Shown piece by piece: positions 1-41,117 of a stretch of 41,117 nucleotides of DNA (position 1 is the first letter of the stretch; the number at the start of each line of letters is the position of its first letter). The notes under the pieces were generated by a model. The model ran no database searches. It was given only the letters and a program-made list of their open reading frames with translations, and was not told the DNA's origin. This DNA is from a candidate division CPR2 bacterium GW2011_GWC2_39_10 (GTDB lineage: Bacteria; Patescibacteriota; CPR2), in assembly GCA_000993275.1 (NCBI GenBank), contig LBVV01000004.1:16051-57167 (forward strand). The letters are read 5' to 3'. The position numbers and the translations under genes are program-made.

Positions 1-449
1 GAAATTATGACATAAAATTAGCAAGCATTATGGTCGTTATGGTCGGCATTGTTGCTTTGCTTGGCGATCTTTTTTTAAGATTCAGTTTTTGGGGCAAAGA
101 TGATTCTGATAACAAAGCCGGAGTAGTCTTTATGGTCATTGGAATTGGGTTAGCTTTGCTTGCGCCTTTTTTTGCCACCTTAATTCAGCTTGCAATGTCT
201 AGAAAACGGGAATATTTGGCTGATGCTTCCGGCGCTTTGCTTACCCGATATCCGGAAGGCTTGGCCAGGGCTCTGGAAAAAATTTCGGCAGATCCCGAGC
301 CCTTAGAAGTTGCAAACAAAGCGACTGCGCATTTATATATTGCAAATCCTTTAAAAGATCATAAGGGCATACGGGGTTGGTTTTCCGGTCTTTTTGACAC
401 TCACCCTCCGGCAGAAGAGCGCATAAAAAAATTGCGTTCCATGGCTTAA
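1..449 (+). CDS. htpX: Protease HtpX homologue, C-terminal part (5' truncated by window edge)
   Basis: Membrane-bound zinc metalloprotease of the M48 family, which degrades damaged membrane proteins. The reading frame is open from the left edge (frame of base 3), beginning NYDIKLASIM. In HtpX this stretch directly follows the HELSH zinc site, so the catalytic HExxH lies just outside the window. Two hydrophobic segments follow (about residues 8-25 and 42-62). Then comes SRKREYLADASGA, where the Glu of REYLADA is the third zinc ligand in this family, and a soluble tail ending in THPPAEERIKKL, which is typical of HtpX C-termini. About 148 residues are visible, roughly half of the usual length. 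The family call is firm; the gene is incomplete only because of the window boundary. Confidence 0.93.
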   Translation, partial: NYDIKLASIMVVMVGIVALLGDLFLRFSFWGKDDSDNKAGVVFMVIGIGLALLAPFFATLIQLAMSRKREYLADASGALLTRYPEGLARALEKISADPEPLEVANKATAHLYIANPLKDHKGIRGWFSGLFDTHPPAEERIKKLRSMA

Positions 450-468
450 ACCTAGTATGATGTATATA
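432..468 (+). promoter_or_regulatory. Promoter of the zinc-ribbon gene, leaderless arrangement
   Basis: The -35 is TTGCGT (432-437), the spacer is 18 bp and the -10 is TATGAT (456-461). Counting six bases on from the -10 puts the predicted transcription start on base 468, the A of the ATG. No Shine-Dalgarno is present, so the mRNA is probably leaderless. Read by eye from consensus. Confidence 0.55.
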
Positions 469-1016
469 TGAATTGTCTTTATTGCGGAGGACAACTAACT
501 GAAAACGGGGGAAGATTCGTATGTCTAAACTGCGGGCGGGTTTTTGAAGCTGGTCAACTTCAAGCACATGAGAAAAAAAATAGTTTGATATCTGAAAAAA
601 AAGAAATCATTGGAGAAAGCTTAAAAAGCATAAGGGAGAATGTTATTGGGCGCGGCAATGACGAGGAAAAAAAGAAAGAAGAGGAAGAGATAAATCCGGA
701 GGAAATGGAAGCAAGGGCTAAGGAAGAAATAAATAAAAGACTTAGTAACATCGAAAATGAAAAAACCAAGGACTTTGAAGATGTGGATATCTCAAAAGCT
801 AAATTAAGTTATAATTTTAAAGCTTACAAAAATATTAAGTTTGATGATTCACAAATGATTAAGATATTTTTTAGTGATTTTTGGGGTCAGACAAGACAAA
901 ATGCAAAAACTTTTATTAATATGTTTAAGTATTATTCGAAGCAGGTTTTCATAAATTTTAAAAAAGAAGCTCGCGAGATAGAAGAAGAAATAAAAGAGGA
1001 GCAAAAGAAGAATTGA
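468..1016 (+). CDS. Zinc-ribbon protein with charged coiled-coil region
   Basis: 182-aa protein of unknown function. The N-terminus is a four-cysteine zinc ribbon: C3-x2-C6-x12-C19-x2-C22, with the second knuckle reading CLNCGRVF. A very Lys/Glu-rich stretch (about residues 40-105) is likely helical or coiled coil. The C-terminal third is more hydrophobic and aromatic (FFSDFWGQ, FINMFKYYSKQVFINF) and could be an amphipathic or membrane-associating helix before a charged tail. There is no signal peptide. It lies 18 bp after htpX and its TGA overlaps the ATG of the next gene, so it is probably co-transcribed with the SprT-like gene. The zinc ribbon is clear, but a DNA, RNA or protein partner cannot be inferred. 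Confidence 0.75.
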   Translation: MNCLYCGGQLTENGGRFVCLNCGRVFEAGQLQAHEKKNSLISEKKEIIGESLKSIRENVIGRGNDEEKKKEEEEINPEEMEARAKEEINKRLSNIENEKTKDFEDVDISKAKLSYNFKAYKNIKFDDSQMIKIFFSDFWGQTRQNAKTFINMFKYYSKQVFINFKKEAREIEEEIKEEQKKN

Positions 1017-1477
1017 TGCGAGACGATAAGTGGCTGATAAGAGAGCTAGACCAGATTTGGTCCAGGTACTTTTGCGACGTGGCAAAAATTAATAAGGTAA
1101 TTATTAAATTCGGACGCCGTGCCAGAACCAGGCTAGGTTCTATCAAAAAACAGGACAATGGCTCCAGTTTAATTTTGATTAACGGACTGCTAAAGGATTT
1201 AAATATACCGGATTTTATTGTACAGGCAACTATTGCTCATGAGTTGACTCATTACGCGCATGGTTTCTCGTCCTCTCATGAGCGTCAATTTAAGTATCCC
1301 CATAAGGGAGGAGTTGTTTCAAAGGAAATGCAAACCAGAGGATTGGAAGATATTTTGTATCTTCAAAAAAAATGGTTGAAAGAAAATTGGATTAGCTATT
1401 TAAATAAAAATTATCCGGCAAAGCCTTCACCAGGAAGAAGAAAAAGAAAAAAGCGATTTATATTTGTTTTTAGGTAA
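1016..1477 (+). CDS. SprT-like zinc metalloprotein
   Basis: 153 aa, with the zinc motif HELTH at residues 75-79 (IAHELTHYAHGF), as in SprT-like domains. The third ligand is probably a downstream His in SSHERQF. Bacterial SprT proteins are little characterised; the eukaryotic relative Spartan is a DNA-protein crosslink protease. The C-terminus is strongly basic (PGRRKRKKRF), compatible with nucleic-acid binding. The ATG at 1016 overlaps the TGA of the zinc-ribbon gene (TGATG) and is preferred over a TTG one codon upstream. There is no signal peptide, so it is cytoplasmic. The domain call is good; substrate and proteolytic activity are unknown. Confidence 0.72.
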   Translation: MRDDKWLIRELDQIWSRYFCDVAKINKVIIKFGRRARTRLGSIKKQDNGSSLILINGLLKDLNIPDFIVQATIAHELTHYAHGFSSSHERQFKYPHKGGVVSKEMQTRGLEDILYLQKKWLKENWISYLNKNYPAKPSPGRRKRKKRFIFVFR

Positions 1478-1557
1478 TTCCTGATTCCCGGTTATTGCCC
1501 TATTTTCCTGTTTACTGTTTTCTGATTCCTGGTTACTATATGATAAGGGAGGGCAGT

Positions 1558-3207
1558 ATGTCTATTTGGATAAAAGAGAAGAAAAGAAGAACAAGCGTAT
1601 TTGTTGAATGGGAATATTTGTCAAGCCTTAAGAAAGCAGCAGATTTCTTGGGGAGCGAACTTGCCCATTATTTTTATAACGACTTAAATACTTCTGTTTA
1701 TAAAACTAAAGATGAGTCAGAAAGATTGCTTCAAAAAACAATGCAATCGAGTAAAAAAGACTCTAAATTTTATCAAAAAATTTTAGATGAAACTCAAAAG
1801 ACCGAACAAAAAATGAAGACCTTCAGCAAGAATATTGCAGTCGAGCATTTTGCCGGTATAAATAGTCAAGGCCTTGCAAAATATTTAAATGTATTGGCCG
1901 GTTCTCTTAGGGATTATTTGTATTCTCTGATTCTTCTCAACTTGAGCCTTAAAACTTTAAGTTTCGAACTTAATAAAAGACTTGCTTTAGATCAAGGAAA
2001 AACGCTTCTTTCCCTAGTAGACGACTCCAAGCTTACTCTTTTTAGAGACGGCTTGCTTAATATCGCCTGCTTTGCCTTTAAAAACGGATTTAATGCAGAC
2101 TATAAGAACATGATAAATAATCTTTTGAAGGGTGATAATTCCGAATCCATTAGTAATTTCTTTGACAAAGAGCTAACTCTAAATGATGTCGATAGTTTAG
2201 TAAAGAATCTTATTGAGACCGTGGATCCGCAGGAGCTGGACCAAAAGTTACGAAACGAGCGCGAAGCCCGGATTTCTAAATATCTTAATGTTCTAGATAA
2301 AGTTACGGAAAAAGATTTAAAAGAAAAAATTATGCTATATCAAAAAATGATGTTTTCCTCGGAGGCTTTCAGGCAGTCATTATCATTTTTTATCTTAAAT
2401 TCGGAAAAATTATTTAAGGAAATCGCCGGTAGACTCAATATCACTTTAGAGGAAACAAGCTATTATAATCTTGGGGAGCTAGAGGGATTACTTTTAAGTC
2501 GAATGGTTGACGAACTGGAACTTTCAAGAAGGAGACAAGGTTGGGCGCTACTATTTTGGGAAGGGCAGATAAGTTTAATTTCTAAACCCGAATTTATTGC
2601 CGGGACCATTAAAAGTTATGAAATAGTGTCTGAGGACGAAAATTGGCCTTACAGCATAGGGGGCAATGTGGCGTCTCAGGGATATACTTTAAACAAGGCC
2701 AGGATTATAAAAAACTTAAAAGATCTCGATCTGTTAGAAAAAGATGATATTTTGGTGGCCAAAGGAACTTCTTCGGAATATGTTTTGGCAATGAAGCGGG
2801 CTTCCGGCATTATTACGGATGAAGGTGGTGTAACTTGTCACGCCGCTTTAGTATCCAGGGAGTTTAAAATTCCTTGCATTATTGCAACCAATGTAGCCAC
2901 AAAAAACATCAAAGATGGCGACACTGTTTTTTTAGATGCCAACGAAGGCATAGTGTGGGTTATCGGGCAGGAAAAAAATAGAGACGAAGCAGCAAGCAAA
3001 GGCGCGGAAAATAATTATTTAAAGCACGTTTCAAGACTATTGGACTTTGCCAAAATAGAAAAAAACGATATTCTAGTGTTCGAACGATTAGAACCTGAAT
3101 TTTTACCGCTTCTTTATAAGGCCAGCAAGATTATTTCTCAAAACTATTCTTCTTATTGTGACATTTATAGCCAAATAGTTGGCAAGGAAATAGTTTGTCC
3201 AAATTAA
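1558..3207 (+). CDS. Protein with PEP-utilising mobile (phosphohistidine swivel) domain
   Basis: 549 aa. The C-terminal third carries the swivel domain of PEP-utilising enzymes (pyruvate phosphate dikinase, PEP synthase, PTS enzyme I): ASGIITDEGGVTCHAALVSRE, with the phosphoryl-accepting His near residue 428, followed by IPCIIATNVATKNIKDGD and DANEGIVWV. The N-terminal ~350 residues are helical and charged. They show neither an ATP-grasp nucleotide-binding domain nor the PEP/pyruvate TIM barrel, so this is not a complete PPDK or PpsA. The start at 1558 has the Shine-Dalgarno GGGAGGG six bases upstream; an ORF start 63 bp earlier lacks one and lies in repeat-like sequence. A role in phosphotransfer is possible, but the partner is not in the window. 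Confidence 0.7.
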   Translation: MSIWIKEKKRRTSVFVEWEYLSSLKKAADFLGSELAHYFYNDLNTSVYKTKDESERLLQKTMQSSKKDSKFYQKILDETQKTEQKMKTFSKNIAVEHFAGINSQGLAKYLNVLAGSLRDYLYSLILLNLSLKTLSFELNKRLALDQGKTLLSLVDDSKLTLFRDGLLNIACFAFKNGFNADYKNMINNLLKGDNSESISNFFDKELTLNDVDSLVKNLIETVDPQELDQKLRNEREARISKYLNVLDKVTEKDLKEKIMLYQKMMFSSEAFRQSLSFFILNSEKLFKEIAGRLNITLEETSYYNLGELEGLLLSRMVDELELSRRRQGWALLFWEGQISLISKPEFIAGTIKSYEIVSEDENWPYSIGGNVASQGYTLNKARIIKNLKDLDLLEKDDILVAKGTSSEYVLAMKRASGIITDEGGVTCHAALVSREFKIPCIIATNVATKNIKDGDTVFLDANEGIVWVIGQEKNRDEAASKGAENNYLKHVSRLLDFAKIEKNDILVFERLEPEFLPLLYKASKIISQNYSSYCDIYSQIVGKEIVCPN

Positions 3208-3372
3208 CTGGACTTACGCAAACCTACCACACCTCCCAAACCACCCCAAGTGGCTAAAATCTCTTTTTCTCCTGTCAGCGTATCTACAAATACGCTTCCA
3301 GTAGAGAAAAGAGATTTTATCTCACTTGGTTTCGGCTTGGATAGATGTGCTATTTTGCGTAAGTCCAGTTAA
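3204..3372. mobile_element. MITE-like element, copy 1 (161 bp plus 4-bp flanks)
   Basis: The element CTGGACTTACGCAAA...TTTGCGTAAGTCCAG spans 3208-3368. It has perfect 15-bp terminal inverted repeats and is flanked on both sides by TTAA (3204-3207 and 3369-3372), most simply a 4-bp target duplication. The interior holds nested inverted repeats (AAAATCTCTTTTTCTC against GAGAAAAGAGATTTT, and GCGTATCTACAAATACGC at the centre), so the whole element can fold back. It has no ORF. A ~90% similar copy in inverse orientation lies at 27741-27903, flanked by TATA instead of TTAA. A transposase would have to act in trans; I did not identify the insertion-sequence family. Confidence 0.85.
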
Positions 3373-3381
3373 CTAGCAAGA

Positions 3382-3570
3382 TTATTCCTCAGGAATTTCT
3401 AAACCGCTATATGCGTCTTTGCTGACAAACTTTGTTAAATTGGTGCCGTCATCGTCAACTGCTCTTACCGCATATCGCTTTTGTCCCTTTTTACTAACAT
3501 ATACTGTTTTTCTAATTTGATCGTCAGGAATACTGACCTTTTCTCTTTTTTTCACGCTGTAAAAATCCAT
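3382..3570 (-). CDS. Small charged hypothetical protein (62 aa)
   Basis: No recognised family. The protein begins MDFYSVKKREKVSIPDD and contains TVYVSKKGQKRYAVRAVDDDG and LTKFVSKDAY, giving a compact, soluble, charged pattern with alternating hydrophobics that suggests a small beta-rich fold. On the reverse strand a good Shine-Dalgarno (AAGGAGA, complement of 3578-3584) sits about 5 bases before the ATG, and a consensus -10 TATAAT (complement of 3591-3596) lies just upstream. This supports a real, independently transcribed gene. It lies between the MITE copy and the histidine-kinase gene, divergent from the latter. Confidence 0.65.
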   Translation of the reverse strand: MDFYSVKKREKVSIPDDQIRKTVYVSKKGQKRYAVRAVDDDGTNLTKFVSKDAYSGLEIPEE

Positions 3571-3645
3571 AGCATCTCCTTTTGAGCTAGATTATAGATA
3601 AAAGCAGCTTGCAAAAAAATAGTTAAATATCCAAAAAAGGGTTTG

Positions 3646-3681
3646 TGGACATATTTAAAAATTCATAATAAAATTACTAAA
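3646..3681 (+). promoter_or_regulatory. Promoter of the histidine kinase gene
   Basis: The -35 is TGGACA (3646-3651), the spacer is 17 bp and the -10 is TAAAAT (3669-3674), with predicted start near 3681. The resulting short leader carries GGAGGG, then an unusually long gap of about 12 bases before the ATG at 3699. Confidence 0.5.
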
Positions 3682-3698
3682 GGAGGGCTTAAGGCTTA

Positions 3699-5609
3699 AT
3701 GATAATTTTTATTTGGAAAAAATTTAGAGATCTAAGCATTAATAATAAAACTCTTATTTTTTCTTACATAGCATTTTTTTTAATTGCCGCTGCAACTTAC
3801 GTTGATATGACAAACTACCTGAAGATGGTCGATAAAAGCAACAGGATAGTTGACGAAGTAAATGTTTTGTCTGTCATCAATCAGACACAGGCGGCAATTA
3901 TTAATAATAGCCAGGCAAATTACGACTTTGTAAAAAATCAGACCGAAGAAAATAAAACCAATTATACATACCAGAACCAAGAAGTAAGCCGAGTTTTTGA
4001 TAATTTTAAAAATACCATTAGTTATTACAATGGTGAGTTTGACTATAAGATTAATGATCTGCCCATACCAATATATTTGGACTCCAAGAGCGATTTGATC
4101 AATTCTTATTATCAGCGAAGCATTTTTACATCTTCCCCGGAGGAACTTGCCAGAATTAATGCATCGCTTTTTGAGTCTAGCAGGGAGGTGTTGGACGGCT
4201 TGCAAAAACTTAATATTAAAATTTCAGAATCTAAAAATTACTTACTGATTGAAATTGAGAATTTAAAAAACACCGCAATTAGAAGGCAGGTTTATCTTTA
4301 TCTTTGTGTGTTAGCCGGCATGATGCTTATTCGATATCTTATTCATTTTACTATCAACAGGCCCTTGGTGAATCTAGAGAGGGTTATGGGTCTAAGTGAT
4401 TTTAAAAAGAGACTCAAGGCTAATGATGCTACTAAAGATGAAATTGGAAAACTGGGTAAAAGTTTCAACCTGCTCATGAAAGACTTAAATAGGTCTTATG
4501 CAAATTTAGGAAAAGAAACCGATCACTTATCGGCCATACTAAACAACATAGGTGATGGTGTTGTGGTAGCAGACGAGAAATCTAATATCATTGTCTTTAA
4601 TCCGGCCGCAGAAAAAATTACCGGTTTTAGAGCCGAACAAGCTCTGGGTAAAAATTTAACGGAAGTACTTGTTTTTAAGGATAAAGGACATTTTAAAGCA
4701 ATATCAAATACACTTCAAAGGCAAGGCTATTGTAAGCCAGACGATTATTGCGAAATTGTTCAAAAAAGCGGAAAAGAAATATTTGTGAGTGGGGCTGCTA
4801 CCGTATTCGATTTAGAGGAAGATGAAAAAGGCGCCGTTTTTGTTTTAAGAGATTCTACAAAAGAAAAAGAAGTGAACGAAATGAAATCGGAGTTTGTTTC
4901 TATTACGTCGCACCAGTTAAATACGCCGCTTACCTCCGTGGGTTGGGCCTTGGAAACAATTATTTCCAATAAGTTTGGTGATTTAAATAATAAACAGTCG
5001 GAGCTGGCAAAGACGGCTTATAAATCGAACCAGCAGATGCGGGAACTTGTTAATGATCTTTTAGACGTTTCCAGAATTGAAACCGGCAAATTAAAACTTA
5101 GACCTGAGCCAATTGAATTAAATAGTTACATGTCTTACATTATCGAAACTATGGAGCCGCTTGCCAAAAAGAAAAAACAGAAGTTAATATTTGATGGCGG
5201 AGTTAAAAATCTTGTTCTGGCCGATACCACGTATTTAAGGCAAGCAATTAATAACCTAATTTCAAATGCTAGCAAATATTCTCCGGAAGAAAAGCAGATA
5301 GTAATAAAAATGTATGAAAAAGATGACGGTATCATTATTTCGGTAAAAGACGAGGGAATCGGTATTCCGCACGACGAACAAAAAAGTTTATTTCAAAAGT
5401 TTTACAGGGCAACAAATTCCGGTATTGCAGACGGCAACGGTTTAGGTCTTTATATTATTGTGGAGATTATGCAGCATTTTAGAGGCAAGGTCTGGTTTGA
5501 GTCGGTGGAGGGAGCGGGTTCTACTTTTTATCTTAGCCTGCCAATTTATAAATACGGAATAGGGGATGTAAAAAAAGAAAAGCTAAGAAGTCAATGCTTG
5601 TCAAAATAA
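3699..5609 (+). CDS. Membrane sensor histidine kinase (HAMP-PAS-HisKA-HATPase), orphan
   Basis: 636 aa. In order: TM helix about 17-37, an extracytoplasmic helical sensor region about 38-196, a second TM about 197-217, HAMP linker about 218-270, PAS domain about 276-395 (AILNNIGDGVVVADEKSNI, then FVLRDSTKEKEVNEM), HisKA with the phospho-acceptor His405 in ITSHQLNTPLTSV, and a HATPase_c domain with N box NNLISNASKYSP, G1 DEGIGIP and G2 GNGLGLYI. All catalytic boxes are intact, so it should autophosphorylate. No response-regulator gene lies next to it, so its partner is elsewhere. The extracytoplasmic domain is four-helix-like, Asn/Gln-rich and has no recognisable ligand motif, so the signal is unknown. 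Confidence 0.92.
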   Translation: MIIFIWKKFRDLSINNKTLIFSYIAFFLIAAATYVDMTNYLKMVDKSNRIVDEVNVLSVINQTQAAIINNSQANYDFVKNQTEENKTNYTYQNQEVSRVFDNFKNTISYYNGEFDYKINDLPIPIYLDSKSDLINSYYQRSIFTSSPEELARINASLFESSREVLDGLQKLNIKISESKNYLLIEIENLKNTAIRRQVYLYLCVLAGMMLIRYLIHFTINRPLVNLERVMGLSDFKKRLKANDATKDEIGKLGKSFNLLMKDLNRSYANLGKETDHLSAILNNIGDGVVVADEKSNIIVFNPAAEKITGFRAEQALGKNLTEVLVFKDKGHFKAISNTLQRQGYCKPDDYCEIVQKSGKEIFVSGAATVFDLEEDEKGAVFVLRDSTKEKEVNEMKSEFVSITSHQLNTPLTSVGWALETIISNKFGDLNNKQSELAKTAYKSNQQMRELVNDLLDVSRIETGKLKLRPEPIELNSYMSYIIETMEPLAKKKKQKLIFDGGVKNLVLADTTYLRQAINNLISNASKYSPEEKQIVIKMYEKDDGIIISVKDEGIGIPHDEQKSLFQKFYRATNSGIADGNGLGLYIIVEIMQHFRGKVWFESVEGAGSTFYLSLPIYKYGIGDVKKEKLRSQCLSK

Positions 5610-5627
5610 AGTGTAAAAAAACCGTGC

Positions 5628-5663
5628 TTAACTTAAGTAATATTAAATGTTAAAATTAATAGA
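5628..5663 (+). promoter_or_regulatory. rmuC promoter, leaderless arrangement
   Basis: The -35-like TTAACT (5628-5633), a 17-bp spacer and the -10 TAAAAT (5651-5656) predict a start exactly on base 5663, the A of the rmuC ATG. There is no Shine-Dalgarno. Confidence 0.55.
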
Positions 5664-6661
5664 TGAATAGTGAAACTATTGTTATTTTGGCGGTTATATC
5701 CGGAATTTTTATTGTCGGTCTTGCAATGGTCGTTGCTTTTTTATTAAGAAAGCTTGATGGAATAAGCTCCAATTTAAAAAATGATTCAGCCATCACAATG
5801 ATGAACCAAAATATGCAGGGAATGCAGCAAAAAATAGACCAAACTACCAGAGATATCAACGATCGGCTTGATAGGGCCGCCAATGTAATTGGCCACGTTT
5901 CCAAGGAGCTGGGTTCCTTGCAGGAAATTGGACGAAATATGAAAGGGCTGCAAGATTTTTTAAAATCTCCCAAGCTCAGAGGCAATATCGGAGAAGCAAT
6001 TTTAAAGGATCTCCTGCGACAATTTTTACCCAAGGAAAATTTTGCCTTGCAACATAAATTTAAAAACGGCGCCACCGTGGATGCGATTATTAAAATTGAT
6101 AATGGTTTAATTCCGGTAGATGCCAAATTTCCAATTGATAATTTTACGAAAATGTTTCAAACGGAAGCTGAAGCAGAAAAAGCGGTTTATGCGAAGGAAT
6201 TTACAAGAGACGTTAAGAAGCATATTGATGATATTTCTAAAAAATATATTTTGCCAGGAGAGGGGACAGTTGATTTTGCCGTAATGTATATCCCTTCGGA
6301 AGCTATCTATTATGAAATTGCTGTCAACTCCGGCGATTTAGATAGGTATGCTCTTACCAAAAAAGTGTTCCTAGTCTCTCCCAACAGTTTTTCATATCTG
6401 GTAAGGACAATTTTGGTTGGGTTGGAAGGCAAGAAAATAACGGAAGCATCAAAGCAAATATTGGCGGCTTTGCATGCCATCAGGCAAGACAATAATAAAT
6501 TTAGTCAATCACTTTCAGTATTGAATAGACATATTACCAATGCCAAGTCATCAATGGAAGGTGTTGCGAATGAGTATGAAAAACTATCCTCAAAAATAGA
6601 AAGCACGCTAATTTTAAAAGGAGAGAAGGAAGTAGAAAAGGCTTTAGAGGCGCTTGAATAG
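5663..6661 (+). CDS. rmuC: DNA recombination protein RmuC homologue
   Basis: 332 aa. An N-terminal membrane anchor (residues 4-27, IVILAVISGIFIVGLAMVVAFLL) is followed by a coiled-coil region (about 30-90). Then comes the RmuC nuclease-like domain: SPKLRGNIGEAILKDLLRQFLP, VDAIIKIDNGLIPVDAKFPIDNF and VDFAVMYIPSEAIYYE, close to family signatures. RmuC is linked to suppression of inverted-repeat-mediated rearrangement and has a PD-(D/E)XK-like fold; its mechanism remains unclear. The length is a little below the ~400-475 aa of proteobacterial members, mainly at the termini. The start codon coincides with the predicted transcription start. Confidence 0.92.
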   Translation: MNSETIVILAVISGIFIVGLAMVVAFLLRKLDGISSNLKNDSAITMMNQNMQGMQQKIDQTTRDINDRLDRAANVIGHVSKELGSLQEIGRNMKGLQDFLKSPKLRGNIGEAILKDLLRQFLPKENFALQHKFKNGATVDAIIKIDNGLIPVDAKFPIDNFTKMFQTEAEAEKAVYAKEFTRDVKKHIDDISKKYILPGEGTVDFAVMYIPSEAIYYEIAVNSGDLDRYALTKKVFLVSPNSFSYLVRTILVGLEGKKITEASKQILAALHAIRQDNNKFSQSLSVLNRHITNAKSSMEGVANEYEKLSSKIESTLILKGEKEVEKALEALE

Positions 6662-6689
6662 TTATCCACAGTTTTTTTGTTGACAGTGT

Positions 6690-6725
6690 TTCACAATTTG
6701 TTTCATACTATATATAATAATTGTT
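6690..6725 (+). promoter_or_regulatory. Promoter of candidate structured RNA
   Basis: TTCACA (6690-6695), a 17-bp spacer and a perfect TATAAT (6713-6718) predict a start near 6725. A consensus TTGACA also occurs at 6680-6685, 18 bp from CATACT, as an alternative. No ORF of note begins downstream; the region instead forms strong helices up to a terminator. Confidence 0.6.
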
Positions 6726-7008
6726 TACAATTTTTTTGTGGCGTGCAGCCCAGATTAGAAGTACCCCCCTTATTTCTAATCTGGACTATTCCCTACAAAA
6801 TGAATAATTTTCAAAACAAAGACAAAAAGCAAAACTAAATAAAATTAGTTTGCAAAGGCAAGACAAATTTGACAAAAAAACAAGAGTGGTGGCTGGCAAA
6901 CTGGAGAGTAGATAATGAAATAAAAAAATTTCTATTAATACATACTCTCCAGTTTGCCGGCTACCACCAGTAGGGAAAAACCAAATAGACCTAGCGGTCT
7001 TTTTTTAT
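6725..7008 (+). ncRNA. Candidate structured non-coding RNA (~280 nt), class not identified
   Basis: Between a consensus promoter and a terminator, the sequence forms: a perfect 11-bp hairpin (CCAGATTAGAA 6750-6760 with 6774-6784, C-rich loop); an 8-bp long-range helix TTCCCTAC 6789-6796 with GTAGGGAA 6970-6977; within it a hairpin at 6829-6853; and a long hairpin pairing 6887-6910 with 6943-6969 (16 bp uninterrupted, then a 2-nt bulge, then 6 bp). A final GACC/GGTC stem with eight T's ends it. I looked for hallmarks of tmRNA, RNase P RNA and SRP RNA and found none. A 6S-like RNA is not excluded. Alternatively the long inverted repeat is a mobile remnant. Confidence 0.55.
6987..7008 (+). terminator. 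Intrinsic terminator of the candidate RNA
   Basis: A short GACC-TAGC-GGTC stem is followed by eight T's, just after the long-range helix of the candidate RNA. Confidence 0.6.
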
Positions 7009-7544
7009 TTCAGAATCCGTTTCCTTTGTCATTGCGAACGACCATAGGGAGTGCGGCAATCTCGTCCGATAATTCATCACTAGAGCTCGATCCGTAAGTC
7101 AAAATAAATATAATGTATTTGTCCTTTTTTGGAAAAGGACCAAAACTTTCGGCCTGTCTCGCTATGCTCGCCTGTCTAGGCGCCAAGACTGGCTAAGGCG
7201 GACAAATTCAAATGTCAAATGTTCTCAGTCCATGTAACTCTTCAATGTTATTCCATTACCCTTCCTGCTGTCATTCCCGCGCAGGCGGAAATCCAGGAAG
7301 CAAGAATTCCTTAATTGAGTTGCGGACAGGCCCTGAATCCAAGACAGGTCGTGTGATCACTACGGATCCGTATGGACAAGTTCAGGATGACAAGGATTGA
7401 TATGTTTAGGAAATTTTGTCATTTAGATTTGTTTAGAAATTAGATATTAGAAATTAGGATTTCATTTGACATTTGTAATTTGTCATTTGAAATTATTTGT
7501 TATCCCTATTCCAATCTCCTGCTTATTTCTCTATAATAAATATA
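7009..7544. repeat. Gene-free stretch with REP-like and AT-rich repeats
   Basis: I see no credible protein gene here. It contains a 'GTCATTGCGAA...GCGGCAATCTCG' unit (about 7028-7067), related to one near 39399; a hairpin GTCCTTTTTTGGAAAAGGAC (about 7121-7140); a 'GTCATTCCCGC...GCGG(A)AATCCAG' unit at 7270-7296; and an AT-rich stretch of 'aaattag/atttgtaatttgtcatttg' repeats (about 7430-7500). An ORF through it translates the repeat as CHSRAGGNP and is taken as spurious. Confidence 0.7.
7532..7544 (+). promoter_or_regulatory. -10 element with near-leaderless start
   Basis: A perfect TATAAT (7532-7537) predicts a start at 7544, one base before the ATG at 7545. The -35 is weaker (TTCCAA, 7509-7514, 17-bp spacer). 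Confidence 0.5.
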
Positions 7545-7928
7545 ATGAATAGTTTTTCGGTCAAATATTTGATATTTTCTATCTTAAGCATTTCGGCTTT
7601 AGCTTTTATGATTTTTAATGTTAATCCTGAAGCGGCAGGAACTTTTAAGATTATTTTATTTTTTACACTAATTTTTATGAGCATTTTTTCCGTTGGCACT
7701 TTTATTGCCTTAAATGTTAGAAAAATATCCGCATATACAATTTCCCCGGCAGCATCTTTAAGGGAAGGGTTTCTTGTAGGGCTTTTAGTTTTTTTAATGG
7801 CTTTTTTAAGCTCAGTTGGGCTGCTTGGAATTTGGGATGCGGCATTTCTCATAATTGTCTTTTTCTTAATTGAAATATTAATGTTAGCAAAGAAAGGAAA
7901 CAAATATGAAGGACGGCGAATTAACTAG
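7545..7928 (+). CDS. Small membrane protein (four predicted TM helices)
   Basis: 127 aa and almost entirely hydrophobic. TM-like segments lie at about 8-24, 34-54, 78-96 and 99-118, and the tail is basic (AKKGNKYEGRRIN). No family is recognised. The ATG at 7545 is chosen over an upstream ORF start because a TATAAT box lies exactly one leaderless spacing before it. It overlaps the next gene by 23 bp, which implies translational coupling with the second small membrane protein; the two may form a pair. Confidence 0.68.
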   Translation: MNSFSVKYLIFSILSISALAFMIFNVNPEAAGTFKIILFFTLIFMSIFSVGTFIALNVRKISAYTISPAASLREGFLVGLLVFLMAFLSSVGLLGIWDAAFLIIVFFLIEILMLAKKGNKYEGRRIN

Positions 7929-8310
7929 TGCAACAGGTGCGCTGGTAAAACCAATAACAGAAATGATACCCCAACTCTTGATCTTTTTTGGAGTGTTTTA
8001 TTTAATTAATTTTGTATTTTTGGTTCTTTATTTAAAATTTACCAAAAACAAGATATCTTGGCCGGCAGTTTGCTCTATACTTGGGGCATCTGCGGCAATG
8101 ACTTTCGTTTCTTTGCTCGCAGCTTACCGTTTTTTTGACAATTACATCTTTATTTTTCTTGTGACCTTTGTTATTATTGGCCTTACCAATTTTCTTGGTT
8201 CTAAGTTTATTTTAAAATTATCAAATAAGGATACTGCAATTATTTCCCTCTCCCTTCCAATTATTGCAAATCCACTTGTATGGATAACAATATTAGCATG
8301 GTTGATTTAG
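7906..8310 (+). CDS. Small membrane protein (four predicted TM helices)
   Basis: 134 aa, with hydrophobic segments at about 22-43, 51-71, 78-98 and 110-133. The N-terminal 20 residues are polar. The Shine-Dalgarno AAAGGA lies about 7 bases before the ATG. It overlaps its upstream neighbour by 23 bp, and its 3' end overlaps the first codons of pheS. No family is recognised; with the preceding gene it forms a two-gene membrane module upstream of pheST. Confidence 0.7.
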   Translation: MKDGELTSATGALVKPITEMIPQLLIFFGVFYLINFVFLVLYLKFTKNKISWPAVCSILGASAAMTFVSLLAAYRFFDNYIFIFLVTFVIIGLTNFLGSKFILKLSNKDTAIISLSLPIIANPLVWITILAWLI

Positions 8311-9311
8311 AAAATTTATTAAACAAAGCATTAGAAAAAATATCTGCAGCAACTGACGCATTTCAGGTTGAGGATATTAGAATTGCCTATTTGGGACGAA
8401 AAGGCGAGATAACCCTGGCATTTAAAGAACTTCTTGATTTAGAAACGGAAGAAAAAAAAGTTAAAGGGCAAGAGCTTAATACCATAAAAAACATAATAGA
8501 AGCAAGTTTAGAAGAAAAAACAAAGGAACTTCTAGAAAAAGAAAGAAGTGATTTAGAGACAAGGGAATGGATTGATGTAACTTCGCCGGGCGCCAAGCAT
8601 TTAACGGGTCATTCTCATTTGGTAACAAAAACAATTAGAGAAATGATTGATATTTTTTCGCGCTTAGGTTTTGAAGCTGTTGACGGGCCAGAAATAGAAA
8701 CGGATTGGTATAACTTTGAAGCTTTAAATATGCCGAAAGGCCATCCGGTTCGGGATACGCAAGCAACTTTTTTTGTGGATGAAAATTTAGTTTTAAGAAC
8801 TCAGACATCGCCGGTTCAAATTAGGGTAATGCAAAACCAGAAACCGCCGATAAGGGTAATTGTTCCGGGAAAAACCTACAGAAGAGATTATGATGTTACT
8901 CATACTCCGATGTTTCATCAGTTAGAGGGTTTAGTTGTAGATAAGGGAGTAACACTGGCCGATCTAAAAGGCACTATGGAAGTTTTTGTAAAATTATTTT
9001 TTGGTGAAGGCAGAAAAATAAGACTCCGGCCGCATCATTTTGCTTTTACCGAACCGTCAATTGAGTTAGATATTTCCTGCGGAATATGCACGGGAAACGG
9101 TTGTCGGGCTTGCAAGTATACCGGTTGGCTAGAGATTGCCGGTGCCGGAATGGTGCATCCAAATGTTCTGCGAAACGGCGGAATAGATCCGGCGGAATAT
9201 CAGGGCTTTGCTTTTGGTTTCGGCATAGAGCGCCCGGCCATGCTAAGGCATAATATTGATGATTTAAGACTATTTTTTGACAATGATTTAAGGTTTTTGG
9301 AGCAATTTTGA
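8298..9311 (+). CDS. pheS: Phenylalanyl-tRNA synthetase alpha subunit
   Basis: Catalytic subunit of the (alpha-beta)2 PheRS, charging tRNA-Phe. About 337 aa. An N-terminal coiled coil (about 1-90) is followed by the class II core: TGHSHLVTKTIREMIDIFSRLGFE, motif 2 around PGKTYRRDYDVTHTPMFHQLEGLVVD, and motif 3 FGFGIERPAMLRHNIDDLRLF. A four-cysteine segment (CGICTGNGCRACKYTG) before the motif GAGMVHPNVL is found in many bacterial PheS. Start: ATG 8298 gives the usual PheS N-terminus and has a leaderless-type TTGCAA (8264-8269) / AACAAT (8286-8291) ahead; ATG 8280 in the same frame is the alternative. It overlaps the upstream membrane-protein gene. Confidence 0.96.
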   Translation: MVDLENLLNKALEKISAATDAFQVEDIRIAYLGRKGEITLAFKELLDLETEEKKVKGQELNTIKNIIEASLEEKTKELLEKERSDLETREWIDVTSPGAKHLTGHSHLVTKTIREMIDIFSRLGFEAVDGPEIETDWYNFEALNMPKGHPVRDTQATFFVDENLVLRTQTSPVQIRVMQNQKPPIRVIVPGKTYRRDYDVTHTPMFHQLEGLVVDKGVTLADLKGTMEVFVKLFFGEGRKIRLRPHHFAFTEPSIELDISCGICTGNGCRACKYTGWLEIAGAGMVHPNVLRNGGIDPAEYQGFAFGFGIERPAMLRHNIDDLRLFFDNDLRFLEQF

Positions 9312-9357
9312 GGTTAGGTAGTCAGTTTAATTAGTTAAGCAGTTAATTAGGAAAATA

Positions 9358-9735
9358 ATGGCGACTGGGCTAGAAAATTTGAAAATATATCAGATTGCAG
9401 AAGGTTTGGAGATTGGGGTGCATGATTTAACAAAAGAATTTCCTAAAGATGAACAATATCGTAGCGTGGATCAACTAAGAAGATCATCAGCTTCGGTTTC
9501 GAATAATATTGCGGAGAGTTATGGTCGTTATTCGCATCAAGAGAAAATTCGAATGCTTATTATTGCCAGAGGTGAGGCTGAAGAGACGAAAAGAAATATA
9601 ATTAGATCATATAAAAAGGATTTTATTTCCGAGGAAGTAGCAAATAACTTTGCGAACGAATACACAGAATTATTAAAAGGAATTAACGGGTATATAAGAT
9701 TTTTAAGAAACCAGAAAAACCAATTAACTATTTAA
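9358..9735 (+). CDS. Four-helix-bundle protein (S23/IVS family)
   Basis: 125 aa, matching the four-helix-bundle family (TIGR02436) first seen as ORFs in 23S rRNA intervening sequences. Features seen: ENLKIYQIAEGLEIGVHDLTKEFPKDEQY, then the characteristic LRRSSASVSNNIAESYGRYSHQEKIRMLIIARGEAEETK, then a C-terminal helix. Molecular function is not established; some relatives (bAvd) are accessory proteins of diversity-generating retroelements, but no reverse transcriptase or variable repeat is in this window. It sits between pheS and pheT, 46 bp after and 21 bp before. The bases just before its ATG (AATTAGGAAAATA) resemble those before the pheT ATG (AACTAGGAAACTAAC), as if a ribosome-binding segment was duplicated on insertion. 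Confidence 0.9.
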   Translation: MATGLENLKIYQIAEGLEIGVHDLTKEFPKDEQYRSVDQLRRSSASVSNNIAESYGRYSHQEKIRMLIIARGEAEETKRNIIRSYKKDFISEEVANNFANEYTELLKGINGYIRFLRNQKNQLTI

Positions 9736-9756
9736 CTAATCAACTAGGAAACTAAC

Positions 9757-12123
9757 ATGCGAATACCTACTAACTGGCTAAAAGAATATGTAAAAACTTC
9801 AAAAAGCGATAAGGAAATTGCTGATATCTTAACCATGTCCGGTACTGAAGTGGAAAAGATTGAAAGCCACGGGATAACCTGGAGTGGAGTTGTTGTAGCC
9901 GAAGTCATAGAAATCGAAAAACATCCCAATGCGGACAAATTAAGATTAGTAACGGTAAATATCGGAAACAAATCGCAGAAGGTTGTTTGCGGCGCATCGA
10001 ACATTGAGGTAGGTCAAAAAATTGCCTTTGCAAAAGAAGGGGCAAAATTAGGAGAATTTGAACTAAAAAGGGTAAACATAAGGGGGGTAGAATCATCCGG
10101 AATGTGCTGCAGCGAAGCCGAACTTGGCTTATCTGCAGAAGCAAAAGGTATTATGGTTCTAGACTCATCCGCTACAGTCGGAATTCCTTTAGAAGAAGCC
10201 CTAAACATTGGCGAGTCGGTAATTGAAGCAGAAATTACGCCAAACAGAGGAGACGAGTTGTCAATAACAGGACTTGCCAGAGAAGTTTTTGCAGTTACCG
10301 GAGAAGAGTTTAATCTGCCCGAAATTTCAGTTACAGAAATCGATTTAAAATCATCTTCGGATATTGCCGTGGAAATTTTAGATAATGAACTTTGCCCACA
10401 GTATCTCGCGCGCGTTTTAGAAATTGATGAAATTTCCCAGTCTCCGGAATGGCTAAAAAAACACATAGAAGCTGCCGGAGTTAAAACTATAAATTTGGTT
10501 GTAGATATCACTAATTACGTAATGCTGGAAATGGGTCAGCCGTTGCATGCCTTCGATTATAATTCAATCGAAGATAAAAAAATTGTTATAAGGCGGGCCA
10601 ATAAGGATGAAATAATAGAAACTTTGGACGGTGAAAAAAGAAAGCTGGATGAAACAATGCTGGTTATTGCCGATAATAAAAAAGCCATTGCCATTGCCGG
10701 AGTAATGGGCGGAAAAAACAGCGAAATTTCAGCAAATACTAAAAAAATTGTGTTAGAATCGGCCACTTTTAATAAAGTACAAGTACGAAGAACATCGGAT
10801 AAACTGGCTTTAAGAACGGAAGCGGTTGTGAGATTTGAAAAAGGATTGCCTTTAAATTTGGCGCAGATTGCGATTGATAGGGCGGCAATGCTACTTCAAC
10901 AAATTGGCGGCGCCCGGATTTATGATGGCACAGTAAGTGTTGGTTTAAATAAAGAACCGGAGAAAGAAATAGAATTAAAAATTGGTGATATCGAGAAAAA
11001 ACTTGGTGTTATAATGGCTGCTGAGGAAGCGGGCAAGTATTTGGAAAGACTTGGTTTTGAAGTAAAAACTTACGAAGATTTTACGAATGTTTCGGTGCCG
11101 TGGTGGAGGCCGGACGTTAATATTTCGGAAGATTTACTGGAAGAAATTATTAGAATTTATGGTTTAAACAATATTACGTCTTCACTACCATCTATGGAGC
11201 TACCCAGTCCAAACTTAAATAAGCCGTTGAAAGTTGAATATTTAATTCGCGATATTCTTTTGGGGGCGGGTTTTTCAGAAATAATCAACTATTCTTTCTA
11301 TTCACCCGAAAACGCAAAAAAAGTTGGTTTTGATGATAAGAATTTAATCAAAATTGCAAATCCTATAAATTCCGACATGGAAATTATGCGACCGTCAATG
11401 CTACCGTCAATCCTAAACTCAATTTCCAAAAACGAGCGCAATTACAACTATATAAAAATTTATGAGTTGGGAAAGACTTATTTGCCGGGCGAAGAAATGC
11501 CAATAGAAGACAAACACCTAACGCTAGCAATTTCCGGCATAAATGACGAGAAAGTAATATATTCTGACGGCAAAGCTTTTTACCTGTTAAAAGGAGCATT
11601 AGAATTGATTTTTGCCGAAATTGGAATTAAAAATTTCTCATTAAAGCAGACTAAAATAGACCAATATCATCCCGGCAGAACAGCAAGAATAATTGTAGGA
11701 GATAAAAATATTGGCACAATTGGTGAAATTCATCCCGATCTCCAGATTGCATACGGACTAAAACGGCCGGTTGCTATCGCGGACTTATTATTTGATGAAT
11801 TAGTCGATTTGGTAAATTTAGTGCCTGTTTATAAGCAAATACCAAAGCTGCCAATTGTTCACCGAGATTTGTCGTTTATTATTGATGAAAAAATTTACTA
11901 TGAAGATGTCTCAGAAAAATTAATTAATGTGGCAAAAGAGCTAAATAAAATTGAGCTTCTGGATGTTTATGCGGGGCTTGAAGAACCGGGGAAAATCAGC
12001 AAAACCGTAAGACTCTATTTCCAGCCGGAAGCTAAAACTTTTTCTGAAGAGGAAATAAATGCTCTTTTGGGTAATGTAATGCATGTTTTAAAAGAAGAAT
12101 TTGAGGCTGTCGTAAGAGTTTAA
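9757..12123 (+). CDS. pheT: Phenylalanyl-tRNA synthetase beta subunit
   Basis: 788 aa, full length. Order: B1 and an EMAP/OB-type tRNA-binding domain at about 40-150 (VVVAEVIEIEKHPNADKLRLVTV, VVCGASNIEVGQKIAFA); the B3/B4 editing region at about 205-380 (NLVVDITNYVMLEMGQPLHAFDY); B5 at about 395-475 (VPWWRPDVNISEDLLEEIIRIYG); the catalytic-like core; and a C-terminal ferredoxin-like anticodon-binding domain at about 695-788 (LPIVHRDLSFIIDEK). It forms PheRS with the alpha subunit. Shine-Dalgarno AGGAAA lies 9 bases before the ATG. It is separated from pheS only by the four-helix-bundle gene and is probably one transcript. Confidence 0.97.
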   Translation: MRIPTNWLKEYVKTSKSDKEIADILTMSGTEVEKIESHGITWSGVVVAEVIEIEKHPNADKLRLVTVNIGNKSQKVVCGASNIEVGQKIAFAKEGAKLGEFELKRVNIRGVESSGMCCSEAELGLSAEAKGIMVLDSSATVGIPLEEALNIGESVIEAEITPNRGDELSITGLAREVFAVTGEEFNLPEISVTEIDLKSSSDIAVEILDNELCPQYLARVLEIDEISQSPEWLKKHIEAAGVKTINLVVDITNYVMLEMGQPLHAFDYNSIEDKKIVIRRANKDEIIETLDGEKRKLDETMLVIADNKKAIAIAGVMGGKNSEISANTKKIVLESATFNKVQVRRTSDKLALRTEAVVRFEKGLPLNLAQIAIDRAAMLLQQIGGARIYDGTVSVGLNKEPEKEIELKIGDIEKKLGVIMAAEEAGKYLERLGFEVKTYEDFTNVSVPWWRPDVNISEDLLEEIIRIYGLNNITSSLPSMELPSPNLNKPLKVEYLIRDILLGAGFSEIINYSFYSPENAKKVGFDDKNLIKIANPINSDMEIMRPSMLPSILNSISKNERNYNYIKIYELGKTYLPGEEMPIEDKHLTLAISGINDEKVIYSDGKAFYLLKGALELIFAEIGIKNFSLKQTKIDQYHPGRTARIIVGDKNIGTIGEIHPDLQIAYGLKRPVAIADLLFDELVDLVNLVPVYKQIPKLPIVHRDLSFIIDEKIYYEDVSEKLINVAKELNKIELLDVYAGLEEPGKISKTVRLYFQPEAKTFSEEEINALLGNVMHVLKEEFEAVVRV

Positions 12124-12169
12124 ATCTTAAAATTATTTTCCTGAACTACCCCCCCCCACTTTCCATGTT

Positions 12170-12226
12170 GTCATTCCCGCCTGTCTCGTTTGGTACTCGC
12201 CAAGACGGGCGTAGGCGGGAATCCAG
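12170..12226. repeat. REP-like palindromic repeat (long form)
   Basis: 'GTCATTCCCGCCTGTCTCG...CAAGACGGGCGTAGGCGGGAATCCAG' forms a nested hairpin (CCCGCCTGTCT against AGACGGGCG..GGCGGGA). A nearly identical copy lies at 39478-39534. It is followed by a 'CCTGAATCAAGTTCAGGATGACGAA' unit (about 12237-12262) of a related repeat type. Confidence 0.75.
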
Positions 12227-12339
12227 AGGGAATGGATCCTGAATCAAGTTCAGGATGACGAATCTAAGGTTTATGGCAAATATCTAAACAAGCTGTTTAC
12301 TAAGGATTTAAAAAGAGTACGCGAGTCAGACTTTTTTCC

Positions 12340-12375
12340 TTGTAAAAAAAGCAATTTTAGTTCAAAATATAAGGG
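12340..12375 (+). promoter_or_regulatory. Promoter of L,D-transpeptidase gene, leaderless arrangement
   Basis: TTGTAA (12340-12345), a 17-bp spacer and CAAAAT (12363-12368) predict a start on base 12375, the G of the GTG initiator. Confidence 0.5.
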
Positions 12376-14009
12376 TGAGTGGAAAAAATTTCGGCAACTC
12401 TAATAAGCCTAGAGACAGTAGGGTATTTAAGGGCGAGGTTTCTAATAATGACCTTACTAACTTTTTATTGAGCGCAGAAAATTTAGCGAAGATAAAGGAC
12501 AATCTGGGGGAAGTTTCATCGGTACCCGAAACGCCCGAAATTGAAAACATCGAATTATCAAATGGAAAAGAGACAAACAAAGTGCAAGTTTCTAAAGATA
12601 AGCCGAAATATAAATTTAATAAAAAATTAGTTTTTCAAAATGTTCTGCTTTGTCTTTCTTTAATTTTGGTATTTAGTTTACCGGCCGTGGTTTTTGGTTT
12701 TCAATTGGCATACTCCGGTAAGGTAATTACCAATGCTAGTCTTTTTGAAGAGAATTTACAGGGCAAAACTTCGGACGAAATAAAAGCTATTGTTGACAGC
12801 AAATTGGACGGATATAAAATTTCTGTCAAAAGCGGTAGCTTTACAAAAGACTACTCTCTTGATGATTTAGATGTCAGTAATAATTCAGACGTATTAATTA
12901 AAGACTTAATGGCAAACGGACGCAATGGAAGTTTTTGGGCTAATAACAGCTATTTTTTAAAACAATTTGCCGGTAAGATTAATTTAATTTCGTCGCCGGT
13001 AAAAGAGTATAGTTTAAATTTTAATTTTAACAGCAAGCAAATTGGATCCGAAATAACCGGTTTGGCGCCCAATTTTTCTACTTCAGAAAATTTGGTGGTA
13101 AGGGGAATAGAATCTATCGCTCAGCCACCAAACATGGACGAAAGGTTCTATCAACAGGTGTTTTTATACCGATTCTCCGAGGATTTAAAAACATTCGGCA
13201 ACGTTTCTTTGCCGGACACTTATTTTAATACCCAAGGTTTTTCTTCAGTTCAAAAACTGGTCAACAAAAGTATCGTGTTAAAAAAGGATGATAAAATTAT
13301 AAACGTTGGCTCGTTGGATATTACAAGATTTATCGTTTTTGATAACAACTTAAGTCCTAAAATAGACGAGGCCAAAATTGAAGTTTATATAAATGATGTG
13401 GTGGTAAGGCAAATAAACATTGCGCCGGAAAATAAAAAAATTAAAGTGGAAAATTTTTCTAAGGAAACCGTAATAAGCGAGGGCAAGCCGGGACTTGCTG
13501 TTGATGTTCCCAATTTGAAACAATCAATAGCCTCGGCAATCAAAGAGAGTCAACCCGAAGTTATTATTAAAACAAATGTTGTCCAGCCTCCGGTTGATAG
13601 GGAAGACATTATTGTGCCGGATTGGACAAAATACATCGATATTAACCTTTCTACTCAAACAATGACCGCTTTTGATAAAAATGTTCAGGTTGGTCAATGG
13701 AAAATTACCTCGGGTTCAAATTATCACCCTACACCCGCAGGCGTTACATATATTTTTGGTAAAACGGCAATTACAAGAATGTGGGGCGGCACGCCGGGGA
13801 TAGATTATTACGATCTGCCAAATGTCCATTGGGTTACTTGGTTTAGGGCCGGAGGGTATGCAATTCACGAGGCTTATTGGAGAAGTGCTTTTGGCGGGCA
13901 AGATTACAAATGGAACGGGTCCCACGGATGCATTAACGCTCCAATTGACGTTGCTAAATATATTTACGATTGGGCGCCAATCGGTACTCCGGTAGTTGTT
14001 CATTACTAA
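12375..14009 (+). CDS. Membrane-anchored L,D-transpeptidase (YkuD domain)
   Basis: 544 aa with a GTG start. A cytoplasmic N-terminus (about 1-83) is followed by a TM helix (about 84-112, VLLCLSLILVFSLPAVVFG) and a large extracytoplasmic part. The latter carries repeated domains of the putative peptidoglycan-binding type (about 115-400) and a C-terminal YkuD catalytic domain (about 415-544). The active-site signature is intact: IHEAYWRSAFGG and SHGCINAPIDVAKYIYDW, with catalytic Cys near residue 519. Such enzymes make 3-3 peptidoglycan crosslinks or attach proteins to the wall, so the cell probably has a peptidoglycan wall. A VanW-type lipoprotein role is excluded by the YkuD motif. Confidence 0.9.
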   Translation: MSGKNFGNSNKPRDSRVFKGEVSNNDLTNFLLSAENLAKIKDNLGEVSSVPETPEIENIELSNGKETNKVQVSKDKPKYKFNKKLVFQNVLLCLSLILVFSLPAVVFGFQLAYSGKVITNASLFEENLQGKTSDEIKAIVDSKLDGYKISVKSGSFTKDYSLDDLDVSNNSDVLIKDLMANGRNGSFWANNSYFLKQFAGKINLISSPVKEYSLNFNFNSKQIGSEITGLAPNFSTSENLVVRGIESIAQPPNMDERFYQQVFLYRFSEDLKTFGNVSLPDTYFNTQGFSSVQKLVNKSIVLKKDDKIINVGSLDITRFIVFDNNLSPKIDEAKIEVYINDVVVRQINIAPENKKIKVENFSKETVISEGKPGLAVDVPNLKQSIASAIKESQPEVIIKTNVVQPPVDREDIIVPDWTKYIDINLSTQTMTAFDKNVQVGQWKITSGSNYHPTPAGVTYIFGKTAITRMWGGTPGIDYYDLPNVHWVTWFRAGGYAIHEAYWRSAFGGQDYKWNGSHGCINAPIDVAKYIYDWAPIGTPVVVHY

Positions 14010-14095
14010 GTAAAAAGTAAGTGCCTATTTTAATATTATCTGTTAAAATGCTTTTAATTGGATCTTGAAAACTTAGAAAAAAAGGGTTGATTTGT

Positions 14096-14521
14096 GTGAG
14101 AGATGGCTCGCGTTATTCGATCGAATGCTATAATATTAATAACGCATATGCAAAGCATTTAGGATGCATTTGTCAGAGTGGCTATAAAACCATTACCGAA
14201 GCAAAAAAAATTTTAGACAAACTGATGCCTTATGAGGTTGAGAATTATTTTGGAGTAGATTTTTTAAGCATCCATCATAAGTTGGTTATCTACGATCATG
14301 AAAATTGCTACAATAACCGCGAAAGTAATTGTTTCTGTCCTTCATGTATCCCAACGTTTTACAAAACGGAGAATCATGGTTTTGCAACTTATAAGCTAGG
14401 GCTTGCAGTTTTTACCGAACAAGATATGGAAGAATTTATTGAAACGATTCTGACAGAAACCATTAAACATATGGTTAATTCTCAAATAGGAGAAATAAAA
14501 AAGAACATTATCAAGTTTTGA
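14096..14521 (+). CDS. Cysteine-rich hypothetical protein
   Basis: About 141 aa, family not recognised. Cysteines cluster as HLGCICQSG near residue 20 and as CYNNRESNCFCPSCIPTF near residue 75, interspersed with His (SIHHKLVIYDHENC). This suggests a metal site, most likely zinc. The C-terminal third is helical and acidic. No signal peptide or TM. Start: GTG 14096 has GGG preceded by A's nine bases upstream; a TTG at 14087 in frame abuts that purine run and is less likely. A -10-like TAAAAT with upstream TG lies at 14044-14049. A strong terminator follows. Confidence 0.6.
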   Translation: MRDGSRYSIECYNINNAYAKHLGCICQSGYKTITEAKKILDKLMPYEVENYFGVDFLSIHHKLVIYDHENCYNNRESNCFCPSCIPTFYKTENHGFATYKLGLAVFTEQDMEEFIETILTETIKHMVNSQIGEIKKNIIKF

Positions 14522-14535
14522 ATTAAAGTTTTTCG

Positions 14536-14559
14536 GGAGCCAAAATTGGCTCCTTTTTT
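14536..14559 (+). terminator. Intrinsic terminator
   Basis: GGAGCC-(6 nt)-GGCTCC stem (14536-14553) followed by six T's, 15 bp after the cysteine-rich gene. Confidence 0.85.
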
Positions 14560-14560
14560 A

Positions 14561-14589
14561 TTGACAGATCCTTGTTTCTATGGTAATAT
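14561..14589 (+). promoter_or_regulatory. Strong promoter of the repeat lipoprotein gene
   Basis: Perfect TTGACA (14561-14566), a 17-bp spacer and TAATAT (14584-14589). Start near 14596, giving a ~75-nt leader with Shine-Dalgarno AAGGAGG. Confidence 0.8.
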
Positions 14590-14670
14590 TTATGACGTTA
14601 AAATGATTGAGCTTTAAGAAAAGAATAAAAATACAAACATAGCGATGGAAAAGACTTAAGGAGGATGGGA

Positions 14671-15672
14671 ATGAGTATTAAAAAGATTGTTTCGGGATTG
14701 CTTGTTTTGGTGTTACTTCTTGGAGCTTCGTTAATCATTACTGGCTGCGGGGAGCTTGGTACTGGCGCCGGCATTTTAGGGCGCAAGACCTCAAGGATTA
14801 CCGGACAAGAGTATGTTGTAAATATGCCCTCCCAAGTTCAAAGAATTATCTGGGTAGACTTTACGTCCGGTGGTTTTATGACTACTAAGAACGTGACCTT
14901 TATCGATAACGTTAACGAGTATTATACTCTTGAGATCAATGATCTTGATATCTTTCAGGGTATAATTCACTGGCTTAAGCCGGGCAGCGAAGAGAAAGAA
15001 AGCTGGACTTCAAAGCGAGGCTTTACCTCAAGGTATAATGGCCGCGTTACTAATATTGCGCTGCCGGATGACTTTAAGGTAATGCTTTCTGTATCCGTTA
15101 AATCTAACGGTACTAAGGACATCACCTATATAAGTAATTCCGGTCAGAACAAGTCCAAAGAATACAAGGATCTTTCGCCATTCGACGGCAGCATCATTTG
15201 GTCTAAGACCGGCGGCGATACAGTAGAAAAATTCTTCTTTGGAAGAAGTCTCTCTAGATTTACCGGCAAACCGATTAGGATCAAAGTGCCCGATAACTTC
15301 CATAAGATGGTAGGCGTTGACTTTACCGAGTCTGATGAAAACACCATCAAAAATATTACCTTCATGGCTACCGATGAGCGCTACTATACTACAGAGATCA
15401 AAGATTCGGGCATCTTTGAGGGTTCAATTGCCTGGGTTGCAACGGGTAAGGGCAACAAATTTTACCAATCCCGCAATCTTTCTCGAATTGGCCTGGGTGC
15501 TAGTGAGATCGGTGTTCCGGAAGATTTTAAGGAAATGATTAGCGTTAGCATCAAGCCGAGCGGCATGAAAGATCTTGTTTATCTGTCAACCGATGGTCAG
15601 GTTAAAGCCCAAGAATATGCGGACTTTAGTATGCTTCAGGGACGCATGATTTTTAAGATCGAAAAGCAGTAA
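14671..15672 (+). CDS. Lipoprotein with four internal repeats, unknown family
   Basis: 333 aa. A signal peptide (KKIVSGLLVLVLLLGASLIITGC) ends in a lipobox ITG|C, so it is predicted to be lipid-anchored at the membrane exterior. The mature part is four ~70-residue repeats, each starting SR(I/Y/F) and ending in an 'F.G.I.W'-like block. Repeats 1 and 3 match each other (VDFT..KN(V/I)TF...YYT.EI.D..IF.G.I.W). Repeats 2 and 4 match each other (VSVK.(N/S)G.KD..Y.S..GQ.K..EY.D.S...G.I). The arrangement is therefore ABAB, a duplicated pair of beta-rich modules. ATG 14671 is preferred because AAGGAGG sits six bases upstream; ATG 14665 directly abuts that site. Codon usage (many C/G-ending codons) differs somewhat from its neighbours. 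Function is unknown; it is probably a well-expressed envelope protein. Confidence 0.8.
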   Translation: MSIKKIVSGLLVLVLLLGASLIITGCGELGTGAGILGRKTSRITGQEYVVNMPSQVQRIIWVDFTSGGFMTTKNVTFIDNVNEYYTLEINDLDIFQGIIHWLKPGSEEKESWTSKRGFTSRYNGRVTNIALPDDFKVMLSVSVKSNGTKDITYISNSGQNKSKEYKDLSPFDGSIIWSKTGGDTVEKFFFGRSLSRFTGKPIRIKVPDNFHKMVGVDFTESDENTIKNITFMATDERYYTTEIKDSGIFEGSIAWVATGKGNKFYQSRNLSRIGLGASEIGVPEDFKEMISVSIKPSGMKDLVYLSTDGQVKAQEYADFSMLQGRMIFKIEKQ

Positions 15673-15686
15673 GTTATACGATTTTA

Positions 15687-15712
15687 AGGAGCCTTTAAGG
15701 GCTCCTTTTTTT
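15687..15712 (+). terminator. Intrinsic terminator of lipoprotein gene
   Basis: AAGGAGCC-(4-5 nt)-GGGCTCCTT stem followed by a run of T's, 15 bp after the stop. Confidence 0.85.
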
Positions 15713-15722
15713 AAACTTTTTT

Positions 15723-15758
15723 TTGACTAAAGTGAGTAATTATGCTAAAATTTTTTCA
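15723..15758 (+). promoter_or_regulatory. leuA promoter
   Basis: TTGACT (15723-15728), a 17-bp spacer and extended -10 TGC-TAAAAT (15743-15751). Predicted start 15758, two bases before the ATG of the leader peptide. Confidence 0.75.
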
Positions 15759-15759
15759 T

Positions 15760-15825
15760 ATGAAAACTATTAATCAATCATTATTGCTGCTCGGTTTATT
15801 TACTTGTTTCCCTTTGGGGGGTTGA
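15760..15825 (+). CDS. Leucine leader peptide of leuA attenuator (21 aa)
   Basis: A 21-codon ORF begins MKTINQS, then has four consecutive leucine codons (TTA TTG CTG CTC, 15781-15792). Two more Leu codons follow in the remaining 10 residues before TGA. It starts two bases after the predicted transcription start, so it would be translated without a Shine-Dalgarno. A Leu-rich leader ORF between a promoter and a terminator upstream of leuA matches the logic of classical transcription attenuation (enterobacterial leuL has four tandem Leu codons). When charged tRNA-Leu is scarce, the ribosome would stall at the Leu run and prevent the terminator. Too short for usual gene callers. Confidence 0.75.
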   Translation: MKTINQSLLLLGLFTCFPLGG

Positions 15826-15861
15826 TTTAAGAGTTTTCAAAAAAGTTTAAAGTAAAAATTG

Positions 15862-15883
15862 CCTTCCATCGGGAAGGTTTTTT
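15862..15883 (+). terminator. leuA attenuator terminator
   Basis: CCTTCC-ATCG-GGAAGG stem (15862-15877) followed by six T's, located between the leader peptide and leuA and 38 bp before the leuA ATG. Terminating ahead of the gene only makes sense as attenuation. A G-run in the leader peptide stop region (15816-15821) could pair with CCTTCC (with G-U pairs) as a weak antiterminator; that pairing is inference. Confidence 0.75.
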
Positions 15884-15920
15884 AGTATCGAACCTTAAAA
15901 AATTAGAGGAGGAGATTAAG

Positions 15921-17420
15921 ATGAAAAGAGTTCAGATTTTTGACACTACCTTAAGGGACGGGGAGCAATCTCCTGGAATTAGCTTAACGCCGAAGAACAA
16001 GCTGGAAATTGCGAGGCAGCTGGACAGATTAGGGGTTGATGTTATCGAAACAGGATTTCCAATATCATCCTCCGGGGATTTTGAAGCCGTTAGTTTAATT
16101 GCCAGCAAGGTTTCGCGTCCGGTTATATGCGCCTTATCGAGGGCAAAAGAAGAAGATATTGATGTAGCTTGGCAGGCCATAAAGGAAGCGGCAAATCCGC
16201 GTATTCATACTTTTGTTATGGCATCCGATATTCAAATTAAAAAGCAGCTTAACAAATCTTATGCCGAAGTTTTGGAAATGGTTTCCATGGCGGTTAGCAG
16301 AGCAAAAAGGCATGTTTGGGACGTGGAGTTTTCGCCGATGGACGCAACGAGGGCTAATTTTGATTTTTTGTTAGAAATGATAGGTTTGGCAATTAAAAAC
16401 GGGGCAACGGTAATAAACATTCCCGATACGGTTGGTATTTCAACTCCGGATTCATTTGGCCAACTGATTAAATATCTGGTGGAAGCATTTCCGTGGCTGG
16501 GGGACAAAGTAACTTTAAGTGTTCATTGTCATAATGATCTTGGCATGGCCACAGCCAATGCTTTAGTGGCGCTTCAAAACGGCGCGAATCAAGTTGAGTG
16601 CACCATAAACGGCTTAGGTGAAAGAGCCGGCAACACGGCGCTTGAAGAAATTGCCATGATTATAGACACCTTGCCGGATTTGGCCCTAGAGACCAATGTA
16701 AAGACGCCAGAAATATCTAAAACCAGTCGTTTAATAACCAACCTTACCGGTTACAGCGTCCAGCACAATAAAGCCATAGTTGGTAGAAACGCTTTTGCTC
16801 ATTCGTCAGGCATCCATCAGGACGGAGTTTTGAAATCATCAGACACTTACGAAATTATTAAACCTGAGCGGATTGGCTTAAAGACTAACAAGCTGGTTCT
16901 TGGAAAAACTTCCGGCAAGCATGCTTTTAAGGAATATTTGAGCGAGTTGGAAATTAGTTTGCCTGAGGAATACTTTAAAGAAGCTTTCCGCCGGTTTAAA
17001 AAATTGGCTGATAAAAAAGCTGAAATTACAGAAGCGGACGTTGAAGCTATAGTAAATGAGGTTTGCCTTTCTGGTGAGGAAGTTTATCATTTGGTTGATT
17101 TGTCGGTTTGCGGGAAAGATGGCGATATGCCAATAGTAAACGTTGTGGTATCCAAAAACGGAGAAAAAAAGAAAGCATCAGCAGAAGGAAAGGGGCACGT
17201 TTCAGCAATCGCCGCTGCCATTAATAACGCTTTGCAAATTAACGGCCAAATCACTGATTATGAAGTTAAATCAATTACCGAAGGCTCTGATTCTCAGGCT
17301 TATGTTATTTGTAAAGTATTGGTTAATGAAAAAACCTATACCGGCAGCGGTTCGGACGAGGATGTGTTAAAAGCCAGTGCAATAGCTTATTTAAGAGCAG
17401 TAAGCAGAGCGCTTGCATAA
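15921..17420 (+). CDS. leuA: 2-isopropylmalate synthase
   Basis: 499 aa. Condenses acetyl-CoA with 2-ketoisovalerate, the first committed step of leucine synthesis. The catalytic TIM barrel shows FDTTLRDGEQSPG (residues 7-19), VEFSPMDATRANFDFL, INIPDTVGISTP, and the metal-binding VHCHNDLGMATANAL near 200, then NGLGERAGNTALEE. The C-terminal LeuA allosteric domain (about 370-499) is present, so leucine feedback inhibition is likely. Strong Shine-Dalgarno GAGGAGGAG. No other leu/ilv gene is adjacent; it is a monocistronic unit under the attenuator and followed by a terminator. Citramalate or homocitrate synthase are the family alternatives; the N-terminal sequence fits LeuA best. Confidence 0.93.
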   Translation: MKRVQIFDTTLRDGEQSPGISLTPKNKLEIARQLDRLGVDVIETGFPISSSGDFEAVSLIASKVSRPVICALSRAKEEDIDVAWQAIKEAANPRIHTFVMASDIQIKKQLNKSYAEVLEMVSMAVSRAKRHVWDVEFSPMDATRANFDFLLEMIGLAIKNGATVINIPDTVGISTPDSFGQLIKYLVEAFPWLGDKVTLSVHCHNDLGMATANALVALQNGANQVECTINGLGERAGNTALEEIAMIIDTLPDLALETNVKTPEISKTSRLITNLTGYSVQHNKAIVGRNAFAHSSGIHQDGVLKSSDTYEIIKPERIGLKTNKLVLGKTSGKHAFKEYLSELEISLPEEYFKEAFRRFKKLADKKAEITEADVEAIVNEVCLSGEEVYHLVDLSVCGKDGDMPIVNVVVSKNGEKKKASAEGKGHVSAIAAAINNALQINGQITDYEVKSITEGSDSQAYVICKVLVNEKTYTGSGSDEDVLKASAIAYLRAVSRALA

Positions 17421-17429
17421 CTCTTTAGG

Positions 17430-17465
17430 GCAGTACCAATTTTAAAAAGTTGGTGCTGCTTTTTT
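17430..17465 (+). terminator. Intrinsic terminator of leuA
   Basis: GCAGTACCAA / TTGGTGCTGC 10-bp stem (one G-U pair) with a 10-nt loop, then six T's. Confidence 0.88.
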
Positions 17466-17667
17466 AATGTAATTTTGTTGTTTTTTATGCTTATTTGTGC
17501 TAGAGTTAAATGGTGATTAAGTAGAAAATTACAAGCAATTTGACTTAGTTATTTCTTCGAGATTGGACAGCATGCTTATTGCTTTAAAACTCGAATAATA
17601 TAGTATACAAACTAAATTTTAGATATATCCAACACGGATACAGTTTTTATTTTTGCAAAGGAGATAA

Positions 17668-19722
<2,055 letters not shown>

Positions 19723-19744
19723 AATATTAAGAATTATGAATTAA

Positions 19745-19807
19745 GAATTATGAATTTTGAATCAATTAAGAATTAAATAATTAAGAAATTAATTAAAAAT
19801 TCTAAAT
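19745..19807 (+). repeat. 63-bp direct repeat, copy 1
   Basis: AT-rich sequence starting GAATTATGAATTTTG and ending TTCTAAAT, identical over 63 bases to 23374-23436. It starts 22 bp after gyrB. With copy 2 it brackets the three-gene reverse-strand operon. Confidence 0.95.
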
Positions 19808-19818
19808 GTCAAATCTCC

Positions 19819-19904
19819 GTCATTCCGGACATTCCTTTGGAAAATACAATCAATTGATCCGGAATCCATGCTTTCTGGATTCCGGCTCGAAGGCCGGAAT
19901 GACA
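19819..19904. repeat. REP-like palindrome
   Basis: The outer arms GTCATTCCGG and CCGGAATGAC are perfect inverted repeats enclosing nested GATCCGGAATCCA/TGGATTCCGG arms. It belongs to the same dispersed repeat class as those near 12170, 26533, 38835 and 39478. Confidence 0.75.
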
Positions 19905-19913
19905 AGGTTGTTA

Positions 19914-19968
19914 AAAAAATAGGCGGGAGTGATCTCAATGTCATATAGACCATTGAGAGCTCCCGCCT
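19914..19968 (-). terminator. Terminator of the activase operon (possibly bidirectional)
   Basis: A long hairpin AGGCGGGAG...CTCAATG / CATTGAG...CTCCCGCCT (19921-19968). Read on the reverse strand it is followed by ATTTTTTT (complement of 19914-19920), a canonical terminator for the leftward operon. On the forward strand the following TTGTTTGTGTTT could give weaker termination for gyrB. Confidence 0.85.
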
Positions 19969-19981
19969 TGTTTGTGTTTAG

Positions 19982-20974
19982 CTAGACTGTAAGAATTTCT
20001 TCAGTTTCTTGAAGTTTGGCATCAGCCGTTTCCCATTTTCCACAGCGACCGCCGTAGAATGCAATGGTTTTTCCGGCTTCCATAATTCTTACGACTTCAC
20101 ATTGATTTTCGCAGCCCTTACATTTAAAGCTGCGGGTTAAAAATTCTGTTTCAGAAATGTGAAATCCTTTGAAATTGGTTATTTCTTTTTGCTTAGCGGC
20201 TGCTTTTGCATACAAGGCCATACCTAAAGCACCCATGACGTTGTAGTGCTTTGGAATTATTATTTCTATGCCTAGAGCTTCTTCAAAAGCTCTTTTCATG
20301 CCGGCATTAGCTGCAACGCCGCCTTGGAAAATGACAACCGGTCCTATTTTCTTCCCTTTTGCCAAGTTGTTTAGATAATTTCTTACCAAAGCCTGGCAAA
20401 GACCATAAATAATGGATTCCTTGTCATAGCCCAACTGTTGTTTGTGAATCATGTCTGACTCGGCAAAAACCGAACACCTACCCGCTATGTGGCAAGAATT
20501 AGTTGCCTTTAAAGCCAGCTCACCAAACGATTCAATAGGAACTTTTAGACGGCTTGCCTGGTGGTCCAGGAATGATCCGGTACCGGCAGCACAGACGGAA
20601 TTCATGGCAAAGTCTACAATCACACGATCTTTAATAAAGATGATCTTTGAATCTTGCCCGCCAATTTCCAAAACTGTATTTACGTTTGAAACTTCAAACG
20701 CGGCAGCAAGTCCGTGAGCTGTAATTTCGTCATAAATAACATCGGCACCAACTATATGTCCGGTTAAAACCCGACCGCTTCCCGTTGTGCCAACCCCATT
20801 TATTACGGTGCTTTCTCCTATCTCTTCTTTAAGTATGCTCATACCATTTTGAACGGCCTTTATTGGCTCGCCTTCGGTTAGAAGATAAATAGATGATACA
20901 ACTTCATTTTCTTCATTTGTCAGCACCAAATTTGTACTAACCGATCCTACATCTACACCTAAATAGCGTGCCAT
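19982..20974 (-). CDS. Acyl-CoA dehydratase activase-like ATPase (BadF/BadG/BcrA/BcrD family, COG1924)
   Basis: 330 aa. ASKHA-fold ATPase: LGVDVGSVSTNLVLTNEE (phosphate 1), VLEIGGQDSKIIF, FQGGVAANAGMKRAFEE. The two cysteine motifs that bind the intersubunit [4Fe-4S] cluster in HgdC-type activases are present: SVCAAGTGSFLDHQ and CHIAGRCSVFAESD. The C-terminus carries an extra cysteine cluster, FKCKGCENQCEVVRI..GGRCGKWE, typical of the longer YjiL-like proteins. In characterised systems the activase uses ATP to inject an electron into a 2-hydroxyacyl-CoA dehydratase or benzoyl-CoA reductase. Here the partners are COG3580/COG3581-type proteins rather than HgdAB, so the substrate is unknown. Overlaps the upstream gene by 16 bp. 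Oxygen-sensitive chemistry implies an anaerobic lifestyle. Confidence 0.9.
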   Translation of the reverse strand: MARYLGVDVGSVSTNLVLTNEENEVVSSIYLLTEGEPIKAVQNGMSILKEEIGESTVINGVGTTGSGRVLTGHIVGADVIYDEITAHGLAAAFEVSNVNTVLEIGGQDSKIIFIKDRVIVDFAMNSVCAAGTGSFLDHQASRLKVPIESFGELALKATNSCHIAGRCSVFAESDMIHKQQLGYDKESIIYGLCQALVRNYLNNLAKGKKIGPVVIFQGGVAANAGMKRAFEEALGIEIIIPKHYNVMGALGMALYAKAAAKQKEITNFKGFHISETEFLTRSFKCKGCENQCEVVRIMEAGKTIAFYGGRCGKWETADAKLQETEEILTV

Positions 20975-22086
20975 ATTTTTTCCGTCTCCTTTCGGACAAT
21001 ATTGGTGAATGCTTGTAATCTGGTAACAATACCTGCTTGACCCGTCTTTTCATCAATTTGGATCGATAAAAATGGTGTTTGGGCTTCGGCAGTGATAATC
21101 TCAAGTGCTTCTAGGGCCATAATATCCGGCATGCAACCAAAAGGATATAAATGAATTATTCCATCTATACCTTCGTTAATGTAGTGAATGGCGTGACCAA
21201 CATTAGCTGTACAATCGCCACCGCACCAGCCATCTATCCATGGTTTGGCAAGCTTGTGGGCATCGAAGTTGTTAATTCCCGCTACTTTTTCCGCATTCTT
21301 TGGACCCGTCCAGTCGGTGATATAAATTGCCCTTTCTATTTCTATGCCTAGTTCATTTAGTAATCTCTCGATGTTCATATTAATGAAAGGCTCCAGGACA
21401 ACATAGAATTCCCCGACAACTCCTATTTTAAAAGTTTTGCGGTTGGAATCTAGCTCCACCGAATTCATTACGTCGACGGCTTCCTCTTGATACTTGGCAA
21501 GTTCTTTATCGTTTTTTGCGGATCTTAGTAGGCCGACGGCTTCGTCATACTTTTTTTGAGTGTCGCCGCGATACTTTTCTTTAGCCCTTATCGAAAGAAG
21601 CATACTTTCAATTTTGTCCATGCAAACCGCTTTTTTAAAGCTTCTGGTAAGATGCCAATAAATTGTCGGTTTGCTTTTGCTGCTTAACTCGATTAAAGGA
21701 CCAAAGAATTTTTGAAGATCATTTAGCAAACCTTCGCCCGAAGTCATTGGTTCAAGCGTGCAGATTCGGATTTTTTTATCATAGCCATTCTCTTTTAGTA
21801 TTGCCTTGTAAACTTCGCCATAATATCCAAAGCGGCACGGTCCATAACCTCCTACCATCAAAGCAATATCGGCGCCATTATCGGCTGAATTCATAATGCT
21901 TGCTATAGTCGCCTTTAAGGGGAAACAGGCAAATTCGGGAGATACTGAGGCGCCGACTTCGATCATCTTGTTGTTCAAAGGTGACGGAGGCAGAAAATCT
22001 ATTCCTAGCCGTTTCATCCAATCTTCAACAAGAATTGACATTGTCCCCATTTGGGGAACCGTAACTACGTGATTCTTGCCTTTCAC
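20959..22086 (-). CDS. 2-hydroxyacyl-CoA dehydratase-like protein (COG3581 type)
   Basis: 375 aa. Similar to the part of large 'BadF/BadG/BcrA/BcrD plus DUF2229' proteins that follows the activase. Features seen: VTVPQMGTMSILVEDWMKRLGID, conserved cysteines in SPEFACFPLK, GGYGPCRFGYY and GWCGGDCTANVGHA, and a C-terminal PFGCMPDIMALEAL with SIQIDEKTGQAGIVTRLQAF. The cysteines could bind a [4Fe-4S] cluster as in HgdB-like subunits. No catalytic function has been assigned to this family to my knowledge. Its ATG overlaps the stop of the upstream COG3580-type gene, so the three genes are tightly coupled. Confidence 0.82.
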   Translation of the reverse strand: MKGKNHVVTVPQMGTMSILVEDWMKRLGIDFLPPSPLNNKMIEVGASVSPEFACFPLKATIASIMNSADNGADIALMVGGYGPCRFGYYGEVYKAILKENGYDKKIRICTLEPMTSGEGLLNDLQKFFGPLIELSSKSKPTIYWHLTRSFKKAVCMDKIESMLLSIRAKEKYRGDTQKKYDEAVGLLRSAKNDKELAKYQEEAVDVMNSVELDSNRKTFKIGVVGEFYVVLEPFINMNIERLLNELGIEIERAIYITDWTGPKNAEKVAGINNFDAHKLAKPWIDGWCGGDCTANVGHAIHYINEGIDGIIHLYPFGCMPDIMALEALEIITAEAQTPFLSIQIDEKTGQAGIVTRLQAFTNIVRKETEKIWHAI

Positions 22087-23099
22087 TAAATAACACCTGC
22101 CTTCACGCCTCTTATTGAATTAACAAAGGCTTCTACCCTGGTTTTTAGACCGGTATCGCTGTCAAGCTCGGCCAGCACTATGGCCATTAATTTTCCGTCT
22201 AGATTATTGCTTATTTGGTTTAGAAAAACTGACATCAGGCTATCGGGCCCGCAAGGGAACGAATCTAAAAACAAGATACCGTCAACCAAGTTATTCTCTA
22301 ATAAATAAGCAACTGATCCCACAATCTCTCTTTCGTAATTCCAAAAAAGCTTTTTAGACATGTGTGTGTCCGCTGCTTTTTCGGATATTTCTTTGCCAAC
22401 CATTTCTATGGTTATAACTTTTACATTCATTCGGTAAAGTTTGCTTAAGATGTTCATAGAGAGGTACGAATCATAGATGTTGTAAGGGTGGCCTATAACG
22501 CCAATAGACAAATCCGGATTTTCAGGCTGTTTCATGTCATAGGGCAGAATCATGCCATTCGCCATGTCTTGTTCAAATTTTTCTTTCACCAAAAGGGCAT
22601 CATGGTAGTAGTCGTGAGTTTGTTTTTCGGTTTTTCCGAATACTTCTCCAATTTGAGCCAGCTCTGCTTTTAGGATTTTTTCTTGTTCTCCCTTTTTAAC
22701 ATGTGGGGTAAATTTTCGCATATTAATTTCTAGAGGCAAAAATTTATCACGTTGCTCCCGAAAACTTATGTTCATAAGAAGTGATCTTAGCCCCATAAAT
22801 TTTGGGCAGGTATAGGTTCTGTCTTCCTCGGACACAAATCGTAGGGCAGGAATGTAATCGCATGATTTTAACAGCCGCGCCACATGGCCAAAGTAGATTT
22901 TAAACGGCGTACAGATATTTTCATTTACTAAAGCTGCACCTTCTTCTAGAATTTGACTGTTAGTTTGTTCCGAATAAACAACTTCGGCTCCAAGGTTTGT
23001 AAAAAAATGATCCAACAATGGATTTAGTCTGTAGCCCATTAGGGCACTGGGTAAGCCAACCTTAATTTTACCGTTGCTCTCTGTCGTCAACTTTATCAT
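22086..23099 (-). CDS. 2-hydroxyacyl-CoA dehydratase-like protein (COG3580 / DUF2229 type)
   Basis: 337 aa. Family features: KVGLPSALMGYRLNPLLDHFFTNLGAEVVYSE, conserved cysteines in NENICTPFKIYFGH, KSCDYIPAL and YTCPKFMGLRS, SIGVIGHPYNIYDSYLSMN, and C-terminal DSFPCGPDSLM with LAELDSDTGLKTRVEAFVNS. First gene of the leftward operon. In many anaerobes the activase, COG3580 and COG3581 parts are one ~1400-aa polypeptide; here they are three separate overlapping genes. Start: the ATG abuts GGAGG directly, so the TTG three codons in (complement of 23088-23090) is a possible true start. Function unknown, presumably low-potential electron transfer. Confidence 0.82.
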   Translation of the reverse strand: MIKLTTESNGKIKVGLPSALMGYRLNPLLDHFFTNLGAEVVYSEQTNSQILEEGAALVNENICTPFKIYFGHVARLLKSCDYIPALRFVSEEDRTYTCPKFMGLRSLLMNISFREQRDKFLPLEINMRKFTPHVKKGEQEKILKAELAQIGEVFGKTEKQTHDYYHDALLVKEKFEQDMANGMILPYDMKQPENPDLSIGVIGHPYNIYDSYLSMNILSKLYRMNVKVITIEMVGKEISEKAADTHMSKKLFWNYEREIVGSVAYLLENNLVDGILFLDSFPCGPDSLMSVFLNQISNNLDGKLMAIVLAELDSDTGLKTRVEAFVNSIRGVKAGVI

Positions 23100-23167
23100 C
23101 CTCCATTTCCTAGTCTTAAATTTTTAATTTCAACCATCTGGTATTACCATTCAAGGAGTTTCTTAGA

Positions 23168-23203
23168 TTAACGCATTGTATCACTGGATGGCTGAAAATT
23201 CAA
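23168..23203 (-). promoter_or_regulatory. Promoter of the activase operon
   Basis: On the reverse strand: TTGAAT (complement of 23198-23203), a 17-bp spacer ending in TGA, then TACAAT (complement of 23175-23180), an extended -10. Predicted start near 23168, leader ~70 nt. Confidence 0.65.
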
Positions 23204-23258
23204 TGAAAAGTTGTTTCGGGATTTTGTTGAAATGAGTAGAAAAAACCATCCTTTCTGC

Positions 23259-23294
23259 TTGTTATTTGCCTCAAATTCAGGTACAATAGATGAG
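23259..23294 (+). promoter_or_regulatory. gyrA promoter
   Basis: TTGTTA (23259-23264), a 17-bp spacer and TACAAT (23282-23287). Predicted start near 23294, divergent from the activase promoter ~125 bp away. The ~175-nt leader contains the second 63-bp repeat, and Shine-Dalgarno GAAGGAAA precedes the gyrA ATG. This fills the gene-free stretch 23100-23470 together with the leftward promoter. Confidence 0.55.
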
Positions 23295-23373
23295 TTAATG
23301 GACACATATTTAAAACTCATTCGAAGACAGTTAAAAGCATGGACATTTGAAATATCAAGAAATTAAGAATTAT

Positions 23374-23436
23374 GAATTATGAATTTTGAATCAATTAAGA
23401 ATTAAATAATTAAGAAATTAATTAAAAATTCTAAAT
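23374..23436 (+). repeat. 63-bp direct repeat, copy 2
   Basis: Identical to 19745-19807 in the same orientation; ends 34 bp before gyrA. Further short GAATTATGAATTA units precede both copies. Confidence 0.95.
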
Positions 23437-23470
23437 TCAAAACTCGAAATTATTCAGAAGGAAAGAACTT

Positions 23471-25981
23471 ATGGCCAAAAAAACTTCAGGCGAACAACTA
23501 CCATTCAATGTTGGTTACGTAAAACCAAGGGAAATGACCGATGAAATGCAACAATCCTACTTGGATTATGCCATGTCGGTTATCGTTGCCCGCGCTTTGC
23601 CGGACGTAAGAGACGGTTTAAAGCCGGTACATAGGCGTATTCTTTATGCCATGAACAGTCTTGGTTTAAAACACAATGTAAAACATAAAAAATCGGCCTT
23701 TGTGGTTGGTGAGGTTTTAGGTAAATATCATCCTCACGGCGATACGGCAGTTTACTATTCCATGGTTCGTATGGCTCAGGAATTTTCGATGCGCTACCGC
23801 CATGTAGATGGCCAGGGCAACTTTGGTTCCATGGACGGAGACGGGGCGGCAGCGATGCGTTATACGGAAGCCAGGATGACTTCATTTGCTGAGGAAATGC
23901 TTACTGATATCGACAAAGATACTGTAGATTTTATGCCAAACTACGACGGTTCGGTTAAGGAGCCGGTGGTTTTGCCCGCCAGAATTCCTAACCTTTTGGT
24001 TAACGGGCAAATGGGCATTGCGGTTGGTATGGCGACAAATATTCCGCCCCATAATTTAAACGAAGTTATAGATGCCACTACTCATTTAATAGATAACCCC
24101 AATGCTATAGTTGAGGATCTTATGAAATATATAAAAGGTCCCGATTTTCCAACCGGCGCTACTGTTTATGCCGACGAAGTTGCTCAGGCTTATGGCACCG
24201 GCAGAGGAAAAGTAATTATCAGGGCCAATGCCGAAATTGTAGAATCTAAAAAAGGCGGTTTCCAAATTATTATTTCGGAAATTCCATATCAGGTTAACAA
24301 GGCCGATTTGGTTGCCAAAATTGCCGATTTGGTTAAAGAAAAGAAGATTGTGGGTATTTCCGATCTACGAGACGAGTCCGACAAAAAAGGTGTCCGTGTT
24401 GCCATCGATCTAAAGAAAGACGCTTATCCTAATAAAATTTTAAACCAGCTATACAAAATGACCAATATGCAAACAGCTGTTCATTATAATATGATTGCTC
24501 TAATTGGTGGTATTCAGCCACGTCTTTTAACTTTAAAATCAATTTTAGAAGAGTTTGTCAAACACAGACAAAAAGTGGTAACAAGACGCACCGAATACGA
24601 TCTTAGAAAAGCTAAAGAACGCGCCCATATTTTAGAGGGTTTACTTATTGCGCTTGGCGCCATTGACGAAGTTATTAAAACCATCCGCGCTTCTCAAACT
24701 AAGGAAGAGGCAAAAGATAATTTAGTTAAGAAATTTAAACTTACGGAAATTCAGGCTCAAGCAATTCTAGACATGAGACTTCAAACTTTGGCCGGTTTAG
24801 AGCGTAAAAAAATTGAAGACGAATATGCAGAACTTCAAAAATTAATAGCTCATCTGGAAGATCTTCTTGCTCATCCCGAAAAAATCTTAAGTGTCATTAA
24901 AGAAGAACTGGAAGAGATTAAAACTAAATATGGTGACGAGCGAAAGTCTAAGATTATTAAATCTAAACTCGGCGAATTTTCCGAGGAAGATTTGGTGGCT
25001 AACGAAACCGTAATTGTGGCGCTTACTAAAGGAAATTACATTAAAAGAATCTTGGCTTCCACTTTTAGGCAGCAGCAGCGCGGCGGCAAAGGCGTAATGG
25101 GAATGCAGACCAAAGAAGAAGATATTGTGGAGCACATGGCCCTAACTCATAACCACGACGAAATTATGTTTTTTACCAACATGGGTCGCGTTTTTAGAAC
25201 CAAAGTTTATGAAATTCCAATGGGTTCACGTATAGCCAAAGGTTCGCCAATCGTCAACTTTATTCAATTGGCGCCGGAGGAAATTGTGACTTCGGTTATT
25301 ACCGTTTCCAAGGATGAAAAGACAGACGCTAAATACTTGTTTTTTGCAACCAAGTTTGGTGTAATCAAAAAAGTACCAATGGAGCAGTTTGATAATGTCA
25401 GGCGAAACGGACTTATCGCTTTAAATCTTGATAAAGGAGATGCTCTTTGTTGGGTTAAAACTACATCTGGTGTAGACGAGATTATTATGGCCACTAAATC
25501 TGGTGTCGCCAACAGATTTTCCGAAAAAGATGTCCGGCCAATGGGGCGAGGAGCCAGAGGGGTTAGGGGCATGAAAATGAAGGGGACTGATGAGATTGTG
25601 GGCACAGATGTTGTAGTAAAAGACAAAAAAGGTCAGCAAATGATGGTAATTATGGAAAATGGTTACGGCAAAAGAACGGACATAGAAGAATTTACACCGC
25701 ATCGCCGAGGCGGAGTGGGCATTAAAGCCGCATCTGTTACGCCCAAAACCGGTAGTGTGGTGGATGTTAGAATTATTGAAGACTTAAAAGAAGACTTGGT
25801 AATTGTATCCAAGCAGGGCGTGGTTATTAGACTTCCGCTAAAACAGGTTAATAAAATCGGCCGCGTAACCCAAGGCGTCCGTGTAATGCGTCTTAACGAA
25901 AAAGACAAGGTTTCTTCCGTAACCTTGGTAAGTGAAGAAAAGATAGAGGAAGAAGTTGAGAAAGTGGAGGAAGGGAAGTAG
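23471..25981 (+). CDS. gyrA: DNA gyrase subunit A
   Basis: 836 aa. N-terminal breakage-reunion domain: [65 protein letters not shown] with the catalytic Tyr. A coiled-coil tower follows, then a C-terminal beta-pinwheel with a GyrA-box-like [12 protein letters not shown] near residue 535 and repeated blades to the end. The GyrA box marks it as gyrase rather than topoisomerase IV. Acidic C-terminal tail ([15 protein letters not shown]). The quinolone-region serine is replaced: in the [13 protein letters not shown] segment the usual S/T-preceding positions read GDTA, as in many bacteria. No terminator is evident directly downstream. Confidence 0.97.
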
Positions 25982-26095
25982 GCCAAAGGGCAAAGCCCTT
26001 TAAATGTCCAATTTCTAATTCCAAATTTCTAATCAATGTCAAATGACTTCCGCCTAAGGCGGATCGCCCTCTGGACGGAAATGTATAAATAATTA

Positions 26096-26176
26096 TTCTT
26101 CGACCGAAGTGGAGAAGTACAATATGCCCATTCCCGACTTGCCTGTCAGCCGAAGGATGGATCGGAAATCCAGAAA
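26096..26176. repeat. REP-like repeat fragments
   Basis: A 'CTTCGACCGAAGTGGAGAAG' unit followed by 'CATTCCCGACTTGCCTGTCAGCCGAAGGATGG..CGGAAATCCAG'. Same dispersed repeat class as elsewhere in the window, here degenerate. They fill most of the gyrA-26187 gap, along with an 'aatttctaattccaaatttctaat' AT-rich unit (about 26008-26035). Confidence 0.6.
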
Positions 26177-26186
26177 GAATTCATAG

Positions 26187-26531
26187 ATGATCAACCAAAT
26201 TGATGAAAAAATGAAAAAAGCTATTAGGCAAGTAGAAGCAATATTAGTTTCAAAAGACTATTCTGATGCTATGGCCAATTCCAGGTTAACTACTGAGGAA
26301 ATAGAGAAGGTTGTTTCTGAGTATTGTGGTAAAATTGACGTAGCTCCAGATTCTTACTTTCAAAATGTTAAAGCTATACCAATAGCCGGAACTGATCCGC
26401 AAAGATGGGCAGTAGATTATGATCTTTGGATTGACGGGAAATCCAGCGACCTTACATTATCTTTAGAGCTTACTACCACAGATAGTGCTGGCAATTATAC
26501 TGCTTCAATTGAAGATTTACATGTTCAATAA
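26187..26531 (+). CDS. Small hypothetical protein (DUF7668-like)
   Basis: 114 aa, soluble. An N-terminal helix (DEKMKKAIRQVEAILVSKDYSDAMA) is followed by RLTTEEIEKVVSEYCGKI, then a beta-rich half WAVDYDLWIDGKSSDLTLSLELT and a final SIEDLHVQ. The pattern of W-x-V-D-x-D-L-W followed by SDLTL and a terminal I-x-D-L-H-V resembles the uncharacterised DUF7668 family as I recall it; this is unverified. No Shine-Dalgarno. AAGAAT lies at the leaderless -10 distance from the ATG but is a poor match. Flanked by REP-like repeats on both sides. Function unknown. Confidence 0.6.
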   Translation: MINQIDEKMKKAIRQVEAILVSKDYSDAMANSRLTTEEIEKVVSEYCGKIDVAPDSYFQNVKAIPIAGTDPQRWAVDYDLWIDGKSSDLTLSLELTTTDSAGNYTASIEDLHVQ

Positions 26532-26532
26532 A

Positions 26533-26583
26533 TTGTCATTCCCGACTATTCCTATAAAAATATAATCAGTTGATCGGGAATCC
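26533..26583. repeat. REP-like palindrome
   Basis: 'TTGTCATTCCCGA...TGATCGGGAATCCAAA' with arms TTCCCGA/TCGGGAA, similar in interior (aaaatataatcagttgat) to the unit at 19830-19860. Confidence 0.65.
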
Positions 26584-26608
26584 AAATAATTAATAAAAGG
26601 AAATTCAT

Positions 26609-27019
26609 ATGAAAACAATTCATAAAGTTGCGGCTATTGTTATAAAGGATAACTCTTTTTTAATGGTGCGTAAGGTTGGCAAAAACACTTGGACTAATCT
26701 TGGCGGGCATATTGAAGAAGGTGAAACAGAGGAGCAGGCTTTAAAAAGGGAAATTTTAGAAGAACTTAATTGTGATTCCAACATCATCAGAAAACTAGAT
26801 GACTTTAAAGCAAAGGCAGCTCATGATGACGCCATGCTCACACTCTCTACATACTTAGTGGAGCTGATGGGAGATCCAGTAATTAACGATCCGGAACTGG
26901 AAGAATTTAAATATATCCCGAGGGAGTACAGAGAACAGGGTTATAAAATGCCGGAATCCATTGAAAAGCATGTTGTTCCCTATTTAATTGAAAATAAGCT
27001 ACTTTTATCAAAGTATTAG
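26609..27019 (+). CDS. NUDIX hydrolase
   Basis: 136 aa. The Nudix box is complete: G33-x5-E39-x7-R47-E48-I-L-E51-E52-L, within GGHIEEGETEEQALKREILEEL. The preceding strands (HKVAAIVIKDNSFLMVRK) are those of a MutT-like fold. Hydrolyses a nucleoside diphosphate linked to another moiety; substrate not predictable. Shine-Dalgarno AAAAGGAA. Its stop overlaps by four bases the stop of the convergent membrane-protein gene. Confidence 0.9.
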   Translation: MKTIHKVAAIVIKDNSFLMVRKVGKNTWTNLGGHIEEGETEEQALKREILEELNCDSNIIRKLDDFKAKAAHDDAMLTLSTYLVELMGDPVINDPELEEFKYIPREYREQGYKMPESIEKHVVPYLIENKLLLSKY

Positions 27020-27684
27020 CCGTTAGAGTCTCCGGGGCTATATTTAATCATGGCTAAAGACGACAGGCCAATAAATACTAAAGAGGATACATTATTCAGA
27101 TAACTGACATTAATTCCTAAGTTTGGTAATAGCAGGTCAACGGTTAACGCCGATATCGCAAATAACGTTATGCCTGCTACAATTAACGACATCTTTTTTT
27201 TGACCAGCCCTTTTTGTTTTATTGTGGCTTTTGTAATTGCAAAAATTGCATAAAAAACAGTAGCTATAGCATACGCTATGTATACATAATAAAGAGGCGT
27301 CATTGAATTTTGAAAATTTGCAGTTGGAAGTTGATCGGACATTTGTTTAATAAGCAGGCCGTTCGGTATGGCTAGCAGGGCGAATATGATGCCGATAAAG
27401 TAAATTATCAGAATATTTCTTTTATTGTATCCCTTGCTTATGCTAATTGCCCATGATGTCCCTGAAGCGACTGTTAGTGATCCGGCTGAATAAGTCAGTC
27501 TAAATAAAAAAGAGCTTATTTGGGGATTGTACCAGAAATAGTTAGCTATATTATAAAAGATCAGCATCATAGTGAAAATAAAAAATAAAATATTCAATGG
27601 ATTTTTTTTATCCTTTAATAGTACGGCCAGGCCGAGTACAAAACATCCAAAAGATGCCAAAATTGTTGTTGCCAAATAAATCAT
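27016..27684 (-). CDS. Seven-TM membrane protein resembling the N-terminal sensor of 7TM histidine kinases
   Basis: 222 aa, with seven hydrophobic segments filling nearly the whole chain: IYLATTILASFGCFVLGLAVLL at the N-terminus, then ILFFIFTMMLIFYNIANYFWY and the others. The layout (DKKNPLNILFFIFT.., ..FRLTYSAGSL..) resembles the HisKA_7TM-type N-terminal region of sensor kinases, but the chain stops after the last helix with no kinase, GGDEF or PAS domain. On the reverse strand, TATAAT (complement of 27691-27696) lies exactly one leaderless spacing (6 bases) before the ATG. Function unknown; it may be a stand-alone sensor or a truncated one. Confidence 0.7.
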   Translation of the reverse strand: MIYLATTILASFGCFVLGLAVLLKDKKNPLNILFFIFTMMLIFYNIANYFWYNPQISSFLFRLTYSAGSLTVASGTSWAISISKGYNKRNILIIYFIGIIFALLAIPNGLLIKQMSDQLPTANFQNSMTPLYYVYIAYAIATVFYAIFAITKATIKQKGLVKKKMSLIVAGITLFAISALTVDLLLPNLGINVSYLNNVSSLVFIGLSSLAMIKYSPGDSNG

Positions 27685-27736
27685 AATTTTATTATAAAGC
27701 CTAATTTTTAAAAATTATAGTGATAATTTTAGGTCT

Positions 27737-27907
27737 TATACTGGGCTTACGCAAAATAGCACATCTATCCAAGCCGAAACAAGGTGAGATAAAATCACTT
27801 TTCTCTACTGGAAGCGTATTTGTAGATACGCTGACAGGAGAAAAAGGGATTTTAGCCGCTTGATTTGGTTTGGGAGGTGTGGTAGGGGTTTGCGTAAGTC
27901 CAGTATA
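27737..27907. mobile_element. MITE-like element, copy 2 (163 bp, inverted relative to copy 1)
   Basis: Core 27741-27903, flanked by TATA on both sides. Its reverse complement matches copy 1 (3208-3368) almost throughout, including the central GCGTATCTACAAATACGC and the ends CTGGACTTACGCAAA; one terminus has a G for A (CTGGGCTTACGC). It sits between two divergent genes (27684 leftward, 27978 rightward). The difference in flanking tetranucleotide (TTAA against TATA) supports two separate insertions with 4-bp duplication. Confidence 0.88.
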
Positions 27908-27918
27908 CAAGCCTTAAA

Positions 27919-27954
27919 TTTGCAAATTGTCAAAAAAGGAATAGAATCTACTTA
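27919..27954 (+). promoter_or_regulatory. Promoter of the glycosyltransferase gene
   Basis: TTTGCA (27919-27924), a 17-bp spacer and TAGAAT (27942-27947). Start near 27954, just outside the right end of the MITE. Confidence 0.55.
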
Positions 27955-27977
27955 ATAGCTTCTTAATGGAGATATAT

Positions 27978-29162
27978 ATGAAGATTTGTATTATTGCCCC
28001 AACGGTGATTCCTATTTTAGGCAGAAAGCAAGAATATGGAGGTATCGAGTTAGTGGTTGCGCTAGCAGCGGAGGAGCTTACCAGGCGCGGACACGATGTT
28101 TACCTATTTGCGCCGGGAGATTCCCATGTAAGTTGTAATTTGGTTAGTATTACGCCAAGTGCGGTTGGACAGGGAATTTCCTTTGAAAAAGAAAAGCATT
28201 TTAATAAAATTGCATATGAAATGGCAGTTGCCGAAAACCCTGATATTATTTGGGACAATACATTAGCGGTGCATGCTCAGGAGATGGGAGAAAACCATTC
28301 GATTTTTTTATTTAAAGCAGATATTGCAATAAACAGAGAGGAAATGGTAAATACCGGCGATATTCCGGTTATTCAAACTCTTCATGGACCGGCCAAAGAT
28401 CATATCCCTGGCCTAATTAAGACTTTAGGGGAAGCCGGTCAATTTTTTGTCAGTATCAGTCATGACCAGGCCAAAAGATTTGCGCCTTATATTGAAAGAG
28501 GACAACATTTAGGTACGGTATATAATGCGGTCGATACGGAATTTTATCACATTAATCCAAATAAAAAAGGTGATTTTCTGTTATGGCTTGGTCGTTTTTG
28601 TATGGAAAAGGGAACTCATATTGCTTTAGAGGTAGCCCATAAGCTTGATATGCCCATTAAAATTGTAGGGAAAATTGCAGAGAAGCATGAGAAAGATTAT
28701 TTTGAAAAATTTATTAAACCAAATCTTAGGTCAAAAGACGAAGTATTGGGAATTATTTCTTCGGAAATGAAAAAAGACCTATATGCGGATGCATATGCAA
28801 CATTAATGTCTAATATTTGGCCGGAACCTTTTGGTCTTGTTGCCATTGAATCTATGGCATCCGGAACACCGGTGGTGGGGCCGTCACTGGGATCATTAAC
28901 CGAAGTGGTAAACGGTTCCGGGGTGTTAGTGCCGGTGGAAGATTTGCATCTTAATGAAAACGAAACATATATTACCGATGCGCAGTTGAAATACATAAAT
29001 AGAATGGCAGAATATGTGCCAAAAGCGAAAGCCATTCCGCCGGAACTTCCCAGGGATAGGGTAGAGAAACTATTTTCGGTTAAGCACAATGCGGACGGTT
29101 ACGAAACATCTTTTGCTAAGGCTATTTATTTAAAGAAAAAAGAACTAAAAGCGCTGGTATGA
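27978..29162 (+). CDS. Glycosyltransferase, GT4 family
   Basis: 394 aa, GT-B fold. N-terminal acceptor domain MKICIIAPTVIPILGRKQEYGGIELVVALAAEELTRRGHDVYLFAPG. C-terminal nucleotide-sugar domain LLWLGRFCMEKGTHIALEVAHKLDMPIKIVG, and the retaining E-x7-E signature EPFGLVAIESMASGTPVVG near residues 283-302. Likely transfers a sugar to an envelope glycan or lipid. ATG 27978 has GGAG six bases upstream; an in-frame ATG at 27966 is upstream of that site and less likely. It is followed closely by a peptidase gene with its own -10 box. Confidence 0.9.
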   Translation: MKICIIAPTVIPILGRKQEYGGIELVVALAAEELTRRGHDVYLFAPGDSHVSCNLVSITPSAVGQGISFEKEKHFNKIAYEMAVAENPDIIWDNTLAVHAQEMGENHSIFLFKADIAINREEMVNTGDIPVIQTLHGPAKDHIPGLIKTLGEAGQFFVSISHDQAKRFAPYIERGQHLGTVYNAVDTEFYHINPNKKGDFLLWLGRFCMEKGTHIALEVAHKLDMPIKIVGKIAEKHEKDYFEKFIKPNLRSKDEVLGIISSEMKKDLYADAYATLMSNIWPEPFGLVAIESMASGTPVVGPSLGSLTEVVNGSGVLVPVEDLHLNENETYITDAQLKYINRMAEYVPKAKAIPPELPRDRVEKLFSVKHNADGYETSFAKAIYLKKKELKALV

Positions 29163-29164
29163 GT

Positions 29165-29177
29165 TATAATTATTTTA
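29165..29177 (+). promoter_or_regulatory. -10 element of the M14 peptidase gene, near-leaderless
   Basis: Perfect TATAAT (29165-29170) predicts a start at 29177, two bases before the GTG at 29179. No good -35. Confidence 0.45.
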
Positions 29178-29178
29178 A

Positions 29179-30090
29179 GTGAAAAAGAAGAAAAAACAAA
29201 TATTTAGTAAAAAGTTGATTATTGGTCTCATGGTAGTGCTGTTAACGGTTGTGGGATTTTTTGGATTTAGGCAAATAGCTGGATCTTTGGTTCATGTTAA
29301 AAGCGAGAAAAATCAAAAAGTAGAAAATAACAACAAAGTTTCTAGTGACGACAATGTTGCTGTCCACACATATAATTTGCCCGAAGAAGAGCAAAATATC
29401 GTTGCTCCACAAATGGTTTATAAAATAACGCCGATTCCGAAACCTATGCCGCCCCAGACCACATTTGGTTATTCGGTAAACGGCAGGGCAATTGGCGGTT
29501 GGATATTCGGCAGTGGAACTGAAACTATGTTTTTCTTTGGAGCAATTCATGGCTCCGAAAAAGGAACGGTTTCAGCAATGAACAGTTTCGCCAGATACAT
29601 ATTTGATAACCCAACCGTAGTTGGCAAAAACAAAAGAATTATAATCATACCTGTAGCTAATCCGGATGGATATGCAAACAGCAGCAGGCTAAATGGTCAT
29701 GCAGTGGATATAAATAGGAATTTTGATACTGCCGGTTGGACTCCTCAGGGAGCAAATGATAATTTTGGTGGCCCAAGTTCATTCTCCGAACCTGAAAGCC
29801 GACTTATAGGGGACTTGGTGTCAAATTATAACGTTTCAACAATGGTTGCCTTTCATTCTAAGGGTAATCTTGTTCATCCGGAGGCCAATCAGTCGTCTTA
29901 CGACTTGGCGCATCTTTATTCTTCTTATTCCGGTTACAGATATTATAATGATATTGCGTCATACGAGGGCACGGCAACCAACTGGCTTAGGGAGAAAAAG
30001 GGAGGCACTGCAATTACAGTAGAACTAACAAGCCACACTTCTTCGGACTGGACAAAAAACAGGCCGGCGCTCCTTCAGATTATCAAATAA
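29179..30090 (+). CDS. Secreted/anchored M14-family zinc carboxypeptidase
   Basis: 303 aa with a GTG start. A basic N-terminus (KKKKKQIFSKK) and one TM/signal anchor (about 13-31) are followed by a linker and an M14 domain. Zinc ligands are seen as H124-x2-E127 in GAIHGSEKG, with the third His in MVAFHSKGN. Substrate-binding motifs are NPDGYANSSR and DINRNFD (177-183). The catalytic Glu is near 282 in ITVELTSHTS. Related enzymes (MpaA, murein-peptide amidase type) cleave the gamma-D-Glu-meso-DAP bond, so a peptidoglycan or peptide substrate outside the cell is likely. It lies 16 bp after the glycosyltransferase. Confidence 0.88.
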   Translation: MKKKKKQIFSKKLIIGLMVVLLTVVGFFGFRQIAGSLVHVKSEKNQKVENNNKVSSDDNVAVHTYNLPEEEQNIVAPQMVYKITPIPKPMPPQTTFGYSVNGRAIGGWIFGSGTETMFFFGAIHGSEKGTVSAMNSFARYIFDNPTVVGKNKRIIIIPVANPDGYANSSRLNGHAVDINRNFDTAGWTPQGANDNFGGPSSFSEPESRLIGDLVSNYNVSTMVAFHSKGNLVHPEANQSSYDLAHLYSSYSGYRYYNDIASYEGTATNWLREKKGGTAITVELTSHTSSDWTKNRPALLQIIK

Positions 30091-30174
30091 ATAAAGTAAT
30101 GGATAATTCTCTCCAAAGGTCTCATTACCCTAATGCTTGCAAATGCCTCAAAAAAGAGTATATTTCTTATCAAT

Positions 30175-30567
30175 ATGAAAGCATACATAACGTGTCCGGT
30201 AAGTATTACGCACCAGCGCATTTTGCTCTTGCCGGAATTAAAGGATCTCTTAAAACAATTCGAAATAGAATCATATATTTATAACATATCCGGAAAACCC
30301 GAAGATGTTTATAGGCATGACATGAATATTCTTCAAGAAAGCGATCTTCTAGTTGCTGAAGTATCGGAACCTAGCCATGGCGTGGGTATTTTAATTGGCC
30401 TATCTTTTCAATTTGGAATTAAACGTATTTTACTTATCAAAAAAGGACGGTCTTTATCAAAGATTCTCTACGGCATGCCCGATACCGATATTTTGGAATA
30501 CGAAACGAAGGACGACTTAAAAATCAAGCTTCAAAATTTGCTTTCAACTCTTTCTAAGGTTGAATAA
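30175..30567 (+). CDS. Nucleoside 2-deoxyribosyltransferase-like protein
   Basis: About 130 aa. Begins MKAYITCPVSITHQRILLLPELKDLLKQ and contains YRHDMNILQESDLLVAEVSEPSHGVGILIGLSFQFGIKRILLI. The D-LLVAEVSEPS-GVG(I)-E/IG-A layout is that of the Rcl/DNPH1 and nucleoside deoxyribosyltransferase families, but the catalytic Glu usually found in the 'GxGxELG' position is not obvious: the sequence reads GVGILIGLS. So activity on 2'-deoxynucleoside monophosphates is uncertain. Start 30175 is chosen because it gives the conserved N-terminal strand; the frame is open 42 bases further upstream. The next gene has its own promoter overlapping this stop. Confidence 0.68.
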   Translation: MKAYITCPVSITHQRILLLPELKDLLKQFEIESYIYNISGKPEDVYRHDMNILQESDLLVAEVSEPSHGVGILIGLSFQFGIKRILLIKKGRSLSKILYGMPDTDILEYETKDDLKIKLQNLLSTLSKVE

Positions 30568-30595
30568 ACTTCCGGTAAAGGCTATATTAATTATA
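30560..30595 (+). promoter_or_regulatory. Promoter of the downstream membrane protein, near-leaderless
   Basis: TTGAAT (30560-30565), a 17-bp spacer and TATATT (30583-30588). Predicted start 30595, one base before the ATG. Confidence 0.6.
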
Positions 30596-31588
30596 ATGCA
30601 TTCTAAATATTTCAAAAAAAGCTTAATATTGTTAATTATTTTTTTGTTTATTCCCGGCGTTTCACTTGCGCTGGATAATGGCTTAAAAAAGCAAGGCAAA
30701 AGTGATTACGATCAAATTCAAGTTTTTAAGAATGATTTCTTAAATAATAAAAAAATTAGTAAAGAATCTATTTTAAATAAAATTGTTGAAGAGGAAGAAT
30801 ATTTTTTGGAATCTAAGGATTTCTATGAAAATGCTAAAGAGGATGAAAAAATTTCAGCAGATGCAGTCAAAATGCAGCAAATAGCAGATAACGTTTTAAG
30901 ATCAATGAGTAAATATAAACAATCTTTTGACGCGACCGAAGATCCAAAAATACGTGAAAATATAAGAAAAGAAGCTGATAATATCTTAAACGGCGCCAAC
31001 TTGGATTATTATAAAATATTGGGCTTGAGGCCAATTGATTTGTATTTTAAATTTTTTGTTGCATTAGCGCTATTAATATTTGTCTCAACAGTTTATTTTA
31101 TTTCAAGCTATTTTGCATCGAAAAAATTAGGCATGGAAGTAATTATGCAACTGAAATTAGGAGTTTTTAGGAGCTCTATTATTACTATTTTTGGCCCCAT
31201 CATTTCAGCCGCTTGGTACTTTTTATCTTATCCGGGTTACAATAAGTTCTTATTTTTAATACCTACCGTTTTAAGCGCTGCCTATTATGGAAGGTCTTTA
31301 TTTATTTTCTTCGGGAATTTAAAGGATGCCAATTATGGTGCCGATTACTCATCATACAGTCAAAATAGGATGGTTCCCGGAATGAAAAGGGAAGATGTAA
31401 AGCCCGAAAAGCCTGCCGAGCAACCAATTAAAGATGGAAAAATTGTAGTGGAAAAACGGCAAGAAATGCAGGATTTGCGGATAGAGCAAACAGGGGAGGA
31501 AAAAAAGCAAAGTATAAACGCTGAAGAATCGAATAAAAAAGATGAACAAGATGACGATAATAGCCCAAAAGTAACTCATTCATATTAA
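30596..31588 (+). CDS. Signal-peptide membrane protein with charged cytoplasmic-type tail
   Basis: 330 aa, family not recognised. A signal peptide (KKSLILLIIFLFIPGVSLALDN) is followed by a charged helical region (about 30-145, Lys/Glu-rich with EEEEYFLESKDFYENAKEDEK). Then come about three TM helices (about 150-175, 190-212, 222-245) and a long hydrophilic C-terminal tail rich in Lys, Glu and Gln (about 255-330). Start chosen at 30596 from the signal peptide and promoter position. It precedes the repeat-protein cluster and may be a membrane component of it, but it has its own promoter and a weak terminator behind it. Confidence 0.65.
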   Translation: MHSKYFKKSLILLIIFLFIPGVSLALDNGLKKQGKSDYDQIQVFKNDFLNNKKISKESILNKIVEEEEYFLESKDFYENAKEDEKISADAVKMQQIADNVLRSMSKYKQSFDATEDPKIRENIRKEADNILNGANLDYYKILGLRPIDLYFKFFVALALLIFVSTVYFISSYFASKKLGMEVIMQLKLGVFRSSIITIFGPIISAAWYFLSYPGYNKFLFLIPTVLSAAYYGRSLFIFFGNLKDANYGADYSSYSQNRMVPGMKREDVKPEKPAEQPIKDGKIVVEKRQEMQDLRIEQTGEEKKQSINAEESNKKDEQDDDNSPKVTHSY

Positions 31589-31626
31589 AAATATTTCTCT
31601 TTTCAAGCAAGCGCCAATATTTCAAT

Positions 31627-31652
31627 AATCCAAAATTATGGGATTTTTTTTT
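31627..31652 (+). terminator. Possible weak intrinsic terminator
   Basis: AATCC-(9 nt)-GGATT stem followed by T9. The stem is only 5 bp, so this is tentative. The rest of 31589-31783 shows no confident promoter for the next gene, though TTGATT and TAAAGT boxes occur with poor spacing. Confidence 0.4.
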
Positions 31653-31783
31653 ATCTAGAGTCTTGTTAATTCGCCTATAAATTTTGTCTCTTATTTTAGT
31701 TATTCTTGGATTAAGTTTGATTTTAGTTTTATTAAGCTAAAGTATGACTTAAAAAAATAGTAATTAAAACGAAAGGAGGAAAA

Positions 31784-32626
31784 GTGAAACTTTTTCTTAA
31801 AAGAAAAGCTGGTTATGCGATAGCAACCATTGCGGGACTGGCACTACTTAGCGGCAACATTTTTGCGGCTAAATGGTCAGCAGGGAATGACACCACGGGT
31901 GCTAATTCCGAAAACGATGCAATTATTAATGTCAAGAATGATGCAAAAATCGAGAACGAAAATCGAACTGACGTTGATAATAACGCAAGAGTGAAAGCAA
32001 ACACGGGCGACAATGAAGCAAACTACAACACAGGGAGCGGCACAGTGAGATCGGGAGATATTGATCTTGCTTTTGACATTGCCACCATGATTGGATTTGA
32101 AGACATGGATATGGATATGGGCGGCGGAACGTGGTCTATTAGTGTTGGTAACAAAACAACCGGTTATAATTCTGACAATGATGCGAAAGTTAAGATCAGT
32201 AATAAATTCAAGTTGAAGAATGAAAACAAGACTGACATTGATAATTACATCAATGCCTGCTTGAACACGGGCGACAACGAAGCCAACTACAATACCGGAA
32301 ATGGTTCGATAACTAGCGGCGATATTGATTTTGAAACTAAGCTAAAAAGCCAAGTAGATTTGGGTTCCGGTGGTCCATTGGCAATGCCTAAAATGGGTGA
32401 TATTTCGGCAGGCAACAACAAGACAGGGGCAAATTCGGAGAATGACGCAATAGTCAACTTAACAAACAAGATGACTATTGAGAATGAAAACAAAACAAAC
32501 ATTGATAACAAGATTTGCATCAACGCAAACACCGGCGACAACGAAGCCAACTATAACACCGGCAATGGTTCCGTAACTAGTGGTGACATCAGCGGCAGTG
32601 TTGCTGTCACAAATACCGTAAAGTAA
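31784..32626 (+). CDS. Secreted Asn/Thr/Gly-repeat protein 1
   Basis: 280 aa with GTG start and a very strong Shine-Dalgarno (AAAGGAGG). Signal peptide MKLFLKRKAGYAIATIAGLALLSGNIFAA. The mature chain is three ~80-residue repeats. Each has 'TG(A/Y)NS(E/D)NDA(I/K)' followed by 'I/LENENKT(D/N)IDN', then the core 'NTGDNEANYNTGNGS(V/I)TSGDI'. Linkers between repeats are Gly/Met/Asp-rich (EDMDMDMGGGTWS). No anchor follows the last repeat, so it is probably released or assembled extracellularly. The G-x-N-x-A spacing is reminiscent of curlin-type beta-ladder repeats, but this is analogy only. First gene of a co-directional surface cluster. Confidence 0.85.
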   Translation: MKLFLKRKAGYAIATIAGLALLSGNIFAAKWSAGNDTTGANSENDAIINVKNDAKIENENRTDVDNNARVKANTGDNEANYNTGSGTVRSGDIDLAFDIATMIGFEDMDMDMGGGTWSISVGNKTTGYNSDNDAKVKISNKFKLKNENKTDIDNYINACLNTGDNEANYNTGNGSITSGDIDFETKLKSQVDLGSGGPLAMPKMGDISAGNNKTGANSENDAIVNLTNKMTIENENKTNIDNKICINANTGDNEANYNTGNGSVTSGDISGSVAVTNTVK

Positions 32627-32641
32627 CGTTTAAAGGTTGTT

Positions 32642-32674
32642 TGGAGGGGCTTACCCTAGGTGTAAGCCCCTCCA
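32642..32674 (+). promoter_or_regulatory. Perfect intergenic hairpin without T-run
   Basis: TGGAGGGGCTTAC (32642-32654), a 7-nt loop CCTAGGT and GTAAGCCCCTCCA (32662-32674): 13 perfect base pairs, GC-rich. It is followed by AAAATGCGGAGAT and not by T's, so it is not a standard forward terminator. It lies 15 bp after repeat protein 1 and 16 bp before the start of repeat protein 2. Likely an mRNA-stability or processing element allowing unequal expression of the two genes. Confidence 0.7.
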
Positions 32675-32690
32675 AAATGCGGAGATAAAA

Positions 32691-34583
32691 ATGAAAAAAA
32701 GTTTAAATATAATTATATATAAGATGACAGCAACGGTTAGCATTTTTTTGATGATTTTTGTAAATTCCGGATTGGCTATTGCCGAAGTAACGACAGAGGT
32801 TCCAACTCCAACTCCAACTCCGGCAGCAGTTAATGCGGAATCTATCGAGAAGAAAGATGTGGTGACGGTTACGCCGACTCCAACGCCCGTTCCCGTGATC
32901 GAGGTTTCGAATGTTCAACCCGAACAAAAAAAAGAATGCGGCACCATTGGGGTAACGGGTAACATCGGAGATGTTGGCAATAAAAGTGAAATAAAAATCG
33001 ATCAAAGTAATCAAAATGTAACTGATACCGATATTGGTGCGGGAATTATATCCGGAAAAAATGATGCCGATTATAACTCCGGCAATGGTATCGTTGGCGC
33101 CGGTAATGTACAGGGTTCGGTAAATTTAATTAATTCAGACAGCAGCAATATCGAGGGACCCGTACAAACCGGAGTACTTGCTACAAAAGACTTAACGGGG
33201 ACGTTAAGCATCGGCGACCTCTTGACCTATTTGGATGCCAATTCTAAAAATTCTACCACGGGTCAAAATTCAGAAAATACAGCGCTTGTCGATTTAATAA
33301 ATACGGTAATTTTTAAAGACAATTTTTCAAACAGTATTAATAATAATTTGCCAATAAACATAGATACCGGCAACAATTCCGCAAGCTACAACACCGGCAA
33401 CGGAGCAATAGTAAGCGGAGATGTGGACTTGGCGGCAAATATTCTAAACCTAATTAATAGCTCGTTTGTCGGTAAAGTAACTGTTGGCATGTTAAATATT
33501 TTTGGAAATTACTTAGGCGATATTTTGTTGCCTAAGAGCAATGATCCAAGTAACTCCGGAGGGATAGTTGCTGTTTCCGCCGGAAATAGCAATACCGGCC
33601 AAAATTCCGATAATGCTGCAATTGCTGAGGATACTTACAAATATATTTTTGTGAGTAGTCAAACAAACTCAATTCAAAATACCTTACCGGTTAATATAAA
33701 TACGGGCAACAATAATGCCGATTATAACACCGGAAACGGCAGCGTCCAATCCGGCAGTATTAATGTAAAGTCCAACACGGCATCCATCATTGGAGCCATT
33801 TTCGATGGCAGTAAATGGTATTTGCTTTTAATAAATGTTTTAGGTGATTGGTTCGGCGGAAGCGAAGCGGCTAATAATCAAAACGTTGTTTCGGGCAGAG
33901 ACGGAGAGAACTCGGATATTGCTGCAAGCAACGATAACACCGGCCAAAATTCCGACAACACCGCTGTGTCAAGTACCAAAAATGATATCGAAATAAAAGA
34001 TAATTCTCAAAACGCAATCGAAAATAATATGCCCGTTAACATTAACACCGGCAATAATAACGCCAACTACAACACCGGAAACGGCAGCGTCAAATCGGGC
34101 GATGTTAACTTAATCATTAATTTCATTAATTTCATTAATTCTCAAATAAAAGCTAAAGATATTGGAGTATTGTTCGTGAATATATTTGGTAATTGGAAGG
34201 GGAGTGTCAAATATGAGGACAAGAGGGTTGTGAAGGTGGATACTGCGCAAAATAGCTCTCAAAAAATTACCATAGAGCAGTCCGTTCCGGGAAGCAGTGT
34301 TGATGTTGGTGAAAATAAATTAGCTTTGAGTGTCAAAAACGATAGTTCTGTTAATTCGGAAAATAATGTGACAGTCACGGAAAAATCAGAGGTAAAGTCG
34401 GGCAACAATTCTTCGGAAGTAGCGTCATTTAATAACGCCCTTGATGATAAAGGCGGCAATAATAATTCCCAGCCTGTTTTAGCGGGACTAAGTTTGTCAT
34501 CCGTCTTGGCTTTAATAATAATTTTGGCGATCGCTTATCAAATAATATTAAATAAAAGGTTTATTAAAAGGGGAAAAAGATGA
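32691..34583 (+). CDS. Secreted Asn/Thr/Gly-repeat protein 2, membrane-anchored
   Basis: 630 aa. A signal peptide (about 1-32) is followed by a Pro/Thr-rich spacer (TPTPTPAA.., TPTPTPVPV) and a degenerate repeat (NDADYNSGNGIVGAGNV). Then come three full repeats of ~110 residues: 'NTGQNS(D/E)N(T/A)A', a variable strand region, 'NN(L/M)P(I/V)NI(N/D)TGNNxA(S/D/N)YNTGNG', then a hydrophobic block with V(N)xxGxW/Y (NIFGNYLGD, NVLGDWFGG, NIFGNWKGS). A fifth, eroded repeat precedes a C-terminal TM helix (LSLSSVLALIIILAIAYQIIL) and basic tail (RFIKRGKR). Probably displayed on the surface with its C-terminus in the membrane. ATG 32691 has GGAG eight bases upstream. Overlaps the next gene by ATGA. Confidence 0.85.
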   Translation: MKKSLNIIIYKMTATVSIFLMIFVNSGLAIAEVTTEVPTPTPTPAAVNAESIEKKDVVTVTPTPTPVPVIEVSNVQPEQKKECGTIGVTGNIGDVGNKSEIKIDQSNQNVTDTDIGAGIISGKNDADYNSGNGIVGAGNVQGSVNLINSDSSNIEGPVQTGVLATKDLTGTLSIGDLLTYLDANSKNSTTGQNSENTALVDLINTVIFKDNFSNSINNNLPINIDTGNNSASYNTGNGAIVSGDVDLAANILNLINSSFVGKVTVGMLNIFGNYLGDILLPKSNDPSNSGGIVAVSAGNSNTGQNSDNAAIAEDTYKYIFVSSQTNSIQNTLPVNINTGNNNADYNTGNGSVQSGSINVKSNTASIIGAIFDGSKWYLLLINVLGDWFGGSEAANNQNVVSGRDGENSDIAASNDNTGQNSDNTAVSSTKNDIEIKDNSQNAIENNMPVNINTGNNNANYNTGNGSVKSGDVNLIINFINFINSQIKAKDIGVLFVNIFGNWKGSVKYEDKRVVKVDTAQNSSQKITIEQSVPGSSVDVGENKLALSVKNDSSVNSENNVTVTEKSEVKSGNNSSEVASFNNALDDKGGNNNSQPVLAGLSLSSVLALIIILAIAYQIILNKRFIKRGKR

Positions 34584-35110
34584 AAAAGACTATATTCTTC
34601 ATGTTCGGGCTGTGTATGTTGTTTTTTGCTTCCGGAGCGAGGGCTGAGTCTGTTATCAATTCCAATACCGGTGCTGATAGTAAGAATAGGACGGAAATAA
34701 ATTTAGAAAATTCCTTTTCTGTCGAGAATGATAATCAAGCAACGGTAGATAACTATAGCCGAATAGAAGTTAATACCGGCGACAATGAAGCAGAGAGTAG
34801 CACCGGCAACGGATCTGTTACCTCGGGAGATATCATTATAAAAGAATCGATATCAAATGAAATCGAAAACGAATTTCAGGTTTCCCAGTCGCCAACTCCA
34901 AGTCCAACTGTTGTTCCAACTCCTACGCCTGCCATAATTGAGGGAGGTGTTGGCGGTGCTCCAGAAACTCTTGCCACGATTGAAGCTGGTGTTGGAGGTT
35001 TGCCGGATCAATTACCAGGCGTGGGAAGTCAAGTGGGATTATTGTCACTTCTTGCATCGTTCGCGGGCACAATGGTTTACGCAATTCACCGATACAAAAA
35101 ACTAGCTTAA
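34580..35110 (+). CDS. Secreted Asn/Thr/Gly-repeat protein 3 with LPxxG-type C-terminus
   Basis: 176 aa. Signal peptide (about 1-22, ending ARA) and a single repeat: NSNTGADSKNRTEI, VENDNQATVDNYSRIEVNTGDNEAESSTGNGSVTSGDI. Then a Pro/Thr/Ser spacer (SPTPSPTVVPTPTP), two GVGG motifs (GGVGGAPETL, AGVGGLPDQ), LPGVGSQ, a hydrophobic helix and YKKLA. The LPxxG-helix-basic arrangement resembles a sortase-type sorting signal, although the canonical LPxTG is not matched. Start overlaps the stop of protein 2, so it is translationally coupled; Shine-Dalgarno AAAAGGGG lies upstream. Confidence 0.8.
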   Translation: MKKTIFFMFGLCMLFFASGARAESVINSNTGADSKNRTEINLENSFSVENDNQATVDNYSRIEVNTGDNEAESSTGNGSVTSGDIIIKESISNEIENEFQVSQSPTPSPTVVPTPTPAIIEGGVGGAPETLATIEAGVGGLPDQLPGVGSQVGLLSLLASFAGTMVYAIHRYKKLA

Positions 35111-35119
35111 GTTACGACG

Positions 35120-35166
35120 AATAAATCAGGGGCAATCTATTATGTATTTTGCTCTTGATTTATTTT
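35120..35166 (+). terminator. Terminator of the repeat-protein operon
   Basis: AATAAATCAGGGGCAA (35120-35135) pairs with TTGCTCTTGATTTATT (35149-35164) using two G-U pairs: 16-bp stem, 13-nt loop, then TTG. It overlaps the -35 of the next promoter. Confidence 0.65.
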
Positions 35167-35190
35167 GTAATTTATGATATAATCACTCGA
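35155..35190 (+). promoter_or_regulatory. Promoter of the Cys-rich surface protein
   Basis: TTGATT (35155-35160), a 17-bp spacer ending in TGA, and a perfect TATAAT (35178-35183). Start near 35190. Confidence 0.78.
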
Positions 35191-35229
35191 TTTATTGAAA
35201 TTGAAATAATAATAAAAGGGAGAAAAGCA

Positions 35230-35886
35230 ATGAAAAAAGCCGTGATGGTTTTGGTTGTTTTGTTTTTTCTTGGGGCACCTGCCTATGCATGTGACGGAAA
35301 TTCTAAGAATTTTGACTGTCAGATGAGAAAAGTAGCAGAAGAGAAAACAGAAAACATTAAAGACAGAAATTATGAATTCAAAAAGGCCATAAAGAACAAG
35401 AACTTACTTAAGAAAGAGTGTGATAATAATTTTAAATGTGTTATGCGGGATGCCGTCTTTGAGAAAAAAGAGACGACAAGCGCTATAATGCAAGAATTTA
35501 AGGAAGACAAGAAAGAGGTCAAGGAATGCAGGTTTGAAGACAAGGAAAAGTGCAGTAAGGATAAACGTCATGACTGCGATAAAAGGGAAAAGTGTGACAA
35601 AGTCGAGCGCCATGAATGCAATTGCCGTTGTGGCAAGGGTGGCTCAAAACCAACTCCAACTACAATTCCGGTTTCCACACCTTCGCCAATTCCGACAGTA
35701 GAAGTTGGTCATACGCCAACTCCAAGTCCAACTATTCAGGCAGGTGTTGGCGGCGCTAATCCGGAAAATTTTTCAACGCCTACAGTGTTGCCAAGAGCAG
35801 GATCTGATATGTTATTCTTTGTTTTGTCAACTTTGCTTACAGGTGCGGTTGCAATGCATTACAGATTTAAGCTTAAACGGTCTTAG
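35230..35886 (+). CDS. Secreted Cys-rich charged protein with LPRAG-type sorting signal
   Basis: 218 aa. Signal peptide MKKAVMVLVVLFFLGAPAYAC. Two similar helical modules follow, each opening with a cysteine pair (CDGNSKNFDCQMRK.., CDNNFKCVMRDA..). Next is a Lys/Asp/Cys/His-rich region (CRFEDKEKCSKDKRHDCDKREKCDK, HECNCRCGKGG), probably disulfide-linked or metal-binding. Then comes the Pro/Thr spacer TPTPSPTIQAGVGGANPE shared with repeat protein 3. The end is VLPRAGSDMLFFVLSTLLTGAVAMHY..KLKRS, i.e. LPxxG, hydrophobic helix and basic tail, like a sortase substrate. Start 35230 is chosen for the signal peptide and Shine-Dalgarno AAAGGGAG. No sortase gene is in the window. Confidence 0.8.
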   Translation: MKKAVMVLVVLFFLGAPAYACDGNSKNFDCQMRKVAEEKTENIKDRNYEFKKAIKNKNLLKKECDNNFKCVMRDAVFEKKETTSAIMQEFKEDKKEVKECRFEDKEKCSKDKRHDCDKREKCDKVERHECNCRCGKGGSKPTPTTIPVSTPSPIPTVEVGHTPTPSPTIQAGVGGANPENFSTPTVLPRAGSDMLFFVLSTLLTGAVAMHYRFKLKRS

Positions 35887-35920
35887 AATAATAAGCAAAT
35901 AGCAATAAACAATAAACATA

Positions 35921-35966
35921 AAAAGTCCGGACTGTCCATTGTGGACAAGTGCCGGACTTTTTTTAA
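35921..35966 (+). terminator. Intrinsic terminator
   Basis: AAAAGTCCGG / CCGGACTTTT outer stem with an inner TGTCCA/TGGACA stem, followed by T's. Confidence 0.9.
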
Positions 35967-36022
35967 TTTCATGCAACAATTATGTTTTGGAATTATCATT
36001 TGGTGACGATTATTTCTTTATT

Positions 36023-36077
36023 CTCTTAAGTCTCTAAATTTTTTTGCTTGACAAAAAAAGACTCTTAAGTCTATTAT
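36023..36077 (+). promoter_or_regulatory. Promoter of the fibronectin-like surface protein with flanking direct repeats
   Basis: TTGACA (36048-36053), an 18-bp spacer and TATTAT (36072-36077), start near 36084. An 11-bp sequence CTCTTAAGTCT occurs twice (36023-36033, 36062-36072), the second inside the spacer and abutting the -10. That suggests a regulator-binding site. Leader to the GTG at 36295 is ~210 nt; with the terminator at 35921 this accounts for the gene-free interval 35887-36294. Confidence 0.65.
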
Positions 36078-36092
36078 GCTTATGTCTCTTTG

Positions 36093-36212
36093 ATGAAAGG
36101 AGATTTTAAAACAAAAAACAAACATAAAAATATAAACCTAAAAAAACTAAATTTTCCTTCTATGGTGCCTAAAAAGCGGCATTTGGTGCTATGGAAACTG
36201 TCAAGCCGTTAG
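36093..36212 (+). CDS. Possible 39-codon upstream ORF in the leader
   Basis: ATG nine bases after the predicted start. It encodes a basic, Lys/Asn-rich peptide (MKGDFKTKNKHKNINLKKLN.., ending KLSSR) and ends 83 bp before the surface-protein start. No Shine-Dalgarno. It may be a regulatory uORF or chance; no homology is recognised. Confidence 0.3.
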   Translation: MKGDFKTKNKHKNINLKKLNFPSMVPKKRHLVLWKLSSR

Positions 36213-36294
36213 TTTTGGTATTATTTAATTCGTGGAGGGATTATCCATTTTATATATAAAAAATAACTAATAATTGGAGGGTAAGGAGGAAGAA

Positions 36295-38245
36295 GTGAAG
36301 CAAAGGTTAAAGAAAGGAATTGCATATTCCGTGGCGGCACTCCTGAGTTTGCAGATGTTGACTTTGTCGGTAATCGCTTTTCCACAAGCCGCATTGGCTG
36401 AGGGGGGAAAGTATTTAAAGATTAATGACTCGGTTACGGAAGAAACTCAGGTTTTAGCGCCAAACGAACAAAGCGAGAAAATAGCTGTGCAATTATGGCA
36501 AAATGATGGCGGGGAAGATAGTGTCTATACGGCAACAGAAAAGGTGCAGTTAACATTGACATCAAGTTCAGCAACCGGCTTATTTTCGGCAACAGAAGAA
36601 TGGGAGGATGACAATGACATCACCATCGCTACTACGAGAACTCAAGCCAGTTTTTATTACAAAGACACAACTCCGGGCGTTCACGTTATAACCGTTTCGG
36701 ATTCGGATGAGGTTAGTGTTTTTGGGAGCGTAACTTATAGTATTACGGTACTCGACAGATTTTGACAAGATCGATTGGGAAAACGTTGAAGCAGATGATA
36801 TAAAATATAATGTTCAAATTGAAAATGTGGAAACAAACGCAATTGTTTTCGCCATGGATAATCTAGTTATTTCTGAGACTTCGGTTGGATTACTTACTGA
36901 CGGAAGCTACGAAATAAAAGTTGAGAGTTATGTCCTGTCCGGTGGAGTTACCTATAATTTAGGTGAAGATAAAGTTGGCGTAACCGTTGATAATACGGCA
37001 CCGATTGCTGTTCAAAATTTTGAAGTAAAAAACAACCAGGTCGCCCCTATTGGCGGTTCTGTAGTAATGACATGGAGTTTAAACGACACGGACACATCCT
37101 TAGATAGTTATATCGTTGGTTGGGAAGCACTAGATGAAGATGGTTTAATTGTTTCCGGATTCAGAGAAGTTAAGGGAACGGAAAATTCCTTAACAGTTGA
37201 AGGGCTGGTTAATGGTTATAATTATTCCTTTGCAATTGTAGCTGTCGATATGGCTGGAAACTTTAGTCCGGAATCTGAAGGAGTAGGATTAGTAGTTGCA
37301 GACATTATGGGTCCGAATCCGGTTACAACTTTACCGGCTGCAATTAATTTAAAGAATTTCCCCTCTATCGATTTTCAGATTATTTCCAACGAGCCGTTAA
37401 ATTCTGATAAAATTGAAGTTCAGATTAAGGACGACGGCGGCAATAATTATGGACCGGTTATTACCCTCGATCAAATAATTGGAATTGATGAGGACGGCAA
37501 CGAAGTTCTAACCGATGTCTATGAAGCTTCCAGTTTCCCAAATTTTTTAAAGGTTGAGGGCGATTTTACTTTTAATTTCACCGCCATTGACCTTGCCGAA
37601 AATGAAACCGAAACAAGTATTAAAGTTAAGGTTGACACGTTAGCTCCGTCTTATCTTACAAATCTAAAGAAAACCATGCTGCCGAATGGCGTAAAGTTTT
37701 CGTGGGACCCGTTAGCTGACGGACAAAAAGTAAATATCTATAAAAATGATATGCTAATTGCAGCAGTGGGCGGCTATTTCTTCGATGATACTGATTTGAT
37801 AAAAGGACAGAATTATACTTACTCCTTTGTTGTTGTTGACGAAAATGGTAATGGGTCCGTACCGGTTGGCGCCATTGTCAACTTGGACAATGCAGTTTCG
37901 AACCAGAACAATAGTGCCGTAATAGCTGCAGCTGCAGTTTCTGCTCCGGTTTTAACTACCGAAGCCCCGGTTATTACCAGCAGCACCAGCGAAAAGAAAG
38001 ATGAAGTTAAGGGCGATCAATCATCAAAAGAAATCGCCGGAAATAAAGATGAGAATAAAGACGACAGCTTAAAAGACGACTCTTCGAAGGTCGGAACAAT
38101 AATCCTAATTATTTTTCTTGCCGCGCTAACTTATCTTTATTACAGGAAAAGATTGGAATTTGCGGAAAATACCAAAGCGGCAGTAAAACCAAAAACAGCC
38201 GGCGCTTCCGCTAAGCCAAAAAACGGTAATTCAAAAAAGAAATAA
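36295..38245 (+). pseudogene. Fibronectin-III-like surface protein, interrupted by a +1 frameshift
   Basis: Two ORFs make one protein of ~649 aa. Part 1 (GTG 36295 to TGA 36763-36765): signal peptide KQRLKKGIAYSVAALLSLQMLTLSVIAFPQAALAEG, then an Ig-like domain ending VTYSITVLDRF. Part 2 continues in the next frame with DKIDWENVEADDIKYNVQIEN, then FN3-like domains (VDNTAPIAVQNFEVKN.., about 36990-37300; TLAPSYLTNLKKTMLPNGVKFSW, about 37640-37890), an Ala/Ser/Lys-rich spacer, a TM helix (VGTIILIIFLAALTYLYY) and a basic tail. The break is at AGA TTT TGA C (36757-36766): one T fewer, or a +1 slip of the Phe tRNA on TTTT, restores RFDKIDW. Shine-Dalgarno AAGGAGGA favours GTG 36295 over TTG 36274. 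Either a sequencing indel, a true pseudogene, or recoding. Confidence 0.8.
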
Positions 38246-38281
38246 TTGAAATTTTCGGTCAAAGCGCTTAGGATAGTTAAT
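38246..38281 (+). promoter_or_regulatory. Promoter of the methyltransferase gene, near-leaderless
   Basis: TTGAAA (38246-38251), a 17-bp spacer and TAGGAT (38269-38274). Start at 38281, one base before the ATG at 38282. Confidence 0.5.
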
Positions 38282-38815
38282 ATGGAATCTAAGCGCTTTG
38301 TATCACCAGAAAAAACTTTAGCCGAAATTGGTATCGATAAAAAAAGTACAGTTATCGATTTCGGGTCAGGCTCCGGTCATTGGACTATAGCCGCCGCTAA
38401 AAATTTAGGGCCTTCGGGAAAAGTATATGCAGTAGATAGCAACGAAGAATTATTAAAAAGACTAAATAGTTTTGCGATGCTTCGGGGTCATGGCAATGTC
38501 ATAACTAAATTTACAAATCTGTTAACATTTGACCAAAAAGACATTTCACTTGCCGACCTCTCGATACTTGCTAACACCCTATCTTTTTTTAAGACGAAAG
38601 AAGTCATAATAAAAAAAGCCTTTGAAATGACAAAAGAAAAAGGAAGGCTGTTGGTGGTGGAATGGGAAAAACATGATTATGGTTTTGGTCCGGCCGGAAA
38701 TCATAGACTAGGAAAAAAAGAGTTGTTGGATTTAGCTAAAGGAGCCGGTTTTAATTTACTTGGCGAGGTCTCGGCCGGCCATTATCATTATGCAATTGTT
38801 TTTGAAAAACCATAA
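38282..38815 (+). CDS. SAM-dependent methyltransferase (class I)
   Basis: 177 aa. Motif I: VIDFGSGSGHWTIAAAKNLGPSGKVYAVDSNEEL (glycine-rich loop followed by the acidic strand-2 end). Motif II/III region: DLSILANTLSFFKTKEVIIKKAFEMTKEKGRLLVVEWEKHD; C-terminal strands AGFNLLGEVSAGHYHYAIVFEK. The overall pattern resembles the UbiE/Methyltransf_11 group. Substrate unknown. Start 38282 rather than TTG 38246, from the promoter position and the usual N-terminus. Immediately follows the surface-protein gene. Confidence 0.85.
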   Translation: MESKRFVSPEKTLAEIGIDKKSTVIDFGSGSGHWTIAAAKNLGPSGKVYAVDSNEELLKRLNSFAMLRGHGNVITKFTNLLTFDQKDISLADLSILANTLSFFKTKEVIIKKAFEMTKEKGRLLVVEWEKHDYGFGPAGNHRLGKKELLDLAKGAGFNLLGEVSAGHYHYAIVFEKP

Positions 38816-38833
38816 GCCTACTCCCTCAGGACT

Positions 38834-38915
38834 ATCATTCCGGACTTGATCCGGAATCCATAAGCTACGGAAAATGGTTTTACAAAGGGACTCTGAAGCG
38901 AGTTCAGAATGACGA
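38834..38915. repeat. REP-like repeat pair
   Basis: 'ATCATTCCGGACTTGATCCGGAATCCATA' (arms TTCCGGA/TCCGGAA) followed by 'GAGTTCAGAATGACGA', the same closing unit seen after 12237. It occupies the gap between the methyltransferase and the next gene. Confidence 0.7.
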
Positions 38916-38938
38916 AATATTAACTGTAAAGGAGAAGA

Positions 38939-39361
38939 ATGAAAAACTATTGGAATCATTTTGTTAAATTTCTTACTACTTATATTTCGGTGAAACATCT
39001 TTTTGCGGTGCCAAGGGATATGGTTTTTCTATATGTATTGCTTGCGGTTTCCGGAGTTTTGTTTATTTTTGGTTTGGCAGTCAAATTTATTCTGTCAAGA
39101 AAATTTAAAGATAAGGTTTATAAAAAATATTTACAGTTCTTTTTTAAGTGGCCAATGGTATTATCAGTTTTTGGTTTCTTCTTTGCATTTTTTGCCTACG
39201 AAGGTGCAGTTTATTTGGGGTATAGGATTTGGATTTACTGCTGGATAATTGCCATCATTTCTTGGATCATTTATTCTATCGTTAAAGTGCGCCCAAATAT
39301 CGCAAAAGACCTAGAAAGCCATAAAAAGAAAAAAGAAAAAGAAAAGTGGATGAGGAAGTAG
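38939..39361 (+). CDS. Small membrane protein (three TM helices)
   Basis: 140 aa. TM-like segments at about 26-50 (VFLYVLLAVSGVLFIFGLAVKFIL), 67-92 (WPMVLSVFGFFFAFFAYEGAVYLG) and 94-116 (IWIYCWIIAIISWIIYSIV), then a Lys/Glu-rich cytoplasmic-type tail (HKKKKEKEKWMRK). Shine-Dalgarno AAAGGAG is six bases before the ATG. No family recognised. Confidence 0.7.
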   Translation: MKNYWNHFVKFLTTYISVKHLFAVPRDMVFLYVLLAVSGVLFIFGLAVKFILSRKFKDKVYKKYLQFFFKWPMVLSVFGFFFAFFAYEGAVYLGYRIWIYCWIIAIISWIIYSIVKVRPNIAKDLESHKKKKEKEKWMRK

Positions 39362-39398
39362 ATAGGTTAATAGGCGGATGGGTAAATGGGTTTATGGG

Positions 39399-39535
39399 TG
39401 TCATTGCGAAAGAGTCCGGCAGCTGCCGGACGATTGTGTCAATCTCATCACATCACCGTAATTCCCGCCACTTCTCTGTCATTCCCGCCTGTCTCGTTTG
39501 GCACTCACCAAGACGGGCGGAGGCGGGAATCCAGT
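39399..39535. repeat. REP-like repeat cluster
   Basis: 'GTCATTGCGAAAGAGTCCGGCAGCTGCCGGACGATTG' (perfect GTCCGGCAGCTGCCGGAC palindrome, related to the unit near 7028). It is followed at 39478-39534 by the long REP 'GTCATTCCCGCCTGTCTCG..AGGCGGGAATCCAG', which differs from 12170-12226 at only a few positions. No gene in 39362-39649. Confidence 0.78.
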
Positions 39536-39649
39536 CAGGAAAATATCAAATCATCCAAGATAAAGGGGAGCTAGGAAATAGAAGATAATTTTCAAATTGT
39601 TGCCCGAGAGAAGCATGGCTAGATCGCGAAGTAATTTTTAGGAGTAATA

Positions 39650-40210
39650 ATGAAGGTATTAGGGATTTCCGGAAGCCCAAGAGATAAAAATACAAGCTAT
39701 ATGCTAAAGACAGTTTTGAACGCAACGGGCCAGGATACAGAATTAATTTTGCTAAAAGATCTGGATATTAAACCTTGTAAAGCTTGTACTTATTGCAGAA
39801 AAAATCATTGTTGTACCACTGGGGATGACATGCAAAAACTTTACCCGAAAATTAAAGAAGCTGATATATTAATTTTCGGCAGTCCGACTTATATGAGTAA
39901 TGTTTCTGGAATAATGAAAAATTTTATGGATCGATTCTTGCCATTTTATTTATCCAAAGAAATTGATGGTAAAAGAGTAGCTTTTTTAGCGGTGGGTAAT
40001 TTTAAAGAAGACTTGGAATTTGATGCGGATGGTAATTGTTTATGGCACAAAGAAGAAGAGGAATCTGTAGCGGGATGCATCCAGGCATTTCGTGCCTTTG
40101 GAAATATCTTTTCTTTCAAAGAAATTGGAGAAGTCCATGCTTTGCACGGTGATTCTAAATCTGAAGATAAAGAATTGATATCGCTAGGTAATAAAATTGG
40201 TAAGCTATGA
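39650..40210 (+). CDS. NADPH-dependent FMN reductase / iron-sulfur flavoprotein
   Basis: 186 aa, flavodoxin-like fold. The FMN phosphate loop is GISGSPRDKNTSYM (residues 5-18) and the isoalloxazine loop is FGSPTYMSNVSGIMKNFMDRF. Between them lies a compact cysteine motif C43-x2-C46-x2-C49-x4-C54-C55 (KPCKACTYCRKNHCC), which in iron-sulfur flavoproteins of anaerobes binds a [4Fe-4S] cluster. Probably an electron-transfer or oxidant-detoxifying enzyme, consistent with anaerobic life. Shine-Dalgarno TAGGAG, seven bases upstream. Confidence 0.88.
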   Translation: MKVLGISGSPRDKNTSYMLKTVLNATGQDTELILLKDLDIKPCKACTYCRKNHCCTTGDDMQKLYPKIKEADILIFGSPTYMSNVSGIMKNFMDRFLPFYLSKEIDGKRVAFLAVGNFKEDLEFDADGNCLWHKEEEESVAGCIQAFRAFGNIFSFKEIGEVHALHGDSKSEDKELISLGNKIGKL

Positions 40211-40409
40211 TGAACTTTCTTAGCAATTAGAAAATCTTTAATAAATCATTTATGAATTTGAGTTTCGACATTCATTTGATATTTGTAATTTGGTATTTGG
40301 ATTTAAACGTTTAATTTTATTTGAAAATTGAAAATTGTAAATTCATTGCTTGGTTTCTGGGCGATAATATGTCGTGGAAATTGTTTACAAAAACAGTGTA
40401 CAAAAACCG
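40211..40409. other. Gene-free AT-rich spacer upstream of rRNA promoter
   Basis: Contains 'catttgatatttgtaatttggtatttgg' repeats similar to 7440-7500, and a direct repeat of ACAAAAAC(C/A)GT around 40388-40410 just ahead of the promoter. No ORF or RNA was recognised. Confidence 0.55.
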
Positions 40410-40445
40410 TTGACATTCGTACTCAAATAATATAATATTGTTTTG
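40410..40445 (+). promoter_or_regulatory. rRNA operon promoter
   Basis: Perfect TTGACA (40410-40415), then TAATAT (40433-40438, 17-bp spacer) overlapping a perfect TATAAT (40431-40436, 15-bp spacer). The last promoter before 16S rRNA; leader ~270 nt. Confidence 0.75.
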
Positions 40446-40522
40446 CTGTAATCCTTCATAAGGAGGTTGTGCTTAAGGGTAACCAAGAGTAAAACCCATT
40501 TAAAGAGGAATAGAGAAAAATT

Positions 40523-40557
40523 AAAACATTCCAAAGAGTAAAATCTTTGAATGTTTT
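40523..40557 (+). promoter_or_regulatory. Hairpin in rRNA leader
   Basis: AAAACATTC..AAAGA pairs with TCTTTGAATGTTTT, with T's after it. It looks like an attenuator-type hairpin or part of the pre-16S processing helix. A second hairpin TTTGTCAG/CTGACAAA lies at about 40674-40697. Confidence 0.5.
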
Positions 40558-40715
40558 TAAATCGTTTGATCGCTGGCGTAAATCGTCAGAAAAAAAACAG
40601 CAAGTATCTTGACAGCTTAAGAGTGTTAGGAATTGAACCCCTTCAATTCAAAAGTAATTGTATTTTGTATTTTTTTGTCAGCAGAACTCTGACAAAACAT
40701 CCGGCAACTGTCGGA

Positions 40716-41117
<402 letters not shown>

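Follow-up and report, generated by a model that had tools for sequence, protein, structure and literature searches.

Two adjacent genes of Patescibacteria, here termed P1 and P2, encode exported proteins built from copies of a single ~70-residue repeat unit, keep their order across the phylum, differ in how they are anchored to the cell and, in many loci, are separated by a strong RNA hairpin. We propose a beta-arcade fibre or matrix with P1 as its major subunit and P2 as the anchored base, a reading to which we give an even chance. More tentatively, these proteins might represent a class of bacterial surface fibre not recorded before, spread across Patescibacteria and restricted to them, that combines a new Asn-ladder beta-arcade unit, a P1 polymer and a templating P2 base with anchors that can replace one another (membrane helix, sortase, cohesin-dockerin), for use on the outer surface or in holding hosts. 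Patescibacteria are ultra-small, mostly host-dependent bacteria. Their means of holding on to hosts are largely unknown (PMC12206443), and the two proteins, if they assemble, would be an unrecorded way for such organisms to build an outer surface. What we offer is a pair of genes restricted to the phylum and marked by a recognisable unit, clear anchors and an operon element suggesting unequal dosage; the defined pair, unit and anchors make the question of protein fibres in Patescibacteria directly testable with two recombinant proteins.

The window, meaning the whole 41,117-nt stretch of DNA that was analysed, comes from the CPR2 bacterium GW2011_GWC2_39_10 and contains the following features:

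31784..32626, + strand: P1, exported, 280 aa, three ~70-aa units, without C-terminal anchor; proposed major subunit
32636..32680, + strand: P1-P2 intercistronic RNA hairpin, strong, with no U-tract after the hairpin
32691..34583, + strand: P2, four units behind a signal peptide and a PT-rich linker, C-terminal transmembrane (TM) helix; proposed anchored base or nucleator
34580..35110, + strand: P3, a single unit between signal peptide and PT-rich spacer, then LPGVG, TM segment and basic tail (sortase-type sorting signal)
35230..35886, + strand: P4, secreted, Cys/Lys/Glu-rich, lacking the unit; GVGG...LPRAGS and TM tail

The open reading frames (ORFs) of the three unit-bearing genes, all on the + strand, had been listed as 31784-32626, 32637-34583 and 34580-35110. 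A perfect Shine-Dalgarno sequence (AAAGGAGG) lies directly before GTG 31784, the likely start of P1; P2 is likely to begin at ATG 32691 rather than at the listed TTG 32637, and the probable P3 start, ATG 34580, overlaps the stop codon of P2. The end of P1 contains no C-terminal hydrophobic segment. Scanning the operon for promoters yielded no more than chance would, and the terminator-like sites in the scan all lie on the opposite strand, inside repeats. P4, which has no family match, is conserved in the sister genome CG2_30_37_16 (L032; cluster c26), ends in the same type of tail as P3 and is possibly an additional sortase substrate of the cluster. Elsewhere in the window lie an ordinary neighbour, a zinc carboxypeptidase (M14) with an N-terminal membrane segment (29179-30090), and, at the very end (40716-41117), the 5' portion of a 16S rRNA gene. 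An FN3/Ig-type surface protein (36274-38245) is split here between two ORFs whose frames differ, the frame changing near 36752, and is a single 663-aa ORF in the sister genome.

A hidden Markov model (HMM) of the unit finds three copies in P1, four in P2 and one in P3, matching all three of the adjacent exported proteins for which the initial annotation had described a common repeat; its counts of 3 and 1 copies stand, and its 4-5 for P2 becomes four. When P1 was compared with all six frames of its own genome, P3 was matched at E 5e-16 and three stretches of P2 at E 4e-14 to 9e-11. Seeded with window sequences only, the HMM recovers 193 units in 35 loci and, once iterated, 388 units in 126 ORFs and 53 loci, nearly all of them from Patescibacteria, where similar repeats had been thought possible. 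Taken over 388 copies and 70 columns, the consensus reads NSNTGADSTNTASTNNSNNTTVTNNNNASITNNVNVSANTGNNTANGNTGNGSITTGDANASANVVNLVN. The TG of the entry motif and the TG of the core are spaced by 36 residues in 121 of 127 cases; an entry motif had been ascribed to each unit, which fails for the first P2 unit of the window, where it is missing. Between the two TG motifs every second position is conserved, often as an aliphatic residue or Asn, and the neighbouring positions are free, so that conservation alternates along the long strand (0.98 vs 0.31 bits, p=0.002). The phase of this alternation appears to shift at conserved Gly, fitting beta-strands joined by tight turns.

P1 contains 17% Asn, and the generally high Asn/Gly/Thr/Ser content of these proteins would suit low-complexity linkers with no fold of their own, similar to one another only in composition. 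This explanation is very improbable and already largely refuted: shuffled versions of the 126 unit-bearing proteins produced no match in any of 5 rounds with the threshold unchanged, the 36-residue spacing is fixed, conservation alternates from residue to residue, and confident beta models are obtained for the P2 units. AlphaFold predicts these units as all-beta (pLDDT ~80-91), joined by low-confidence linkers, and gives a poor model of P1 (mean pLDDT 46.5). The beta architecture expected at the outset is supported by the P2 unit models and by the every-other-residue alternation of the unit. Foldseek searches against the PDB and viral models, from which the low-confidence P1 model was left out, returned nothing significant; FapC, a Greek-key beta-solenoid, ranks first (E 1.3, prob 0.01, insignificant), and the presence of both FapC and CsgA among the five insignificant PDB fold matches is a hint only. 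No enzyme or known domain was found in P1-P3, nor any Pfam, NCBIfam, PHROG or PDB-sequence match, and no description of the unit family was found in the open-access subset of the literature, in agreement with the earlier view that no characterised system has this repeat.

Scanning 84,980 species genomes yielded 48 loci, in records named as Patescibacteria lineages (including Saccharibacteria, Levybacteria, Woesebacteria, Giovannonibacteria, CPR2 and Berkelbacteria) or as unnamed bacteria, except for one Rhodoglobus and one Bacteroidetes title. The Actinobacteria and Bacteroidota loci (L047, L074) are single small contigs in two metagenome-assembled genomes, and 296 and 197 other genomes of those two phyla gave only weak matches outside the units, in the signal or linker region; we therefore reject a true presence in these phyla and regard the contigs as probably misbinned. 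A phage, plasmid or viral-contig origin is likewise rejected, as there were no matches. Within a sample of 286 Patescibacteria genomes of at least 90% completeness, 35 (about 12%) have a P2 match below 1e-15, and P2 occurs in 30 of 195 genomes from the class of one Saccharibacteria locus. So patchy an occurrence is hard to reconcile with a main coat, and neither S-layer homology nor a matching fold was found; we consequently hold it improbable that the proteins are subunits of a two-dimensional, S-layer-like coat instead of a fibre, even though export, possible abundance and anchoring (through a membrane helix, sortase or cohesin-dockerin) would speak for one.

The conserved core of the operon consists of two genes, P1 (secreted, without anchor) and P2. 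Of 53 P2 genes, 44 are preceded by a unit gene on their own strand, and 4 of the 9 exceptions sit at contig ends; exactly four units are found in 41/51 P2 proteins, and a simple TM criterion identifies a C-terminal helix in 33/51. Nearly all P1-type proteins have no C-terminal anchor. Specific to P2 across loci is a hydrophobic block, N-(I/V)-(F/L)-G-x-W-x-G, which in the window takes the form N(I/V)(F/L)G(N/D)(W/Y)xG and follows units 2, 3 and 4; an (F/L)G(N/D)(W/Y) block had been claimed after every P2 unit and is absent after unit 1. The export signals and differing anchors of the initial annotation are present in the window, as N-terminal signal segments, the C-terminal TM helix of P2 and the LPGVG, TM and basic tail of P3, so that anchor-less, membrane-anchored and sortase-type proteins do share one repeat. 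The expected co-occurrence of these three architectures holds in part: P1-P2 order is kept across Patescibacteria, and P3 is found only in a subset.

Window P3 has the makings of a sortase substrate (LPGVG, TM segment and basic tail), and two sortases with TLMTC are encoded in its genome, both outside the operon; in three Microgenomates-type loci (L037, L042, L043) a sortase gene directly follows P3. P3-type proteins with LPxxG tails number 12 over the 53 loci, and P3, judged from its occurrence in these sequences, is an optional accessory, which leaves its proposed role as a 'wall-linked cap' unsupported. A further mode of anchoring, cohesin-dockerin, is indicated at L034, L036 and L038, loci other than that of the window: P2 has a dockerin tail (Dockerin_1 over the cut-off in L034 and L036, just under it in L038), and Cohesin is over the cut-off in the P2 neighbours of L036 and L038, the L034 neighbour being cohesin-like by cluster only.

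Additional P2 domains beside the units in many lineages, such as dockerin or DUF11 (the latter in 9/36), raise the possibility of non-polymerising adhesin stalks, in which the units would be rigid beta spacers presenting other regions to a host cell and P1 a distinct protein, secreted or associated with the cell, that binds to P2. All cultivated Patescibacteria have been described as obligate episymbionts (PMC12206443), a lifestyle that agrees with such stalks. We nevertheless consider them rather unlikely, since P1 has no evident binding head, being in most loci just a signal peptide, units and short linkers that ends at or near a unit end, and since the recurrent P1-P2 hairpin suggests an excess of P1.

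This hairpin, far commoner than at control gaps, is new in this analysis. In the window it is a long stem-loop (32636-32680, -29.2 kcal/mol, z -5.1), and folding at z<-3 is seen at 21/36 P1-P2 junctions vs 17/103 control gaps (p=2e-9), where generic same-strand gaps serve as the controls and shuffling in the many-locus test was by mononucleotide. Stem sequences differ between loci, and U-tracts are mostly missing after the stem; we therefore reject an intrinsic terminator between P1 and P2 and read the hairpins as probably stabilising or processing elements. Hairpins within operons (malE-malF, pap) can protect the upstream message, giving the product of the first gene in excess. An equivalent effect on expression would fit P1 as a major subunit made in excess, and the recurrence of the hairpin adds new support to the earlier picture of a released subunit and a membrane-held base, with which the two proteins agree well.

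The units of P1 and P2 are more similar when they come from one locus (0.338) than when they come from different loci (0.267), a difference that lies beyond all 2000 permutations and is seen only in register. P1 is, at the same time, no closer to its own P2 than to that of its nearest relative (22 vs 20), so that strong P1-P2 co-evolution is not supported. What the two proteins show is joint change across large clades, which shared constraint, conversion or repeated duplication could each explain; direct P1-P2 contact is still hypothetical.

According to the fibre or matrix reading, P1 would be exported via its signal peptide as the main building block. Its units would form the layers of a beta-arcade or solenoid, with every second residue (Ala/Val/Ile, conserved Asn/Thr) pointing inward and the Gly of the TG motifs making the turns, and layers would stack within and between P1 molecules to give a fibre or coat, possibly of amyloid character. 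In the 70-column numbering of the unit, Asn24, Asn26, Asn32, Ala28 and Ile30 would share one buried face. P2 could template or hold P1, because it carries the same units; it would be kept on the cell by its C-terminal membrane helix or, in some lineages, by a dockerin on a neighbouring cohesin protein, and its hydrophobic blocks would form a P2-specific base. Where P3 is present, sortase would tie part of the structure to the wall. The hairpin would raise P1 mRNA relative to P2 mRNA and thereby set an unequal stoichiometry, and the assembled product might serve in attachment, including contact with hosts, or as a surface matrix.

FapC, the major subunit of the Pseudomonas Fap system, consists of imperfect repeats that are rich in conserved Asn/Gln/Gly and near-constant in number, and its nucleator is made of the same repeat (PMC12392863, PMC12822426). 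P1 and P2 resemble this system in their exported, imperfect repeats with conserved Asn/Gln and Gly, in near-constant repeat number, and in having a second protein of the same repeat (the nucleator FapB; P2 as proposed base). Unlike Fap, the unit is ~70 aa long, no Fap-type neighbours were recognised, anchoring is by TM helix, sortase or cohesin-dockerin, and the system is restricted to Patescibacteria as far as searched. A search of the PDB, which includes FapC structures, retrieves no chain with the unit profile at E<=10. Membership of the Fap family by sequence is rejected, there being no similarity even by profile.

As in curli (CsgA/CsgB), two proteins share one repeat, one free and one held on the cell, and the G-x-N-x-A motif offers a superficial resemblance. 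The curlin motif, however, is Q-X-G-X2-N-X-A, unlike the TG-x-N-x-A spacing of the unit, which is about three times the curlin length. The curlin repeat (PF07012) is absent from P1, P2 and P3 at E<=1, and the Pfam model found none in 61 members (25 P1, 36 P2) at E<=0.01; membership of curli by sequence is therefore rejected, and the kinship with curlin suggested initially is not supported, a PDB sequence match being absent as well. In our best reading the P1/P2 system would work like FapC/FapB or CsgA/CsgB and be a member of neither, which, if true, would set an independent repeat-built fibre design beside curli and Fap.

A third likeness, to the TasA/CalY-SipW systems, lies in exported matrix protein genes: SipW-type exported proteins are found near the unit genes in about ten, mostly Parcubacteria-type loci, four of which have a SipW-like peptidase. 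TasA has an Ig-like fold and is without the unit of P1-P3, and no SipW-dependent signal was found in the window's own genome.

Several smaller features recur among the loci. Seven Parcubacteria-type P1 proteins (L045, L051, L053, L057, L066, L067, L073) have at their C-terminus a conserved (V/I)N(T/S)x(V/I/L)(T/V)R(I/V)RR-like tail, possibly a docking peptide. Small exported or membrane proteins with VNG-containing segments lie beside P1/P2, one represented by L061 5628-6089 (cluster c2, 9 Saccharibacteria-type loci) and a second by L057 6899-7417 (cluster c5, 5 loci), and may be further parts of the system. A membrane protein represented by L042 4552-5325 (cluster c3, 7 loci) adjoins the unit genes, in most cases immediately upstream of P1, and is DUF4352-like in L029 and L031.
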